64,000 nt of DNA from Dialister succinatiphilus YIT 11850 (lineage in GTDB: Bacteria; Bacillota; Negativicutes; Veillonellales; Dialisteraceae). The notes below the pieces were generated by a model. It saw only the letters and a program-made list of their open reading frames with translations, did no database searches and had not been told where the DNA came from. A program made the position numbers and the translations under genes. Position 1 is the first letter of the stretch, and each line of letters begins with the position of its first letter. Below, piece by piece: positions 1-64,000 of the stretch. The stretch lies in the NCBI RefSeq assembly GCF_000242435.1, contig NZ_JH591187.1, positions 1,004,291 to 1,068,290 on the forward strand, read 5' to 3'.

Positions 1-194
1 TGCCACGGAAATTATAACATTTCCACTCAAGGGGAGGCTTTCCTCTTTTATTGTTTCTGGAAAAATTCCCCTACCGAGTAAAATTTTACACTAAGAGCCG
101 CGACAGGGTAAGTCTTCCAAGCATAAGCCCGCCCTATATGTCAAAGCATAAGAGACTGCTTCTTTTAAAATCCCGCCCGCCTTCCGCCTATGGA
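1..194. other. Left edge, no gene recognised
   Basis: Nothing convincing is encoded here on either strand. The stretch lies downstream of the thymidylate kinase gene on the minus strand. A short GAGG/CCTC hairpin followed by TTTTATTG near 34-52 could be a weak plus-strand terminator of a gene outside the window. Confidence 0.4.
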
Positions 195-863
195 CTATTT
201 CATCACTGCCGCTGCTGCCTGCGCCACGTCTATACCAATAGCCTCGATGCTTCGGAGTTTTCCATCTCTTGTACAGGAAATCCGTTTCCAGCCATACCGG
301 TCCACCAGCTCCTGATAAGCGCCGCAGCATTTCTTCAGATAGTCCAGATGCTGCTCGTGGATATCCATGGATCCTCCCTGAAGGGCTCTTTTTTTAACAA
401 GACCTTCGGACACCGAAAGAGGAATATCAAGAAGAATGACCAGATCGGGCCTTGGCAGCTCCAGTTCCTCATATTCCGTTTTTTCCAGCCAGGAGAGGAA
501 TTCTTCCCTTTTCTCTACATCTTCATACTTGGTCATCTGATGCACCATGTTGCTGGTAGTGTAGCGATCGGCAATGATGATGCCGCCCTTTTCGTAGAAG
601 CTCTTCCATTTCATGCGATAGGAAGCGAAGCGGTCTACCGCATAAAAAAGGGAGGCTGCATAGGGATTGACATCAGAAGGGTCCCTGCCAAAGTCTCCTT
701 TCAGATACATTTTCACCAGAGATGACGAGGGGCTGTCATAGTCAGGAAAGGATACATGCATGACTTCCCTTTTTTCCTGCCTCAGTTTCTTCTCCAGAAG
801 GGCAGACTGGGTTTCTTTACCACTGCCATCAATTCCTTCCAGTACGATGAGGGTTCCTTTCAT
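195..863 (-). CDS. tmk: Thymidylate kinase (dTMP kinase)
   Basis: Predicted to phosphorylate dTMP to dTDP with ATP, a cytoplasmic step of dTTP synthesis. The protein has about 222 residues, normal for the family. The P-loop GIDGSGKETQ follows the first strand, and the DRYTTSN segment near the middle matches the DR(Y/F) nucleotide motif. A longer reading begins at an ATG at 878, but a GAAGGAG ribosome site lies inside that extension just before the ATG at 863, so 863 is preferred. It is the last gene of the glmU-prs-pth-tmk series, separated from pth by a hairpin. The family also includes other deoxynucleoside monophosphate kinases, so exact substrate preference is inferred. Confidence 0.88.
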   Translation of the reverse strand: MKGTLIVLEGIDGSGKETQSALLEKKLRQEKREVMHVSFPDYDSPSSSLVKMYLKGDFGRDPSDVNPYAASLFYAVDRFASYRMKWKSFYEKGGIIIADRYTTSNMVHQMTKYEDVEKREEFLSWLEKTEYEELELPRPDLVILLDIPLSVSEGLVKKRALQGGSMDIHEQHLDYLKKCCGAYQELVDRYGWKRISCTRDGKLRSIEAIGIDVAQAAAAVMK

Positions 864-881
864 TCTTTCTCCTTCCATAAA

Positions 882-909
882 AGAGGCAGTTTCCGGAGAA
901 ACTGCCTCT
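882..909 (-). terminator. Hairpin between pth and tmk
   Basis: A perfect 12-bp stem (AGAGGCAGTTTC) with a 4-nt loop, followed on the minus strand by TTTTATGG. It would end or attenuate the glmU-prs-pth transcript just before the tmk ribosome site. Confidence 0.7.
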
Positions 910-914
910 GTCTA

Positions 915-1487
915 TTATCCTTTTCTTTTGGGATTGAACACATTCATAGCATGGTCCACTCCGTCCTTCAGGGCGGATTCAATGGAGTCTGCTGTATGAA
1001 TCTTTGCGTCTTCAATTTTCTGGATATCTTCTCCGTAGGGACGGCTTAACACATGCTCCACCACTGTATGACCGTCTTGAGGATGGCCTACACCGATGCG
1101 GAAACGGTTGAAATTTTCACTTCCCAGATGGGCGATGAGGGATTTAATCCCGTTGTGTCCGCCGGAAGCTCCTTTTTTACGGATTCTTGTCTTTCCCGGC
1201 GGCAGGTCCAGATCATCGCAGATAATATAAATATCATCCAAATCCACCTTGTAGTAGCGGGCAATGGCCCCTACCGCTTCGCCGCTATTATTCATATAGG
1301 TCAGGGGCTTTACCAGGAGCACCTTTTCCCCGTTTACCAGGGTCTGACCGATTTCCGCCTTCATGTCCTCCTTCCAGAGAGTCACATGCCAGCGACGGGC
1401 CAGTTCGTCGATTACATCGAAGCCCATGTTGTGGCGGGTATGCTCATACTCTTTCCCCGGATTTCCAAGTCCTGCAATAATTTTCAT
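915..1487 (-). CDS. pth: Peptidyl-tRNA hydrolase
   Basis: Releases tRNA from peptidyl-tRNAs that drop off the ribosome. The protein has 190 residues, typical for bacterial Pth. The N-terminal GLGNPGKEYEHTRHNMGF carries the conserved Asn and the catalytic His of the HNxG motif. FRIGVGHP and the DDLDLPPG segment also match the family. The start ATG overlaps the prs stop by one base (TAATG), so the two genes are translationally coupled in one operon. Confidence 0.96.
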   Translation of the reverse strand: MKIIAGLGNPGKEYEHTRHNMGFDVIDELARRWHVTLWKEDMKAEIGQTLVNGEKVLLVKPLTYMNNSGEAVGAIARYYKVDLDDIYIICDDLDLPPGKTRIRKKGASGGHNGIKSLIAHLGSENFNRFRIGVGHPQDGHTVVEHVLSRPYGEDIQKIEDAKIHTADSIESALKDGVDHAMNVFNPKRKG

Positions 1488-2440
1488 TATTTATCGAAGA
1501 GCTGGCTTACGGAAGCATCGTGGAAAATACGGAGGATGGCTTCGCCCAGGAGCGGAGCGATGGAAAGAACGGTGAGTTTGTCCTGGATTTTTTCTTTCGG
1601 AATAGGAAGGGAATTAGTCACAATCAGTTCCTTAATGTTGGAATTTCTGATTCTCTCTGTAGCCGGGTCAGTAAGTACAGGATGGCATACGGCAGCATAC
1701 ACATCTCTGGCACCATATTCAGCAAGCGCTTTGGCACCTTCGCAGAGGGAGCCGGCAGTATCTACGATATCATCCACAACGAAGCAGTTTCTGTCTTTCA
1801 CATCACCGATGATGTTCATCACTTTGGCAACACCCGGTTCCGGACGGCGCTTTTCAATGATGGCAATCGGTGCACCTACTCTGTCAGCCAGTTCGCGGGC
1901 ACGGGTTACACCGCCCAAGTCCGGGGAAACGATGGTCAGGTTATCCAGGTTCTTGGATTTCACATAGTCTGCCAGAAGGGATGCAGACATGAGATGATCT
2001 ACTGGTACGTCGAAGAAACCCTGAATCTGGCCTGCGTGGAGGTCCATGGTCACCACTCTGGTCACACCGGCGGTGGACATGAGGTCTGCCACCAGCTTGG
2101 CGCTGATTGGTTCACGGCCTCTGGTTTTTCTATCCTGACGGGCATAGCCGTAATAAGGCACCACCACAGTGATGTGACGGGCAGAAGCTCTCTTCAGGGC
2201 ATCCACCATGATGAGCATTTCCATGAGGTTATCATTGACCGGTGCTCCGGTAGGCTGAATGATGAAGCAGTCCTTGCCGCGGACACTTTCATTAATCATG
2301 ACCTGAATTTCACCATTGTTGAAACGTCCGCAGATAGCCTTTCCCAGCGGCACTCCGATGTAGTCAGAAATTTCCTTTGCCAGTGCCGGGTGTGCGGTTC
2401 CTGTAAAAATCTTCAGTTTAGAAGTGTCTTCCATGTCCAT
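1487..2440 (-). CDS. prs: Ribose-phosphate pyrophosphokinase
   Basis: Makes PRPP from ribose 5-phosphate and ATP, feeding purine, pyrimidine, NAD and histidine synthesis. The protein has 317 residues, the usual class I length. Visible motifs are the flexible-loop YYGYARQDRK and the PRPP-binding loop VDDIVDTAGSL near residue 220. The start ATG follows GGGAGAGGCAGCAAA. The gene lies between glmU (150-bp gap) and pth (1-bp overlap), a conserved Firmicute arrangement. Confidence 0.97.
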   Translation of the reverse strand: MDMEDTSKLKIFTGTAHPALAKEISDYIGVPLGKAICGRFNNGEIQVMINESVRGKDCFIIQPTGAPVNDNLMEMLIMVDALKRASARHITVVVPYYGYARQDRKTRGREPISAKLVADLMSTAGVTRVVTMDLHAGQIQGFFDVPVDHLMSASLLADYVKSKNLDNLTIVSPDLGGVTRARELADRVGAPIAIIEKRRPEPGVAKVMNIIGDVKDRNCFVVDDIVDTAGSLCEGAKALAEYGARDVYAAVCHPVLTDPATERIRNSNIKELIVTNSLPIPKEKIQDKLTVLSIAPLLGEAILRIFHDASVSQLFDK

Positions 2441-2592
2441 TTTGCTGCCTCTCCCTTTCCTTTCAATGTGAAAGTGTAAAAAGTTTTTCCATGGTCTGTG
2501 GATAGAATCCCATCATCCACTATCCTATGCTTTTATTATATACCAGTTTACCGGTAAAATAACAGTGAAAAATAAGATTTTATAAAAGGAAA

Positions 2593-3969
2593 TCAATCCT
2601 TATAGGTGTCTTCCTTCACCCAATCTTCAATATTCGTCTGACGGGCCCTTGCCACGGACAGCGCCTTGGCTGGCACATCTTTAGTAATGGTGGAACCGGC
2701 GGCAGTGAAGGCCCTTTCACCGATATGTACCGGTGCTACCAGGTTCGTATTGCAGCCGATAAAGGCATGGTCATCCACCCGGCAGCGGTGCTTTGTCTTT
2801 CCATCGAAATTGACGGTAACAGTACCGCAGCCGAAATTCACATTCCTGCCTAAATCCGAATCACCGCAGTAAATGAGGTGAGGCAGTTTAGTGCCGTCAT
2901 CTACTGTGGAATTCTTCACTTCTACGAAATTACCGATTTTAATATGGTCATGGAGCACCGTGTTCGGGCGGAGATGGACGAAAGGTCCGATTTCATCAAA
3001 ATTCCCGATAGTGCATTCATGGGCATAGACCCGGTTGAGATGGGTGCCTTCCCCCACAGTCACATCGGTGAGCTGAGTATCAGGGCCGATAATGCAGTCT
3101 TTACCAATCACTGTCTTTCCCTGGAGAATGGTACCGGGATACAAAATGGTATCCTGTCCCACTTCCACATCCTGTTCCACGTAGGTGTTTTCCGGATTGA
3201 TAATGCTGACGCCCCGGGCCATCAGCTCTTCTGCCTTTCTAAGACGGAGCACCCGGTCTGCAGCTGCCAGCTGGACTCTGGAATTAACACCCATGGTTTC
3301 GTCAGCATCCTCTGCTGCCACAGGAATGACCTTCTGCCCTTCACGAATCATAATTTCAAACACATCGGTCAGGTAATATTCGCCCTGAGCATTTTTGTTA
3401 TCTATTTTCTTCAAAGCATCCAGCAAAGGGCCTGCTTTGAATACATAGGTGCCAGTATTGATTTCATGGACTGCCAGCTGCTCTGGCGTGCCGTCCTTCT
3501 GCTCCACAATGGAAGTCATCTGGCCTTTCTCATCCCGAAGAACACGACCGTAGCCGAAAGGATCAGTCAGAATGGCTGTCAGTACGGCAGCAGATGCATT
3601 TTCCTTCCGGCAGGTCTCTGCCAGGGATGCAATCGTTTCACTCCGAAGAAGAGGGGTATCGCCGCAGATGACAAGCACATAACCCTCCCGGTCCGTCAGG
3701 AGAGGAGCCCCCTGCATCACCGCATGGCCTGTGCCAAGCTGCTCTGCCTGGTGGACAAAATCCACATGCTGTCCTGAAAGATCCTTCCTCACCAGCTCTT
3801 CCTTAAATCCTGTAATTACCACACACTTTGCAAAACCGGCCTGCCGTACCACCCGGATTACCTGCTCCACCATAGGCACACCGCACACGCGGTGCAGAAC
3901 CTTCGGTAAAGCGGACTTCATGCGAGTCCCCTGTCCGGCAGCCAGAATCAGGGCTGTTAAATCTGCCAT
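2593..3969 (-). CDS. glmU: Bifunctional UDP-GlcNAc pyrophosphorylase / glucosamine-1-P acetyltransferase
   Basis: Acetylates glucosamine 1-phosphate and uridylylates the product to UDP-GlcNAc, the precursor of peptidoglycan and lipid A. The 458 residues match the family. The N-terminal half starts with the nucleotidyltransferase signature LILAAGQGTRMKS. The C-terminal half is a left-handed beta helix of hexapeptide repeats, with the HLIYCGDSDLG and NFGCGTVTVNFDG segments of the acetyltransferase site. AGGAGGAACA precedes the ATG, and a good promoter lies about 30 bp upstream of it. Confidence 0.97.
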   Translation of the reverse strand: MADLTALILAAGQGTRMKSALPKVLHRVCGVPMVEQVIRVVRQAGFAKCVVITGFKEELVRKDLSGQHVDFVHQAEQLGTGHAVMQGAPLLTDREGYVLVICGDTPLLRSETIASLAETCRKENASAAVLTAILTDPFGYGRVLRDEKGQMTSIVEQKDGTPEQLAVHEINTGTYVFKAGPLLDALKKIDNKNAQGEYYLTDVFEIMIREGQKVIPVAAEDADETMGVNSRVQLAAADRVLRLRKAEELMARGVSIINPENTYVEQDVEVGQDTILYPGTILQGKTVIGKDCIIGPDTQLTDVTVGEGTHLNRVYAHECTIGNFDEIGPFVHLRPNTVLHDHIKIGNFVEVKNSTVDDGTKLPHLIYCGDSDLGRNVNFGCGTVTVNFDGKTKHRCRVDDHAFIGCNTNLVAPVHIGERAFTAAGSTITKDVPAKALSVARARQTNIEDWVKEDTYKD

Positions 3970-3997
3970 TGTTCCTCCTGCTGCAAACGACCTGAAA

Positions 3998-4025
3998 ACT
4001 ATATATACACGGATATCATTGTCAA
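3998..4025 (-). promoter_or_regulatory. Sigma-A type promoter of glmU
   Basis: Minus strand TTGACA, 16-bp spacer, TATAGT. The -10 box lies about 30 bp upstream of the glmU ATG. It would drive glmU-prs-pth. Confidence 0.7.
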
Positions 4026-4137
4026 ATATAAGTAAAACCCGTAGCTTTTATTTTAGCAAATGAGAATGATCATGGCAAGGTAAAATAGAGAGAGTCCTGG
4101 CCCATTCTGTTCACCCATCTGTTTCAAAAAGAATTAT

Positions 4138-4200
4138 GAAACTTTCGCCACCAGTTTCCTGTTTATAAGGATACCATCTTCCTCACGCCAGGCAGAAATT
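4138..4200. repeat. Single copy of the GTTTCC/GGAAAC repeat family
   Basis: GAAACTTTCGCCACC, AGTTTCCTG, GGATACCATC, CTCACGCC and GGCAG follow in the same order as in the 59-bp tandem units at 31459-31736. It is closest to the last unit there. The copy lies between the acyltransferase terminator and the glmU promoter. The right-hand GGAAAC arm is degraded to AGAAAT. Confidence 0.65.
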
Positions 4201-4229
4201 TTTTGCCTCTCCTTTCCCGCCTGTGAAAC

Positions 4230-4257
4230 AAAAAAGCAGCCCCACAAGGGAGCTGCT
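4230..4257 (-). terminator. Rho-independent terminator of the acyltransferase gene
   Basis: On the minus strand the stem AGCAGCTCCC / GGGGCTGCT with a TTGT loop is followed by TTTTTTG. It lies about 55 bp after the acyltransferase stop. Confidence 0.85.
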
Positions 4258-4312
4258 TTCGGCTCGCAGGAAACTCTGTCCTTTTCCCCACAGAAATGAG
4301 AAAGGCGGTTCC

Positions 4313-6166
4313 CTACATCTTTGATGCTATAGCATCATGGATCAGGGCTGCATAGGCTGCGGTGCCTTCGTTATTGGGATGGATATTGTCCCCTCCCAGC
4401 CATTCAGGATGCTTGGTCACTTCCCCCTGCCAGTCTACCAGTGTGACATTAGGATATGCCCGGGCTATCTGTCTCAAATAGGCATTGTTGCTGTCCTGCC
4501 AGCTGGTGGCGGGACAGTGGACAGTGACCCAGAAAATATGGCGGTCAGGGCCCAGATAGTCCAAAAGGCCCCGGGTTTCCTCTTCGTACTGACCATCCAG
4601 AGGACCATTGGTACCAAGAGAAACCACCACCGTATTTCCGAGGACTCCCATCTGGTTCATCTGACGGGCCACGTCAAGACCAGCGCCCACATAACGAGAT
4701 ACCTTGGCATCAATGTAGCAGTCCGGGAGCACATCTCTCAGTGCCATGGCAGAGCCAAGCATGACAGAATCCCCGATGCAGGCCACATGATCCAGAGCAG
4801 GCCGGCTCTCAGCCCCCTTCTCCTCAGGAATGGGAATAGCTTCAGTCTGCTGGGCTTCCAGCATCTTTTCATTTTCTGCAAACTGTTCCTTCATTTCAGC
4901 CATATCCGCAGCCCGGCTATCGGCGGAATTCCAGATGCCCCGGCACCCGTAGGCCATGAAGGGAAAGGCGGGCAGGGAAATCAGAAGGATGGCTGCCGCC
5001 TGAATCGCCATTTTTCTCGGGTGAAGAAAGAGCCGGGAAGGGACGGAAAGAAGCCCTGAAAGAAGCTCCGTCCACACCGAGAGAAGAAGGATGAGCAGAA
5101 GCTCCAGCGCTTCCATGGCATAAGGCATGGTTCCTTCCCATTTCATATAGCGGAAAAGGAAAATAACCGGGTACTGCCACAGAAAAATGCCATAGCTGTA
5201 TTTGCCAATCCAGCGGAAAAGAGGATTATCCATGAGCTGTCCAAAAGGAAGCCTGCTGTCCGCTGTCCAGAGAAGAAGCAGCAGAAATACCAGTGTATAA
5301 GCCCCCATAGCCCACTGATAAACCTGGGGAAACTGGCCGTCCAGCAGCACATAACCGGCGCCTGTGAAAAGGAGGGCAAAGAGGTAGAGCAAAGAGACTC
5401 CGCTTTTCCGGAAAGTTCCCATTTCTTGGGAAGGAATGCGGCGAGCCAGATAAAATCCCAGAGCCCCGCCAAGAAGAAGGGCATAAATTCGGGTATCGGT
5501 ACCGTAATAAAGTCTTGTCATATTCATGCCTTCCCCAAAATCAAAAGGCATGATTCCCATGGCTGCCACACCACCTGCCAGAAAGAGAAATGTGCCGGCC
5601 CGGGGACTCAGCACTCTGGAAACGGCTATATAGAGACCAAAAAGAAGAGGCCACAGCAGGTAGTACTGCAGTTCGATTCCCAAAAACCAGAGGTGGGTAA
5701 AAGGAGACTGATTGGCCATTCTGGTAAAATAATCAGCATTTTCGCTAATCTGCCACCAGTTATTGTATCCCAGCACCACCGATACCACTTCCATCCGGAT
5801 GGCTTTAATCACATCCGGCGCCAGGACGGAATATATCCCTACCGTCAGTAAAATCATAATCAGGAGAGAGGGGTATATCCGTTTAATTCTTTTCCATATA
5901 TAAGACCGGAGCGAAAAGGAATGGCTGATTCTGCTCTTTTCGCTCGTATAGGCCAAAAGACAGCCGGTCAGCACGAAAAAAAGGGATACCCCCAGCCAGC
6001 CGCCCCGAATCGTCTGGGGAAACATATGAAACAGGGTAACCCCCGTGATAGCCAGGGTTCGAAGGCCATCAAGTCCTGAAATACGGTTTTCCTTGCCGTC
6101 CTTGCAAGAACAGCTGTTTTCTGTATCAGAAGCAATGTCTTTCACTGCTGCATATTCGTTTTTCAT
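4313..6166 (-). CDS. Membrane acyltransferase (acyltransferase-3) fused to an SGNH hydrolase domain
   Basis: Predicted to transfer an acetyl or acyl group across the membrane to a cell-surface glycan. The first 380 or so residues form an acyltransferase-3 domain with about ten membrane segments. It opens with GLDGLRTLAITGVTLFHM, whose His is the usual catalytic residue. The C-terminal 150 residues are a periplasmic SGNH domain with GDS (CIGDSVMLG), SLGTNG and DNIHPN blocks holding Ser, Asn and Asp/His. The fusion resembles OatA and OafA-like O-acetyltransferases, so peptidoglycan or polysaccharide O-acetylation is likely. The acceptor cannot be told from sequence. It is a single gene with a terminator on both sides. 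Confidence 0.88.
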   Translation of the reverse strand: MKNEYAAVKDIASDTENSCSCKDGKENRISGLDGLRTLAITGVTLFHMFPQTIRGGWLGVSLFFVLTGCLLAYTSEKSRISHSFSLRSYIWKRIKRIYPSLLIMILLTVGIYSVLAPDVIKAIRMEVVSVVLGYNNWWQISENADYFTRMANQSPFTHLWFLGIELQYYLLWPLLFGLYIAVSRVLSPRAGTFLFLAGGVAAMGIMPFDFGEGMNMTRLYYGTDTRIYALLLGGALGFYLARRIPSQEMGTFRKSGVSLLYLFALLFTGAGYVLLDGQFPQVYQWAMGAYTLVFLLLLLWTADSRLPFGQLMDNPLFRWIGKYSYGIFLWQYPVIFLFRYMKWEGTMPYAMEALELLLILLLSVWTELLSGLLSVPSRLFLHPRKMAIQAAAILLISLPAFPFMAYGCRGIWNSADSRAADMAEMKEQFAENEKMLEAQQTEAIPIPEEKGAESRPALDHVACIGDSVMLGSAMALRDVLPDCYIDAKVSRYVGAGLDVARQMNQMGVLGNTVVVSLGTNGPLDGQYEEETRGLLDYLGPDRHIFWVTVHCPATSWQDSNNAYLRQIARAYPNVTLVDWQGEVTKHPEWLGGDNIHPNNEGTAAYAALIHDAIASKM

Positions 6167-6352
6167 TTGACTTCTTTCTATCCGGCATGTTCCGGAAATG
6201 ACAGGTTATTTGAAAAAGCAGGAATCCCTTCGCCGGATCTGCCTTGTTGAAGATTTGGATGCCGTGGGCGCTCCTGAGATTTCTCAAGAAAAGCGCCTGT
6301 GATTTTCTGCAAGTGTCCTATATTTTATATCATTTCCTCCCCTTTTTCCATC

Positions 6353-6392
6353 AAAAAATCCCTTTTTTTCGATGGGGAAAAAGGGATTTTTT
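6353..6392 (-). terminator. Strong terminator after the P1 peptidase gene
   Basis: A stem of about 17 bp: an AAAAAATCCCTTTTT arm pairs with its complement around a GATG loop. The arms themselves supply A and T tracts, so it can work in both directions. It ends the lspA-rluD-P1 peptidase operon. Confidence 0.85.
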
Positions 6393-6426
6393 AATGATAC
6401 AAAGAGTTCTTTCATCAGAAGGGGTC

Positions 6427-7392
6427 TTACTTTTCTGATAACTTCTTCAGCCTGTCCGAAAAGGCCGGCCTACCGCCCATGGATTCCGCACTCCTTACGG
6501 CATCCAGAATGGCCAGGCGGATTGCTTCTTCTGCCAGATAGCCCACCGTGTCCACCGGCGCTTCCACTTCGCCGGAGGCCATGGTGAATACCGTATCTCC
6601 GTCCATAGTGGTATGGACCGGACGGATGGCTCTGGCATAGCCATCATGAGCCATGCCGGATACTGCTTTGCATTCCGCCTTGGTAAGCCTGGCATTGGTC
6701 ATCACACAGCCGATGGATGTATTAGTGCCCATGTGCCTTTGAAAGCCTTTCATCATCAGTTCATGGGAAGAAATAAAATGGCTGTCATCATCGGACAGTG
6801 CACCGGCCAGAATGTGATCTCCTTCATAGATTTCGCCGCAGGCATTAACTGCCATGTAGGCGCCTACATAGAGACCGCCGGGAAGTCCGAATTCCGCATA
6901 ACCGGCGCCGCTTTTCATGGCATGGGCAAATCCCCTGAGCTTTCCTACGGACGCACCGGTACCGGCGCCATAGCAGCCCACAGGAAATGTATCAGAGGCT
7001 TTAGACGCTGCCAGATAGCCCATTTGTATATCCGGATGGGCATGGCTGCTGCCTATGGACAAATCAAAAAGTACGGCGCCGCAGACAATGGGCACTGTAA
7101 TATCACCTACCGGAAATCCTGCTCCCTGCTTTGCCAGGTAATTCATAACGCCGCTGTCTGCCTCCAATCCGAAGGCAGAACCGCCGGAAAGAACGACAGC
7201 ATGGATTTTCTGCACCGTCTTTTCCGGACTCAATAAATCAGTTTCCCTGGTGCCCGGTGCGCAGCCTCTCACATCGACGCCCGCCGAAGCGCCATCTTTA
7301 GGCGCCAGAATGACCGTCACACCGGTGAGGCCTTCCCTGTCTTCCGCCGTACCGATAGTAAAGCCCGGCACATGAGTTTTTCTGTATTCCAT
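6427..7392 (-). CDS. P1 family peptidase (DmpA / L-aminopeptidase-D-esterase type)
   Basis: An N-terminal-nucleophile hydrolase that cuts itself and removes N-terminal residues from peptides or amino-acid amides. About 321 residues, near the family norm. The NTSIGCVMTNARL block carries the Thr/Ser nucleophile region, and the GGSAFGLEADSGVM segment is also typical. The start at 7392 was chosen because its ATG overlaps the rluD stop by one base (TAATG) and AAAAGGGGAAG precedes it. An in-frame ATG at 7425 lies inside rluD. It is the last gene of the lspA operon. The physiological substrate is unknown. Confidence 0.88.
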   Translation of the reverse strand: MEYRKTHVPGFTIGTAEDREGLTGVTVILAPKDGASAGVDVRGCAPGTRETDLLSPEKTVQKIHAVVLSGGSAFGLEADSGVMNYLAKQGAGFPVGDITVPIVCGAVLFDLSIGSSHAHPDIQMGYLAASKASDTFPVGCYGAGTGASVGKLRGFAHAMKSGAGYAEFGLPGGLYVGAYMAVNACGEIYEGDHILAGALSDDDSHFISSHELMMKGFQRHMGTNTSIGCVMTNARLTKAECKAVSGMAHDGYARAIRPVHTTMDGDTVFTMASGEVEAPVDTVGYLAEEAIRLAILDAVRSAESMGGRPAFSDRLKKLSEK

Positions 7393-8318
7393 TATACTTC
7401 CCCTTTTCTGGCCATAGAAAGGCATCGCTTCAAATCTTCCGGCACCGGTGCTTCAAAATGCATGGGCTTTCCGGTGACCGGATGCGTGAGGTCCAGTGTC
7501 CAGGAGTGAAGAGCCTGTCCTTCGATGGGAAAATGATCTTTCTTCCACCCATAGAGAGGATCATTCACCACAGGATGGCCGATGTAGGCCATGTGCACGC
7601 GAATCTGGTGGGTACGGCCCGTTTCCAGCTTCAGTTCCAGGAACGAATAGCCCGGCATAAACTCCTCCACTCTGTAATGAGTGACTGCAGGCTTTCCTGT
7701 TTTAGGCTGCACGTCCCATTTCATACGGTCCTTCACGCTCCGCCCCAGAGGCAGGCGGATGACCCCTGTATTTCCTTCCATCTGCCCGTGAACCAGGGCC
7801 AGATAATGGCGCTGGGCTTCATGGGCCCTGATTTCTTCCTTCAGTACAGGAAATGCCCTTGCCGATTTAGCCGCCACCATAACGCCGGACGTGTCTTTGT
7901 CCAGCCGGTGCACAATGCCCGGGCGGATGGGATCCTCACAGGCAGTAAGGAGGGAAGGTCCGCAGTGATACAGGAGCCCATTGGCCAGCGTACCGTCAGG
8001 ATTTCCAAAGCCCGGATGCACCACCATACCCCGGGCCTTGTTAATCACAATCATATCCTCATCCTCATAGAGAATTTGAAGGGGCAGGTCCTGGGGCACC
8101 AGCGTGAGCTCCTTCTTTTCTTCCCAGGAAAAGGAAATTTCATCTCCCGCTTTCACATGGTAATTGGGCCGAAGCATTTTGCCGGAGGAAAGGAGAGCCC
8201 TTCCCTCCTTCATCTGGTTCTGCACCTCCGACCGGGTCAGCCCCGAGGCATCCTGCAGCACCTTGTCCAGCCGGGTTCCCTCTTCTTTTTCCGTAATATG
8301 ACAGGTTATCTGGTTCAT
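7392..8318 (-). CDS. rluD: RluD-type 23S rRNA pseudouridine synthase
   Basis: Converts uridines in 23S rRNA to pseudouridine. The 308 residues contain an N-terminal S4-like RNA-binding region and the catalytic block HRLDKDTSGVMV, whose Asp is the nucleophile. GRTHQIRVHMAYIGHPV is the second conserved block. The start overlaps the lspA stop by 4 bp and the stop overlaps the P1 peptidase start by 1 bp. The lspA-rluD pairing is common in Firmicutes. A second RluC/RluD family member lies at 53042-54016, so the exact target uridines are uncertain. Confidence 0.93.
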   Translation of the reverse strand: MNQITCHITEKEEGTRLDKVLQDASGLTRSEVQNQMKEGRALLSSGKMLRPNYHVKAGDEISFSWEEKKELTLVPQDLPLQILYEDEDMIVINKARGMVVHPGFGNPDGTLANGLLYHCGPSLLTACEDPIRPGIVHRLDKDTSGVMVAAKSARAFPVLKEEIRAHEAQRHYLALVHGQMEGNTGVIRLPLGRSVKDRMKWDVQPKTGKPAVTHYRVEEFMPGYSFLELKLETGRTHQIRVHMAYIGHPVVNDPLYGWKKDHFPIEGQALHSWTLDLTHPVTGKPMHFEAPVPEDLKRCLSMARKGEV

Positions 8319-8749
8319 TCACTGTGTCTCCAAAAGTAAAAAGCAATAAGACCTACGCCAAGGCAGATGAAAATATCGGCCACATTAAAAATAGGCCAGA
8401 TGCGGAAATCAAAAAAATCTACCACCGCCCCCAGACGGACGCGGTCAATACCGTTTCCTAAAGCGCCGCCAAGAAGCATGCCTACCGCCGCGGGAAAATA
8501 GAAAGGCTTTTCCGGGATTCTTTTCCTCATCACGAAAAAAGCAACGAAAAGAACGGCCACAATGGCCAGGAAAAACCAGTCCTGATGGGGCAGAAGGCCG
8601 AAGGCAGCGCCGGGGTTCAGGATATAGGTCAAATGAAATACATTCCGTATGAGCGGAATCGTTTCACCCAGCTCCATGTGGCTGACTACAATCCATTTCA
8701 CCAGCTGGTCGAAAACAGTTACGAAAATAGCAATCAGTACGGTCGTCAT
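8315..8749 (-). CDS. lspA: Lipoprotein signal peptidase (signal peptidase II)
   Basis: Removes the signal peptide from diacylglyceryl-modified prolipoproteins in the inner membrane. The protein has 144 residues and four membrane segments. The two catalytic Asp residues are visible in GNGIDRVRLG and FNVADIFI, and NPGAAFG is also conserved. AGGAGGATTTT precedes the ATG. Two TATAAT-like boxes lie 15-50 bp upstream. It is the first gene of the lspA-rluD-P1 peptidase operon. Confidence 0.95.
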   Translation of the reverse strand: MTTVLIAIFVTVFDQLVKWIVVSHMELGETIPLIRNVFHLTYILNPGAAFGLLPHQDWFFLAIVAVLFVAFFVMRKRIPEKPFYFPAAVGMLLGGALGNGIDRVRLGAVVDFFDFRIWPIFNVADIFICLGVGLIAFYFWRHSE

Positions 8750-8860
8750 AAAATCCTCCTGGCTTGTATTATATCATATGGGAATCAGAGATTATACGAG
8801 GTTTATAGATAGACTGTACCGAAAGGGATGCCTGATGGCACTTGACTTTCTCGAAAATAC

Positions 8861-8892
8861 AAAAACCGCAGAGCTCTGGGCTCTGCGGTTTC
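8861..8892 (-). terminator. Terminator of the 3D-domain gene
   Basis: An 11-bp stem (AACCGCAGAGC) with a 5-nt loop, followed on the minus strand by TTTTTGTATTT. It lies 12 bp after the 3D-domain gene stop. Confidence 0.88.
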
Positions 8893-8903
8893 ATATGTTT
8901 TTA

Positions 8904-9878
8904 TTAATAATTTACAAAAACTTCCACATTCTGTCTTCCAAAATTGTAGCATTCTTCGAAGGTTTCCATGCACAGGTCGATACGGTCGCCGATAATGGCT
9001 CCCCCTGTATCGGCTGCCACTGCTTCGCCGTAGTTTGGAATATAAACGGTGGAGCCCAGGGGAATGACTCTGGGATCTACAGCTACCGTACCATGACCTG
9101 CCCTGGTGCCGGTAGCAGTGATACCGAAGCCATCGCCATCAGTGGGATGATAGGCGCTGGCATTCATGCTGCGTACATAGCCCTGGGTGCCTTCTACATC
9201 GCCGCTCTTGGCAATGCCCGGGGTTCCGTGGGCAATCACTTTTACATCTCCTGCTTCTGCCTTGATGACCTTGCCGTCAGAAACGTATTCTTCCATTTCC
9301 ACTTCCCTGCGGCCCGGGGTGCCTTCCTGCACCACTTCCAGCTGTCCCGGCTGCAGGCTGGCATCATACCACTTCTGATAATGAACAGGAATGGATTCCG
9401 TCCGGTTCACCACCCGGGAAGTATAAGGCACCACATGGATCTGCATGCCCTGGGTGACCTTCATCATACCATCTTCGATGGGCATCATTTTCTTCCAGTC
9501 AAATCCCGCTTCGTTCACCACGCCCTGCACGGTCTGCTGGGTGGTATACAGGGTTTTGGCTCTGCCATCGGATACAATGGTGACCGGCACCGCTCTTTCC
9601 ACTACCACCACAGCGCCATTTTTCACATCGCTGCTGCTGGTCCAGAATTTGTCATAGGCATTCAGAGTGACTTCTGATTCGCTCAGCACTTTTTTGAAGC
9701 TGTTTGACCTGGTGGTAACCACCTTTTTGGTTTTGCCATCATACACTGTGACCACTTTATCTTCATCGGCCGTGCCGAAGCCGAAAGCCATGGTAAGGTC
9801 CGTCTGGGCTGCCATGGACAGAAGAAGAAGGGAGCACAGTGCTGCTTTTGCTGCTTTTTCAAAGGTTGAATGTTTCAT
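8904..9878 (-). CDS. Exported DUF348 / G5 / 3D domain protein (YabE-like, putative cell-wall lytic enzyme)
   Basis: About 324 residues. A signal peptide covers residues 1-30. Two DUF348-type repeats (TVYDGKTKKV and SDGRAKTLYTTQQTV) lead into a G5-like segment and a C-terminal 3D domain. The 3D domain has its three conserved Asp residues in VDPRVIPLGS, ADTGGAI and GDRIDLCM. 3D domains share the MltA lytic transglycosylase fold, so peptidoglycan cleavage is the likely role. The start at 9878 follows AGGAGAGAAACAT. The upstream ATG at 9935 lies upstream of the promoter and is unlikely to be used. Single-gene unit. Confidence 0.88.
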   Translation of the reverse strand: MKHSTFEKAAKAALCSLLLLSMAAQTDLTMAFGFGTADEDKVVTVYDGKTKKVVTTRSNSFKKVLSESEVTLNAYDKFWTSSSDVKNGAVVVVERAVPVTIVSDGRAKTLYTTQQTVQGVVNEAGFDWKKMMPIEDGMMKVTQGMQIHVVPYTSRVVNRTESIPVHYQKWYDASLQPGQLEVVQEGTPGRREVEMEEYVSDGKVIKAEAGDVKVIAHGTPGIAKSGDVEGTQGYVRSMNASAYHPTDGDGFGITATGTRAGHGTVAVDPRVIPLGSTVYIPNYGEAVAADTGGAIIGDRIDLCMETFEECYNFGRQNVEVFVNY

Positions 9879-9900
9879 ATGTTTCTCTCCTATGGCTGTC

Positions 9901-9928
9901 ATTCTACCATAGGTAGACTTTTTGTCAA
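9901..9928 (-). promoter_or_regulatory. Promoter of the 3D-domain gene
   Basis: Minus strand TTGACA, 16-bp spacer, TAGAAT. The -10 box is about 23 bp upstream of the chosen start codon, so the leader is short. Confidence 0.7.
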
Positions 9929-9935
9929 ATTTCAT

Positions 9936-10456
9936 TGAGTTTACATATTATAAAATCAGATTTTATTCAGTATTTATCGTGTATTTTCCATTTATTCATC
10001 CTATTTATTTCGTGCAATAAAATCATATCTGCAGTCATAAAATATCTATTTTATCCTGTTTTTATCGTATATTTCCAATATGGCTGATTGTCAATTTTGT
10101 CCCCCAGTAATGGACATTAATGAAAAATTAGTATATGATGAGTTCGGAATAGGCCGTTCTTTTCGAATTTCCGCCCTATCTGAACGTTTCCCGGGCCTCT
10201 GATTGTAAACTATTAGGAACGCGCTCTATTTCTTGGAGGTGGCCCTTTTTTGTCCCATGTCAAGGGCTTTATGAAACCTGTGTTCGCTTATATATTTGCC
10301 TTTAGTGGGACTCCATAGCATAAAAATCCCTGTTTTTTATAAGATTCTCCCAAAATCATTAATATTTCAAGGCAAAAGTGGAAAAGAGAAGGACTTCATT
10401 TCTTTCATGCTCTTTCTTTTTTCTATTGAAAATCATTCCGATTAATCTATCATTCT
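9936..10456. other. AT-rich intergenic stretch, no gene recognised
   Basis: About 520 bp between the 3D gene promoter and the ppk terminator. I see no open frame with a ribosome site. TTTTGTCCCCCAGTAATGGACA near 10094 and TTTTGTCCCATGTC near 10248 could be worn remnants of an insertion element, but no transposase fragment can be read. Confidence 0.35.
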
Positions 10457-10488
10457 ATGAAAAAAAGCCCCGAATTTCGGGGCTTTTT
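10457..10488 (-). terminator. Terminator of ppk
   Basis: The stem AAAAAGCCCCGAA / TTCGGGGCTTTTT is followed by a T tract in both directions. It lies 6 bp beyond the ppk stop. Confidence 0.92.
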
Positions 10489-10493
10489 CCTCT

Positions 10494-12665
10494 TTATTCA
10501 TGTTTACCGAATACCGGCACATAAGGTTCCATTTTCTGGGCCAGGGTCATTTCATCCTCCCGGTCCCTCTGTTCCGCCAGCTTCTGGAACCTAGCCTGGG
10601 CGGCCACCTTGTTTTCCGGGGCGATAAATTTCCGCCAGCTGCCGTCGGACTGCATAATGTGGGCTTTCTGGTTGTCAGCCAGTTCCAGATCAATCATGTT
10701 TTTCAGCCTTCTGCAGATATCAGGATCCTTCACCGGAATCATCAATTCCACCCGGTCATTTAGATTTCTCGGCATCCAGTCGGCACTGCCGATATAGAGC
10801 TCTTCCCTGCCGCCGTTGGCGAACCAAAAGACGCGGCTGTGTTCCAGGAAGCGGCCAACCAGACTTCTCACAGTAATGTTGTCGCTCACTCCCGGAATGC
10901 CGGGGATAATGACGCAGATGCCCCGGACGATAAGTTCGATTTTCACACCGGCCCGGGACGCTTCATAGAGTTTGGCTATGATTTCCTTATCCAGAAGGGA
11001 ATTCATCTTGGCAATCATATGGGCCGGTTCTCCCTGCAGGGCAAAATGGATTTCCCGGTCAATGAGCTCCATGCACCGCTGGCGCAGGTTAATGGGGGCC
11101 ACGATAAAAGAGTCCCAAATCGGCGGATCAGAGTAGCCGGAAAGGAGGTTGAAGAAGGCGGAGGCATCACTGCCGAAGCGGTCGTTGCAGGTGAAAATGC
11201 CGAGGTCCGTATACAGTTTGGCGGTGGAAGCATTATAGTTGCCTGTAGCCACATGGACATAGCGGCGGATGCCATCCTTTTCCCTGCGAATCACCAGGGT
11301 ACACTTGGAATGGGTCTTCAACCCTACCAGGCCGTAAATGACGTGGGCCCCTGCTTTTTCCAGACGCCTTGCCATGAGGATGTTGTTGGCTTCGTCAAAC
11401 CGGGCCTTCACTTCCATGAGCACCGTCACCTGTTTCCCGTTCTGCGCAGCTTTCTCCAGAGCCTGAATAATGGGGCTGGAAGAGGAAACGCGGTAAAGGG
11501 TCTGCTTAATAGCCAGCACATTGGGATCCGAGGCAGCGGAAGCCACGAAGTTGACCACGGAATCGTCGAAGGACTCATAGGGCAGATGGACCAGAAGGTC
11601 CTTTTCCCTGATCATATCAAAAATATTCTTCCTGCCGTCCTTACTGAGCTGAATCATGGACCAGGGGCGGTGAGGATGGGCCTCGGGGTAGCGAAGGTTA
11701 TCATAGCCCTTGATACCGCAGAAGGAGAAGAAAGCGGTCACATCCAGAGGGCCGTCGATTTCATACATATCTTCGGACCCCAGATTCATTTCCGAGGTCA
11801 TGAATCGGCGCATGAAACGGCTGGTGCCCCGTTCATATTCCAGTCGCACTGCTTCCCCGCGCTGTCTCTTTTTCAGCTGCTTTTCCACTTCCACCACCAA
11901 ATCCTGAGCATCTTCCTCATCCAGGTTCAGATCCGCATCCCTGGTAATACGGAAAGGGCGGGCTTCCAGCAGGTCAAAGCCGATAAACAGGCGGGCTGCA
12001 AAGTGGCACAGCACCTGTTCCAGGAACATGAAATCATGGCGGGAGGGATTCTCCGGATTGTCCGGCAGCCGCACAATCCGGGGCAGCACCGAAGGCACCG
12101 GCACAATGGCCGTCTTCACGTCAATATCGTTTTCTTCATCCAGAGTCATGTCCCGCTCATTCCGTTCCAGCAGCAGGGCAATGTTCAGACTCTTGGAGGC
12201 CAGGAAAGGGAAGGGATGGGAGGAATCCACCGCCATAGGAGTTACTACCGGGAAGATTTCTCTTTCAAAATAATCATCCAGCCATTTCATCTGCCGCGGC
12301 GATGCATCTTCGGGACGGATGAAATACAGGCCCTCTGTTTCCAGTTCCTTCAGTATCATTTTCAGATACCGGTACTGCCTTGCCACCAGGCGCTGGCAGG
12401 TATCGGAGATGGCTTCCAGCTGCTCTTCCGGCGTCATGTTGGCAATATCTCTCCGCTTCACGCCGTTTTCCTTCTGATGCTTCAGGCCTGCCACGCGAAT
12501 CATGAAAAATTCATCCAGATTGGAGCTGGTAATAGCCAGAAATTTCAATTTTTCCAGAAGGGGATTGTTGGGGTCCACCGCTTCCTGGAGAACCCTTCTG
12601 TTGAACTGGAGCCAGGACAGTTCTCGATTCAGATAATACCGATGATTCTTTACATCCACGTCCAT
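10494..12665 (-). CDS. ppk: Polyphosphate kinase 1
   Basis: Reversibly polymerises the terminal phosphate of ATP into polyphosphate. The 723 residues show the N-terminal NRELSWLQFNRRVLQEA block. The catalytic His lies in GLKTHSKCTLV, a second conserved His in LEHSRVFWF, and the phospholipase-D-like C-terminal block is IGSADWMPRNLNDRVEL. The gene follows a Ppx/GppA-like gene with a 2-bp gap, so the two are cotranscribed. This suggests coordinated synthesis and breakdown or sensing of polyphosphate. Confidence 0.96.
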   Translation of the reverse strand: MDVDVKNHRYYLNRELSWLQFNRRVLQEAVDPNNPLLEKLKFLAITSSNLDEFFMIRVAGLKHQKENGVKRRDIANMTPEEQLEAISDTCQRLVARQYRYLKMILKELETEGLYFIRPEDASPRQMKWLDDYFEREIFPVVTPMAVDSSHPFPFLASKSLNIALLLERNERDMTLDEENDIDVKTAIVPVPSVLPRIVRLPDNPENPSRHDFMFLEQVLCHFAARLFIGFDLLEARPFRITRDADLNLDEEDAQDLVVEVEKQLKKRQRGEAVRLEYERGTSRFMRRFMTSEMNLGSEDMYEIDGPLDVTAFFSFCGIKGYDNLRYPEAHPHRPWSMIQLSKDGRKNIFDMIREKDLLVHLPYESFDDSVVNFVASAASDPNVLAIKQTLYRVSSSSPIIQALEKAAQNGKQVTVLMEVKARFDEANNILMARRLEKAGAHVIYGLVGLKTHSKCTLVIRREKDGIRRYVHVATGNYNASTAKLYTDLGIFTCNDRFGSDASAFFNLLSGYSDPPIWDSFIVAPINLRQRCMELIDREIHFALQGEPAHMIAKMNSLLDKEIIAKLYEASRAGVKIELIVRGICVIIPGIPGVSDNITVRSLVGRFLEHSRVFWFANGGREELYIGSADWMPRNLNDRVELMIPVKDPDICRRLKNMIDLELADNQKAHIMQSDGSWRKFIAPENKVAAQARFQKLAEQRDREDEMTLAQKMEPYVPVFGKHE

Positions 12666-12667
12666 AA

Positions 12668-14221
12668 TTACCTCCGCTCAAGTTTGGCTTCCATGCCGAA
12701 TATATTTTCAAAAAATTCTTTTTCCTTATCAAAGAGCCATGTTTCCAGGGCTGTATTCTCATCGCTTTCATATTCAATGAGCAGGCAGTCCTTCACGATT
12801 CTGGCGGACACATCCTTCAGCTTCTGCTTTCTGGACATATCCATGGCCCGCACCAGACGGAAAATGGCGATAAGCTTCAGCGCCGTCATCTTCGATTCAT
12901 CAGAGAGGATGCGGAAAGGCTCATCATCATCGCTGGGCATGCCTTTGTGGTCATAGTACACAATGCAGGCCACAATGTCCTTTTCCTTGTCGGAAATACC
13001 GAAAATATCGGTACCCTTCACCATGCTCCAGGCCTGGATGGAAGAGCCCAAAAGGTTTACGTATTTCCCGATCTGGTACAGAATAATGGCCATGCGGAGC
13101 AGGAATTCGTCTCTTTCATTAAGGCCGTTGTACCGGTCAAAAGCGCGGATAATATGATAGCTGTACCGCTCCATGGCTCTGGCATGATCCGGTTCATAAT
13201 AATAGGAAGCCGCAATGGAGCGGGTCAGTTCCAGATTCTGGGCCCGCATATACAGAAGGGCGGGATCCTTTGTTTTCTGGGCGCCGTAGAAAAGGCTTGC
13301 CGCCTCTACGAAGGTCATGCCCATCATCACCACATTCTTCACGGGCACATTATCCAGGATTTCCTTATAGATATGAATGGTAGGCGATACCACCGATGCC
13401 AGAGATTCTTCAATATGATACTTCTGCCGCAGCATGGACGTGGAAAGACTGCCTGCTTCCTCATGGAAGCGGATAATCACATCCTTCCTGACCTCGGTGA
13501 TTTCCTTTTCAATTTCATAGCCCATGAGGCGGCCCACGATCCGTGCCTCCCGGCCGGATAGAATGACCGTATCAATATCATAGTTCCGAACCGTCACCCA
13601 CAGCGGCTCCATAATGGCATGGATATATTCTCCCAGAGCCTGGGGAAAATCCATGGAATCCCGCTGGTTCAGCTTGAAGGTTTCCAGCAGGCGCAGGGTA
13701 CCGATGTGCACATTATGCTGGTAGCACAGAGCCCCCTTCTCCCACACGGTGAGGCCGATGCAGCCGGAGGTGATATCCACAAAGAGGAAATTATTTCCCA
13801 TGCGTCCGCCGATAGCCTTGTTGTATTCCTTGAACTGGTACTGCAGGCCGAAATGCTTGAAATAAATTTCCTGCGGCATATCTACCACCTGCACATTGAA
13901 GCCCGTATTCACCCGCACCAGGTCAATAATGGAGCGGCAGTTTTCCGCTTCTCTGAGCACCGCCGTGGCATACACGGCATACACCTTGACCTGGTAATCC
14001 ATGAGAAGCTGCTTCAATCCCTCCAGCATACGGCACAGTTTCTTAATGGAGGGGAAAGAAAGGCGCTTCTGGTTAAATACCTCTTCGCCGAACGTAGTAT
14101 CCTTGCGCACCGATTCAATGACCCGGATATCCTTTACGCTGTTGTACTGCACAATGCGCATGGATACATTGGATGAACCGATATGAATGATTCCATAAAT
14201 GAGCGGCTTTTGATCCGACAT
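12668..14221 (-). CDS. Divergent Ppx/GppA-like protein with HD-type C-terminal domain
   Basis: 517 residues. An N-terminal actin-like ATPase fold (IIHIGSSNVSMRIV) is followed by a C-terminal helical domain like that of long exopolyphosphatases. The phosphate-binding loop is eroded: the paralog at 14548 reads DLGGASVEI and the one at 40337 reads DIGGGSTEI, but here the site reads DITSGCIGL. The Glu of the ExA-type block (PQEIYFKHFG) seems kept. It is cotranscribed with ppk. It may be a weak or regulatory exopolyphosphatase, or may bind polyphosphate or ppGpp without cleaving it. Confidence 0.8.
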   Translation of the reverse strand: MSDQKPLIYGIIHIGSSNVSMRIVQYNSVKDIRVIESVRKDTTFGEEVFNQKRLSFPSIKKLCRMLEGLKQLLMDYQVKVYAVYATAVLREAENCRSIIDLVRVNTGFNVQVVDMPQEIYFKHFGLQYQFKEYNKAIGGRMGNNFLFVDITSGCIGLTVWEKGALCYQHNVHIGTLRLLETFKLNQRDSMDFPQALGEYIHAIMEPLWVTVRNYDIDTVILSGREARIVGRLMGYEIEKEITEVRKDVIIRFHEEAGSLSTSMLRQKYHIEESLASVVSPTIHIYKEILDNVPVKNVVMMGMTFVEAASLFYGAQKTKDPALLYMRAQNLELTRSIAASYYYEPDHARAMERYSYHIIRAFDRYNGLNERDEFLLRMAIILYQIGKYVNLLGSSIQAWSMVKGTDIFGISDKEKDIVACIVYYDHKGMPSDDDEPFRILSDESKMTALKLIAIFRLVRAMDMSRKQKLKDVSARIVKDCLLIEYESDENTALETWLFDKEKEFFENIFGMEAKLERR

Positions 14222-14547
14222 AGCGAGCCCCCGTTTCTATGAGTAATGCATGGGAAATTCCCATATTCCTGTATGATTGTACACCGGGAAAGTAAAGCCT
14301 CTGTAAAACGCTGTGAAACCTTTCTTTCTGAATGATGAGTATTTCTTATTATATCATTATTGTAGCATATCTTAAGGGAAAAAGGAGCAGAAGAGAAAGG
14401 ACCGGTCATATCTGTCAGAGGGGGCAGCCTGGGATTTCCAATTTCTAATGACTCTCTTCTACCGCCTCCCTCCCATCTGTTGTAAAATAGAATCATCAAA
14501 GGCAGTGTCCTCCCGTTTCCGGTCAGACTGCCTCTAAAGGAGAAACC
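14222..14547. promoter_or_regulatory. Divergent promoter region between two Ppx/GppA genes
   Basis: 326 bp drive the ppk operon leftward and the second Ppx gene rightward. On the plus strand TAAAAT at about 14482 is a candidate -10 box. A 7-bp hairpin (AGGCAGT / ACTGCCT, 14500-14533) sits three bases before the AAAGGAG ribosome site of the gene at 14548. It has no T tract, so it could affect translation or mRNA stability. Confidence 0.45.
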
Positions 14548-16143
14548 ATGGAACGTATAGCTATTATTGATTTAGGCTCCAACTCCATCCGCTTTGTTAT
14601 CATGCAGATTGGAGCCCACGGTTCTTACAAACTGGTCTATCAGGAAAAGAAATCCATCCGCCTGGCGGAAGGCATGACCCTCGATTCCCGGCAGCTCACG
14701 GAAGAGGCCCAGCAGCGGGCACTGCAATGCCTTACCGTGTACGCCCATATCATGGCCGTGCAGAAAGTAAAAAAAGTGCTGGCTGTAGCCACCGCCGCCG
14801 TCAGAAATGCAGTGAACGGCGCTTCCTTCCTGAAACGGGTCCGTCTCAATACCGGCATTCCCATGACCATTATCAGCGGAAAAGCCGAAGCGGCCCTGGG
14901 ATTTTCCGGCGTAGCCCATACCATTGACCGAAAGGATTTCCTCCTCTTTGATCTGGGCGGCGCCAGCGTAGAAATTTCCCTGGTCAAAAACAAGAAACGG
15001 GTTCACTCCATCAGTATTCCCCTGGGCGCCGTGACACTGACAGAAATGTTTCATTCCTCCGGGTCCGTGCCCTATGACATGATCAATGAAATCAAAAATT
15101 TCATCCAGAAAAAGCTGGCTGAGATTCCCTGGTTCCCCAAAGAGCCCATGGAAGTCATCGGCGTAGGCGGTACGGTCCGCAACCTGGCCAAGGTACACCA
15201 GCGGGCCTCCTCCTATCCCCTGCCCAAGCTCCATAACTACAATCTTCCGGTAGAAGACCTTTTCGCCCTGGTGAAATCCATCTGCGGCAAGACCTATGAG
15301 GAAAGGCAGAAAATTTCCGGACTGTCCGAAGAACGGGCAGACATCATCATTGCCGGCGCCCTGATGGTACAGGAAATCGTGCGAAAAGCGAAATCCTCCT
15401 ACCTCACCATTTCCGGCTGTGGCCTCCGGGAAGGCCTTTTCTTCCACTACTATGATCCCATTTACGACAGGGAAGGCAGCTGGAAGCAGAACATGCTCAT
15501 TTCCTCCGTGAAGAACTATCTCTATACCCTTCCCCTGGAATATGATTTCCACACAGCCTACGTGACAGCCATGGCCCTTTCCATGTTTGACCAGTGGAAA
15601 AAAATGCATCGTTTAAACGATCGCATGAGAAACCTTCTCTATGCTGCCGGCCTTCTCCATGACACCGGCACCATTGTCAATTACTACAGCCATGCCAGGC
15701 ACAGTGCCTACATCACCGCTAACGCCCACATTTTCGGCTGGTCCCATAGAGAGCAGATCATGTGCGCCCTTATCTGCGCCTTCCATCACGGTTATTCCAG
15801 CAAATTCCTGAAATCCAACAGCCACGTCCGTATCCTCTCGGACCTGCAGATGAAAGAAGTCCGCATGATGGCCCTCTTTCTCTCCCTGGCGGAAGGTCTG
15901 GACGAAAGCCACGAGCAGTGCATCACCCGTCTTGTCTGCACCGCCTCCCGGGAAGCCCTGGACCTTCGTATCTACACCAGCCGGGATAACTTCGACGTCC
16001 CTGCCCATGCGGTGCAGCACCTGATCAAGGACTTCGCCAAAACTTTCCGCCGCCCACTGCGCATCCAGTGGTTCCCGGGAAGCAGCAGCAGGAATGAACT
16101 GGCTGAAGAAGCAGTGAAACTGGACTTTAAGCCCAATGAGTAA
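14548..16143 (+). CDS. ppx: Exopolyphosphatase, Ppx/GppA family
   Basis: Predicted to remove terminal phosphate from polyphosphate, or the gamma phosphate from pppGpp. The 531 residues contain the ASKHA motifs IDLGSNSIRFVI (phosphate 1), LFDLGGASVEI (phosphate 2) and VIGVGGTVRNLA (adenosine region). A C-terminal HD domain has HDTG and the FGWSHREQ/HHGYS blocks. AAAGGAGAAACC precedes the ATG. It is transcribed away from ppk and its linked homolog, a layout that suggests opposing control of polyphosphate. GppA activity cannot be excluded. Confidence 0.88.
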   Translation: MERIAIIDLGSNSIRFVIMQIGAHGSYKLVYQEKKSIRLAEGMTLDSRQLTEEAQQRALQCLTVYAHIMAVQKVKKVLAVATAAVRNAVNGASFLKRVRLNTGIPMTIISGKAEAALGFSGVAHTIDRKDFLLFDLGGASVEISLVKNKKRVHSISIPLGAVTLTEMFHSSGSVPYDMINEIKNFIQKKLAEIPWFPKEPMEVIGVGGTVRNLAKVHQRASSYPLPKLHNYNLPVEDLFALVKSICGKTYEERQKISGLSEERADIIIAGALMVQEIVRKAKSSYLTISGCGLREGLFFHYYDPIYDREGSWKQNMLISSVKNYLYTLPLEYDFHTAYVTAMALSMFDQWKKMHRLNDRMRNLLYAAGLLHDTGTIVNYYSHARHSAYITANAHIFGWSHREQIMCALICAFHHGYSSKFLKSNSHVRILSDLQMKEVRMMALFLSLAEGLDESHEQCITRLVCTASREALDLRIYTSRDNFDVPAHAVQHLIKDFAKTFRRPLRIQWFPGSSSRNELAEEAVKLDFKPNE

Positions 16144-16317
16144 GAAGCCGCCTGTCGGCCCGAGTTTAAGAGGAGGCCCAATTGTGGTGGGAGATTTCTC
16201 GGTTCAGAGTAACCATAGTGCTCAAAACCCTTTGTGCTGCTTCCGACAAGTATCTCTGTTCCAGATGACAATGGAACAAACTGCTTACTGTTATTGACAA
16301 AAATAAAACACAAAAAG

Positions 16318-16357
16318 GGGGCTGTGAAAAAATTTTCATTATTTCTTCACAGCCCCT
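16318..16357 (-). terminator. Terminator of sodA
   Basis: The GGGGCTGTGAA / TTCACAGCCCC stem is followed on the minus strand by CTTTTTGTGTTTT. It probably also serves the convergent ppx gene. The same stem motif recurs near 52976, 60388 and 60745. Confidence 0.8.
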
Positions 16358-16376
16358 TTACTATGGTTTTATAAAA

Positions 16377-17006
16377 TTATTTAGCACCGCACTTCTTTGC
16401 ACTCACTGCATCTTCATACAGCTTGTTGACATAGTCCCAGTTGATAATGCGGAAGAAGTTTTCCACAAAATCCGGTCTGCGATTCTGGTACTGCAGATAG
16501 TAGGCATGTTCCCACACATCCAGCGCCAGCAGCGGTTTCTTTCCTTCCGTCAACGGATTGTCCTGGTTGGCCGTGGAAAGGACTTCCAGATGGCCGTCGC
16601 TGTAAACCAGCCATGCCCAACCGCTTCCGAACTGAGAAACGGCGGCAGAAGAGAATTTCTTTTTGAATTCTTCAAAGGAACCGAAGTCTTCCTTGATCTT
16701 TTCAGCCACCGGGCCCGCAAAGGAAGTGCTGCCCTCCGGTGCCATCATATCCCAGAAAAGGGCGTGGTTGAAATAGCCGCCGCCATTATTTCTGACAGCG
16801 CCCCGGATATCTTCGGGAAGAAGGTTAAGATGGGCGATCAGATAGCGGATAGACTTATCTGCCAGCTCCGGATGAAATTCCAGAGCCTTGTTCAGATTGG
16901 CCGTATAGGTGGCATGATGTTTGTCATGGTGGAAATGAAGGGTTGCTTCATCCATCACAGGTTCAAGGGCATTGTAAGCATACGGTAATTCCGGTAATTT
17001 AAACAT
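16377..17006 (-). CDS. sodA: Superoxide dismutase, Fe/Mn family
   Basis: Converts superoxide to hydrogen peroxide and oxygen in the cytoplasm. About 209 residues. Metal ligands are visible in [11 protein letters not shown] (two His region), in NHALFW and in [11 protein letters not shown] (Asp and His). The ATG at 17006 is preferred over 17012 because AAAGGAG lies 8 nt before it but only 2 nt before the other. It has a strong own promoter. The mobile element starting at 17177 was inserted 171 bp upstream of the start codon and leaves this promoter intact. Metal choice cannot be read with certainty. Confidence 0.95.
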
Positions 17007-17044
17007 GGTCATTTCTCCTTTGTTGGAAATATAGGAAATATATA

Positions 17045-17115
17045 AGATAAACTGATTAACGATATTTATCGATTCATTCTGTCAATATTATATCGAATAT
17101 TTTTGAAACGGTCAA
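17045..17115 (-). promoter_or_regulatory. sodA promoter with possible Fur/PerR-like operator
   Basis: Minus strand TTGACC (17110-17115), 17-bp spacer, TATAAT (17087-17092). Downstream, 17045-17069 is an imperfect palindrome bounded by GATAAA and TTTATC that contains CGAT/ATCG. It is AT-rich and placed where a repressor would block transcription. The promoter is well supported. The operator and its regulator are inference. Confidence 0.75.
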
Positions 17116-17150
17116 GTGCTTTTCGATATGCTTTTAAAAAGCCCCTGCCC

Positions 17151-17183
17151 GTTTCCCTTAGTTAAAGATATTGTTGGGTATCT
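17151..17183. other. Left junction (attL) of the mobile element
   Basis: GTTTCCCTTAGTTAAAGATA (17151-17170) is the left arm of the interrupted palindrome. The shared 7-bp sequence GGTATCT (17177-17183) recurs at 24580-24586. Its complement AGATACC contains the GA dinucleotide at which TndX/TnpX-type recombinases are known to cross over. Confidence 0.7.
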
Positions 17184-17192
17184 CAAGATGTG

Positions 17193-18815
17193 TCATTCGA
17201 TTTTGCCGATAAAGCGGTAGAAGATTTCCACTTCCTGTTCCCGGCTTCCGTCCTCACTTTTGACCGCTTCATGGACAAGGATTTTTTCAATCAGCGTATT
17301 CAGAAGTTCAGCCGTCAATTCTGTGGGATTGACATACTGTTTCATCAGACCTATCCACTTTTCAGCGTCAACCGCTGTCTGGGCGGCGGTCTCCATCGCT
17401 TCGTGAAGCCGTTCAATTTTTACGTCCAATTCTCGCTGTTCGCCCTGATACTTTTCGGACAGCATATTGAAATTGTATTCTGTAATGCGTCCGGCAGACC
17501 AGTCCTCATACATTTTTGCAAACAGGGTGTCTACTTCTGCTTTGCGCTTTTCCGCCTTTTTCAGTTCGGCTGTCTGCCGCTTCCTTGCAGTATTGCGTTC
17601 CTTGTCGCTGGCGTTAAGTAGCCGTTTCAGAAGTTTGTCCCCATCCTGCTGTGCCAGCACAGACCAGTATTGCAGACGGGAAAGGACATAGGCGTAAAGC
17701 ACATCATAGCGGATATAGTGCATGGAACACTGGTGCAATCCTTGCCCGTACTTGCTACAATGGTAGTGGGCATAGGGATTTTTGTTCTGGCTGTTCATAC
17801 CATAGGCCAGCGACCAGCCGCAGTCCGCACATTTTACCAGCCCGGAAAATATCTGTGTTGTGCCGTTCTTCTGCCGTCTGCGCCTGTTGCAAATCTGCTC
17901 CTGTACTTGACGGAACACATCTTCGGAAATAATCGCTTCGTGGGTGTTCTCCACACGATACCATTCCTCTTTTGGCTTGCGTACTTTCTTCTTGTTTTTG
18001 AATGAAATGTTGGTCTGCTTATTGTGGACGCTGTGTCCGATATAGGTTTCCTCTTTCAGAATACTTTTCACCTGCGCTATCGTCCACGCATAGGCTTTTT
18101 CCTCCGGCGCTCCGGCATAGATATTTGCGAAAGTGCCGTATCTCTGGAAATTCAGCCAGCCGGGAGTAGGTACTTTTTCTTCGACCAAAATCCGTGTAAT
18201 GCTGGCGGCTCCCCGGCCATGAACGGCAAGGTCAAAAATCTTTTCGATAATCCACCTTGTTTCCGGGTCAATCAGAAGATGGCCTTTCTTATCTGGGTCT
18301 TTGACATAGCCAAGCGGAGCATAGGCTCCATAGTGTGCGCCATTTGCGAACCGTGTCCGCATGGCCGCCTTTACCTTTTTGCTGGTCTGGCGGGCGTGCA
18401 TTTCATTCAGAATGTTGAGGAATGGGGCAAGCTCATTCTCTCCGTTGATGGTGTCCACATTGTCATTGACAGCGATATAGCGGACGCCTTTGCTGGGAAA
18501 GTAGATTTCCGTGTACTGGCCGGTCAGAATGTAGTTTCTGCCTAAGCGGGATAAATCCTTCGTAACAACGCAGTTGATTTTCCCGTCCTCAATGTCATCA
18601 ATCATTCTCTGAAAATCCGGCCTGTCAAAGTTCGTTCCAGACCATCCATCGTCGATATATTCATCTATGACATTCAGGCCATGCTCGGCGGCATATTGCC
18701 GGAGCATCATGCGTTGTGTCTGAATACTCCCGCTTTCTCCTTGCAGTTCATCGTCCCGGCTCAATCTCATATAAAGCGCCGTGTTGTAAATCGTAGTATT
18801 GTAAGGTTGTTTCAC
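17193..18815 (-). CDS. Large serine recombinase (TndX/TnpX type)
   Basis: Integrates and excises the element. About 540 residues. The N-terminal resolvase domain has ALYMRLSRDDE with the nucleophilic Ser, followed by TKDLSRLGRN. Then come the recombinase domain, a zinc-ribbon-like segment (CADCGWSLAYG ... HYHCSKYG ... CSMHY) and a coiled coil near residues 380-460. The GTG at 18815 is chosen as start because GAAGGAGGA lies 8 nt before it; a longer reading to 18848 has no such site. It is the outermost gene, 10 bp inside the left junction, the usual place for this enzyme. Confidence 0.93.
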   Translation of the reverse strand: MKQPYNTTIYNTALYMRLSRDDELQGESGSIQTQRMMLRQYAAEHGLNVIDEYIDDGWSGTNFDRPDFQRMIDDIEDGKINCVVTKDLSRLGRNYILTGQYTEIYFPSKGVRYIAVNDNVDTINGENELAPFLNILNEMHARQTSKKVKAAMRTRFANGAHYGAYAPLGYVKDPDKKGHLLIDPETRWIIEKIFDLAVHGRGAASITRILVEEKVPTPGWLNFQRYGTFANIYAGAPEEKAYAWTIAQVKSILKEETYIGHSVHNKQTNISFKNKKKVRKPKEEWYRVENTHEAIISEDVFRQVQEQICNRRRRQKNGTTQIFSGLVKCADCGWSLAYGMNSQNKNPYAHYHCSKYGQGLHQCSMHYIRYDVLYAYVLSRLQYWSVLAQQDGDKLLKRLLNASDKERNTARKRQTAELKKAEKRKAEVDTLFAKMYEDWSAGRITEYNFNMLSEKYQGEQRELDVKIERLHEAMETAAQTAVDAEKWIGLMKQYVNPTELTAELLNTLIEKILVHEAVKSEDGSREQEVEIFYRFIGKIE

Positions 18816-18914
18816 CGTAAAAATCCTCCTTCTAAAGAAACAACCCACGCTTACAATACTTTTGCTCTATGGCAATTATATCATAAGCGTGGGCGTGTTA
18901 TCAATGATGGGCTA

Positions 18915-19109
18915 TCAGGTTGAAGCGGCTTTTTCTGCGGTATGCCGCACCACATCTACAATCAGATCACCGAGGGGCTTCCCGCCTGCGGCGAAGTGTT
19001 CGGAGATTTTTATACGGTTGTTCCCACATACAAAATACTGCGTGCCGTTCTCTGCTTGTATAACCTGCCCTGTTCGGGGTGTAAAAATATCGCTTTCACT
19101 TTTTGCCAT
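18915..19109 (-). CDS. Small TnpW-like element protein
   Basis: About 64 residues. The core VCGNNRIKISEHFAAGG followed by a Leu/Ile/Val helix (LGDLIVDVVRHTA) resembles the short TnpW proteins of Tn4451-family transposons, whose function is unknown. The ATG at 19109 is preceded by GGAGGACACTGG; an upstream in-frame start at 19151 lacks a ribosome site. It sits between the recombinase and relaxase genes on the same strand. The family link rests on context and a weak pattern match. Confidence 0.6.
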   Translation of the reverse strand: MAKSESDIFTPRTGQVIQAENGTQYFVCGNNRIKISEHFAAGGKPLGDLIVDVVRHTAEKAAST

Positions 19110-19181
19110 CCAGTGTCCTCCATATTCAGTTTTCAAGGTACAATGCCGCACAGAGGCGGCGAAAATTTCTGCTTATATCTA

Positions 19182-20126
19182 TCACCTTTCCTTTACCGTG
19201 TGCCGCTGCTGACGTTTCAGTTCCGCCAGTATATCCGGCGGGATACGGTCAACCAGCCGCTGTAAATTGTCCAGTTCGCTTTTCAGCTTTGCCCGTTCCA
19301 TCGTATCTTTCATCTTTCCTTTTTCGCTGGCCTTTGCCCTTGCTTCCAACTTCTCATTCTCCGCCAGCAGGTCATTGATTGTGACCTTGTACTTTTTCAA
19401 CTGCCCGGAGAAATTCTCCATCTGCGGGAACCACTTTTTCAGCATGGAGAGGGCTTCCTCTTTTTTCTTTCCGGCGTTCAGCGGGTTAATGCCGTCCAGT
19501 GTGGCTTCAATGGCTCTTGCCTGCCGGGAGAGGGAAACCGCCTGTTTGAAAAGCCGGGTGGGGATATGCTTCCGGCCTGTCCTGCTGGCGCTCTCCCCAC
19601 GCTCCAAGTCAGGATATTTCTCCACCATATAGGCGTGAAAATCGTCCTGCCACTTCGTCAGGTTTGCCCGGTTGCCGATAATCTCCTTTGCACACAGGCG
19701 GTTGTCCTTTGTCAGCGGAACAAAGGTCAAATGCAGGTGGGGCGTTTTCTCGTCCATGTGTACCACCGCCGACACGATATTTTCCCGTCCTACCCGGCCA
19801 ATGAGGAAGTCCGCCGCCCTCTGGAAAAACGCCTGTATCTCCTTTGGGGATTTCCCCTTGAAAAACTCCGGGCTGGCAGTTACCAGCGTATCGACAAACC
19901 GTGTGCTGTCCTTGCGGGTTCGGCACCCGGCCTGTTCAATGCGGTTTTGAATGAAATGATAGTACCTGCCCTCTGGCTTGACGATATGAAAGTTGTACTT
20001 GCTCCGGCTTGTGTCAATGTCGGGGTTGCTGGCGTATTGTTCTTTCTGTCTTTCGTGATGGGCTTCCAGCGGCCTTGCCGGGTTGCCCTTGTGCTTCTCA
20101 AACCGCAAAATTGCGTGTTGTGCCAT
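19182..20126 (-). CDS. mob: MobV-family relaxase (Pre/Mob)
   Basis: Nicks DNA at oriT and starts conjugative mobilization. 314 residues. The N-terminus has the MobV N-block (AILRFEKHKGN) and the key HMDEKTPHLHLTFVPL motif that binds metal and supports nicking. The C-terminal 90 residues form a Lys/Glu-rich coiled coil. AAAGGAG precedes the ATG. A large inverted repeat just upstream (20140-20211) is the best oriT candidate. Length is at the short end for MobV, but all N-terminal motifs are present. Confidence 0.9.
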   Translation of the reverse strand: MAQHAILRFEKHKGNPARPLEAHHERQKEQYASNPDIDTSRSKYNFHIVKPEGRYYHFIQNRIEQAGCRTRKDSTRFVDTLVTASPEFFKGKSPKEIQAFFQRAADFLIGRVGRENIVSAVVHMDEKTPHLHLTFVPLTKDNRLCAKEIIGNRANLTKWQDDFHAYMVEKYPDLERGESASRTGRKHIPTRLFKQAVSLSRQARAIEATLDGINPLNAGKKKEEALSMLKKWFPQMENFSGQLKKYKVTINDLLAENEKLEARAKASEKGKMKDTMERAKLKSELDNLQRLVDRIPPDILAELKRQQRHTVKER

Positions 20127-20139
20127 TCTGCTCCTTTCC

Positions 20140-20211
20140 CCATTCCTTTCCTATCCGGGGTTTTCCACAGGGAAAATCCCGCAGAAATTAGCTCGGATAG
20201 GATTGGAATGG
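20140..20211. other. Large inverted repeat upstream of the relaxase gene (candidate oriT)
   Basis: The 18-bp arms 20140-20157 (CCATTCCTTTCCTATCCG) and 20194-20211 match at 16 of 18 positions. Between them GGGGTTTTCC and GGGAAAATCCC form an inner stem. The structure begins 14 bp upstream of the mob start codon, where MobV origins often lie. It could instead be a replication origin for the neighbouring RepA_N protein. Confidence 0.55.
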
Positions 20212-20309
20212 ATAGAATATAAATAAATCTTTTTAATCTTTGTATTTCTATATACCGTCCGGTTTTCGTACTTCCGGGGAGTGATTTCCTCACTTCATAA
20301 GTACGGTTT

Positions 20310-20705
20310 TCAGCCCTCCGGCGTACCAGAACCGGATTTCTTGAAGTCGGTGTTTGGAACCGCTTCATAGGATTTTGGGAAAATGCGGTTGGGTTTTCCA
20401 CAGCCCTGCTTCTGGATCTCCACCAGCCCGGCGTATTGCAGTTCCCGCAGGGTGTTTACCGCTTTCTGCCGCCCACAGTGGAGCAGGTCAACCACCTCGC
20501 AGATGGGATAGTACAGATAAATCCGTCCGCAATCATCCGCCCACCCATTCTTGCGGGATAACTCTGTCCGGCGCAGGATAAAGGCGTACAGAACCTTTGC
20601 CTCGTTGGACAAGGGCTTGAATGTGGGGGCTTCAAAGAGGAAATTCGGGAGCCGGGTGAAGCTGAACGCCTTTTCCGGCTGATGGATATAGATGGTATTT
20701 GTCAT
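20310..20705 (-). CDS. Replication initiator protein A, N-terminal domain only (probably truncated)
   Basis: 131 residues that match the RepA_N winged-helix region: SFTRLPNFLFEAPTFKPLSNEAK is split by strand turns, then LRRTELSRKNGW and REL-YAGLVEIQKQGCGKPNRI follow. Relatives on clostridial elements, as I recall them, run well past 250 residues with a second domain. Here the frame ends at SGSGTPEG and only 180 bp remain before mob. Downstream another frame reads AENRTYEVRKS, similar to the usual continuation, so a frameshift plus deletion is plausible. No clear ribosome site precedes the ATG. It may be non-functional. Confidence 0.7.
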   Translation of the reverse strand: MTNTIYIHQPEKAFSFTRLPNFLFEAPTFKPLSNEAKVLYAFILRRTELSRKNGWADDCGRIYLYYPICEVVDLLHCGRQKAVNTLRELQYAGLVEIQKQGCGKPNRIFPKSYEAVPNTDFKKSGSGTPEG

Positions 20706-20816
20706 AGTGCGTTTTGTGGACGGTTAGAAGCCCGTTTTCCGGGGCGGGCGATACTTTATACCACCAGCCCCGGTTTGGGGCTTGCGAAGCCTGATAAATC
20801 AAGGCTTTTTTCGCTC

Positions 20817-21230
20817 CTAACTGTCCACAGCAGACCTCCTTTTCCGTTCACTTTCTGTTTTCTGCCGCCTGTGAACTCTGGCGGCACAGCCGGGGCAGTA
20901 TTTTGCCCGGTTGGATTTGGGGACGAACACACCGCCGCAGACCTCACAGCGTTTCAAGTCCTTATCCCGGAAAATCTCCGCTTCCAGCGTCCCGTCCAGC
21001 GGCAAGACCGCCCAGCGGAACCACTTACAGCAGACCGAGAAAGAAATCGTCTGCGGACAGGTGCAGGTGTCCCCATCGTCAAGGACAATGCAGTTGCCGT
21101 CCTCACAGCAACAGCACTCCCGGCGTATCAGGCTGGCCGCCTGTTTTCTCTGCGCCGGGGTCATGCGGTAAAGGGAACCGTCCGGCCTGCGTTCCAGCGG
21201 CGGCAAGTCTTTATAGGGGTTATCTCTCAT
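20817..21230 (-). CDS. Cysteine-rich mobile-element protein (Cys-rich VLP type)
   Basis: About 137 residues with 12 Cys. A CCCC cluster (RRECCCCEDGNC) is followed by CTCPQ and FSVCCKWF, then a zinc-finger-like CEVCGGVF...KYCPGC near the C-terminus. Such proteins are common passengers of clostridial mobile elements and have no known function. Metal or nucleic-acid binding is suggested by the paired CxxC motifs. The start at 21230 follows GGAGGGAACGC; longer readings to 21326 lack a ribosome site. Confidence 0.75.
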   Translation of the reverse strand: MRDNPYKDLPPLERRPDGSLYRMTPAQRKQAASLIRRECCCCEDGNCIVLDDGDTCTCPQTISFSVCCKWFRWAVLPLDGTLEAEIFRDKDLKRCEVCGGVFVPKSNRAKYCPGCAARVHRRQKTESERKRRSAVDS

Positions 21231-21325
21231 GCGTTCCCTCCATTTTGCTTTCCGTTGCCGTTCTCCCCGAAAAGGTTTCCTGCCCCATTCCTGCGGCGTG
21301 TTCCGGCGTTGGCACGCTCCTCGCA

Positions 21326-21350
21326 ACTTCGGGACATTTTGTCCCGAAGT
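21326..21350. repeat. Perfect inverted repeat ACTTCGGGACA / TGTCCCGAAGT
   Basis: An 11-bp stem with a 3-nt loop in the divergent region of the element. A related, imperfect copy (CAACTTCGGGACA ... TGTCCACAAGTTG) lies near 24206-24235 at the other end of the cargo. It could be a nick site, a replication site or a regulator site. Confidence 0.6.
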
Positions 21351-21456
21351 CCGACTCCTTGCGGTGCTTCCCCAGCCGGGGTATTCCTTTTCGGACGGTC
21401 ATTCTGTTTTCAAGGTGCCGTCCATCGATGAACTACCCTAAGTCTACACGAAAAAA

Positions 21457-21541
21457 ATGCAATTCCCGGAATATTGCGAGAATTGCATTTTGATGAAGTT
21501 TACACTTTGGAAATTGCATTTTTGCAATCATTCTGTATAAT
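21457..21541 (+). promoter_or_regulatory. Promoter and repeated ATTGCA/TGCAAT operators of the XRE regulator
   Basis: TTGCAT (21514-21519), 16-bp spacer, TATAAT (21536-21541). TGCAATT at 21458, AATTGCA at 21481, AATTGCA at 21512 and TTGCAAT at 21522 are half sites arranged as inverted pairs. The last pair overlaps the -35 box, as expected for an autorepressor. Confidence 0.6.
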
Positions 21542-21568
21542 GGAAGTATGCGGAGGAGGTGCGTATCT

Positions 21569-22372
21569 ATGGCTTTACCCGGAACGCCCGGACAGCGGAT
21601 TTCCGATTTATGCAACGGGAACCACATCACACAAAAGGAACTTGCGGAGAAGATAGGCGTTTCCGCTTCCCAGTTGAGCCGCATTGTCAGCGGCGAAACA
21701 AGAACGGTCAGCAGTGATATTCTCATAGGTGTGGCAAAGGAATTTAAGGTATCGACAGACTACATACTGGGCTTGTCTACCGTGAGCGTTCGTAAAAGCT
21801 ACGATATTTCTGAATTAGGCTTGTCCGAGGGAGCCGTGAGGGGGCTTGTGACGGGTGCTGTTGATGTGCAAATCCTCAACCGCCTGTTGGAACACAGGAA
21901 TTTTCCTAAGCTGATAGATTTGATACGGATTTATTTTCAGGATACGGCGGCAAAGGGCATAACAGCAAGAAACCAGCTTATCGAGATGGCAACGGCTTCC
22001 CTGTCCGACCTGATGAAAGAACACCCGGAACACCGGGCAGAAGCGAAGCAGGATTTACAGCTTTTGAACGCCCAAAAGATAGGGGAACATGAAGCGGAGA
22101 TTGAAAAAATCAAAAATGTGTTCCTGGCTATCCTGCGGGACATTAAGAAAGACATTGACAACGGGGAACAGCCGGGAGAAGCTGTGACCGCCGCTATGTT
22201 CCAAGCCATGCGGGACGCACTGGCGGAACAGAAACAAAAACCACTTTCCATTGACGATGTAACGGCGATGATAGCTGGACAGATCGGACAGCTTACACCG
22301 ATGGATAAAGAAACTGTTGAAATGTTCCAGCAGTTTGCGAAGAAGATGATTGAGCAGGCAGGAACAAAGTGA
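21569..22372 (+). CDS. XRE-family transcriptional regulator of the element
   Basis: About 267 residues. The N-terminal helix-turn-helix (ISDLCNGNHITQKELAEKIGVSASQLSRIVSG) is shown by the QKELAEKIGVS and SQLSRIVSG helices. It is followed by TDYILGLS, usual for element XRE proteins. The C-terminal half is helical and Glu/Lys-rich with no recognised fold. The ATG at 21569 follows GGAGGAGG with 9-nt spacing. It probably controls its own promoter and the divergent mobilization genes. Confidence 0.85.
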   Translation: MALPGTPGQRISDLCNGNHITQKELAEKIGVSASQLSRIVSGETRTVSSDILIGVAKEFKVSTDYILGLSTVSVRKSYDISELGLSEGAVRGLVTGAVDVQILNRLLEHRNFPKLIDLIRIYFQDTAAKGITARNQLIEMATASLSDLMKEHPEHRAEAKQDLQLLNAQKIGEHEAEIEKIKNVFLAILRDIKKDIDNGEQPGEAVTAAMFQAMRDALAEQKQKPLSIDDVTAMIAGQIGQLTPMDKETVEMFQQFAKKMIEQAGTK

Positions 22373-22400
22373 TAAATTTGAATTGTGAGGGAAAATACAG

Positions 22401-22946
22401 ATGAATCAAGGAAGAATTATTGTGATTACAGGCTCACCGGGGACAGGAAAAACAACAACTGCGTCAATTGTCGCAAAGGAATCAGATATGGATAAATCAG
22501 TGCATATGCACACCGATGACTTTTTTCATTACTTAAGCAAAGGCGCAATACCACCACATTTGCCAGAATCCAACGAGCAAAATCTGGTTGTCATTGAAGC
22601 CTTTTTAGAAGCTGCAAAGCGATATGCTCGTGGCGGATATGATGTAATTGTAGATGGGATTGTCGGGCCATGGTTTTTGGAGCCATGGAAAGCTCTTGCC
22701 CAAGAAGATTACGAGGTACACTATATTGTATTAAGAGCGAGTAAAAAAGAAACTATGAAGCGAGCTGTGGAACGCTCAAAATTAGATAGAAAAACAAATA
22801 TTGAATTAGTGGAAACAATGTGGGAGCAATTTTCCGGTTTGGGAGTATATGAATCAAATGTCATAGACACAACTACATTCACAATTAAAGATACGGTTTC
22901 CGCAATAAAAGAAAGAGTTGCATGTGGGACGTCTTTACTATCTTAG
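22401..22946 (+). CDS. P-loop kinase of unknown substrate (zeta-toxin / CPT-like fold)
   Basis: 181 residues. Walker A GSPGTGKTTT is near residue 11, followed by HTDDFFHYL, where an Asp pair would bind Mg, and a DGIVGPWFLEPW segment. The layout resembles small kinases such as chloramphenicol phosphotransferase, gluconate kinase and zeta toxin. No epsilon-type antitoxin gene is adjacent. It lies 28 bp after the XRE gene and upstream of the streptomycin adenylyltransferase gene in AT-rich DNA. It may be a resistance or nucleotide-modifying kinase. The substrate is unknown. Confidence 0.7.
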   Translation: MNQGRIIVITGSPGTGKTTTASIVAKESDMDKSVHMHTDDFFHYLSKGAIPPHLPESNEQNLVVIEAFLEAAKRYARGGYDVIVDGIVGPWFLEPWKALAQEDYEVHYIVLRASKKETMKRAVERSKLDRKTNIELVETMWEQFSGLGVYESNVIDTTTFTIKDTVSAIKERVACGTSLLS

Positions 22947-22988
22947 ACATTCCCATTTGTCAGGAAGATAGCAAAGCCAGCCGAGCCA

Positions 22989-23033
22989 GTCAACGGTCAA
23001 GATGAACGGCGCATTTCATGCGCCGCCGTTGAC
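22989..23033. repeat. Long hairpin upstream of the ANT(6) gene
   Basis: GTCAACGG pairs with CCGTTGAC and an inner GGCGCAT pairs with ATGCGCC around a 3-nt loop. A second, smaller CCCGCC/GGCGGG pair follows at about 23036-23070. Together they fill the leader before the resistance gene and could be a terminator, an attenuator or a scar of cargo insertion. Confidence 0.5.
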
Positions 23034-23121
23034 AGTCCCGCCCGTCTTTGCTAAAGGGTAATCAAGGCGGGAAAGCCCTAAAATGGCTTCACACCTATTT
23101 CAATAATTGGAGGAGATAAAA

Positions 23122-23988
23122 ATGAGATCAGAAAAGGAAGTTTATGATATTGTTTTGAATTTTGCAAAAACAGACAAACGCATTCGCATGGTTACTTTGG
23201 AAGGATCTAGAACAAATACAAATATTCCGCCTGATGATTTTCAGGATTTTGATATTACTTTTTTTGTTACGGATATGGACAGCTTCACAAGTGATGATAA
23301 ATGGCTAGATATATTTGGTGAAAGGTTGATTCTGCAAAAGCCGGAAGATATGGAATTATTTCCAGCTGTAGAAAAGGGATTTTCATATTTAATGCTGTTT
23401 ACTGATGATGTTAAGATAGATTTAACTTTGCTGCCGCTGGAACTGATAGACGAGTATTTTACATGGGATAAACTGGTAAAGTTACTGTTGGATAAAGACA
23501 ACCGTATCGTAAAGCCGCCAATACCAACGGATATAGACTACCACTTGCAGAAGCCTACTCAAAGAATGTTTGACGATTGCTGTAATGAATTTTGGAATAC
23601 TACAACATATGTAGTAAAGGGCTTATGCCGCAAAGAAATTCTTTTTGCTATTGACCATATGAATGATATAGTACGAAAAGAATTGCTTCGCATGATTTCC
23701 TGGCTGATTGGTATCAAACAGGGATTTCATTTCAGTTTGGGAAAAAACTATAAATTTATGAAGCAATATGTCCCAGAGGAATTGTGGGAACGACTTATGT
23801 CCACTTATAATATGGATTCCTATCCCCATATGTGGGAATCCTTTGAACAATGTATGGCATTGTTCCGGGAGGTTTCGTCAGAAGTGGCATGCCAGTTGGA
23901 TTACCAGTATCCACTATATGATGAAAAAATCAGTAATTATGTGATTCGGCAAAAGAAAAAATATGGCATTGAAGATGATAACAAATAA
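23122..23988 (+). CDS. aadE: Aminoglycoside 6-nucleotidyltransferase, ANT(6) family (streptomycin resistance)
   Basis: Adenylylates streptomycin at position 6. About 288 residues, typical for ANT(6). Family blocks seen are MRSEKEVYD at the N-terminus, TLEGSRTNTNIP with the GSR nucleotidyltransferase motif, FQDFDITFFV with the paired Asp, QKPEDMELFP, and DDCCNEFWN / GLCRKEILFAIDH. The start at 23122 follows GGAGGAGATAAAA; an in-frame ATG at 23107 lies before that site. The gene is AT-rich compared with the element backbone, a sign of separate acquisition. The exact allele (Ia, Ib or other) cannot be fixed by eye. Confidence 0.92.
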   Translation: MRSEKEVYDIVLNFAKTDKRIRMVTLEGSRTNTNIPPDDFQDFDITFFVTDMDSFTSDDKWLDIFGERLILQKPEDMELFPAVEKGFSYLMLFTDDVKIDLTLLPLELIDEYFTWDKLVKLLLDKDNRIVKPPIPTDIDYHLQKPTQRMFDDCCNEFWNTTTYVVKGLCRKEILFAIDHMNDIVRKELLRMISWLIGIKQGFHFSLGKNYKFMKQYVPEELWERLMSTYNMDSYPHMWESFEQCMALFREVSSEVACQLDYQYPLYDEKISNYVIRQKKKYGIEDDNK

Positions 23989-24473
23989 AATTTTTTCAAT
24001 CGAAAAAATTTATTTTGATTATTCAATTTTGAAAAACTGAATACCTCAAAATCAGAAAGAGAGCGGCCAAGCACTTTGAGGGATTGGCCGCCTTGTCCAC
24101 CCATCCAGCGGGACAGCGGGCGGAGGTCAAGGCCGGGTGTAAACCCGTTCATTTCAGCCTTGACGGTTGCCCGTTGTCCTGCTACTTTTCCGGGAGTGTG
24201 GCCACAACTTCGGGACACTTTGTCCACAAGTTGGAGCGTAGGACGAGGAACTGGGGCTTTCATATACGCCCTGTCTGCTGATGAGTCCAGACCTGCGCTT
24301 GCGGCTCCACGCCACGCAAGCACAGCCCTGTTTTCCTGCCGCTTCAAATGCCCTTGCCCTCCCCGGCGGCAACGGCATTTTCACGGCAACGCCGGCAGAG
24401 CGTATAACACACTACACTTTGCTTCGCAAAGTCGTGTGCCAAATGGGGGCGTTGCCCCCTTTGGAAACCCCCA
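23989..24473. other. Non-coding right part of the mobile element
   Basis: About 485 bp with no supported gene. It returns to GC-rich backbone composition after the AT-rich cargo. It holds the second CAACTTCGGGACA-type repeat near 24206-24235 and small hairpins such as GGGGGC/GCCCCC near 24445. Both strands have open frames here, but none has a ribosome site or recognisable product. Confidence 0.5.
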
Positions 24474-24525
24474 CAAGAAAAGGCGGTACGCTACCCCTCC
24501 ACGGGGCGCATACCGCCTTTTCTTG
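24474..24525. terminator. Strong bidirectional hairpin near the element's right end
   Basis: CAAGAAAAGGCGGTA pairs with TACCGCCTTTTCTTG, closing a loop that holds a smaller CCCC/GGGG stem. It would insulate the element from transcription entering from glyS. Confidence 0.6.
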
Positions 24526-24579
24526 TTATCCAGCCCTCCGGCTGTATCGGTTGAGCAAAAGTCCGCGTGGGATTGATGT

Positions 24580-24601
24580 GGTATCTTTAACTTTGGGAAA
24601 C
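24580..24601. other. Right junction (attR) of the mobile element
   Basis: GGTATCT (24580-24586) repeats the left junction. TATCTTTAACTTTGGGAAAC (24582-24601) is the right arm of the interrupted palindrome and pairs with 17151-17170 at 18 of 20 positions. Confidence 0.7.
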
Positions 24602-24628
24602 TCCCCTTTCCCATTCTTATGTCAAATT

Positions 24629-24663
24629 AAAAATCCCCCAAAGTTTCCTTTGGAGGATTTTTT
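24629..24663 (-). terminator. Terminator of glyQS
   Basis: The stem AAAAATCCcCCAAAG / CTTTGGaGGATTTTT lies about 13 bp beyond the glyS stop. On the minus strand it ends in a T tract. Confidence 0.88.
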
Positions 24664-24676
24664 CATTCATGAATCA

Positions 24677-26728
24677 TTACACCAGTTTGCTGAAGTCACC
24701 CCAGGCATCGAAGAAGGAGAGAGTCTTAAGAAGCTGGGAAATACGGTTGTTCTTCACCGCTTCATCCTTCACCATAACCATGACGTTGTCCAGGTAATCA
24801 TTGATGGGCGCCGTCAGTTCTTTCAGATAGGGAAGGGCATCAGCGTAGCGGTATTCCCTGTACAGCGGTTCCACGGCTGCCATGGCTTTGGCAAGAGCAG
24901 CTTCCAGATTCTTTTCCGCATCTTCCTCAAAGAGGGCCGGATCCACCTTGCCGCCGGTTTTACCTTTGGTAATGTTGGCCAGACGGGTTACAGCCTGACG
25001 GAGATCGGCTTCCTCTTTCAGATGGCTTTCCGTCATAGCCTGGGCCCTCAGGAAGATGGCATAAATGTCATCCACCGGACCTGCCAGTACGGCATCGATG
25101 ATATCGTAGGCAATGCCATTGTCCAGAAGAATAGCGCGGATACGCTGACGGAAGAAATCTTCCACCTGGGAAAGGACCTTGTCCTTCAGTTCCTGTTCAC
25201 CGGGAAGCAGTGCCAGGGCTTTGGCAATGCCCCGGCGAATATCCCAGTGAATCTTTCCATCGGTCAGGATATTCACAGCGCCGATGGTCTGACGGCGGAG
25301 TGCGAAGGGATCCTGGGAACCGGTAGGAATCAGACCTCTCAGGAAGGTAGCAGAAAGGTTGTCCAGCTTGTCAGCCAGAGAAAGGGCACGGCCGATAGAT
25401 TCCTTTGGCAGAATATCTCCGGAAAAACGGGGCATGTACTGTTCGAAAATGGCCTGGGCCACTTCCGGCTTTTCCCCATCCAGCAGAGCATATTCCTTTC
25501 CCATTTCACCCTGGAGTTCCGTGAATTCAGTAACCATGCCGGTAGCCAGATCCGACTTGGACAGGAAGGCAGCTCTGTCAGCATCCTTCATTTCCTCATC
25601 GGTGAAATTCCAGTCTTTTCCAATGAAAGCAGTAAGCTTCTGCAGACGGTCTGCCTTATCCCGCATATCTCCCAGGCCTTCCTGGTAGTTAATGCGGGTG
25701 AGATCATCCCGATGACCTTCCAGTGTCTTCTTCCGGTCATTTTCAAAGAAGAATTTCGCATCATCCAGACGGGCCCGCAGCACCTTTTCATTGCCATGCT
25801 GCACGTTTTCCAGAGCCTTGGTGCCGCCGTTTCTCACAGTCAGGAAATAGGGCATAAGGCTTCCGTCTTCCTTTCGTACCGGATAGTACCTCTGATGGTC
25901 ACGCATGGGGGTAACCACAGCCGGTACCGGCAGCTTCAGGAATTCATCATCGATTCTGCCGTAAAGAGGCGTGGGGTATTCCACCAGGTAGTTGATTTCT
26001 TCCAGAAGATCCGCATTGTGCCATACATGGCCGCCCAGTTTTTCTGCTGTTTCCAGAAGGCCCTTCTGAATCATGTTCCGTCTTTCATCATGATCCACAA
26101 TAACGAAGGCCTTTCTCATGGTTTCCTTATAATCTTCCGGTTTGTCAATGGTCACCGGTTCTTTGCAGAGGAAACGATGGCCCCGGCTTACGCGGCCGCT
26201 CTTCACATGGGCAAATTCCACAGGAATTACCTTGTCATCGGCCAGTGCCACAATCCACCGTACAGGACGGATGAAATGGGCTTCTTCATCGGCCCAGCGC
26301 ATGCTTCTGGTGAAATTAAGACCTGTAATGAGGGAGAGGAAAAGATCCGGCAATACATCTTCCACTGCCTTGCCCTGGTTCACCACATGGGCCCAGGTAT
26401 AATCCCCTTCCTTCACCAGCTGGGACGGGTCAATGTGCTGGCCCCGGGCAAATCCCTGGGCTGCGCGGGTGGGGTTTCCATCAGCATCAAAAGCCGCTTT
26501 AATGGAAGGGCCCCGCTTCTTGACTTCTTCATCCGGCTGGCGGTCGGCAGCATCCTTCACCAGCACTGCCAGCCGTCTGGGGGTGGCATAAACTTTGATT
26601 TCATGGAAGGAAATGCGATTTTCTTCAAACTTTGCACGGGACAGTTCCTTCAGCTGTTCCACTACGCCAGCCATAATGTTGGCAGGCATTTCCTCTGTTC
26701 CGATTTCCAAAAGAAGATTCTTACTCAT
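24677..26728 (-). CDS. glyS: Glycyl-tRNA synthetase beta subunit
   Basis: Large subunit of the two-subunit (bacterial type) glycyl-tRNA synthetase; binds and helps aminoacylate tRNA-Gly. The 683 residues match the family. It begins [16 protein letters not shown] and holds the conserved [11 protein letters not shown] and [12 protein letters not shown] blocks, with a C-terminal anticodon-binding region. The start overlaps the glyQ stop by 4 bp. It lost its original downstream neighbour contact with sodA when the mobile element integrated just beyond its terminator. Confidence 0.97.
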
Positions 26729-27606
26729 TTTCCTTCACTTCCTTTCAGCATGGGGAATCCCAGTTCCTTTCTCTTCTTCAGCCAGCCCTTGGCGCACATT
26801 CTGGCCAGATTTCTGACCCGGGCAATATATTCCGTCCTTTCAGACAGGGAAATGGCACCGGCAGCGTCCAGAAGATTGAAAGAATGGGAGCATTTCAGTA
26901 CATAATCATAGGCAGGAAGCACCATGCCTGCTTTCACTACCCTCTTGGCTTCTGCTTCATACATGTCAAAGAGCTTGAAAAGCATGTCGTGATCCGACAG
27001 CTCATAGCTGTATACAGACTGTTCATATTCATTTTCGTGCCAGATATCGCCGTAGGTCACGCCGTCAGTCCATTCCAGATCATACACATTGTCCTTTTCC
27101 TGAATGTACATGGCAATACGTTCCAGGCCGTAGGTGATTTCCACAGCCACCGGATGTTCATCAATGCCGCCTACCTGCTGGAAATAGGTGAACTGGGTGA
27201 TTTCCATGCCATCCAGCCATACTTCCCAGCCGATACCCCAGGCCCCCAGTGTCGGAGACTCCCAGTTATCCTCTACGAAACGGATATCATGTTCTTCAGG
27301 GTCAATGCCCAGTTCCTTCAAAGATTCCAGATAGGTTTCCTGAATATTGTTGGGAGACGGCTTCATAATAACCTGGAACTGATGGTGCTGGTAGAGACGG
27401 TTCGGGTTTTCACCGTAACGGCCGTCATCAGGACGGCGGGATGGTTCTACATAGGCCACATTCCAGGGTTCCGGTCCGATAACCCGAAGGAAAGTGGCAG
27501 GATTCATGGTGCCTGCACCCTTTTCCGTGTCGTAAGCTTCGCCAAGTACGCAGCCCTCTTTCGACCAGAACTTCTGGAGTGCTAAAACAATCTGCTGAAA
27601 TGTCAT
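26725..27606 (-). CDS. glyQ: Glycyl-tRNA synthetase alpha subunit
   Basis: Catalytic class II subunit that activates glycine. The 293 residues begin [19 protein letters not shown]. Motifs include [30 protein letters not shown] split over the dimer and motif-2 regions, and [23 protein letters not shown] precedes the ATG. It is the first gene of glyQS and is controlled by the T-box leader just upstream. Confidence 0.97.
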
Positions 27607-27626
27607 ATGTCCTCCTAAAACAATAT

Positions 27627-27830
27627 AAAAATCCCTGTAACAAGTAAGTTACAGGGACGAGTTACAGGGATACCTGACCCGCGGTTCCACCCTCATTGGC
27701 CAATGGCCCGCCTTCATTCATAGCAGCCCTACTCCGTTCAGGCAGCAGCTCCGAAACGCCTTCCGCATCCTGCCGGTCTCTCACCCTCACCGGCTCGCTG
27801 CTTATGCGTACTCCTTTTCATCATCACCGT
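27627..27830 (-). promoter_or_regulatory. T-box riboswitch (glycine) in the glyQS leader
   Basis: The minus-strand leader contains the T-box core GGGTGGAACCGCGGG (complement within 27674-27693). A terminator stem follows (TCCCTGTAAC / GTTACAGGGA, about 27632-27656) with a T-rich tail. Uncharged tRNA-Gly would pair with the T-box bulge and the specifier loop and prevent termination. The upstream limit of the leader is approximate and the specifier codon was not fixed by folding. Confidence 0.92.
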
Positions 27831-27879
27831 AGTTATGGAAACATTCTAGCAAATATGAGAAGGATTGTAAAGGGGATAA

Positions 27880-28006
27880 ACGAAAGGTTCTTAAGATGGG
27901 TAAGCCCTGGGACGGAAGGTTCCAAGGCTTGACAGCACCTGTGGCGCCAAAGATTGTGGACTGCCCTTCTGGCAATAATGATAAGGTCAGCGTTATGTGC
28001 TGACCT
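27880..28006. repeat. Short relative of the hairpin island at 62.3 kb
   Basis: GGTTCTTAAGAT and the stretch GTGGACTGCCCTTCTGGC-AATAATGATAAGGTCAGCGTTA resemble 62290-62515 (GGTTCTTAGGAT ... GTGGATTACCCTTCGGGC-AATAATTATGAAGTCAGCGTTA). GGTCAGC/GCTGACC forms a hairpin here. It looks like a deleted copy of a dispersed non-coding repeat. Confidence 0.5.
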
Positions 28007-28102
28007 TCCTGCCATCATCCTGAGTAAAGCAAAGGATAATGTCTGACTGTCTGTTCTCTATGGTCTCTTCCGGAAATACAGTCCAGCGGTAAGCCGCCCC
28101 AT

Positions 28103-28705
28103 CTACTCTTTAATCTCCTTCCCCACATGAGGCGAGATGATTTTTTCTCTGGCGTATTCCCAGAGGATTTGAGAGCCTTCGGCAGTATGCTCGTTTCTTT
28201 TTAAAATCTGGGACAGATGGACGCCATGCTCTTTCCATGCCTTCCCGCCGGTATAGTCATTCAGCATCATGGGCTGGATATTGTCCATGGTGTGGGCGAA
28301 ACGGGCTTCCGGTGTGTCGGCCCTTTCAAATTCATCCCACAGGGCCCGAAGTTTCTTTCCTTCTTCCGGAATCATGCCGAAAAGTCTATCGGCGCTTTGG
28401 GCTTCTCTATCGTGCTGTTCCTGTTTGCTGACTCCTGCATAGGCATAGGTGTCACCGGCATAAATTTCCACCAGGTCATGAACCAGCAGCATGGACACCG
28501 TTTTGAGCACATCGATTTTCTCATTGCTGTATTCTGAAAGCATAATGGCCATAATGGCCATATGCCAGGCATGTTCCGCATCGTCCTCCATGCGCCGGGC
28601 GCCGGTCACGTAGGTCTGGCGGGTAATCAGTTTTTCCTTGTCAATTTCACGGAAGAAATCAAAAAGGCGGTCCAGCTTTTCTTCTTCGTTTTTGTCCATC
28701 ATCAT
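28103..28705 (-). CDS. HD-domain phosphohydrolase (YfbR / HDDC2-like 5'-nucleotidase)
   Basis: About 200 residues. The HD metal site is visible as AEHAWHMA near residue 47, VHDLVEIYAGD near residue 75 and HTMDNIQPM later. This matches the family that dephosphorylates deoxynucleoside 5'-monophosphates. Three ATG codons stand in a row at the start, overlapping the stop of the upstream TVP38 gene (GAATGATGATGG), so the exact start within 6 bp is uncertain. Translation is probably coupled. Confidence 0.8.
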   Translation of the reverse strand: MMMDKNEEEKLDRLFDFFREIDKEKLITRQTYVTGARRMEDDAEHAWHMAIMAIMLSEYSNEKIDVLKTVSMLLVHDLVEIYAGDTYAYAGVSKQEQHDREAQSADRLFGMIPEEGKKLRALWDEFERADTPEARFAHTMDNIQPMMLNDYTGGKAWKEHGVHLSQILKRNEHTAEGSQILWEYAREKIISPHVGKEIKE

Positions 28706-29400
28706 TCTTCACTCACTTTCCTATTTCTCCTGTCCCATATGAAAAAGATGGCATATAAAAGGATGGAAATCCCGATAACCACGCCCAGGCGCAGGGGATT
28801 CTGGTGGATGGTCACCGTATCATGGCCAATGAGCGCCTCCAGGGCAGTGGCAGGAAATTTGCCGATAAAGGAAGCCAGTATATAGTCCCGAAAGCTCATT
28901 TTCGAAAGGGCGCCAAAAGCATTCAGCGCTGCTGCCGGGAAATAGGGAATCACCCGGGCTATCATCATGATCCGGAAGCCCTCGCTCCTGCTTTTCTCAT
29001 CCCATTCCTGCAGTTTCCTGTTTCCTGAAATCAGTTTTTCCGCTGTATCCCGAAGGAAAGTACGGAAAAAGAGAAAACTGATGCCGGCACCCACAGTCTC
29101 CGCTGCCCAGGCCAGAAGGATGCCTGGCACAATGCCGAAAATCAAAGTGCAGGCCGTAGAAAAAATCATGGCCGGCGGAAATCCCACCGCGTTCATGACG
29201 GCAGTCAGCAGGAAAGCAAACGCCACCGCCCACCGGCCGAAGGAATGGATATAGGCTGCAATCTCAAAAATTTCTCCCCGCTGCAGAAGATGCCAGATTT
29301 CATAAAAAGTGGCTGGACTTGCCAGATAAAAGCCGCCAAAAAGGAAAATCACCGCTAAAGCCAGGGCTATTTTCACCAGCAGCTGCTTATGGTCTTTCAT
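28702..29400 (-). CDS. TVP38/TMEM64 family membrane protein
   Basis: About 232 residues with five or six membrane segments. It belongs to the SNARE-associated/VTT (DedA-like) superfamily, with the FPPAMIFSTACTLIFGI and RVIPYFPAAALNAFGAL blocks typical of it. Members are linked to lipid scrambling or membrane homeostasis, but the role here is not known. The start at 29400 follows AGGAGGTATTCT; a reading from 29580 would overrun untranslated leader. The stop overlaps the HD phosphohydrolase start by 4 bp. Confidence 0.85.
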   Translation of the reverse strand: MKDHKQLLVKIALALAVIFLFGGFYLASPATFYEIWHLLQRGEIFEIAAYIHSFGRWAVAFAFLLTAVMNAVGFPPAMIFSTACTLIFGIVPGILLAWAAETVGAGISFLFFRTFLRDTAEKLISGNRKLQEWDEKSRSEGFRIMMIARVIPYFPAAALNAFGALSKMSFRDYILASFIGKFPATALEALIGHDTVTIHQNPLRLGVVIGISILLYAIFFIWDRRNRKVSEE

Positions 29401-29554
29401 AGAATACCTCCTGATGGGGATTATTATATCATACGGGGAAAGAGAGATGTCGAACAGTGTGTATGCACCGGCTGGGCGGTGTCTCATAAAAAAATGGACC
29501 CCCTGCTGTTCTTTTTCACCCTGAGCCAGAAGAAAAGGCTTTTTCATTCCACTA

Positions 29555-29590
29555 TAAAAACCGGCAGGCCTCTGAAGCAATGCCTGCCGG
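29555..29590 (-). terminator. Terminator of the WG-repeat gene
   Basis: A perfect CCGGCAGGC / GCCTGCCGG stem is followed on the minus strand by TTTTTATAG. It lies 15 bp beyond the WG gene stop. Confidence 0.9.
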
Positions 29591-29604
29591 TAATAGAGTC
29601 AAGT

Positions 29605-31389
29605 TTACAGAATATCCAGATCATCATAGGAAGGTTTGACTACAAACCGTCCCGTTGTATCAATGAGGCCCCACTTGCCTCTGATTTTCACGCCGGCCCT
29701 TCCATCATGGAACGGTGTCACATCGGAAGCTTCTTCCTGGAAAGTAATGCGATCTTTACCGTCAGGGCCTGCAAATTTCCAGCCCTCCTTCGTCTTCACC
29801 GGAATGAGACCGTCCCCTTCCCTGGAAAGGGCCCGGAACACCGGCTCTGTGATGACAGTGCCATCTTTGGAAATCAGACCCCACCGGTCTTTCAGCTTAT
29901 AGCCGTAGATCCCGTTTCCAAGAGCAGAGAAGGAATCATAGGAAAAGGGGACAAGGGTGCTGCCATTATACATGGAAAGGATGCCCCATTTCTTACTGTC
30001 ATTCTGAGCCAGAAGCACATGGTCCTCTTCTTCCGGAATCAGACCGGGGTACACGGTGTGGGCAATGAAGGTGCCTTCTTTGTTTACCCAGCCGTACCGG
30101 CCGTTATTGCGAATCAGGATGCCCTGTTCACCCCGTTTGAAGACCCTGTCATTGGAAGGACTGGCAATGACCCTTCCGCTGCTGTTGATGTAGCCCCGCT
30201 GCACCCGGATGGTAGACACCGTTTCATAATCATAATACCAGGGATCCCACACAGGGAAACCGATGCCCCAGCCAAAGGGATGGTGGTAATGATGATGGTG
30301 GTGATACCAGTGTCCCCAGCCCCAGCCGATGCCGATGGTTACCGGGAAGCGGCGCATGACGGCCGTTTCCCCTACCTCACCGGTGCGGACTTCGGCCAGC
30401 CCTCCTTCAAAAGGATAGAGCTTGTCAAATTCCGCCATGAAAGCTATGGTGCCATCCGGTCTGGCATACCCATTGCCATCGGTAGTTTTCACGCCGGCCA
30501 GCCCTTCCGAGAAAGGCGTCAGCACTGCCTTGAACTGGGGTTTTGCCGTAATCTGGCCTTCATTGTTCATAAAGCCCCAGAGCTTTCCTGCGTCCTCCAC
30601 GGCCGTCATATGCTCACTGAATACAGGCACCACCGCCTTGTACACCGTGGGCACCACTTCCTGTCCCTTTCCATCGATGAAGCCCCAGTGATTCTGGTTA
30701 TCTTCCACCGCCAGAAGGCCATCGCTGTATGAAGGACCGGAATCTTTGTAATGAGGCGCCACCACTTCTTTTCCTTCTCTGTCAATGACGCCCCAGCGGC
30801 CTTTGCTCCTCACCGGCGCCAGGCCATCCTCAAAATAACGGGCCTCCTGGTACACCGGAGTGATTTCCTTTCCATCTATGGAAAGATAGCCGTACTTCCC
30901 GTCCACCTTCACAATGGCCATATCATTTTGGAAATCAGAAACCTGCTCGAAGGTTTTATCGGAAATCTTCGTGCCGTCCTTCCGGTAGAAAGAAATACGT
31001 TTATCCTTCCCCTGCACTGCCAGGGCGCCGTCCTTCCACACGGAACGGGTTTCATAGGAAACAGGAACAACCACATGTCCCTGCCGGTTATAAAAACCGC
31101 GAAGGCCCTTCTCCTCTACTTCCACCAGATTCTCCCGGCCCGGCTCGCTGTCCACATCATCATCCTTCACATCAGGATCCGACAGACTGATGCCCACCTT
31201 ATCATAGGAAAGAGGAATCACCTGTTGTCCACTGCCATCAACAGCTCCCCACTTTCCATTCGACTTCACCGCTGCCGCAAAAGGCAGGGCCTCTTCCTTC
31301 GGTGCGTCAGGCCCTTCATTGGCATAGGAGGAAAAAGAAAAACATAAAAACCCTGCCGCCAGGGCAGCCATTATTTTTTTATGTACCAT
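29605..31389 (-). CDS. Exported WG-repeat protein with a His/Trp-rich insert
   Basis: About 594 residues. A signal peptide (MVHKKIMAALAAGFLCFSFSSYA) precedes many WG repeats of the form GKWGxxDxxGxxVxPxxYD, roughly 12-14 copies along the whole length. Residues about 355-390 break the pattern with a GWGWGHW stretch, seven His around one Tyr, and Trp-rich sequence. This could bind metal or anchor to the envelope. The start at 31389 follows GAGGTGATTTCC; a reading to 31434 lacks support. WG proteins have no established enzymatic role. Probably periplasmic or surface-exposed. Confidence 0.85.
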   Translation of the reverse strand: MVHKKIMAALAAGFLCFSFSSYANEGPDAPKEEALPFAAAVKSNGKWGAVDGSGQQVIPLSYDKVGISLSDPDVKDDDVDSEPGRENLVEVEEKGLRGFYNRQGHVVVPVSYETRSVWKDGALAVQGKDKRISFYRKDGTKISDKTFEQVSDFQNDMAIVKVDGKYGYLSIDGKEITPVYQEARYFEDGLAPVRSKGRWGVIDREGKEVVAPHYKDSGPSYSDGLLAVEDNQNHWGFIDGKGQEVVPTVYKAVVPVFSEHMTAVEDAGKLWGFMNNEGQITAKPQFKAVLTPFSEGLAGVKTTDGNGYARPDGTIAFMAEFDKLYPFEGGLAEVRTGEVGETAVMRRFPVTIGIGWGWGHWYHHHHHYHHPFGWGIGFPVWDPWYYDYETVSTIRVQRGYINSSGRVIASPSNDRVFKRGEQGILIRNNGRYGWVNKEGTFIAHTVYPGLIPEEEDHVLLAQNDSKKWGILSMYNGSTLVPFSYDSFSALGNGIYGYKLKDRWGLISKDGTVITEPVFRALSREGDGLIPVKTKEGWKFAGPDGKDRITFQEEASDVTPFHDGRAGVKIRGKWGLIDTTGRFVVKPSYDDLDIL

Positions 31390-31458
31390 GGAAATCACCT
31401 CACCATGAAATAGTAACGAATAGTCAATACCCATCTCTATTGTAGCACATGGAAGAAA

Positions 31459-31736
31459 AGTTTCCTGTCGCTATGAATATCATCTTTCCCACGCCGCACA
31501 AAAAACTTGTCGCAAATAGTTTCCTGTTGCTATGAATACCATCCTCCCTGCGCCGCGCAGAAAACCTGTCGCAAGCAGTTTCCCATCGCTATGAACATCA
31601 TCTTCCCCACACCATGCAGGAAACTTTTCGCAAGCAGTTTCCCATCGCTATGAACATCATCTTCCCCACGCCGGATAGGAAACTTTTCGCAAGCAGTTTC
31701 CTGTCCATAGGAATACCATTCTCCCTCGCCGGACAG
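31459..31736. repeat. Five tandem copies of a 59-bp repeat (GTTTCC/GGAAAC family)
   Basis: AGTTTCC begins at 31459, 31518, 31577, 31636 and 31695, an exact 59-bp period. Each unit reads AGTTTCC, then (C/T)(A/G)T-GCTATGAA, ATCATC, TTCCC, CGCCG, GGAAACT and TTTTCGCAAGC. GGAAACT and the next AGTTTCC form a palindromic core around about 10 nt. Copies 3 and 4 are nearly identical; copies 1 and 5 are diverged. The array lies in the divergent region between the WG gene and the small membrane gene. Confidence 0.9.
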
Positions 31737-31798
31737 TCCCCCCTTGCCCCATTCCATTCCATAGTCCATAATAAAGAAAAGCAAAAGGAGTGCATACC

Positions 31799-32182
31799 AT
31801 GGAACACAATTATCTTTTTGACGGCGTGGCCGTCCTCATCATTCTCTGGTTTATTAAGTCCTATTTTCTCGGCAGAGCCTCTACGGAAGAGGAAAAATTT
31901 TTATATCGGGAAGCGCCCAGATGGCTTCTCTATTTCACCAGCGGCCTTGTCTGCGTCACCCTGCTGATGATGGTATTGGTGGATTTCGGCATAGTTCCGG
32001 GCATTCCCCAGGAAAGCACCTTCCGCCTCACCGTGGCATCCCTGCTCCTGTGGCTCGCCATGGCCCTGTATACCCGATGGAACTGGGGCGTCCACATAGC
32101 AGACCGTGACCTCAGGGGAAAGAATAACCGGAAAATGCTTCTTCTCCTCCTTCTCATGGCCTTCCTGGCATCCACATTGTAA
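31799..32182 (+). CDS. Small membrane protein of unknown function
   Basis: About 127 residues with an N-terminal segment (YLFDGVAVLIILWFIKSYF), two central membrane segments and a C-terminal Leu-rich segment. No family was recognised. The ATG at 31799 follows AAAAGGAG with 8-nt spacing; a GTG at 31790 is in frame but overlaps that site. It is one of few plus-strand genes here, divergent from the WG gene and convergent with smc. Confidence 0.65.
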   Translation: MEHNYLFDGVAVLIILWFIKSYFLGRASTEEEKFLYREAPRWLLYFTSGLVCVTLLMMVLVDFGIVPGIPQESTFRLTVASLLLWLAMALYTRWNWGVHIADRDLRGKNNRKMLLLLLLMAFLASTL

Positions 32183-32190
32183 ATAAAACC

Positions 32191-32236
32191 CATGTCAAAT
32201 GGCGCCTGTCACAAAGACAGACGCCATTTTGACATG
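32191..32236 (-). terminator. Terminator between smc and the small membrane gene
   Basis: A stem of about 20 bp (CATGTCAAAtGGCGcCTGTC and complement) with an ACAAA loop. On the minus strand it is followed by GGTTTTATTT, so it mainly serves smc. Confidence 0.8.
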
Positions 32237-32260
32237 GATGGGCCATAAGCGCAATGCCCA

Positions 32261-35200
32261 CTACTCCACATAATCCTTCATTTTCACCGTAATCAGGGAA
32301 GATACCCCTTTTTCGGCCATGGTGACGCCCTGCAGGGTGTCTGCAAATTCCATGGTCTTTTTTCTATGGGAAATGACGATGAACTGGGTTTTCTTTTTAT
32401 AGTCCGCAATCATGCGGCTGTACCGTTCCACATTGGCATCGTCCAGGGCTGCATCGATTTCATCTACGAAGCAGAAAGGCGCTGGGCGGAAGGCCATGAA
32501 GGAAATGAGGAGAGCAATCACTGTCAGAGCCCTTTCGCCGCCGGACATGAGGGACAGGGGCTGCCGTTTCTTGCCGGGAAGCTGGAGGTACATTTCCACG
32601 CCGCCCTCCAGCGGATGGGCTTCGTCGGTAAGCTCCAGCCGGGCCCGGCCGCCCTGGAACATGAGCTGCATAATGCGGCCGAATTCCTGGTTAATTTCCT
32701 TGAAAGCCCTGCTGAACTGGTCAGTCATAGTTTGATCAATGTCGCGAATCACCGTTTCCAGACCGTTTCTGGCCTTCGTCAGATCCTCTATCTGTTCTTC
32801 ATAGAATGTCCGCTTGTCCAGCTGCTTCTGGTAGTCCTCCTCGCCATTGGGATTCACCTGGCCCAGAGCGGAGAGCTTCTGGGAAAGGCTTTCCTCTTCC
32901 TTCCTCATATCTGCCATAGAGCCGGGAAGCCGGAGAGCTTCCGCCTCCTGTCGGGTCATATGGTTTTCCGAAAGCCGGCGCAGCTCCTCTTCTTCCTGGG
33001 CTTTGAAATTGTCAATTCGTCCCTGTCGTTCCGCCATATCCCGTTTCACTTTAGACGACTGTTCCTGGGTCTTTCGCCAGGATTCCTCCAGTTTCTTCTG
33101 TTCCATGGCGAACCGGTCCGAATCATCCTGCATGCGGGACTGATTCTGCTGCCGGTCCTGCCACAGGGACTCGGCTTTCCGGAATTCCTCCTTCAGCCTT
33201 TCCATGTCCTCCTTCAGCACCTGCAGAAGTTTTTCATTTTCTTTCTTTTCTTCTTCCAATTTGGCCCGGTCCGCCTGCTGCTCTGCCAGCGCTTTTTCCC
33301 GGTCCTCTTTCATGCGCTTTCCGAAGGCCAGGGATTCCCGGGCCTTGGTAAGGGACACATGGATGGAAAGGATTTCTCCATTCTTTTCTTCCAGTTTCTT
33401 TTTCAGCTTTTCGCTTTCCTCATCTTCTTCCATTTCCGGAATTTGCGCCAGCTTTTCCAGATTTTCGGAAATATGGGTTCTCCGCTCTTCTCTTTCTCTC
33501 AGTTCCAGGTCCCGTTTTTTCTTCAGCGCCATTTCCTCTTCTGTCGCCTTCTCTTGGTCTTCCAGGGTCTTTTCCATCCCTTCCCTCCGGGCAGTGAGGG
33601 AGGCCAGGCTGACTTTCAAGGTCTGCCATTCTTCCCTTTCCTTCATGACCTTTCCCGCCAGGGTATCGCAGATATGGCCCTGCTCCTCCAGCTTTTGGCT
33701 GCATGTTTCCAGCACCTTTCGCCCCTCTTCTTCCTCTCGGGAGAGGCGGCGGATTTCCTGTTTCCTGCCAAAAAAGGTATTTTCCTTCTTCCTCATGGAG
33801 CCGCCGGTCATGGAGCCGCCAGCATTGATTAGCTGGCCGTCCAGGGTGACAATGCGGAACCGGTAGCGATATTTCTTTGCCACCCTTCTGGCATCATCCA
33901 AGGTTTCCGCAATCAGGGTCCGTCCCAGAAGGGACGTGAGGAGATCCCGGTACCGGTCATGGCAGGTTATCAAGTCCGATGCAATGCCGCAGATGCCCTT
34001 TTCCCCGGCAGCCTTCTGTTCCTCTCCGCCGTAGGCAGAAGGATGCATGGACTCCAGAGGAAAGAAGGTGGCTCTTCCGAGATGCCGTTCCTTCAGCCAG
34101 CGGATAATCCGGCCTGCCGCTTCAGTGGTATCCGTAACAATACAGGAAATCCGGCTGCCCAAGGCCACTTCCGCCGCTGTCGTATAGGCTTCCGGCACCT
34201 GCACCAGGTCCCCCAGAGGGCCATGAATGGATGTGCCAAAGAGATCCCGTCTGGCCATGATATTTTTGACTGCCATGGAAAAATCGGCATATTCCTTTTC
34301 CGCCCGATCCAGATAATTCTTCCTGGATCGGATGGCGGAAAGGGCAGACTCCTGCTTTCCCTTTTCATTCATCAGAGCAAAGCGCCGGTTTTCCTCCTCT
34401 TTCAAAAGAAGACTGTCCTTCTTTCCTGCTTCTTCCAATTCTGAAAGGCGCGCTGCCCCTTCTTTTTCTTCCTTCAGTGCGTGAGAAAGCTCCTTTTCCA
34501 GCGCTGCCAGTCGGTTTTTCTTCTCCTCTAGTGAAGAGAGAGCTTCTTCCCGTTCTGCTTCCAGCCTCTGCAGGGTCTCTTCCACATGGGACAGCTCCTG
34601 CTCCATCCGCATCTTTTCAGACATCTGCTGCCGGTTCACTTTCAGCTTTTCCGCATAGGAAGCCTCTGAACGGGCCAGGGCTTCTTCCAGAGCTTTCTTT
34701 TTCTCTTCTTCCTTCTCTTTCTTTTCGTTCCACTGGCGGCAGTCATCCACATAGCCCTGATACTCCTCTTCGCCGCTTCGAATTTCCTCTGCCAGTTCTG
34801 CTTCCGCTTCCTTCTGGTCCTCTTCAGCTGCTGCCAGTTCCCCTTTCTTTTCCTCGGCATGATGGAAACTTTCTTCCTTCACCCGGAAATCGCCGCGAAG
34901 CTCTTCCATTTTTTGCTGGGCTTCGGCGGTTTGCTGTCCCAGGCTGCGAAGGCCTTCCTGAAAATCAAGGGCCTGCTTTTCCAGCTTTTCCCTTTCCGCT
35001 GCCAGAGAGGACAGGGTGGTATCCCATTTTACATCTTCCTCTTCCAGATTCCGGTACTCCGTTTCATAACGGGACAGCATGCGGCCGATAGATGTCAGCT
35101 TCAGCACCGCCATAGAGGCAGTGACAGCGCTTTTCTTCTTCATAAGCTCCTTATAGACCCTGGCCTTTTCCGCCCCTTCCTTCAGAGGAATGAGCTGCTC

Positions 35201-35797
35201 ATCCAGAAGAGCCACCATGTCCTGCACCCTGTCCATATTTTCTGCTGTCTTTTCCAGCTTCCGGAGGCCTTCGTTCTTCCGCATGCGGTACAAGCTGATG
35301 CCCGCCACGTCCTCAAAAATCAGACGCCTCTCATCAGGCCGGGCCGTCAACACCTGGTCCACCCGGTTCTGCCCGATAATGGCCAGGGATCCCCGCCCCA
35401 GACCTGTATTGGCCAGAAGCTCCTGTATATCCTTCAGCCGGCAGCTTCTTTTGTTGATTTTGAAATCACTGTCCCCGCTGCGGAGAAGCCTTCTGGTAAT
35501 GGCCACTTCCGTGGTATCCAGCGGCAGTTCATGAGACGAGTTATCCAGCACCAGCTGTACTTCCGCTCCATTCTTTGCCTGCCTGGTTTCAGAGCCGGAA
35601 AAAATAATGTCCTCTGCCTTCTGTCCCCGAAGGTTCCTCACATTCTGCTCTCCCAGCACCCAGCGCACTGCATCGGATATATTACTCTTTCCGCAGCCGT
35701 TGGGTCCCACGATCACCGTCATGCCGTCAGCAAATTCTATGGTAGTTTTATCTGCAAAAGACTTGAAGCCCTGCAGTGTCAAACGCAGTAATTTCAT
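32261..35797 (-). CDS. smc: Chromosome segregation ATPase SMC
   Basis: Condenses and segregates the chromosome as a dimer, with ScpA and ScpB as usual partners. 1178 residues, normal length. Walker A GPNGCGKSN is near residue 32. A long coiled coil follows, with a hinge at about 520-640 (GPLGDLVQVPEAY ... TLDGQLINAGGSMTGGS). A second coiled coil leads to the signature LMSGGERALTVIALL and Walker B FCFVDEIDAALDD. A TATAAT box lies near 35839-35844. Three copies of the GTTTCC/GGAAAC repeat separate the gene from the ftsH terminator. ScpAB genes are not in the window. Confidence 0.97.
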   Translation of the reverse strand: MKLLRLTLQGFKSFADKTTIEFADGMTVIVGPNGCGKSNISDAVRWVLGEQNVRNLRGQKAEDIIFSGSETRQAKNGAEVQLVLDNSSHELPLDTTEVAITRRLLRSGDSDFKINKRSCRLKDIQELLANTGLGRGSLAIIGQNRVDQVLTARPDERRLIFEDVAGISLYRMRKNEGLRKLEKTAENMDRVQDMVALLDEQLIPLKEGAEKARVYKELMKKKSAVTASMAVLKLTSIGRMLSRYETEYRNLEEEDVKWDTTLSSLAAEREKLEKQALDFQEGLRSLGQQTAEAQQKMEELRGDFRVKEESFHHAEEKKGELAAAEEDQKEAEAELAEEIRSGEEEYQGYVDDCRQWNEKKEKEEEKKKALEEALARSEASYAEKLKVNRQQMSEKMRMEQELSHVEETLQRLEAEREEALSSLEEKKNRLAALEKELSHALKEEKEGAARLSELEEAGKKDSLLLKEEENRRFALMNEKGKQESALSAIRSRKNYLDRAEKEYADFSMAVKNIMARRDLFGTSIHGPLGDLVQVPEAYTTAAEVALGSRISCIVTDTTEAAGRIIRWLKERHLGRATFFPLESMHPSAYGGEEQKAAGEKGICGIASDLITCHDRYRDLLTSLLGRTLIAETLDDARRVAKKYRYRFRIVTLDGQLINAGGSMTGGSMRKKENTFFGRKQEIRRLSREEEEGRKVLETCSQKLEEQGHICDTLAGKVMKEREEWQTLKVSLASLTARREGMEKTLEDQEKATEEEMALKKKRDLELREREERRTHISENLEKLAQIPEMEEDEESEKLKKKLEEKNGEILSIHVSLTKARESLAFGKRMKEDREKALAEQQADRAKLEEEKKENEKLLQVLKEDMERLKEEFRKAESLWQDRQQNQSRMQDDSDRFAMEQKKLEESWRKTQEQSSKVKRDMAERQGRIDNFKAQEEEELRRLSENHMTRQEAEALRLPGSMADMRKEEESLSQKLSALGQVNPNGEEDYQKQLDKRTFYEEQIEDLTKARNGLETVIRDIDQTMTDQFSRAFKEINQEFGRIMQLMFQGGRARLELTDEAHPLEGGVEMYLQLPGKKRQPLSLMSGGERALTVIALLISFMAFRPAPFCFVDEIDAALDDANVERYSRMIADYKKKTQFIVISHRKKTMEFADTLQGVTMAEKGVSSLITVKMKDYVE

Positions 35798-35872
35798 AGT
35801 ATCTCCTTGTGTTCCTTTTCAAAGCTGTATCGCTCCTTATTATACAGGAAATGGGGGAAGTCTGCTTGTGAA

Positions 35873-36048
35873 AGGTTTCCTGTTCAGCTTGAAGCAATGG
35901 TATCCACCCCAACAGGAAACTATTCTCAATAGGTTTCCCCTTCGGTATGAAACAAATGGTATCCATCCCGACAGGAAACTGTTTGCAAGAGTTTTCTATT
36001 CGACTTGAATCAATGGTGTGAATCTCGAAGGGAAACTATTTGCGAACA
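35873..36048. repeat. Three tandem copies of the GTTTCC/GGAAAC repeat family (58-59 bp)
   Basis: Units start at 35873, 35931 and 35990. The first two carry GGTTTCC, CAATGGTATCCA or AAATGGTATCCA in the centre, and ACAGGAAACT. The third is degenerate. The central GGTATC has the same offset from GTTTCC (24-26 nt) as in the reconstructed integration site of the mobile element. Confidence 0.8.
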
Positions 36049-36055
36049 TCCCATC

Positions 36056-36090
36056 AAAAAACTGCGAAAGGAAGTCCTTTCGCAGTTTTC
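36056..36090 (-). terminator. Terminator of ftsH
   Basis: The stem AAAACTGCGAAAGGA / TCCTTTCGCAGTTTT is followed on the minus strand by TTGATGG. It lies 6 bp after the ftsH stop. Confidence 0.9.
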
Positions 36091-36095
36091 ATCAC

Positions 36096-37997
36096 TTATT
36101 CTCCAAACACCGGAGGCAGGGGGCTGTCGTCAGAAGGTGCAGGCGGAAGCGGGGAGTCGCTGCTGTCTGTGTCATCCTTCTTCGGTTCCTCGCCGGGCGC
36201 GTAGATGGAGTGATACTTGAAGAGGTTTTCTACCTGGGTATGGTTGATGGTTTCTACTTCCATCAGGGCCTTGGCCATGGCATGGAGCACTGGCAGATTG
36301 TCTGTCAGTGCCTGCATGGTGTCATTGTAGGCCTCATCCAGGTACTTGTGCATTTCTTCATCGATAATGGTGGCTACTGTTTCGCCGTAGTTTCTTTCAG
36401 AACCCAGCTGCTTGCCCAGGAAAATCTGCTCCTGGTGTTCACCGAAAATCATGGGTCCCAGGCGGTCGCTCATGCCCCATTCCATAATCATCTTGCGGAG
36501 GATGGAGGTGACCTGCTGCAGGTCTCCGGAAGCGCCGCTGGAGATTTCGTTGAAAATAATCTTTTCAGCGCAGCGTCCGCCTAAAGCTACGCGGATCTGG
36601 GCCAGAAGATGGGATTTGGTAATGAAGGACCGTTCTTCATGGGGCAGCATCATGGTGTAGCCGCCGGCCTGTCCACGGGGGATAATGGTGACTTTATGCA
36701 CCGGATCCGCATCCTTCAGAAGGGTGGCCATAATGGCATGGCCCGATTCATGGTAAGCCGTGAGTTTTCTTTCTTCATCGCTCACCCGGTGGCTCTTTCT
36801 TTCAGGACCGTAGGAAACTTTTTCAGATGCCTCTTCCAGATCTGCCATGGAAATGGTTTTTCTGTTATCCCTGGCTGCCAGAAGGGCTGCTTCATTCAGC
36901 ATATTGGCCAGGTCGGCGCCGGTAAATCCCGGTACTTTCTTGGCAATGGTAGGCAGGTCCACATCCGGTTCCAGCGGTTTGTTTCTTGCATGGACACGGA
37001 GAATGGCGATACGGCCTCTGAGGTCCGGACGGCCTACTACTACGCGGCGGTCAAAACGACCGGGGCGCAGGAGGGCAGGGTCCAGGATATCAGGACGGTT
37101 GGTAGCTGCCAGAGTAATGATGCCTTCATTGGAACCGAAACCGTCCATTTCTACCAGGAGCTGGTTCAATGTCTGTTCCCGTTCATCATGTCCGCCGCCC
37201 AGTCCGCTTCCGCGCTGACGGCCTACGGCATCAATTTCATCGATAAATACAATGCAGGGCGCATTCTTCTTTGCCTGGGCGAAGAGATCACGCACGCGGG
37301 ACGCACCGACACCTACGAACATTTCCACAAAGTCGGAGCCTGAGATGGAGAAGAAGGGTACCTTGGCTTCCCCGGCCACTGCCTTGGCCAGAAGGGTCTT
37401 GCCGGTACCTGGAGGTCCCACCAGCAGGACGCCCTTGGGGATCTTGGCGCCGATGGCAGTGTACCGTCCCGGATTCTTCAGAAAATCCACCACTTCCGAC
37501 AGTTCTTCTTTGGCTTCATCTTCACCGGCCACATCGTTAAAGTTCACGTGCACCTGGCCTTCACCGGTCATTTTAGCTCTTGACTTGCCGAAGCTCATGA
37601 CCCGTCCGCCGCCGCCCTGGGTCTGGTTCATCATCCAGAACCAGACGGCAATGAGGATGATAATGGGAAGCAGATTGGACAGAAGGCTCATCCACCATGC
37701 CGGCTGTTCCGGCGGTTTGGCAGTAATGGCCACATTGCCGTCACTCAGCTTATTGAGAAGCTGGGTATCATTGTCAGGAATGTATGTGGCAAATTCAGTG
37801 CCGTCTTTCATCTTCCCGGTAACTGCGTTATTTGTCATCACCACCGAGGATACATTCTTCTTTTCCACCTGTGAAATAAAGTCACTGTAGGTGATTTCCG
37901 AATGTTTTTCCTGGGGATGAACAAATGTATTGAATATGGACACTGCGATGATGATGAGAAGCACGTAGAGTGCCACATTCTTAATAAATTTATTCAA
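36096..37997 (-). CDS. ftsH: ATP-dependent zinc metalloprotease FtsH
   Basis: Membrane-bound AAA+ protease that degrades misfolded membrane proteins and regulators. About 633 residues. Two N-terminal membrane segments flank a periplasmic loop. The AAA domain has Walker [14 protein letters not shown], Walker [12 protein letters not shown] and the second region of homology [20 protein letters not shown]. The zinc site is HESGH. The TTG at 37997 is taken as start because AGAAGGAGG lies 5 nt before it; an ATG at 38015 would place this ribosome site inside the gene. A promoter lies at 38123-38151. Confidence 0.96.
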
Positions 37998-38122
37998 TAT
38001 ATTCCTCCTTCTCATGATCTGTGCAATAAAAGCCCATTTGACCGGTTGGGGAAGCGCGATTCAATCGGTGCTTTCCACCATCCACCCCGCTGACTAAATT
38101 GAGACTTTTCAATCAGTAATTA

Positions 38123-38151
38123 ATTTTACCATTTTTTAGAAATTTAAGCAA
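38123..38151 (-). promoter_or_regulatory. Promoter of ftsH
   Basis: Minus strand TTGCTT, 17-bp spacer, TAAAAT, about 125 bp upstream of the TTG start. The remaining 340-bp gap to hpt has no gene, only small GCAGG-type inverted repeats near 38190-38225. Confidence 0.55.
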
Positions 38152-38337
38152 CAGGATTGTTTGAAATCCTATGCCCGCTTCAGTCACCCTGCATCACGCA
38201 GGAACAGCTTCCTGCCTGCAGGAATGTAAAAGGTTGAAAAATAGTGATTAGCGGCAAAGTAAGCCCTTCACGCCCAAAGGGAAAGCCCTCTTCGAACTGT
38301 CCGAGCCCGGATGCTCCGGAAAGGAGCGTCCAAATAT

Positions 38338-38898
38338 TTACGCTTTGGTATACACCCGGCTGTCCAGGACGCATACGTCCGGCAGATTTCTGTATTTTTC
38401 CGCATAGTCGCAGCCATAGCCTACGATGAATTCATCAGGAATATCAAAGCCCACGTATTTTACGTCCACTTCTTTTTCCCGTCTTTCCTTCTTGTTAAGA
38501 CAGATGGCCAGTTCCACAGAAGCAGCGCCCCTCTGTTTGAGAAGGGGTACCAGGGCGCTCATGGTAATGCCTGTATCGATGATATCTTCCACCACGATGA
38601 CATTCTTGCCTCGGATATCCCGGTCCAGATCCTTTTTAATATTCACATGGCCGGAAGAAACGGTGCTGTTGCCGTAGCTGGATACGCACATGGTGTCCAG
38701 TGTGACAGGAAGGTCAATGGACCGCATCAGGTCACAGAGGAAAGGCATGGCACCTTTCAGAATGCCAACCAGCACCACATCTTTTCCTTCATAGTCTTTC
38801 GTAATCTGACGGCCCAGTTCTTCCACTCGTTTTTCAATCTGTTCTTTCGTAATGAGTACGGTCTTAATATCTTTTCCCAGGTTTTTCATGTTGTTCAT
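38338..38898 (-). CDS. hpt: Hypoxanthine phosphoribosyltransferase
   Basis: Salvages hypoxanthine and guanine to IMP and GMP using PRPP. 186 residues. VLVGILKGAMPF and the PRPP loop VIVVEDIIDTGITM are visible, and the C-terminal KYVGFDIPDEFIVGYG block matches the family. AAGGAG lies 5 nt before the ATG. The start overlaps the tilS stop by 4 bp, the common tilS-hpt-ftsH arrangement. Confidence 0.96.
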   Translation of the reverse strand: MNNMKNLGKDIKTVLITKEQIEKRVEELGRQITKDYEGKDVVLVGILKGAMPFLCDLMRSIDLPVTLDTMCVSSYGNSTVSSGHVNIKKDLDRDIRGKNVIVVEDIIDTGITMSALVPLLKQRGAASVELAICLNKKERREKEVDVKYVGFDIPDEFIVGYGCDYAEKYRNLPDVCVLDSRVYTKA

Positions 38899-40340
38899 TC
38901 ATTCTCCTTATCCCTTAAGGTGAGTGTCAGAAGGAGAAAAGACTTCGTACCTTCCGTCACCCGGCCCTGTCTGCTTCCCCGAAGAAAGCAGGTCCAGTAA
39001 ATATGATGTTCATCGGCCACTACCGGCCATTCTCTGCGAAGCACCGAAGGGATTCCTTTTTCCTGAAGGATTTGAAATACCCTCTTCCTTCCCTTCATGC
39101 CCAGAGGCTCCATGGAGTCATCCTTTTCCGCCTTTCGAAGGACCAGCGGTCCTACACTGCCGGCATCAAGAAGATACTGGTTTCTCCCTGTAACCACCGG
39201 ATGGGAAAGGACTTTCCCAGTCAGTACCCAGGGAGGAGCGGTCAGAAGAACTTCATGGTTATTTGTTATTATACCAGTTTCCCCGTGAAGGGGCTTTTCT
39301 TTTTCTCTACAAAATTCATAAAAAAGATGGAGCAGGTCTTCTGCAGGCATAGTATCTTTCCGGGAGCTGCCGGGGAAAAAACAGAGAAACTGCCCTGCCC
39401 TTTCCATCATGGCACCGGAGGAAGAGGTTTTCCTGCCTTCCCTTCCTTCCAGAGCCAGCTTACGCATCCGCTCCACCCCTTCTGCATCCGGCGTATGATG
39501 GGAGACTCTCATCACCGCCCGCCGGATGAGGCGGCGCTGCATCGCAGGATGGAGCGCCTGCAAGCGATGGAAGGGATAGGCCAGAAGACGGCCCCGCTGC
39601 CGGAAGAAGGCTGCTTCCTTCGCCTCTTCTCCCTCCATGAAATCCTCTTCGTCCCTCAAAAGGGAAGCCATATGGGTAAGGCCTGTGACCAGGGACGGAT
39701 TGTACTCCCTGAGACGGGGCAGGAGGGTGAGACGGATCTTATTCCGAGTGGCATCGGGAATATCATTGGTTTCATCATGACAGGGATTCACTGGATAATC
39801 AGAAAGGAAACGGCCGATATCCTCTCTTGTAACGCAGAGGAAGGGGCGGACAAATCCATCCCGCTTCGGCTGTATGCCGGTCAGTCCCTTCAGGCCGCTG
39901 CCCCGGAGGAAATGGAAAAGAATGGTTTCCGCCTGGTCATCTTCATGATGGGCCAGGGCGATTTTCCGGTACCCGCCGGCCTTTGCCGCCTCCTCCAGCG
40001 CTTCATACCGAAGAATGCGGGCCACGGTTTCCACTGAGCCTTTCTCTTCCTTTCTTGCCTCCGGCACATCTACATCTTTTCTATAGAAAGGAATATGGAA
40101 ACGGCGGCACACCGATGCCACATAGGCCGTTTCCTCTTCCGCCGCTTTCCGCAGATGATGGTTCACGCAGCAGCAGCCCAGACGGATTCCCTCTCTTTCC
40201 TCTATATCCTTCAGAAAAAGAAGGAGTCCCAGCGAATCAGGGCCGCCGGAAACGGCAGCGAGGATTCCATCTCCCTTTTCCCACAAATGATTTTCATGGG
40301 CAAAGGCAAGCACCCTTTTAAGAAAGTCCTCTTTCTTCAT
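38895..40340 (-). CDS. tilS: tRNA(Ile)-lysidine synthase
   Basis: Modifies C34 of the AUA-reading tRNA-Ile to lysidine. 481 residues. The N-terminal PP-loop AVSGGPDSLGLL is clear, followed by ALAHHEDDQAETILFHFLRGSG. A C-terminal substrate-binding region ends near WVLTGKVLSHP. Both ends overlap neighbours by 4 bp (ppx-like gene upstream, hpt downstream), so the three genes form one operon. Confidence 0.95.
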   Translation of the reverse strand: MKKEDFLKRVLAFAHENHLWEKGDGILAAVSGGPDSLGLLLFLKDIEEREGIRLGCCCVNHHLRKAAEEETAYVASVCRRFHIPFYRKDVDVPEARKEEKGSVETVARILRYEALEEAAKAGGYRKIALAHHEDDQAETILFHFLRGSGLKGLTGIQPKRDGFVRPFLCVTREDIGRFLSDYPVNPCHDETNDIPDATRNKIRLTLLPRLREYNPSLVTGLTHMASLLRDEEDFMEGEEAKEAAFFRQRGRLLAYPFHRLQALHPAMQRRLIRRAVMRVSHHTPDAEGVERMRKLALEGREGRKTSSSGAMMERAGQFLCFFPGSSRKDTMPAEDLLHLFYEFCREKEKPLHGETGIITNNHEVLLTAPPWVLTGKVLSHPVVTGRNQYLLDAGSVGPLVLRKAEKDDSMEPLGMKGRKRVFQILQEKGIPSVLRREWPVVADEHHIYWTCFLRGSRQGRVTEGTKSFLLLTLTLRDKENE

Positions 40341-41248
40341 TCGTTATTGGGCCTTAACACGTCCGCATCCAGAAGTCCCTCAGAAAGGTCCCTGTCGCTC
40401 ACCATGATTTCCGGCAGGGCAAAGTATTCCATGAGACTGTCAAGAATGGCCACACCGGCCACGATGATGTCCGCTCTTTCCGGCATGAGTCCTGTCAAAT
40501 GGCATTTGTCATCATAGGACATGGAAGAAAGCTTCTTCAGCATGGCATTTACATCTTCCTGATGGATGATGAAATCCTGCACTTTGGAGGAATCATAGAC
40601 CTCCAGCTCCTGGAGCATGGACGCCATGGACGTCACCGTGCCTCCCACGCCGATCCACCGTTTCACATTCTTCACACTGTCCATCAGTTCTGTGTGGCGG
40701 AAAAGGTCGAAGCAGTGCTTCTTCAGCTCCGCCAGTCCCCGGGGCGTGGTGGTATCGAACTGCTTGGAACAGCGTACACAGCCCAGCTTGAAGCTGTGAC
40801 GCATGCCGATATCCGTGCCGAAACCCATGCAGATTTCCGTAGAACCGCCGCCGATATCCACTACCGACGTCACCACGCTGGACGTACCGGCTGCGCCGAT
40901 ATAGCTGTAATAGGCCTCTTCCTTTCCCGAAAGGATCCGTACCGGAATGCCGGCAACCGCAGTCACCTCATCGGAAAATTCACCGCCGTTAGCCGCATCC
41001 CTCATGATAGAAGTGCCGTAGGCAAAGATTTCAGAAGCCCCTGCCAGGCGGGCGGCCGCCGTAAATTCTTCGATAGCCTTCAGCGTCCTTTCCCGGGGTC
41101 CCTTCCCGATGAAAGCCTTGTCCGTCATGCCTTCCCCGAGCCTGGTACTGCGAAGGTCCTTCTTCAGGATCTTCCACTCTCCCTTTTCATCCTTTTCTGC
41201 AATCAAAAGACGGACTGAATTTGTCCCGATATCAATAATCGCACGCAT
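40337..41248 (-). CDS. Exopolyphosphatase-like protein, short Ppx/GppA type
   Basis: About 303 residues, the short form with only the two ASKHA lobes. IIDIGTNSVRLLIAE (phosphate 1), SGKEEAYYSYIGA with the catalytic Glu, VVDIGGGSTEICMG (phosphate 2) and WIGVGGTVTSMA are all intact. The ATG at 41248 is preferred because GGGGG lies 5 nt before it; upstream in-frame TTG (41260) and ATG (41251) are too close. It is the third Ppx/GppA paralog in the window and leads the tilS-hpt operon. Confidence 0.87.
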   Translation of the reverse strand: MRAIIDIGTNSVRLLIAEKDEKGEWKILKKDLRSTRLGEGMTDKAFIGKGPRERTLKAIEEFTAAARLAGASEIFAYGTSIMRDAANGGEFSDEVTAVAGIPVRILSGKEEAYYSYIGAAGTSSVVTSVVDIGGGSTEICMGFGTDIGMRHSFKLGCVRCSKQFDTTTPRGLAELKKHCFDLFRHTELMDSVKNVKRWIGVGGTVTSMASMLQELEVYDSSKVQDFIIHQEDVNAMLKKLSSMSYDDKCHLTGLMPERADIIVAGVAILDSLMEYFALPEIMVSDRDLSEGLLDADVLRPNNE

Positions 41249-41326
41249 CATATCCCCCAAATAAGGTTAAACAATGAGCCAACTGCTTAAAATAATAAGG
41301 GAGCATGGAATGCTCCCTTATTTCTC

Positions 41327-41890
41327 TCAGTCAGAACGCCTTGCGCCCCTTCCGCCTCTCTTGGATTCCACATTTCTCTTGAGATCGAGAAGCCTTTCAT
41401 CGCTGTCTTTCAGGAAACGGCTGAGCTTATCCTCAAAAGAAGCCGGTGCTTCCCTGCGGGCCGTACGGAAACCGCCGGAAAACGGACGGCTGTACTGGGT
41501 CCTTTCAGAATGGAAGGATTCCTCTCCCTCTTCCTGACGACGTTCAAAGGAGCGATGGCCTTCGCGGCTGCGGAACTCATTTTTTTCATGGAAATCACGG
41601 TGTCCCTGATGGTCATGGTGGAAACGATCCTGCTTCTTTTCCCCTTTTTCAGAAGCTGGCTGGGCCTGTTTGATGGATAAAGCGATTTTGCCTCTTTCAT
41701 CAATGGTAATGACCTTGACCTTCACCTTGTCTTTGACCTTGAGATAATCATTCACATCACTTACATATTCATTAGCCACTTCAGAAATGTGAATCAGACC
41801 CACCTTTTTATCCGGCAGTTCTACAAATGCGCCAAACTTTGCGATACCGGTTATGGTACCTTCTACGATATTGCCGACTTCTAAAGCCAT
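41327..41890 (-). CDS. S1 RNA-binding domain protein (YabR-like)
   Basis: About 187 residues. A single S1 domain covers residues 1-75 (VGNIVEGTITGIAKFGAFVEL, split over two strands, then GLIHISEVA and IDERGKIALSIKQ). The rest is a disordered tail rich in His, Arg, Glu and Phe. S1 proteins of this type lie near tilS and hpt in many Firmicutes and are thought to bind RNA or ribosomes. The start MALEVG is chosen by family alignment, although the GGGAGG site lies 15 nt upstream; an ATG at 41908 directly after GGGAGG is an alternative. Confidence 0.82.
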   Translation of the reverse strand: MALEVGNIVEGTITGIAKFGAFVELPDKKVGLIHISEVANEYVSDVNDYLKVKDKVKVKVITIDERGKIALSIKQAQPASEKGEKKQDRFHHDHQGHRDFHEKNEFRSREGHRSFERRQEEGEESFHSERTQYSRPFSGGFRTARREAPASFEDKLSRFLKDSDERLLDLKRNVESKRGGRGARRSD

Positions 41891-42007
41891 GAGAAAAAAA
41901 TACATCCTCCCTAAAAACCTAAATGGAAATATTAATTTGATTATACGAGATTTCCCGGGGAATAGCAATAGGAATTATAAAGGAAAAAGCCCCCTCTGCT
42001 CATATAA

Positions 42008-42155
42008 AAAGCACTGATTCATTCCGTATCTGCTTTCATCAGAAATGGTATGCTGCAGGTCATGGAAATTCTTAAACAGCCTGCTGTTTTCCTTTTCCTT
42101 CCCTGCATCGCATAAAAACAGAAATCAAAGCAGATACGCATGAAATCAGTGCTTT
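42008..42155. repeat. MITE-like element with AAAGCACTGATT termini
   Basis: A 148-bp imperfect palindrome with arms of about 33 bp (AAAGCACTGATT, CAT, GTATCTGCTTT). It has no coding capacity. It aligns over its whole length with 63264-63431 read in the opposite direction, including inner GCATAAAAA and CATGGA/CTTAAA segments. It lies between the S1-protein gene and the first nitroreductase gene. Confidence 0.75.
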
Positions 42156-42195
42156 CGGTATCTCACAGAAATCGAAAGCAGAAAGAGGCTTCCTT

Positions 42196-42711
42196 TTACC
42201 TTTCAATCACCGTAAAATGACGATCCTCTTTCCTCTTCTTCCCATCCAACGGCGAATGGCCCACAGCCACTGCCAGAATAGGAGACACCCCTTCAGGCAG
42301 ATGAAGCATTTTGAGATAATCTGCATCCTTTCCCAGAAGACGGATGAAGCCGAAAAGAATGATGGACGACAGCCCCAGGTCACTGGCCTTCAGATGGATA
42401 TGCTCTGCGATAATGCCGGCATCAAAGCCCTCCAGCGTTTCCATCACATCCTTCGTGCGGCAGATGAGGATGAGAAGGGGCGCTTCGTAAATCATGTGGG
42501 GCTTTCCCACCCTTTCTCCCCCTTCGGTGCTGATCCGCTTCAGTACCTCCGGATCCCTTACCACTACCAGGGCATAGCCCTTATCATTATGATGGCCTAC
42601 GGAAGATTCCTCGGCTGCATGAATCAGCGCATGGATTTCCTTTTCGGAAACGGCCTCGCCGGTATAGGAACGAGCCGACTTTCTAAGCGATAAAACTGTA
42701 TCAAACTCCAT
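42196..42711 (-). CDS. Nitroreductase family protein
   Basis: 171 residues, a short FMN-binding nitroreductase fold. The N-terminal LRKSARSYTGEAVSEKEI (RKS-R phosphate contact) and GIIAEHIHLKASDLGLSS are typical. Substrate is unknown. It probably works with NAD(P)H. It follows a second nitroreductase of the same type with a 12-bp gap; the two align along their full length and look like a tandem duplication. Confidence 0.83.
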   Translation of the reverse strand: MEFDTVLSLRKSARSYTGEAVSEKEIHALIHAAEESSVGHHNDKGYALVVVRDPEVLKRISTEGGERVGKPHMIYEAPLLILICRTKDVMETLEGFDAGIIAEHIHLKASDLGLSSIILFGFIRLLGKDADYLKMLHLPEGVSPILAVAVGHSPLDGKKRKEDRHFTVIER

Positions 42712-42723
42712 AATAAGACTCCT

Positions 42724-43260
42724 TCATTCTTTCCCGTCAATACGGAAGGTGGGAATCCTTGCCACAAACCGCCGCTCCCGCTGAACCATGGGCGTATGCC
42801 CCACAGCCACCGCCATGGCCGGCTTCAGCCCCTCCGGCAGGTGCAGGGCCTGGAAATATTTTCCGTATCCCTCTTCCCGGTTCAGCGTGCGGATAAAGCT
42901 GTAAATACAGATGGACCCAAGCCCCAGGTCCACCGCTTTCAGATGCATGTTTTCCGCCATAATCCCGGCATTGAGCTTGATAGAATCTTCCCGTGCCTCC
43001 GGGGTGTTCATGATCAGCAGCAGAAGCGGCGCCCCGTAAATAGGATCCCCTCTCCCCGACAGCGCCTGATTCTCCTCAGCCAGAAGCCTTAGCACCTTCT
43101 TGTCCGTAATGGCGGCAATAGCATAATTTTTGAAATCAAAATGCCCCACCGGCACCTCTTCCCCTGCCTTCACAATCTTCTGGATATCCTCCTCAGACAC
43201 CGGCTCTTCCGTGTACCGGCGCACCGAGCACCTCACTGAAAGCACATGATCGAATTCCAT
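42724..43260 (-). CDS. Nitroreductase family protein
   Basis: 178 residues. VRCSVRRYTEEPVSEEDI at the N-terminus and GIMAENMHLKAVDLGLGSI in the centre parallel the downstream paralog. The FMN-binding fold is clear but the electron acceptor is not. The gene starts an operon of two and has a two-copy GTTTCC/GGAAAC repeat array upstream of its start. Confidence 0.83.
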   Translation of the reverse strand: MEFDHVLSVRCSVRRYTEEPVSEEDIQKIVKAGEEVPVGHFDFKNYAIAAITDKKVLRLLAEENQALSGRGDPIYGAPLLLLIMNTPEAREDSIKLNAGIMAENMHLKAVDLGLGSICIYSFIRTLNREEGYGKYFQALHLPEGLKPAMAVAVGHTPMVQRERRFVARIPTFRIDGKE

Positions 43261-43304
43261 GGTTAGTCTCCTTTCCTTGTTTTGGCAGAATCATAATGTT
43301 GAAA

Positions 43305-43405
43305 AGTTTCCCATCCGACATAGCACCACTGCCTCCCATCGCGGCAGGGAAACTTTCGCATTCAGTTTCCCATCCGCCATGGCACTGCTGCCTTCCATCG
43401 CAGCA
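43305..43405. repeat. Two tandem copies of the GTTTCC/GGAAAC repeat family
   Basis: AGTTTCCCATCCG starts at 43305 and 43364 (59-bp period). Each is followed by GGCACTGCTGCC- or AGCACCACTGCC-type sequence and CAGGGAAACT. In the first copy GTTTCCC and GGGAAAC are 34 bp apart, exactly as in the reconstructed mobile-element target. Confidence 0.8.
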
Positions 43406-43411
43406 GGGAAC

Positions 43412-44161
43412 TTATCGATTCAAAAGATTCGAAAGCAGAGCTCCTGCCATTTCATAATCATCGATGGCCACGCACCAGGGACTGTCCTTTCCCTTCTCAT
43501 ACACACAGAGAGGGCCCTGGCCCGTTTCCACACGGTCCACATCAGAAAGCTCAGTCTCCATCCTCTCCTTCCGGCTTCTAAAGCCTATTCGCTCTGAAGT
43601 CAGCCAGAAAGCTCCCTTGTCTCCTTCCTCAAAGAGACTCTTATCCTCCTTATTTTCCCACTGGCCCACCTTGAAAGAATGGCCCCGGGAAATCAGGACA
43701 GGACCGATGACAGGCTTCTTCGGCTTCATGAGCCGGCCGGCAGCAGTAAAATGCAGTTCCTCCCCTTCCCGGTACTTCACATTGGCATATTCCCTGCTCA
43801 CCGTGGGCATAAGCCCCTCCTCCTGGATTTTATAGAGGGCATTGCACCTTTTGGCAATGGTGGTGTACTTGTACTTTGCCTCTTCCTTCATCATGTAGCA
43901 GAGCTTCAGCAGATCGGAAAACATGCCGTATTCGTCATCATTCATGTAGCCGTCATGGTAAAGCTTCTCAAAAGCCTTGTCACAGGCCAGCGCCTGGGCC
44001 CGGGCCAGCTGTTTGTTGCCCAGGTCCTTTTCCTTCGCATAGGCGATGAAACTTTCCAGCCGATCTGCGTCCAGCTCATCATTGACTGCCGCCTCCGCCA
44101 TACGGCTGGCATACTCTTCTATATACTGATCTTTTCCTCCGCCAAACAGATTAAAAAACAA
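43412..44161 (-). CDS. Unknown protein with helical N-terminus and PH/GRAM-like C-terminus
   Basis: About 249 residues, not recognised as a named family. The first 110 residues are helical and charged. The last 90 (GPVLISRGHSFKVG ... GAFWLTSERIGFRS ... ELSDVDRVE) resemble bacterial PH or GRAM-like domains, where a (L/W)LTxxR(L/I)xF strand pattern is typical. No signal peptide; probably cytoplasmic and perhaps membrane-associated. The TTG at 44161 is chosen because GGAGGTGG lies 5-7 nt before it; a TTG at 44176 would precede that site. It follows the exported-protein gene at 44189 with a 27-bp gap. Confidence 0.6.
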   Translation of the reverse strand: MFFNLFGGGKDQYIEEYASRMAEAAVNDELDADRLESFIAYAKEKDLGNKQLARAQALACDKAFEKLYHDGYMNDDEYGMFSDLLKLCYMMKEEAKYKYTTIAKRCNALYKIQEEGLMPTVSREYANVKYREGEELHFTAAGRLMKPKKPVIGPVLISRGHSFKVGQWENKEDKSLFEEGDKGAFWLTSERIGFRSRKERMETELSDVDRVETGQGPLCVYEKGKDSPWCVAIDDYEMAGALLSNLLNR

Positions 44162-44188
44162 GGATACCACCTCCAAAGCCGGTATGAA

Positions 44189-45220
44189 TTACAAAGAAAT
44201 GGACGCCGCCGACTGGGCAATCACCTGATCGGCATAGGTCTTTTCTTTTACATTATAAATATAGTCAAAGGAAATATATTTCCCATCTTTCACAAAAATA
44301 TAGCTTGTATTATGATCTCCCTGGTCATCAAAGTCCAGCTTCAATCCGGGGAGCCCGTGAAAAGAATCAAAGAGGAACGTCACATTCTTCACATATTTCC
44401 CGGAACTTTCGCTGGCCAGCTTCGCCCGGAAATGGGATTCAATGTCCGCCTTTTCCTTATCACTCAAAGAAGCGAGGCTTGACGGAAGGAAACTGAACTC
44501 CCGGTTTTCCGAAATCGGCAGCGCTGCCACTCCCGTCATAAGGAGGTGGTTTCCCGCCACCAGCACATGGCCCGGCGCCACCGGCGGGTCATAGTCCACC
44601 TGCATGGACGACGGAATATCATAGGTATAGGCCGTGCCCTTCACGCTCACCTTCTGCATAGGCGTATAAAAAGACAGACTGTTTACCATGTTTTCCACCA
44701 GCGGCCGATTCCGCTTCACATCCTCTTCCTTCATGGTGAAGGAAATCATGGCGGTCCCTTCCTGGCGGAGGAACAGATACCGGATTACTGAAAAGTTGCC
44801 ATCTTCTCCCTGTCCCTTCGTTTCCGCCCGGAGCGCCCTGCCGGCTTTCGTTTCCACAGACTTCATGGACACCGGCTTTTCTCCGGATTTTTTAATATTT
44901 TCCTGAAGGAACTTTTGCGCTTCCCTCGCCTGCTCCTTCATCTTTCCCTCACTGTAAGGCTGGCCATAGGCCCTGGACAAAATGGAAAGTGAGATTCCTT
45001 CATCCGGAAGAAACGCCTGATACACTGCCGGCGAAGACTTCTCATTTTCCACCCGGTTCCCCGGAATCACCATGGTGAGCCCGCTGACTTTATTATCATA
45101 GGTATAGGCTGCCTCCGAAACCGGCGCTGCCTCTCCTGCCACAGGTTCTCTGGCCCAGGTCCCCTGAAAGGACAGTGCCGCCGCCAGAACCATGGCAGAA
45201 ATCACTGCTGCTTTTTTCAT
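44189..45220 (-). CDS. Exported protein of unknown function
   Basis: About 343 residues with a signal peptide (MKKAAVISAMVLAAALSFQGTWA). The mature part is two similar halves of beta-rich sequence; SGLTMVIPGNR and AYTYDIPSSMQ begin comparable segments, and YIFVKDGKYISFDYIYN ends the second. No family was recognised. The start at 45220 follows GGAAATAGGATT; a reading from 45262 is unsupported. It is probably cotranscribed with the downstream gene at 43412-44161. Confidence 0.6.
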   Translation of the reverse strand: MKKAAVISAMVLAAALSFQGTWAREPVAGEAAPVSEAAYTYDNKVSGLTMVIPGNRVENEKSSPAVYQAFLPDEGISLSILSRAYGQPYSEGKMKEQAREAQKFLQENIKKSGEKPVSMKSVETKAGRALRAETKGQGEDGNFSVIRYLFLRQEGTAMISFTMKEEDVKRNRPLVENMVNSLSFYTPMQKVSVKGTAYTYDIPSSMQVDYDPPVAPGHVLVAGNHLLMTGVAALPISENREFSFLPSSLASLSDKEKADIESHFRAKLASESSGKYVKNVTFLFDSFHGLPGLKLDFDDQGDHNTSYIFVKDGKYISFDYIYNVKEKTYADQVIAQSAASISL

Positions 45221-45446
45221 AATCCTATTTCCTTCCTCCTGCAGGGAAAACCACGATTTCATAAGCCCCCATCACGGGCAGTAAGACAGCAGTCCCTGCA
45301 GAACCCATGACCGGCAAAAAAATCTTCCAAAAACAGATTCTATACAGGAATCTGTGCTTTCCCGGATGATGTGATGATATAATTATTATATACCATAAAA
45401 GGAAATTCCAGATAAGGAAATCCGTTTTCAAAAGGAGGTCTTTTCC

Positions 45447-45875
45447 ATGCAGTTCAAGAAAATCCTTGTTCCCGTAGACGGCTCCGGCACCGCAGACAAC
45501 GCCCTCCGCTACGGCGTAGAAATGGCAAAAACCTACGGGGCCCAGCTTTTCGTTATCGTAGTGGCAGACATAGGCGAAGCCGCCTACCCCTTAATGCAGG
45601 TCAACCTTGATAGAAACGGCTTCGCCTCGGTCCGGGAAAAAGCAGAAGCAGTCATGGAAAGAATCAAAAAACAGATTCCCCAGGGCCTTCCCTTCACCCC
45701 CATCATCCGCACCGGCGTCCCCGGCAGCGTCATCACCTCCCTGGTTGACGAAGAAAATATAGACCTCATTATTATGGGAAACAGCGGCAAAGGCTCCCTT
45801 TCCTCCTTCATCATGGGCAGCGTCAGCCAGTACGTGATCCATCATGTGAAAGTACCGGTGCTGATTATTAAGTAA
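45447..45875 (+). CDS. Universal stress protein, UspA family
   Basis: 142 residues of the ATP-binding Usp type. ILVPVDGSGTADNALRYG starts the fold, and the ATP loop GNSGKGSLSSFIMGSVSQYV holds the G-x2-G-x9-G-S pattern. Usp proteins help survival under stress; the exact role is unknown. AAAAGGAGGTC lies before the ATG. It is a single plus-strand gene ending at a bidirectional terminator. Confidence 0.9.
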   Translation: MQFKKILVPVDGSGTADNALRYGVEMAKTYGAQLFVIVVADIGEAAYPLMQVNLDRNGFASVREKAEAVMERIKKQIPQGLPFTPIIRTGVPGSVITSLVDEENIDLIIMGNSGKGSLSSFIMGSVSQYVIHHVKVPVLIIK

Positions 45876-45966
45876 ACCGACCTTTTTAAAGCAGGGCAGC
45901 TGATGGAGCGGCCTACGCCTGGACGCCCGCATGGTCCTTCCCTGTATCAGCTCTTTCCGAAAAAGC

Positions 45967-46009
45967 AAAAACAGTGAAACCGATATCCCCTCGATTTCAC
46001 TGTTTTTTT
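45967..46009. terminator. Bidirectional terminator between the Usp gene and the ABC permease gene
   Basis: The stem AAACAGTGAAA / TTTCACTGTTT with a 13-15-nt loop has an A tract on one side and a T tract on the other. It serves convergent genes, overlapping the last bases of the permease gene. Confidence 0.85.
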
Positions 46010-46658
46010 AATGATTCTTTTCCAGGACTCCCAAAATCCTTCCCGTCACCAGAGTCAGGAAAAGATAAATCACCGCCGTAGTAATAAAAGTCTCCCATAC
46101 CCGGTAGTACTGCGCATTGGCCGCATTGGCCCAGTACATGAGCTCCGGCGTGGCTATTACCGACGCCAGCGACGAATCCTTGATGAGACTGACGAAAGAA
46201 TTTCCCAGCGCCGGAATCACCGAGCGGATTGCCTGAGGCAGGATGACATACCGCATGGCCTGGAAATGAGAAAGCCCCAGAGCGCTGGCCGCCTCCATCT
46301 GCCCCGGGTCTGTGGCCAGAATGCCGCCGCGGATGGTTTCCGCAATATACGCGCCCGCATTGATGGAAAGCGCAATCACCGCTGCCAGCACACCGTCCGG
46401 TTTCCTCATAATCAGCGGAATCACGCCGAAATACGTAATCAGTATCTGCAGAAGAAGCGGCGTTCCCCGGATGCTCTCGATAAAGCACACCGCCGGAATA
46501 GACAAATATTTCTTAGATGAAATCCGGGCCAGCGCCAGGAAAAGGCCGATGAAGAATCCCGCCGCAATGGCAATCACCGACAGCTTCACCGTCAGCAGAG
46601 CACCGGAAATAAAGAAAGGCGTATACTCCTCCACAATGGACACTTTGAAATCAAACAT
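46008..46658 (-). CDS. Amino-acid ABC transporter permease
   Basis: About 216 residues with five membrane segments, HisM/GlnP type. The cytoplasmic loop EAASALGLSHFQAMRYVILPQA is the EAA motif that contacts the ATPase. ESIRGTPLLLQIL is also conserved. The ATG at 46658 is preferred because AGGAG lies 8 nt before it; a GTG at 46667 overlaps the site. It follows the binding-protein gene by 5 bp. No ATP-binding gene follows, since the terminator comes next. Confidence 0.9.
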   Translation of the reverse strand: MFDFKVSIVEEYTPFFISGALLTVKLSVIAIAAGFFIGLFLALARISSKKYLSIPAVCFIESIRGTPLLLQILITYFGVIPLIMRKPDGVLAAVIALSINAGAYIAETIRGGILATDPGQMEAASALGLSHFQAMRYVILPQAIRSVIPALGNSFVSLIKDSSLASVIATPELMYWANAANAQYYRVWETFITTAVIYLFLTLVTGRILGVLEKNH

Positions 46659-46663
46659 CTCTA

Positions 46664-47476
46664 TCACTCCTGCTTCAAAGAAGCCAGCATCTTCTCATCG
46701 GGACTGCTGTGGAACCACTTTTCATAGATACGGCTGTACGTGCCGTCACTGACCATATCCGAAAGAGCCTTGTCCAGCTTCTGCTGCAGCGCCTGTCCCT
46801 TATCTTTCGGATAAAGAATACCGAAATACTCCGGCGTAAAAGCAGCGTCATCATAGAGGATTTTCAAATGCTGATCCGGATACTGGGCCTTGATAGCCTT
46901 CACCGACGTTTCATCCCCCACCAGCGCATCCACCTGACCGCCGATGAGCATCTGAATGGACATAGGCGTTTTGCGGATGGCCGGATTATTTTTCCCCATC
47001 AGTTTCTCCAGCGCCTCCTGGCCGGTGGAACCATTCTGCACAGCCACTGTCTTCCCGTCCATCAGATCCTTCGCACAGGAAATATCAGTATCCTCCCGCA
47101 CCAGAATCGCCTGCCGGGACACAAAATAAGGTTTGGAAAATAGATAAGTCTTCTTCCGGTCATCAGTAATGGTAATCCCCGAAACAGCGGCATCTGCCTG
47201 CCCCGTGCGGATCTGCTCAAAAATAGCCTCCCATCCCGCATCGGTGATATCCGGCGTAAGCCCGGCCCGCTTCGATGCCTCTTCGATGAGATCGATATCA
47301 AAACCCGTGATCTTCCCATCCTTCAAATACTCGAAAGGATTCCAGTTCGCATGAGTCACAATATGCACATGCCCCTCGGAAGAAGTCCCCGCTTCAGGCG
47401 CCTCCTTCCCGCAGCCCCCTGCCAGCAGGCACCCTGCCGCCAAAAGAGCCGCCGCCGCTGCTATCCAAAGTTTCAT
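46664..47476 (-). CDS. Amino-acid ABC transporter substrate-binding lipoprotein
   Basis: About 270 residues, family 3 solute-binding fold. The signal peptide ends in a lipobox, LLAGGC (Cys22) or LLAAGC (Cys16). The binding block NWNPFEYLKDGKITGFDIDL is split across the first strand and helix, and GWEAIFEQIRTGQADAAVSGITIT is typical of amino-acid binders. The start at 47476 follows GGAAAGAGGAAA. It captures the substrate and delivers it to the permease encoded just downstream. The amino acid cannot be told. Confidence 0.88.
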   Translation of the reverse strand: MKLWIAAAAALLAAGCLLAGGCGKEAPEAGTSSEGHVHIVTHANWNPFEYLKDGKITGFDIDLIEEASKRAGLTPDITDAGWEAIFEQIRTGQADAAVSGITITDDRKKTYLFSKPYFVSRQAILVREDTDISCAKDLMDGKTVAVQNGSTGQEALEKLMGKNNPAIRKTPMSIQMLIGGQVDALVGDETSVKAIKAQYPDQHLKILYDDAAFTPEYFGILYPKDKGQALQQKLDKALSDMVSDGTYSRIYEKWFHSSPDEKMLASLKQE

Positions 47477-48936
47477 TTTCCTCTTTCCTTCCTGAACTAA
47501 AGCCGCCACCAAAGCACCAAAGCCAGTGGCTATTATTTTTCATGTTCATTATACTCCCTGAAAAGATATAATACAAGTTGTTCACTAAAATAATGTTTGT
47601 TAGATGAGCAGTCTACGGATAGCAAAGCCTATGACTTGCCCGCCCCTGCCTGCAGAAAGCAAGCGCCAATGGGCAGAAGGGCATCCAAAAACCGATAGCC
47701 GTAAGCGGATAGCGCACAGCCGAACTCTTCCTGCCGTCTGATTATCACCCGTCGAAATGCCTCTACTCCTGCAAACCTTAATTTTCTTTTCTCAACATTA
47801 CGCCATACCAAAAGGACGCCTTCTATCCAAAGGCGCCCTCGCGATTCCAGCTATGCTTTTATTTCTTTTTGCAAATCGTAGTCTTCTTTGTCTGTACGGA
47901 CATTTCCCTTTCTATTCCTACTACTTTTCTATAATCTTAAATCCATTCCCAAGTCCCCACTCCCCAAAAGCCAGCGGGCAGCCTTCAAACCTGAGAAAAA
48001 AGCAGAGCACCTCTTTTTGCCTGCCCATCCCCATTCAGGAGGTGGGTAGCGGGCCGGAAGGGGGCCATAAGCAGCCAGCCGCAAGCAGGAATCTGACAGC
48101 CCATAGCGAACCGCTGAACACTCCCCACCTGACGTCTGATAAGTCTCTCCCCTTTCCGCCATTTCGAGGGAAACCGAGAAATCTCCCACGCACAATTTCA
48201 CCACCGTAAGTAGAATCTACGTTACAAGCCACACTGATAGTCTGAAGTCTGACCGTCTGATGTCTCCCACCGAATTGTCTCTACCTCCTCAAACCTCAAA
48301 TTTCTTTCCTCGAATCTATCTTGAGCGTCTGTCTATCTCCTGCCGATACATCATAAAAAAATCTTTTTCCATCATGTTCACATAAAAGCCAATTTTTCTA
48401 TTCATATAGTAGAAGGTAACAAATCATGAGACCATGCTTCGGAAATCAAACCTTTTCCTGCTAATCCTAGGCAATACAGAAAAAGGCATTCCATTGCAAC
48501 AGTCGGGATCCCATGTTCCTTCTCTCCAATCCGGGATGGTAGTAAAAAGCAAACACAAAGAAACTCAGGACTCCAGAAAATCCCTACAGGGCAGAAATGA
48601 CGGGAGACTCCTGTATGGCGCGCGCCGTCGTACCTCGTACAGCAGCGGCCGTAGACCATGCAGACACCGAACTCATTGGGCATGATGGGAAGCTTGGAGA
48701 CACCGGGTTTCTTTGTAGTGGTTTTAAGGAAATGATTTCCCGCCTCTGCGCCTACTTCCCCCTGCCCAAGGAATGGGCAGCAAGCACAATGATACGAAAA
48801 GGGAGCAATTATCACAATCTCTTATCTCCCGGCACTCAAAATCTTGGACAGCATCAAAACGATCTTATAATCAACTTTTAATCAAAATATTTTAATACCA
48901 TCTTATAATGATCATTCATTCTGAGCCCCTCAGCTC
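47477..48936. other. 1.46 kb without a recognisable gene
   Basis: No frame here has a good ribosome site or a known product. The stretch contains a GGACGCC/GGCGcCC hairpin near 47810-47840, CATTTCGAGGGAAACCGAGAAATCTC near 48160 (a worn relative of the 52175/60485 repeat) and CTGCCC/GGGCAG near 48763. An 83-137 aa frame at 48402-48881 on either strand gives no recognisable protein and may be a decayed gene. Confidence 0.45.
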
Positions 48937-49755
48937 TCATACCACCGGCTTGCCCCCACAAAGCATGTCTTCTATGGTTTTGGCTACACCGTCTTCTTCA
49001 TTGGAGGGACAAAGGGCCCGGGCCGCTTTTTTAGCTACTTCATCAGCATTGCTGACGGCATAGGAAAGGCCGGCCATCCGAAGGAGGGGCACATCGTTTT
49101 CCGTATTTCCAAATGCCATGACTTCATCGGGAGAGATACCTTTCTGGTCACAGAGGAAGCGCACGGCTGCTCCTTTATTGACTCCTTTTTTATGGACATC
49201 CACGAAATCATCGCCAGGGAAAACTACATCCACCAGACCGCTGAACTTGTCTTCCACTACCTGCCGGATAGCCATCCTTTTTTCCAAAGATGGATCGGCA
49301 AAGACGATGCGAGTCACCAGTTTTTCGGGATGGTAGAAATTCTCACCCAGGTACACCGGTTTTTTGGAGCGGTATTTCTGGTACTTTTTCTCTGTGCCAT
49401 TGGGTCTATCCATGTAAATCACATCATCCATGAAGGAGGTGGCATTCCACCCTCTTTTTTTTGATTCCAGAAGGATGGCGGAAGCCAGGTCCGGTGAAAG
49501 TCCTTCCTGCCGCACAGGCTCTCCGGTTTCACTCATCATAATCCAGGCTCCGGTGTAGCAGATAAGGGGCACATTGCCCAGCTGGAGCGTATCCGCCTTT
49601 GCTTTGGCCGAGTCCCACATGCGGCCAGTGGCCACTACGATTTCATAGCCCTGGCTTTGGGCCTTCTTGATGACCTGTCTGGAATAATTAGAAATCGTCA
49701 TATCATCATGAAGCAGTGTGCCATCCAAATCGATGGCAATCAAACGAACAGCCAT
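48937..49755 (-). CDS. Cof-type HAD-superfamily phosphatase
   Basis: 272 residues. Motif I AIDLDGTLLHDD gives the nucleophile and acid Asp. Motif III KGAAVRFL and motif IV MAFGNTENDVPLL are clear. The large cap domain places it in the Cof/YidA group, which dephosphorylates sugar phosphates or related metabolites. Substrate unknown. It lies 20 bp downstream of the EamA transporter gene and may be cotranscribed. Confidence 0.9.
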   Translation of the reverse strand: MAVRLIAIDLDGTLLHDDMTISNYSRQVIKKAQSQGYEIVVATGRMWDSAKAKADTLQLGNVPLICYTGAWIMMSETGEPVRQEGLSPDLASAILLESKKRGWNATSFMDDVIYMDRPNGTEKKYQKYRSKKPVYLGENFYHPEKLVTRIVFADPSLEKRMAIRQVVEDKFSGLVDVVFPGDDFVDVHKKGVNKGAAVRFLCDQKGISPDEVMAFGNTENDVPLLRMAGLSYAVSNADEVAKKAARALCPSNEEDGVAKTIEDMLCGGKPVV

Positions 49756-49775
49756 AGGAAACTCCTTTCAGAAAA

Positions 49776-50660
49776 TCACTGATTTCTCCGCCGAAGGCCG
49801 GAGAGCAGGACGGGACTGGGAATCTGGGAAAGAAAGACGCCCAAGGTCATGGCAATGACACCGATGGTCTGCCTGAGGGTAAAGGATTCATCCAGGAAAA
49901 AAAGGCCTGACAGCCCTCCGAATACCATTTCCATACTGAGAATCATGGACGCCTCGGTAGGCGGCATGTACTTCTGCCCCACTGCCTGCAGGGTATAGGC
50001 CACACTGGTGGAAAGAATCCCTGTATAGAGAATGGGCCACGCCGCCCCTTTAAGACCTGCCAGGTCCGGCGTTTCAAAAAGAAAGGCCAGCATGAGGTTC
50101 AGCACCCCCGTCACCATGAACTGCCCTGCCGACAGAAGCACCGGAGAAAAACGCTGAGTCAGATAATTCAGCATATGGATCTGCACCGTAAAGGACAGAG
50201 CGCAGAGCAGCATGAGCCCATCGCCCAAACTGATGGAAAAGTCGCTGGTTATGGAAATGAAATAAACCCCTGCCATGGCCAGGATGGCGCCAATCAGATG
50301 ATTGCGAAGAAGGGGCTGTCCCAGAAAGAGGCCTGTGATGGGAACCATGAGAAGATAATTGGCCGTGAGAAAGCTGGCCTTGGAAGCAGTCGTATACTGC
50401 AGCCCCACCTGCTGCAGGGTAGCTCCCAGAAAAAGGGGAATCCCCACCATAAGGAACGCAGCCCAGAGAGGGATGGACGTGGGCAGAGGACTTTTCCCCT
50501 CCCTGTGAAAATAGAGAAAAGGCAGAAGAGCCAGAGAGCCGATGACAAAACGAACCCCGTTAAATGTAAAAGGGCCCACCGTATCCATGCCCACTACCTG
50601 GGCCACAAAGGCGAAGCCCCAGATGAGGGCCGCCGCCAGCAAAAGCAGACGATATTTCAT
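49776..50660 (-). CDS. EamA/DMT-family transporter
   Basis: About 294 residues with ten membrane segments in two EamA repeats (GFAFVAQVVG in the first; STSVAYTLQAVGQKYMPPTEASMI in the second). Such carriers export amino acids or other small metabolites; the substrate cannot be read. The ATG at 50660 is preferred because AAGGAG lies 7 nt before it, rather than 1 nt for the ATG at 50666. Confidence 0.88.
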   Translation of the reverse strand: MKYRLLLLAAALIWGFAFVAQVVGMDTVGPFTFNGVRFVIGSLALLPFLYFHREGKSPLPTSIPLWAAFLMVGIPLFLGATLQQVGLQYTTASKASFLTANYLLMVPITGLFLGQPLLRNHLIGAILAMAGVYFISITSDFSISLGDGLMLLCALSFTVQIHMLNYLTQRFSPVLLSAGQFMVTGVLNLMLAFLFETPDLAGLKGAAWPILYTGILSTSVAYTLQAVGQKYMPPTEASMILSMEMVFGGLSGLFFLDESFTLRQTIGVIAMTLGVFLSQIPSPVLLSGLRRRNQ

Positions 50661-50742
50661 ATACATGCTCCTTAGGGTATAATAGAGAAAGCTTTCCTTA
50701 TTATATCAGATTCAAAGGTTCCATACCCCAAGAAAGGAGAAC

Positions 50743-51690
50743 ATGATGAAAGAAATCGTAATCGCCCAGCCCCTGGGCGTATCCAAAGAAACACTGGACA
50801 CCCTCCTTGCCCCTCTCACCGGCAGGGGATACCATCTCACCCTCTGGGACAGCCTCCCAGAAAACCAGGAGGATCTGGGAAATCGCATTTCCAAAGCAGA
50901 CCTGGTGGTCATTGCCAACTACCCACTGAAAAAAGAAGCCCTGGACAAAGCCTCTTCCCTCAAATACCTCTGCGTCGCTTTCACCGGCGTGGACCATGTA
51001 GATATCGATACCTGCCGTGAGAAAGGCATCGCCGTCTCCAACTGCGCCGGCTACTCCACCGAATCCGTGGCAGAACTGGCCATAGGTATGATGCTTTCCC
51101 TCTACCGGAAACTGGCGGAAGGCAAAGACGCTGCCACCCATGGAAAAACAGGCGCCGGCCTTCGGGGCATTGAAATCAAAGACCGCACAGTAGGCATCAT
51201 CGGCACCGGCGCCATCGGATACCGCACCGCAAATCTGGCCAAAGCCTTCGGCGCCAAAGTCATCGGCTATAACCGTTCCCACAGCCATGACGATATCACC
51301 TACACCAACCTTAACACCCTCCTTCAAACAAGCGACATCGTATCCATCCACCTGCCCCTTACCATAGATACAAAGCACTTCATTGACAAAGACAAACTGT
51401 CCCTCATGAAAAAAGATGCTATTCTGATTAACACCGCCAGAGGCGGCATCATCGACAATGAAGCCCTGGCAGAAGCGCTGAAAAAAGGTGAAATCGCCGG
51501 CGCCGGCATCGATGTATTCGATATGGAGCCGCCCCTTCCCGAAGACTATCCCCTCCTTTCCGCCCCTCACACCGTCCTTACGCCCCATGTAGGATTTGAC
51601 ACGGAAGAAGCCATGGAAAGAAGAGCCGCCATTGTGGCAGACAACCTCAAGAGCTTTGTAGAAGGAAAACAGAAAAATATCATATGCTGA
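50743..51690 (+). CDS. D-isomer-specific 2-hydroxyacid dehydrogenase
   Basis: 315 residues. The NAD-binding GIIGTGAIGYRTANLAKAFG fold is central. The catalytic Arg lies in NTARGGIID, the Glu in DVFDMEPPLP and the His in TPHVGFDTEEAM. This group includes D-lactate, phosphoglycerate, glycerate and hydroxypyruvate dehydrogenases; substrate is unknown. AAAGGAG precedes two adjacent ATG codons (50743 and 50746). It is transcribed divergently from the EamA gene. Confidence 0.88.
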   Translation: MMKEIVIAQPLGVSKETLDTLLAPLTGRGYHLTLWDSLPENQEDLGNRISKADLVVIANYPLKKEALDKASSLKYLCVAFTGVDHVDIDTCREKGIAVSNCAGYSTESVAELAIGMMLSLYRKLAEGKDAATHGKTGAGLRGIEIKDRTVGIIGTGAIGYRTANLAKAFGAKVIGYNRSHSHDDITYTNLNTLLQTSDIVSIHLPLTIDTKHFIDKDKLSLMKKDAILINTARGGIIDNEALAEALKKGEIAGAGIDVFDMEPPLPEDYPLLSAPHTVLTPHVGFDTEEAMERRAAIVADNLKSFVEGKQKNIIC

Positions 51691-52174
51691 CATAAAACAG
51701 AAAAGCCTATCAGGGGAGTATGGACCAGCTTTTCCCGACTTGCGTATCCTACCCAGTATACGCACACTAATGAGGAAAATCCTGCGATTGCTCTTCCTTA
51801 TTGCTTTTCTGTTTTTGCTTTGCCTTTGCTTCTGTCTGTTGCCGGCCGGGTTTAGGAGAAGTGAGGGTAAAAAGGAAAATCCCCTGATTTTTTCCCCTCG
51901 CCCCTGTCCTCTTCTCCACCGCGGATGTGGAAAAAGCCATTTGAGAAATGGAATCCATCATCTCATGAGGTCTTTTCATTCCTCTGATATGAATATCGCA
52001 GAAGTCTCACTTCTTTGCCCCCCTGGATGGAAATTTTTTAAATTCTATTTTCTCGAGCCTATCCTCATCGCTGATACGTAAGGGCAGTGAAGAAATGAAA
52101 ATCATTTTTTCACTGCCCTTTTGGTATACATTCATTTTCACGGAAATTAATTAAATAACAGCCTGCGTCCTCTA

Positions 52175-52324
52175 CGTCATTTCGAGTGATGCTGCATGTG
52201 GTTATGAATGATCATACTTTTTGTTCTATTAAGGCTCTGAACCCGGAAATCTCTCACCGTAATGAGGCTTGTACCATGGTGAAATGAGATTTCTCCACTC
52301 CGCTCCGCTACGGTCGAAATGACG
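52175..52324. repeat. Palindromic element with CGTCATTTCGA / TCGAAATGACG ends
   Basis: 150 bp bounded by perfect 11-bp inverted ends. Its interior (GATGCTGCATG, TTCTATTAAGGCTCTGA, GAAATCTC, ATGAGATTTCTCCACTC) aligns with 60485-60712. The hairpin at 52081-52119 just outside aligns with the hairpin at 60388-60425, so the homologous unit is larger than the inverted-repeat core. Confidence 0.75.
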
Positions 52325-52407
52325 GTGAGGCGGAATAGAAAATCTATTGAGATGAGGTTGTAAATCGGATACCATCCATGTTTTTGTGCTGCCTTTTGAC
52401 AGTATGA

Positions 52408-52438
52408 AAAAAGCAGCCCCTCATGGACTGCTTTTTTT
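52408..52438. terminator. Bidirectional hairpin terminator
   Basis: AAAAAAGCAG pairs with CTGCTTTTTT around an 11-nt loop. The A and T tracts allow function either way. No gene is close, so its role is unclear. Confidence 0.6.
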
Positions 52439-52975
52439 CATTGTAAAAACTCCTGATTGGTCCCATACTTATGCACGGTAGGGCGTCAAGGCATCTGCTT
52501 CGATGAATCGGCCAGGGATAGCCGCCTAAGCGGAATGTCTGTGTCGTCAAGGAAGAAAAGATGCGCTATATTGCCACCAGGATGTCTAGCAGGTCATGCC
52601 TCAGGAGTTTTTATGGAGTTTTCGGCGCGCCGGAGAGGAAAAATTCATGAAGGCTCACAGTCTTTCCTCCCCACTTCCATGGATTGTGCACCGCGGGAAT
52701 TGGAAAGACTTTCGCCAGGCCTTTTCGCCTCTCTGGTCATATAGTCAGGGAGCCTGGGTAAGTGTATCAGTCAGGATTTGTGGATATACCCTTGGACACA
52801 CCTTCGGCGTGAGGGTTGACGGGCTATCGGTCAGTCAACTAAAAGGAAGGTACTTGTATGCTGCAGGCTAAGGACCAGCTTCGCCCGACTTGGAAATCCC
52901 CTGCATTGTCTTCACAAGGGAAAACAGGAAAGCCGGGCTTTGCCCTTTGGAAATGTACCCTTTTATGCTAAAAAG

Positions 52976-53010
52976 GGCTGTGAAAAAATGGGAATCATTT
53001 CTTCACAGCC
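52976..53010 (-). terminator. Terminator of the pseudouridine synthase gene
   Basis: The GGCTGTGAAgAAATG / CATTTTTTCACAGCC stem is followed by CTTTTTAGC on the minus strand. Same stem family as the sodA terminator. Confidence 0.8.
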
Positions 53011-53041
53011 TTTTTCATTGACAACCTGCAGTTTATCCATT

Positions 53042-54016
53042 TCATGACTGCCGCTTATCTTCGAAATTAAATTTTTCCATATCCGCCGGCAGCCTGGCAG
53101 TGAACAGTTTTCCGGAGAGCACTTCCAGAGGAGGATTCAAATGTTTTGGAAACCGGACTTTTCCTGCATGGAGCAGCTGCCGCCTGATATGATTTCTATC
53201 CGAGAAGGCTATGCTTTCCTTTGTACCGTACTTCCTGTCTCCCAAAATGGGATGACCGGCGTGAGCGAAGTGGACGCGGATCTGGTGGGAGCGTCCGGTA
53301 ATGAGATGGACTTCCACCAGGGTGCAGAGGTCCTGCCCCATTCTTTTCACGGCGATTTGCTTATATCTTGTTTCCACGGGCCTGGCGCCTTCTTCTTCAT
53401 GGTCCAGACAGCGAACCTGATTTTTTCTTTCATCTTTAACCATCCAGCCTTTGAAGGTACCCTGTTTTTCTGTTTCGCCCCAAACCATGGCGATGTAAGT
53501 TTTGCTTACTGCCCTGGTGCGGATGAGCTCACTCAGCTGCTGCAGGGCAGCCATGGTCTTTCCGGCCAGCACAATGCCGCTGGTATTTCGGTCCAGCCGA
53601 TTACAGATGGAGGGACGGAAGGCCGGGGTGATTTCATCTTTTAAATAGGCAAGAAGACCGTCGTTCAGGGAAGGGCTGCCGCTGCCGTCCCCCTGGGAAA
53701 GAAGACCGGCCGGTTTATTCAGCGCCAATACGTTCTCATCTTCATAGAGAATGGAGGAGAAGAAAAAGGAAAGGTCCTTCCCTTTCGGTTTCATTTCGTC
53801 CTGAAATTTTGAAATAGTATCATCGGAAAACCAGATGTCTATTCGGTCGCCGGAAACTAGTTTTTCTTTTCCTTCCATCTTTTTCCCGTTCAGAGTGATG
53901 TTCTTTTTTCTCATGCTTTTCCGAAGCAGACCTGCAGCAGCATTCGGAAGAATATGGGTTACATATTTCCATGCAGTAGTACCTGCTTCTGCCTGTGATA
54001 CGATCCAGGATTTCAT
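53042..54016 (-). CDS. RluC/RluD-family pseudouridine synthase
   Basis: 324 residues. An N-terminal S4-type RNA-binding region (LLRKSMRKKNITLNGKK, then GDRIDIWF) precedes the catalytic block NRLDRNTSGIVLAGK with the nucleophilic Asp. GRSHQIRVHFAHAGHPILGD is the second block. The target is rRNA or tRNA uridine, not determinable here. Its start overlaps the NiaR stop by 4 bp, so the two genes form an operon. Confidence 0.9.
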   Translation of the reverse strand: MKSWIVSQAEAGTTAWKYVTHILPNAAAGLLRKSMRKKNITLNGKKMEGKEKLVSGDRIDIWFSDDTISKFQDEMKPKGKDLSFFFSSILYEDENVLALNKPAGLLSQGDGSGSPSLNDGLLAYLKDEITPAFRPSICNRLDRNTSGIVLAGKTMAALQQLSELIRTRAVSKTYIAMVWGETEKQGTFKGWMVKDERKNQVRCLDHEEEGARPVETRYKQIAVKRMGQDLCTLVEVHLITGRSHQIRVHFAHAGHPILGDRKYGTKESIAFSDRNHIRRQLLHAGKVRFPKHLNPPLEVLSGKLFTARLPADMEKFNFEDKRQS

Positions 54017-54543
54017 AGATTCACCTGCCTGTCTTCATAAAGGAATCCCGCTTTTCGAAGGGACTCTTCCACCCTGTCCATATCTTCTTTCTCTTTCGTT
54101 TCCACCAGATGGCTGTGGATGCCTCCGCTCATGGACGAAAGAAGGGGCGCATTCTTTGTTTTCATTCTTTCAATGAAAGCCTGAATGTCTCCCCTGTTCC
54201 TGATTTCCAAACCGGCGGTAAGGGTACCGTACACTTCGTGCTCTACGGACACGTTGTGCACCATGCCGCCGGCAGAAATAATCATTTCCAGTTCTTCTGC
54301 CGTATGACGGCGGTCATGGCAGCAGACCAGGGTTTTACGGTATCCCTTTCCTCCCTGTTCGGTCAGGTAGTATCCCCGGGGTGTGGATACCACAGGCAGT
54401 CCCCGAGCCTTCAGAAGGGCCATGTCTCCTACAATGATCTGCCGGCTGACATGCATCTGACGGGCCAGCTCGCTTCCCCGCACTTTCCCCTGCTTTTCCT
54501 TCAGAATATGTGCTATCTTTTCCCGCCGTTCTTCCCCATTCAT
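54013..54543 (-). CDS. niaR: Niacin-responsive transcriptional repressor NiaR
   Basis: 176 residues. An N-terminal winged helix (KVRGSELARQMHVSRQIIVGDMALL in two pieces) is followed by a C-terminal 3H domain, recognised by its three conserved His (HDRRH, GGMVHNVSVEH, GIHSHLVE). NiaR/YrxA proteins bind nicotinic acid and repress NAD synthesis or niacin uptake genes in Firmicutes. No such target gene lies in the window. GAGGTGGTATAG precedes the ATG. Confidence 0.9.
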   Translation of the reverse strand: MNGEERREKIAHILKEKQGKVRGSELARQMHVSRQIIVGDMALLKARGLPVVSTPRGYYLTEQGGKGYRKTLVCCHDRRHTAEELEMIISAGGMVHNVSVEHEVYGTLTAGLEIRNRGDIQAFIERMKTKNAPLLSSMSGGIHSHLVETKEKEDMDRVEESLRKAGFLYEDRQVNL

Positions 54544-54668
54544 CTATACCACCTCTTATGGGTATTGTATCACAAAAGGACTGCCCCGCGGCCTTGGTTC
54601 ATAGCGGACATATTTTTAAACTGGACCGGCCTCTGGACAGCCCGCAGCGGCTGCCCCGATTCCAGCCC

Positions 54669-56015
54669 TCAGCCTTCCGGCTTCCCTGCCAGTTCTTCCA
54701 GTTTCTTTCTGTCCGCTTTCCCTGTAGATGTACGAGGTATGGCGGGCAGCACCATGAAGCGGGAGGGAATTTCCCAGGGTTTCAGATGGCAGGAGAGGCG
54801 CTTTACCAGCTGTTTTCTTTCCATCACCTGTCCCGTGAGGAAGGCAATCAGGGTATCGTCGCCGTTTTTCTGTTTCAGCGCGGTGACTTCCGCGTCTTCC
54901 ACGCCATCCACCATGAGGAGGGTGGAGAGTACTTTCTGTCTTGATACGTGATTTCCCTGTACATGGTACATGTCTTCCCTTCTCCCCAGAAAATGGAGCT
55001 CTCCCTTTTCATCCAGCCGACCCAGGTCGTGGCAGGTATAGGGCATGTAAATCCCTTCGATGCCATAGGGGGTGTCTACAGTAATTTCTCCATTTTCGAT
55101 GGAAACTTTCACATGGGGGAAGGGTTTTCCCACTTTGTCCGGGGAATGAAGGATTTCTTTTCCCTCAGTGAAGGAGATATAGCTCAGCTCAGAGGCGCCG
55201 TAGTATAAAATCACGCTGGCCGCCGGAAACCGTTCTGTGAGCCGCCGGTAAAGGGAAGCAGTCATAAGCTGGGAACCGGTGAGGATGTGGGTCACCGGTT
55301 CCGCCTGTCCCTTTGTTTTGGACAGCAGGGAAAGCTTGGAGGGAATCATGTAGATATGGGTGATTTTCTCCTTTTGAATCCGTTCCATCCATGTTTTCGG
55401 TGTCAGGCGGCTGCTGCCATGCAGAGAGGCACCTTCGGAGAGAAAATCCATGACCATATTCAGATTTCCAGTAAAAGCCAGAGATCCATGAAAAAAGAGA
55501 CGGGACCTGCCATCTACTTTGAAAATCCGGTCCTGCAGGGGAAAGAAATCTGTCCAGCTCTCATCCCTGCGGTAAAGGATTTTCGGAAGGCCTGTGCTGC
55601 CGGAAGTGAGCACCCCGAAGACGCCGGACCGGGGTGCAGTTCTGTCCCAGGTCCGAAGGAAAAGATGTTTCTCCTGTTTCAAAGAAAGGGAAGGCAGCGG
55701 TCTGTCGGAAAGGAAAAGGCCTACCGGCTGTTTTTCCAGCATCACCGACAGCTCTTTTTTCTCCAGATATTCATGGTAAAGGACTGGTACACTGCCGGCA
55801 TAGGAAAGGGCCAGAAAATAGAGAAGCTGTTTCAAAGGCTGGTGCAGGTAGAGCGCTGTGAGCTTCCCTTTCACGCCCAGGGCTGAAAGGGCTTCTTTTT
55901 CTTCTTCTACAAACCGGAGGGCTTCACCCCAGGTCATGGAAAAGCCATCATCCTCATAAAAGGTATCATCCTTTTTTTCTTTCCCCCACCGGAGAAGGTA
56001 TTCATAGCATTTCAT
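54669..56015 (-). CDS. AMP-forming acyl-CoA ligase in the biotin-controlled operon (YhfT-like)
   Basis: About 448 residues, ANL superfamily. The P-loop GVLTSGSTGLPKILYRRD (A3 motif), YYGASELSYISF (A5), HDLGRLDEKGELHFLGRRED (A7-A8) and the C-terminal Lys in RTSTGKADRKKL (A10) are all present, so it should be active. The start at 56015 follows GGAGGTGAAGCT and overlaps the thiolase stop by 4 bp. B. subtilis has a BirA-regulated yhfU-yhfT-yhfS set with BioY, a ligase and a thiolase, which this operon mirrors. The acyl substrate is unknown. Confidence 0.85.
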   Translation of the reverse strand: MKCYEYLLRWGKEKKDDTFYEDDGFSMTWGEALRFVEEEKEALSALGVKGKLTALYLHQPLKQLLYFLALSYAGSVPVLYHEYLEKKELSVMLEKQPVGLFLSDRPLPSLSLKQEKHLFLRTWDRTAPRSGVFGVLTSGSTGLPKILYRRDESWTDFFPLQDRIFKVDGRSRLFFHGSLAFTGNLNMVMDFLSEGASLHGSSRLTPKTWMERIQKEKITHIYMIPSKLSLLSKTKGQAEPVTHILTGSQLMTASLYRRLTERFPAASVILYYGASELSYISFTEGKEILHSPDKVGKPFPHVKVSIENGEITVDTPYGIEGIYMPYTCHDLGRLDEKGELHFLGRREDMYHVQGNHVSRQKVLSTLLMVDGVEDAEVTALKQKNGDDTLIAFLTGQVMERKQLVKRLSCHLKPWEIPSRFMVLPAIPRTSTGKADRKKLEELAGKPEG

Positions 56016-57220
56016 AGCTTCACCTCCAGAGGGATGGAAAAGGCGGTGTGTCTTTCCCTTTCTTCTGTCCATTCCCTTTCATCCACGTGATGAATGAGGA
56101 CCGCTTCTCCCACACCACCGGCGGCTGGAATGGCGGCCACTCCCAGATTTCCATCTTCCCTTTCCAGAATTTTCATAAGGTGTATCATGATTTCCGCGCC
56201 GCTGGCTCCATAGGGATGCCCGTAGGCCAGGGCGCCGCCCCAGCGGTTCAGCCGGTCTGCCACGTCTCTGTGCTTTTTCCGAAAGTCGGCACTGATCACT
56301 GCAAAGGCTTCATTATACTCAAAAGCATCCAGATCACTGTAAAAAAGGCCTTTGTCTCTAAGGAGTAAGGAAACTGCCAGGTCTGCTGACAGCGGCGGCA
56401 CTGCAGGATCTGCGCCGATCATGGAAAAGCCTTTGATTTCAGCCGACGGCACCAGGTCCCTTTCCCGGAGCCATCTTTCCGATGCCAGCATCACAAAGGC
56501 AGCCCCATCATTGATGGTACAGGTATTGGCAGCGGTAAGGATGCCTTCGGGAAAATCAGTGACCCTGGGAGCTCTTGCCAGCAGTTTTTCAGACATTCTT
56601 TTCCGAAGAGCCTCGTCCCGGCTGCTGCCAAAAAGGGGGAGAATCACATCCTTCAGCCATCCTTCTTCGGCCGCCTTTTTCGCTCTTTCCTGGCTCAGAA
56701 GGGCTGCCTCGTCTGCTTCCTCTCTAGTAATACCGGCTGCTTTTGCCGCCCTTTCCGCTCCAAGAAGCATGGCGTCATCACCAAATTCGCCGGGCCGGAA
56801 CTGGGCCGCCGTGAACACAGGATTTCTAAGGCTGCTTCTTTCATCATTGTCTGCGTATCGCCTCTGGGGCTGAAGGGATGCACTTTCTGCACCGCCTGCC
56901 AGCACCACATCCCACTCCCCTGCCATAATGGAAAGGGCCGCCATGTGGATGGCCGCCAGACCGGAAGCGCACTGCAGGTCAATCGTAAAAGCCGCCGCCC
57001 TTTCAGGAAGACCGCCTTCCAGAAGAAGAAGGCGCCCTATATTTCCGCCAGGCCCCACAGCGTTGCCGCAGATGAGGGCATCGGGCCCCTGAATGCCGTA
57101 CCTCTGGCAGAGGGTACTGGCCACCCTGCCGCCCAGCACTTCCGGTCTGATATGTTTGAAAATGCCGTTCCGGATGCCGATATGGCTCCGAAGACCGCCT
57201 GCAAGAAATACCCGGTTCAT
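56012..57220 (-). CDS. Thiolase-family protein lacking the second catalytic Cys (YhfS-like)
   Basis: 402 residues. The acyl-accepting Cys is present in DLQCASGLAA (Cys84) and the GHP motif His in YGHPYGASGAE (His335). The usual C-terminal CxGGGxG motif, whose Cys acts as base, is replaced by PAAGGVG, with Pro at about residue 365. This argues against a normal biosynthetic thiolase reaction; thioester hydrolysis, transfer or a scaffold role are alternatives. Its start overlaps the MaoC-like stop and its stop overlaps the ligase start, each by 4 bp. Confidence 0.85.
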   Translation of the reverse strand: MNRVFLAGGLRSHIGIRNGIFKHIRPEVLGGRVASTLCQRYGIQGPDALICGNAVGPGGNIGRLLLLEGGLPERAAAFTIDLQCASGLAAIHMAALSIMAGEWDVVLAGGAESASLQPQRRYADNDERSSLRNPVFTAAQFRPGEFGDDAMLLGAERAAKAAGITREEADEAALLSQERAKKAAEEGWLKDVILPLFGSSRDEALRKRMSEKLLARAPRVTDFPEGILTAANTCTINDGAAFVMLASERWLRERDLVPSAEIKGFSMIGADPAVPPLSADLAVSLLLRDKGLFYSDLDAFEYNEAFAVISADFRKKHRDVADRLNRWGGALAYGHPYGASGAEIMIHLMKILEREDGNLGVAAIPAAGGVGEAVLIHHVDEREWTEERERHTAFSIPLEVKL

Positions 57221-57711
57221 TCAATCACCGCCTCAAAACATAATACCCGGGAAAATCCATAAATGGTTTTTCCTTCTTTTTTCAAATACACCGCTTCACC
57301 AGCATACAAGGGATGGTGGAAGCGGATATGGAAGGTTTTAAAATTTTTCTTTTCTGCCAGGGCAAGGGCGATCTGGAATCCGCTCACCACAGGGCGCAGG
57401 GTCTGATGGATTTCATTGTGGTCCCCCAGGGAAAGGCTGAAGGAACGCACCTCTTCTGCAGAAAACCGGCACCACAGGGATCCCTGGCCGTTCCTTTCCT
57501 TCCCCGCTTTTTCGGAAGGAGGAAAGAGCAGGATGGACATGTCTGCTGTGCCCTTCGTCACCCTGACCCTGACAATCCGCCTTCCGCTGCAGCTGACTTT
57601 ACAGAGCCCATGGGTATCCCCTTCTCCTCTACTGTAGCGGAGTACTCCCATCACCATGCCCTGCCACTCCTCTTTCCAGGCAATGCAGAGCGCCTTCATC
57701 AGTTCTTCCAT
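57217..57711 (-). CDS. MaoC/hotdog-like protein of the biotin-controlled operon
   Basis: About 164 residues. The C-terminal half resembles a MaoC-type hotdog: FSLSLGDHNEIH (residues about 91-102) holds the hydratase Asp-x4-His pair, followed by VVSGFQIALALAE and FHIRFHHPLYAGEAVYL. The N-terminal half lacks a recognised motif. It may hydrate an enoyl thioester or bind acyl-CoA or acyl-ACP. The start at 57711 follows AAAGGAGAATTC; a reading from 57756 runs into the terminator hairpin. Confidence 0.75.
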   Translation of the reverse strand: MEELMKALCIAWKEEWQGMVMGVLRYSRGEGDTHGLCKVSCSGRRIVRVRVTKGTADMSILLFPPSEKAGKERNGQGSLWCRFSAEEVRSFSLSLGDHNEIHQTLRPVVSGFQIALALAEKKNFKTFHIRFHHPLYAGEAVYLKKEGKTIYGFSRVLCFEAVIE

Positions 57712-57725
57712 GAATTCTCCTTTAT

Positions 57726-57756
57726 AAAAATGGCGGAAGGCAATGCCCTCCGCCAT
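57726..57756 (-). terminator. Terminator or attenuator between bioY and the MaoC-like gene
   Basis: The stem ATGGCGGAGGGC / GCCTTCCGCCAT with an ATT loop is followed by TTTTATA. The next gene's ribosome site comes immediately after, so it probably lowers but does not abolish read-through from bioY. Confidence 0.8.
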
Positions 57757-57784
57757 GAAATTTCTAAAACTAAAGAAGCAGGGA

Positions 57785-58321
57785 TTAAAGTTCTCCTACC
57801 AGTCTTCTTCTGTACTTGCTGACCAGGAAAGAAGCAAGCAGTATTTTGGCAAAATCACCGGGAAGGAAGGGGAACATGCACATCACCATGGATGCCCAGA
57901 TGCCCGTGCCCGTGAGGAACATGAACCAGGCAAGACCCATGATATAGCACACCGCCGTACCTGCAATGGTGGCAGCCATCATGTTTTTAAAGGAATAGCC
58001 CAGCTTTTCGGAAACCAGGCCCACCACAAATGCCATGGGCGCAAAGCCGATGATAAATCCGCCGGAAGGGCCTGCAATCACAGAAAAACCGGCGCGCATC
58101 ATGGAAAATACGGGCACCCCTGCCATACCAAGAAGCAGATAAATCACAATAGCCAGAAGACCATACCTCTTTCCAAGGAATCCGCCGGCCATGAGTACCG
58201 CAAAGGTACCAAGGGTAATGGGCACCGGCTGGATAGGAATGGTAATCTGGGAACACACCGCAGTGACTGCAGCAAATAATGCACATAAAACCTGCATACG
58301 GATAGAACGATTCTGATTCAT
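57785..58321 (-). CDS. bioY: Biotin transporter substrate-binding subunit BioY
   Basis: S component of an ECF-type biotin importer. 178 residues with about six membrane segments. The family blocks ITIPIQPVPITLGTFAVLMAG (split over the first helix), GSSGG-like AGPSGGFIIGF and GLAWF are present. AGGAGGTCATT precedes the ATG. It is controlled by a BirA box that overlaps the promoter. The ATPase and EcfT partners are not in the window. Confidence 0.95.
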   Translation of the reverse strand: MNQNRSIRMQVLCALFAAVTAVCSQITIPIQPVPITLGTFAVLMAGGFLGKRYGLLAIVIYLLLGMAGVPVFSMMRAGFSVIAGPSGGFIIGFAPMAFVVGLVSEKLGYSFKNMMAATIAGTAVCYIMGLAWFMFLTGTGIWASMVMCMFPFLPGDFAKILLASFLVSKYRRRLVGEL

Positions 58322-58344
58322 AATGACCTCCTGTTGATGGATTC

Positions 58345-58397
58345 ATTATAAAATCATGGAGAAAATTTGTCAACTGTCATCATATAGTAGTTTACAA
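58345..58397 (-). promoter_or_regulatory. bioY promoter with overlapping BirA operator
   Basis: The minus strand shows TTGACA (58368-58373), a 17-bp spacer and TATAAT (58345-58350). A BirA-type operator TTGTAAAC-N15-GTTGACAA spans 58367-58397, and its right half contains the -35 box. Biotin-loaded BirA would therefore block transcription of bioY and the downstream MaoC-thiolase-ligase genes. Confidence 0.85.
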
Positions 58398-58457
58398 ATG
58401 ATAACGATTGACCAACCTGGATCAGAAAGTTTTCGGAGAAACCGGCTGTCCTTCTCC

Positions 58458-59756
58458 TTACCCTTCATAGAGCACCGGTATCCAGTATGCTTCATTTCCT
58501 GCAATTTTTTCTTCGCTGAACCGGGCATAAATGGCCGATGGCCTGTCTCCCAGCATGAAGCAGGACAGCGTGACATATCCTTCCAGTATGCCCACGTCCG
58601 TTTTGGTCACGATTTTCTGCTGCGGTATGTACTGCTGCACCAGGGATGATTCGCTGTCGCGGCATACCACGTCCTCCGGATCTTCCACTTCTTTCCGATA
58701 CAGGGTCTCCCCTTTTTCGTTAATAATATCAATACCCCGTCCTTCTCTGCCCCAGATGGGTTTCCTGATCCACTGGGAGGGACTTTTTTCGTCTGGCCGG
58801 AAATCCCGCTGAAAAAAGCAGGGCGGAATATAGGTCCTGATGATTTCCCGTTCTTTTTCCGAGAAAAAGGCATGGTCTTCCATGAGGGCATAGAGCAGGG
58901 CCTGGAAGCCTTTGGACTGCATGATAATGGACTCCGGCGGATTCATCATATGGAAGCGGCCGGCCCCATAGCCTTCCATCATCAGTTCTCCCAGGGATGA
59001 ACCGTCCTGATCCGCCTTTTCCTCAATCAGGATTTCCATGGGATGCATGCGGTAGAGGAAGGATACGGTCCTTCCGTCGGGCAGGGCCAGGCTGCCGTCT
59101 TCCATAACCGCCAGATTGTAGAAGGATTCAAAGAGGATATATCTCCGCACGTCATCGGGCACTGCTTCCTTCATGGCGTTCATGAGAAACCGGGTGGTCC
59201 CCATATCTTCGATATAGTCATGGAAGCAGGAGAAAAGAATGGGATGTTCCTCCAGCTGCCGGCTGCTCATATGTCCACAGCACCTTAGATAGACATCCAG
59301 AAGGAAACTGCGAAGGCCGTTCATTTCAAAGGCATTGGGATTTTCTTTTCCGAAATACCGGGCTGCCACGCCATTGGCATAGTAGGCTTCGATTTCCGCG
59401 CAGGGCGTATCTGCATTGATTTCAACCATGTGGATGGCTCCGGTCTTTTCATCAATCACGTAGTCAAACCGGGATATCCAGGTGGGCAGGTCTTTCATGG
59501 CATTGCCGCCATGGAGATATTTCCGGAGTTTTTCTGGAATTTCCATGTCATCCATGAAAGAATCGCTGCACTCCATGGCCCGCCGTACCGCTTTGGCAAA
59601 AATGCCATACAGCGCCCCGCTGACCTGCCGTACTTCTTCTATCTGCTTTCTCGTCACAATGAGGGGCAGATGGGTGGGATAGCGGAAGGGATAACCGGGA
59701 TATTCCACATAGGGAAATATATTCCTGTCCAGATCGTCCATAAAAGTCTTTTCCAT
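58458..59756 (-). CDS. ATP-grasp glutathionylspermidine synthase-like protein (YgiC/YjfC-like)
   Basis: 432 residues that match the C-terminal synthetase domain of glutathionylspermidine synthase. Blocks seen are FDYVIDEKTGAIHMVEINADTPCA in two pieces, with the Mg-binding EIN, then RKPIWGREGRGI near the ATP site and LVQQYIPQQKI. It lacks the amidase domain. E. coli YgiC and YjfC are similar stand-alone proteins of unknown substrate. Its start overlaps by 1 bp the stop of a lipoprotein gene of YgiB type. Confidence 0.85.
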   Translation of the reverse strand: MEKTFMDDLDRNIFPYVEYPGYPFRYPTHLPLIVTRKQIEEVRQVSGALYGIFAKAVRRAMECSDSFMDDMEIPEKLRKYLHGGNAMKDLPTWISRFDYVIDEKTGAIHMVEINADTPCAEIEAYYANGVAARYFGKENPNAFEMNGLRSFLLDVYLRCCGHMSSRQLEEHPILFSCFHDYIEDMGTTRFLMNAMKEAVPDDVRRYILFESFYNLAVMEDGSLALPDGRTVSFLYRMHPMEILIEEKADQDGSSLGELMMEGYGAGRFHMMNPPESIIMQSKGFQALLYALMEDHAFFSEKEREIIRTYIPPCFFQRDFRPDEKSPSQWIRKPIWGREGRGIDIINEKGETLYRKEVEDPEDVVCRDSESSLVQQYIPQQKIVTKTDVGILEGYVTLSCFMLGDRPSAIYARFSEEKIAGNEAYWIPVLYEG

Positions 59757-60271
59757 CAGGACGCACCTCCCCTCACACCGGCACCGCCAAATCCGGTCTT
59801 CCCGCCGGATGGGGCCTTCACTGTGGAATTTCCGGAAGATTTGCCGGATTCATAGGAGGCATTTTTATTTCCAGCAGAGGCACCGCCGGTATTCTGCTGC
59901 TTCTGCTCCGTGTAGGCAGGCCGGTCATTCAGCACGCTGCCTGTATTCCTGTCATAGTGTCCGGAATATCCCGGCAGTCCATGAAACATGAAATAGCTCA
60001 TCATGAGAAGGGGCAGCAGACTGGAAGCACCGGACACGTACTGCAGATTGTCATTTTCATCACGGCGGAAGGTCACTTCCTCCCCATTATCATACCGGGC
60101 CGTTTCCGTACCGTCCTCATTCTTCACCAGGTGGTAGGTCCGGCCGTTCTCATCCTTCAGCTCATCCCCCTGGGCCTTCTGCTCCTGCCCGCAGCCCGCC
60201 ATCATCACCGCCGCGCCGCCGGCCGCCATAAAAGCAGCCAGAATGGCTGCTGTCTTTGCACTTCTATACAT
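59756..60271 (-). CDS. YgiB/DUF1190-like lipoprotein
   Basis: About 171 residues. The signal peptide ends at lipobox MAGC (Cys27). Middle region DENGRTYHLVKNEDGTETARYDNGEEVTF is polar (seen in pieces) and is followed by a hydrophobic LLPLLMMSYFMFHGLPGY stretch. The C-terminus is Gly/Ser-rich and ends in GFGGAGVRGG, like YgiB and YjfM. The start at 60271 follows AAAGGAGACACAC. Coupling with the YgiC-like gene repeats the ygiBC and yjfMC pairing of enterobacteria, which suggests joint action at the envelope. Confidence 0.75.
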   Translation of the reverse strand: MYRSAKTAAILAAFMAAGGAAVMMAGCGQEQKAQGDELKDENGRTYHLVKNEDGTETARYDNGEEVTFRRDENDNLQYVSGASSLLPLLMMSYFMFHGLPGYSGHYDRNTGSVLNDRPAYTEQKQQNTGGASAGNKNASYESGKSSGNSTVKAPSGGKTGFGGAGVRGGAS

Positions 60272-60387
60272 GTGTGTCTCCTTTATTTCTATTTGATGAA
60301 ATATGATTTGTTCTTTAAGTATCATACCATATAAAGGGCTCTCCGGTTTCCTGTTTTTTATTTCCACTCTTGCCATCCAATACAAAA

Positions 60388-60760
60388 GGGGCTGTGAAAA
60401 AATGATTTACATTTTTCACAGCCCCTTTTGTATACATAAATTTTCACGGTAATTGGCCCAATGACAGTCTGCTTCCTGCCTCTACGTCATTTCGAGCGAT
60501 GCTGCATGTAGTTATGGATAATAATGCCTTTGGTTCTATTGAGGCTCTGAGCCCCGAAATCTCACGCCGCAATGAGGTTTATACTATCGTGGAATGAGAT
60601 TTCTCCACTCTGTGGAGGTCCTGCATAGGACCCCCAAGTCAGCCGAAGTTGGCCTCTAGCCTGCCCAATAAGAGGCTTTCCTATTGTCGGCTGACTGACC
60701 GTCGAAATGACAGTGAGGTGGAGTGGCAGCGGTGTCATTTCTGTATTTTTTCACAGCCCC
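60388..60760. mobile_element. MITE-like nested palindromic element with 16-bp terminal inverted repeats
   Basis: Perfect 16-bp ends GGGGCTGTGAAAAAAT (60388-60403) and its complement (60745-60760). Inside are a mate of the left end (60411-60425) that makes a hairpin, a CGTCATTTCGA / TCGAAATGACA pair (60485-60712) and an inserted segment bounded by AGTCAGCCGA / TCGGCTGACT (60637-60696). There is no coding capacity. The 60485-60712 part is homologous to 52175-52324, which lacks the innermost insert. Confidence 0.75.
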
Positions 60761-60784
60761 CTTCCTCATTAATAAAACATGGAT

Positions 60785-62149
60785 TTACAACATTCCAAGA
60801 AGGTCATTGAGCCCTTCTGTCATGGTAGGATGGGTGTAAATGCTGTCGCGAAGGACAGAATATGGAATCTTCCGGTCCATTGCCAGTCTCACCAGGTTAA
60901 TCATTTCATAGGATTCCAGGCAGAAGAAATGGGCTCCCAGAATGAGACCGCTCTCCTCATCCACAATGACTTTAAGAAGGCCTGATGGATTTTTCAGTAC
61001 ATGGGCCTTGGGAATCGCTGCCGCCGGCATGGAGGCAGTCAGGACTTTCCAGCCCGATGCCCGGGCTTCCTCTTCCGTCATCCCCACTCTGGCCAGCGGC
61101 GGATCCAGAAAGAGGGCGTAGGGAACGGGGCCGCGGTTTTCTGTCGTTCTCTTCAAGTCCCCGTTGAAATTGCTCTTCAGGATGCGGAAATCATCCAGGG
61201 AAATATAGGTAAACTGCATGCCTCCCGTCACATCTCCGGCTGCCATGATGTGAGGTTTGGATGTATGAAGGGAGCTGTCTACTTTCACTGCTCCTCGAGG
61301 CGTCATTTCCACTCCTGCTTTTTCCAGGGCAAGAGAAGATACATTAGGCTGCCGTCCCGTAGCTGCCAGCAGGACATCAGCGTGAAGGATTTCTTCTCCG
61401 TTCTTTGTCTTTACATGAATCAAGGCCTCTTCTTTCTCATCTTCCACCCGAAGAACGTCTGCTTCTTCCAGAATGCGAATGCCCTGTTTTTCCAGATGTT
61501 CTTTCACCGCCGCTGCCATTTCCCTGTCTTCCTTCGGAAGGAAAACAGAGCCCTTCTGGATGACGGTCACCTGGGCACCGAAATTGTTATAATAGGACGC
61601 AAATTCCAAACCGATATAGCCGGCTCCTAGAATCACCAGATGACGGGGCAGCTTTTTCTCATCCATCAGGGTCTCGCTGGTGTAAACAAAGGCGCTCCGG
61701 TCAAGCCCTTCCACCTTCGGCATGACAGGCGCTGCGCCTGTATTGATGACAATATGCTCTGCCCGGATGATTTCTTCTTTTTCATCAGAGGAAATCAGGA
61801 TTTCATGGTCATTCACAAAGGACGCCGTGCCGTCATATACAGTCACTCCTGCCTGTACCAGCTTATCATAATTTTTCCCGCGAAGCATGGCGGTGAGACG
61901 ATTCTTCTCCTCCACCGCTTCTGCATACCGCTTTTCTTTTTCTTCCCAAGAACCGTCCCGTCCATGAGACAGGCGGGCACTGTATTCCAGAGATTTACTG
62001 GGTATGCAGGCTACATTGATGCAGGTGCCGCCATACCGTTCTTTTGATTTTTCAATGAGCGCCGTTTTGATGCCCTGGGATGCCAGAAAAGAAGCAAATG
62101 TTTTTCCGGCCTTGCCAAATCCGATAATTACGTATTCATAGACTGTCAT
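60785..62149 (-). CDS. FAD-dependent pyridine nucleotide-disulfide oxidoreductase (RclA/mercuric-reductase-like)
   Basis: About 454 residues. The FAD-binding YEYVIIGFGKAGKTFA, the redox disulfide GGTCINVACIPSKS, the NAD(P) fold VILGAGYIGLEFASYYN and the C-terminal dimer block YTHPTMTEGLNDLL are in order. The group includes dihydrolipoamide dehydrogenase, mercuric reductase and RclA, which protects against hypochlorous acid or copper stress. No E2 or mer genes are nearby, so an RclA-like stress role is favoured. The start at 62149 follows GAGGAAACCT; 62200 is unsupported. Confidence 0.87.
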   Translation of the reverse strand: MTVYEYVIIGFGKAGKTFASFLASQGIKTALIEKSKERYGGTCINVACIPSKSLEYSARLSHGRDGSWEEKEKRYAEAVEEKNRLTAMLRGKNYDKLVQAGVTVYDGTASFVNDHEILISSDEKEEIIRAEHIVINTGAAPVMPKVEGLDRSAFVYTSETLMDEKKLPRHLVILGAGYIGLEFASYYNNFGAQVTVIQKGSVFLPKEDREMAAAVKEHLEKQGIRILEEADVLRVEDEKEEALIHVKTKNGEEILHADVLLAATGRQPNVSSLALEKAGVEMTPRGAVKVDSSLHTSKPHIMAAGDVTGGMQFTYISLDDFRILKSNFNGDLKRTTENRGPVPYALFLDPPLARVGMTEEEARASGWKVLTASMPAAAIPKAHVLKNPSGLLKVIVDEESGLILGAHFFCLESYEMINLVRLAMDRKIPYSVLRDSIYTHPTMTEGLNDLLGML

Positions 62150-62200
62150 AGGTTTCCTCATTTCTTTTAAATAGGTAAATCTAAAATTATATATATACAT

Positions 62201-63263
62201 TTTACATCAGGAGGAAGAATGATGTCAATTTCAAAATGGGGGGCGGACATGCCGGAAGCGTGAAGGTTCAGAGGGTGGTGGCTGAAAAGGTTCTTAGGAT
62301 TGACCGGCCCGTTGGGCCGGAGGGTTCTCATGTTTGACAGCCGCTTCGCGGCTGAGGGTTGAGGTGGCGGCTGACGCCGCAGGATAAAAAGGGGCGCGCC
62401 TGTCGGCGCAGGTTGTGTAGAAGGGTTGTGTAGAAAGGGGCGGGGAGAAGGGTTCAGAAGATTCAGAGGGTGGTGGATTACCCTTCGGGCAATAATTATG
62501 AAGTCAGCGTTACGGAAATACCTTTTGTGTCACCAAGGGTACATGGCGAAGTGCAAAAGCCTTCTTCCTCTGGAAGACGACAGTCCTACAGAGGACTGTC
62601 GAGTCGGGCTAATATTCGAGTATAGCCTGCACACTAAGCGAGCACCTTAATGCCCGACGGTGTCGCCGTCAGGCGACGAATGGTAGCGGATTTTCGAAGA
62701 AAATCCGAGGCCCTGAAGGGGCCTAATGTGTCTCTTCCGTAAAATGCCGCCTTTCGGCGGCGCCTTTGCACAGCAAAGGCCTATCCTCAGCCCTATCGGG
62801 CAGCTCCTTCCAGTGAAAGGAGCCTTACGTTACGGGATTTCCTTTCTGATACATAAATCGTGCTAAACATTCTGCTGAATTGGCCACCTCCGGTGGCCAC
62901 CCCTTATCCGGCTGCGCCGGACTCCCTCCACGGGAAAGCGTCTCACGTGATTTTCGGGTCGCTATCGCTCCCCTACAAATCACGTTCGCTTGCCACCCTA
63001 TTCAGGGGAGAGAATAGACCTCTCTACGCTTTCCTGTAGAGTTATGTGGCACACTGTTGAGCGTCCATAGTGCCCCCTGAACAGGGAAAAGGTGGTGGCG
63101 CAGCCACCAAAGGGGGTGCCGCTTTTCCATCGCCCGCCAGGGCGGTTTTATGGTTTTATCATAATGGCGCCCTTATGTCCCAAAGGGCGCCCACCAAGGC
63201 CGATAGCTGATAGCTGACAGCCAATAGCCGGTACTAGTTCACCAGCCCACTAGCCACCAGCCA
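62201..63263. other. Hairpin-rich non-coding island
   Basis: No gene is supported. At least 15 perfect stem-loops with 3-8-nt loops lie between 62304 and 63191. Examples are 62304-62320, 62339-62353, 62579-62600 (9 bp), 62687-62707 (9 bp), 62746-62761, 62762-62780, 62881-62899 (8 bp), 62907-62921, 63094-63108 and 63166-63191 (9 bp). Longer nested folds occur at 62936-62991 (AAGCG and ACGTGATTT stems) and 62991-63051 (TGCCAC closing two inner stems). The last 60 bp are GATAGCTGATAGCTGACAGCC-like low-complexity sequence. It could be a large structured RNA or a pile-up of palindromic repeats. Confidence 0.6.
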
Positions 63264-63431
63264 CTAGGGAAGTGCTGATTAAATCGTTATCTGATTTTAT
63301 TCTTGAATTTTTATGCAATGCAAGGAATGGAGGCGACGCGAATAGCGAGCTATTTAAGGAGCTCCATGACGAAGCAGTGCATAAAAATTCTTATAAAAGC
63401 AGACTCTGCGAATTAATCAGTGCTTCCCTAG
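63264..63431. repeat. MITE-like element with CTAGGGAAG termini
   Basis: A 168-bp imperfect palindrome from CTAGGGAAGTGCTGATT to AATCAGTGCTTCCCTAG. The arms include AATTTTTATGCA on both sides. It is non-coding. Read in reverse it aligns with 42008-42155. Flanking CTAG may be part of the ends or a target duplication. Confidence 0.75.
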
Positions 63432-63491
63432 ATCTGCGCCGTCAGGCGCTCCTCGATCCCGGCCCCGACCCCAGCCGCTCTGCGGCTGCCT

Positions 63492-64000
63492 TCACTCCTT
63501 TGCCTGATGCACCACGATCTGGGGGAAGGGAATGTCGATCCCGTTTTGGTCAAAGGCTTCTTTCACCCTGATATACAGCTCATTCTGGGCGTCAAAATAC
63601 TTCTGCCGGTCCACCTGGGCCCTTACGTAAATGCGGATGGATGATTCGGCCAGGGCGCTGACATAGACAGGAAGGTTTTCTTTGTTCAGCACATAGTCAT
63701 CTTCCGTAAATATCTGTTTCAGCAGTGCAATGCACTTGGGCAGGTTGGTGCCATAGCCTACATCAAAGGTAAATTCCAGATTTCTTGTTTCAAAGGCAGA
63801 ATAGTTTTTAATGACGCTGTTGATAAGAGATGAATTAGGAATCACAATCATCTGGTTTCCCAAGGTGGAAATCAGGGTATACATAATGCGGATATCCGTA
63901 ACTGTTCCCTGATTGGAGCCGACCTGGATATAGTCGCCTACCCGGAAAGGGCGGAAAATGAGGATGAAAATACCGGATGCCACATTGCCGATATTGTCCT
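63492..64000 (-). CDS. MscS-family mechanosensitive channel, partial (N-terminus beyond the window)
   Basis: About 169 C-terminal residues are visible; the frame stays open to the right edge (DNIGNVASGIFILIFRPF), so any start inside the window is artificial. The pore-helix end, the beta domain (RPFRVGDYIQVGSNQGTV, IPNSSLINSVIKNYS) and the C-terminal alpha/beta domain match MscS. Such channels release solutes under osmotic downshock. The stop is at 63492. Confidence 0.88.
   Translation of the reverse strand, partial: DNIGNVASGIFILIFRPFRVGDYIQVGSNQGTVTDIRIMYTLISTLGNQMIVIPNSSLINSVIKNYSAFETRNLEFTFDVGYGTNLPKCIALLKQIFTEDDYVLNKENLPVYVSALAESSIRIYVRAQVDRQKYFDAQNELYIRVKEAFDQNGIDIPFPQIVVHQAKE

Follow-up and report, generated by a model that had tools for sequence, protein, structure and literature searches.

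Operator, promoter and gene order

Here we describe a BirA-associated bioY operon in Dialister succinatiphilus YIT 11850, located in a 64-kb stretch of DNA (the window) and read on the (-) strand in the order operator/promoter, bioY, MaoC-like hotdog gene, YhfS-type thiolase gene and YhfT-type ligase gene, the four genes being referred to as the cassette. The sigma-70 promoter TTGACA-N17-TATAAT (58345..58373, (-); TTGACA at 58373, upstream of bioY) matches the consensus at 12/12 positions, and its -35 hexamer lies within the right half-site of the BirA operator TTGTAAAC-N15-GTTGACAA (58367..58397, (-)). The operator has 0 mismatches to TTGTNAAC-N15-GTTNACAA, and the overlap of operator and bioY -35 box noted in the initial annotation is confirmed. 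It is the sole site with ≤2 mismatches in the window (0.10 expected) and the sole 0-mismatch N15 site in the 2.5-Mb genome. The promoter operator that defines the BirA regulon (TTGTNAAC-N14-16-GTTNACAA) is thus present at bioY. An Rfam search of positions 53000-60500 found no riboswitch. The same genome encodes a BirA with a DNA-binding domain (locus L017; HTH_11, BPL_LplA_LipB and BPL_C domains; birA_ligase TIGR00121, 3.2e-63), and the birA gene with the HTH domain adjoins another bioY. At the sequence level, these features support the predicted control of the bioY operon by BirA.

The first gene, bioY (57785..58321, (-)), encodes a 178 aa S-component of an ECF biotin transporter (PF02632, 5.5e-43; Lactococcus lactis BioY 4dve, 7.8e-15). 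The Q of its PITLQ motif is G in Dialister, a candidate cassette-specific change that was rejected as inconsistent across cassettes. A gap of 73 bp separates bioY from the hotdog gene and holds a terminator-like hairpin with a 12-bp stem and a T tail (57730..57756, (-)). A hairpin occupies the same place in three other genomes (G005, G003 and G004), with different sequences but the same structure and T run, and this element between bioY and the enzyme genes is seen in four Dialister species. It suggests low enzyme output, and hence flux on the scale of a vitamin rather than of lipids. The coupling of the genes by 4-bp overlaps, as first annotated, holds for the hotdog/thiolase and thiolase/ligase junctions (ATGA in both), but not for bioY/hotdog with its gap and hairpin.

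Enzymes encoded downstream of bioY

The hotdog protein (57217..57711, (-)) is a predicted (R)-3-hydroxyacyl-thioester dehydratase/hydratase, as judged by motif, profile and fold. A strong SD and an invariant Met place its start at 57711 rather than 57756, giving a protein of 164 aa. The hydratase motif D-x-N-x-[ILV]-H is present in 66/66 relatives, profile searches retrieve PhaJ (1iq6, 4.6e-6) and 3ir3 (5.7e-6), and the AF2 model (pLDDT 92.8) has HtdX and hydratase 2 as Foldseek neighbours. The protein is thus predicted to combine the hotdog fold with the catalytic D-x-N-x-x-H common to PhaJ/MaoC hydratase 2, HtdX and 3-hydroxyacyl-thioester dehydratase 2. It differs from these enzymes in its length of 164 aa, its shorter overhang behind the motif and its reduced N-terminal half, and in lying below Pfam detection (PF01575 does not match the window protein and matches 6/41 relatives, at best with 3.9e-5). 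The earlier label "MaoC-like" is therefore upheld by motif, profile and fold but not by a direct Pfam match. With 25 of the 87 tree loci yielding no such gene (C. difficile, Succiniclasticum, S. ruminantium), the hotdog protein is a recurrent rather than universal partner in the cassette.

The thiolase (56012..57220, (-), 402 aa; TIGR01930, 1.2e-92; PRK06690, 1.4e-72) gives an AF2 model (pLDDT 92.9) whose nearest folds are classical thiolases. Its score against PRK06690 (YhfS family), the second-best NCBIfam model after the broad TIGR01930, is 244.9 bits, below the curated cut-off of 498, making it by sequence a relative of YhfS and not a PRK06690 member. It shares the fold, nucleophile Cys, NEAF Asn and GHP His with classical biosynthetic thiolases (C. 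acetobutylicum ThlA, Z. ramigera) but lacks the second catalytic Cys that completes their Cys-Cys-Asn-His set. This residue (Cys378) is replaced, by Ala or Pro, in 94/94 YhfS thiolases examined, with retention of Cys89, Asn316 and His348, whereas 9/9 control thiolases from relatives keep it. The position of Ser247 is occupied by Cys in 91/94. Since the Claisen base Cys is gone, a KAS-like decarboxylative chemistry is probable.

The ligase (54669..56015, (-); AMP-binding, 5.8e-25) starts at 56015 rather than 56072, giving 448 aa, and is an AMP-forming acyl ligase of the YhfT type. Its best-scoring NCBIfam model is PRK07638 (YhfT family; 3.9e-39), with 134.5 bits against a curated cut-off of 518, and searches of solved structures returned generic adenylating enzymes only. 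For B. subtilis YhfT, adenylation of 3-hydroxy fatty acids but no formation of CoA thioesters has been reported (PMC10988940). That YhfT reportedly yields acyl adenylates only is one argument for a different use of these enzymes, for example one in which YhfT passes acyl-AMP to a carrier protein and the thiolase-fold protein serves as acyltransferase or thioesterase on an acid needed in biotin shortage. An enzyme that has lost Cys378 could still carry out acyl transfer alone; however, neither a carrier-protein nor an extra reductase gene recurs among the cassette operons, and the hydratase motif is intact, which implies beta-hydroxyacyl chemistry. We regard such a use as a minority possibility.

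Distribution of the cassette and its relation to biotin synthesis

The cassette is found in >80 loci, in Negativicutes, Clostridia, C. difficile and a spirochaete. Across these lineages only bioY and the hotdog, thiolase and ligase genes recur, with bioY often mid-operon. Operators with ≤1 mismatch lie upstream of 30/84 cassette loci as against 0.036% of shuffles, far above chance. In one locus (L145), bioB precedes the thiolase and ligase genes, and the divergent bioY carries a 0-mismatch box at its start.

BioY, YhfS-type thiolase, YhfT-type ligase and a BirA operator at the promoter are all shared with the yhfS-yhfT-yhfU (bioY) regulon of B. subtilis and with yhfS-yhfT and bioY of S. aureus (PMC6391492, PMC7235819, PMC11089781), and BirA repression has been shown for the S. 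aureus yhfS-yhfT and bioY promoters (PMC6391492). The kinship to the B. subtilis set suggested in the initial annotation is supported by the ranks of PRK07638 and PRK06690 among the NCBIfam models. The Dialister cassette differs from both sets in its MaoC-like gene, the placement of bioY in the same gene string and the internal hairpin, and in being common in genomes that lack bioF or bioB. The operon is a variant of the known BirA-yhfST-bioY regulon, and the variant itself is new. YhfS and YhfT have been BirA targets for years, yet to our knowledge neither has an established role in biotin metabolism.

The operon had been tentatively proposed to make or recycle a pimelate-like precursor. In such a route the ligase and condensing enzyme would supply a C7 dicarboxyl thioester to BioF. 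The chemistry would resemble that of BioZ, BioW organisms have no established source of pimelate (PMC11089781), and the genome does contain bioWF. It also contains bioDA and three bioB genes; bioB, bioD and bioF are, as originally stated, absent from the window, as is bioW, and all four lie elsewhere in the genome together with bioA. A supplier of pimeloyl thioester should occur with bioF, the user of its product, and the cassette shows no such association: the YhfS thiolase and bioF are uncorrelated over 200 Negativicutes genomes (37/69 against 73/131, p=0.88), bioF is absent from 35/42 wider cassette genomes (bioF and bioB both from 14), and 6/40 close relatives carry bioWF but not the cassette thiolase. 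A Dialister relative (G002) without bioB, bioD, bioF or bioW retains bioY, thiolase and ligase. Given the genome's own biotin genes, this independence from bioF and the cassettes in bioF-less genomes, the pimelate proposal is unsupported and very improbable. The set recurs, by its gene content, as a unit independent of the biotin-ring pathway.

A possible role in biotin salvage

The recurrence of the cassette in many anaerobes, often biotin non-producers, probably reflects salvage under biotin shortage rather than synthesis of a first precursor. The part of the initial annotation that tied an acyl-thioester module to biotin status is retained, and we consider it likely that the cassette is a BirA-controlled salvage module and not a supplier of pimelate. 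BirA control and bioF independence would fit equally well with a biotin-sparing lipid response, in which biotin shortage lowers acetyl-CoA carboxylase and malonyl-CoA and relieves BirA repression of enzymes (ligase, thiolase and dehydratase) for the uptake, elongation or remodelling of exogenous fatty or hydroxy acids; B. subtilis YhfT has been reported to act on 3-hydroxy fatty acids (PMC10988940). However, without malonyl the thiolase reaction should depend on the second Cys, a residue missing from all 94 YhfS thiolases examined, the internal hairpin is ill-suited to lipid-scale flux, and the tight linkage to bioY is left unexplained, making this response rather unlikely.

For the salvage module, we tentatively suggest that the cassette repairs biotin vitamers with a shortened side chain, its putative substrates, taken in by the cassette BioY. 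In this scheme, biotin scarcity would switch on the module, BioY would bring in a biotin-like carboxylic acid and the YhfT-type ligase would activate it. The thiolase-fold enzyme would then extend the chain by two carbons, probably in a KAS-like (decarboxylative) reaction, and the cell's general FabG and enoyl reductase, together with the cassette hydratase, would complete it. The best-fitting substrate would be a side-chain-shortened vitamer, for example bisnorbiotin, from which biotin would be regenerated. Bisnorbiotin is a main mammalian biotin catabolite (PMC9106636) and has been reported in rumen fluid (PMC11758634). There is a precedent in BioZ, a KAS-like enzyme that works with the fatty-acid cycle to make a biotin side-chain precursor (PMC11089781, review). 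The proposed route would share with the BioZ pathway of Agrobacterium and Brucella a KAS-like condensation followed by a fatty-acid cycle serving biotin, and would differ from it in that a thiolase-fold enzyme works with a ligase and a dedicated hydratase, whereas BioZ is a FabH-type enzyme, and in having no bioF linkage.

Several observations count against the vitamer scheme: the cassette has no reductase gene of its own, the hydratase gene was not found in the 25 loci noted above, B. subtilis YhfT reportedly forms no CoA thioesters (PMC10988940), and a comparison of cassette BioY proteins showed no consistent change marking a new specificity. In the rumen, bisnorbiotin correlates positively, not negatively, with Selenomonas and Quinella. 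The gut supply of vitamers is uncertain, because faecal excretion accounts for <2% of biotin (PMC9106636), and our literature search found no report of bacterial bisnorbiotin use. A previously undescribed vitamin-repair pathway, with BirA-controlled import and two-carbon re-extension of bisnorbiotin by auxotrophs recycling degraded biotin, is accordingly put forward as a doubtful proposal.

The retention of the cassette in biotin non-producers turns attention away from precursor synthesis and towards salvage, and the genome comparison yields specific residues, partners and substrates as test targets. If repair of biotin vitamers does take place, it would give gut and rumen anaerobes, C. difficile among them, a new source of the vitamin.

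Gene order, operator and internal hairpin

The cassette is read from the minus strand in the order bioY (57785..58321), hotdog (57217..57711), thiolase (56012..57220) and ligase (54669..56015). The operator TTGTAAACTACTATATGATGACAGTTGACAA (58397-58367, minus strand) matches TTGTNAAC-N15-GTTNACAA with 0 mismatches, and the -35 element of a perfect TTGACA-17-TATAAT promoter sits inside its right half. It is the sole site in the window with ≤2 mismatches (0.10 expected by shuffling) and the only mismatch-free one among N15 sites of the whole genome, where weaker operator-like sites are located by bioB and bioW (2 mismatches) and by birA (3 mismatches). In related loci, an operator with ≤1 mismatch is present at the start in 30/84, compared with 0.036% of shuffled regions. 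The link between BirA, yhfST and bioY is already known. A GSP_synth (glutathionylspermidine synthase-like) gene (58458-59756) lies just upstream of the operator, while a NiaR-like (niacin repressor type) 3H-domain HTH regulator (54013-54543), directly downstream of the ligase, and a pseudouridine synthase gene are found on the other side.

The coupling by 4-bp overlaps described in the initial annotation is present at the last two junctions (ATGA overlaps) but not between bioY and hotdog, which are separated by 73 bp. The hotdog start is placed by sequence at 57711, since the first alignment shows no variation at this Met, which follows a strong Shine-Dalgarno, and the upstream ATG at 57756 falls within a hairpin stem. 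This hairpin, which has a GC-rich stem and a T run after it, lies between bioY and hotdog; three further Dialister species have a counterpart at this place, and the four differ in sequence, with folding energies of -27.9, -18.4, -14.8 and -16.1 kcal/mol (mean of -12.5 kcal/mol for mononucleotide shuffles of the window stretch). The distance from the T run to the hotdog Shine-Dalgarno is too short to house a promoter, so the enzyme genes probably depend on read-through, with output below that of BioY. Alternatively, a promoter inside bioY may drive them.

Distribution and enzymes of the cassette

All four genes are present in 11/11 hotdog-carrying loci of the initial set from the same order. 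A thiolase profile scan yielded 80 loci (including two Dialister MAGs already in the set) from Selenomonadaceae, Acidaminococcaceae, Lachnospiraceae, Clostridiaceae, C. difficile and one spirochaete MAG, with the ligase in nearly all and bioY and hotdog in most. Dialister MAGs carry thiolases with 84% and 74% identity to this one, which assigns the window to Dialister. No fifth gene recurs across lineages among the cassette loci, repeated neighbours being lineage-specific. Hotdog presence is clustered on the thiolase tree, yet requires ∼14 changes (21.9 with shuffled labels), which indicates that this gene has been repeatedly gained or lost. In one locus (L145:3236-7422), bioB leads a bioB-thiolase-ligase operon, and the divergent bioY has a mismatch-free BirA box at its start.

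The MaoC-like hotdog protein carries the motif D-x-N-x-[ILV]-H (66/66), and its profile matches PhaJ (4.6e-6) and 3-hydroxyacyl-thioester dehydratase 2 (5.7e-6) with the motif residues aligned; its predicted structure (pLDDT 92.8) matches HtdX and hydratase 2 domains. The YhfS-type thiolases retain the nucleophile Cys (94/94), His (94/94) and Asn (93/94). In classical thiolases, non-decarboxylative Claisen condensation relies on Cys378 as the base that generates the enolate; Ser247 is located in the pantetheine-binding region. The Cys378 position is Ala in 89 and Pro in 5 of the YhfS-type enzymes, and the Ser247 position is Cys in 91/94, whereas nine ordinary thiolases from related genomes, used as controls, have Cys and Ser, respectively (9/9 each). 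From these two changes we infer decarboxylative or acyl-transfer chemistry. The AMP-forming ligase contains TSGSTG as well as a C-terminal Lys motif (STGKADRKK), and its substrate is not predictable from its sequence; B. subtilis YhfT reportedly converts 3-hydroxy fatty acids to acyl adenylates but yields no CoA thioesters (PMC10988940).

Biotin genes and the pimelate proposal

The search for bioABDFW elsewhere in the genome, suggested in the initial annotation, recovered bioW-bioF, bioD-bioA (preceded by bioY) and three bioB genes, and the host can therefore make biotin from pimelate. A birA with an HTH domain adjoins a third bioY; the three bioY paralogs thus lie in the cassette, ahead of bioD-bioA and beside birA (loci L001, L002 and L003). 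The bioB paralogs are in tandem (L052:8139-12133; G000:C2:200195-204120 in the window's own genome); they share 47-68% identity, each contains CxxxCxxC, and a BirA-like box (2 mismatches, N16) lies upstream, with no other bio gene adjoining. Two related Dialister genomes (G004 and G005) carry the same trio.

The proposal that the cassette makes or recycles a pimelate-like precursor finds no counterpart in gene co-occurrence. Among 200 sampled Negativicutes genomes, bioF is present in 37/69 with a YhfS-type thiolase (≥484 bits; next group ≤449) and 73/131 without (Fisher p=0.88, uncorrected for relatedness). The 40 nearest genomes comprise 14 with cassette and bioWF, 7 with the cassette alone, 6 with bioWF alone and 13 with neither. 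In the wider scan, bioF is absent from 35, bioB from 16 and both from 14 of 42 cassette genomes, many of which are MAGs of unknown completeness; isolates with missing biotin genes include [Clostridium] citroniae WAL-17108 and Anaerovibrio sp. RM50. The Dialister relative G002 (1.3 Mb, 99% complete) lacks bioB, bioD, bioF and bioW but keeps bioY-thiolase-ligase; no hotdog gene was found at this locus (L175, G002:C1:343000-355500). Given these gene counts and G002, a pimelate role is unlikely as the general function of the cassette. A search of open-licence papers found no description of a hotdog partner, of the two thiolase residue exchanges, of a hairpin within the cassette or of independence from bioF.

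A proposed role linked to import

The mechanism is constrained by three features: the cassette is under biotin control, it is often linked to a biotin-type S-component, and its occurrence does not depend on ring synthesis. The cassette could serve lipid metabolism while acetyl-CoA carboxylase runs short of biotin; however, an attenuating hairpin precedes the enzyme genes in Dialister, the base required for malonyl-free elongation is missing from the condensing enzyme, and bioY is frequently inside the operon. For these reasons, action of the cassette on what BioY imports is favoured. A candidate substrate is bisnorbiotin, an acid that would require exactly activation, two-carbon extension, dehydration and reductions (the last by general enzymes) to give biotin. 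Bisnorbiotin is a known mammalian catabolite (PMC9106636) and has been reported in rumen fluid (PMC11758634); once imported, it may be converted to biotin by bacteria carrying the cassette.
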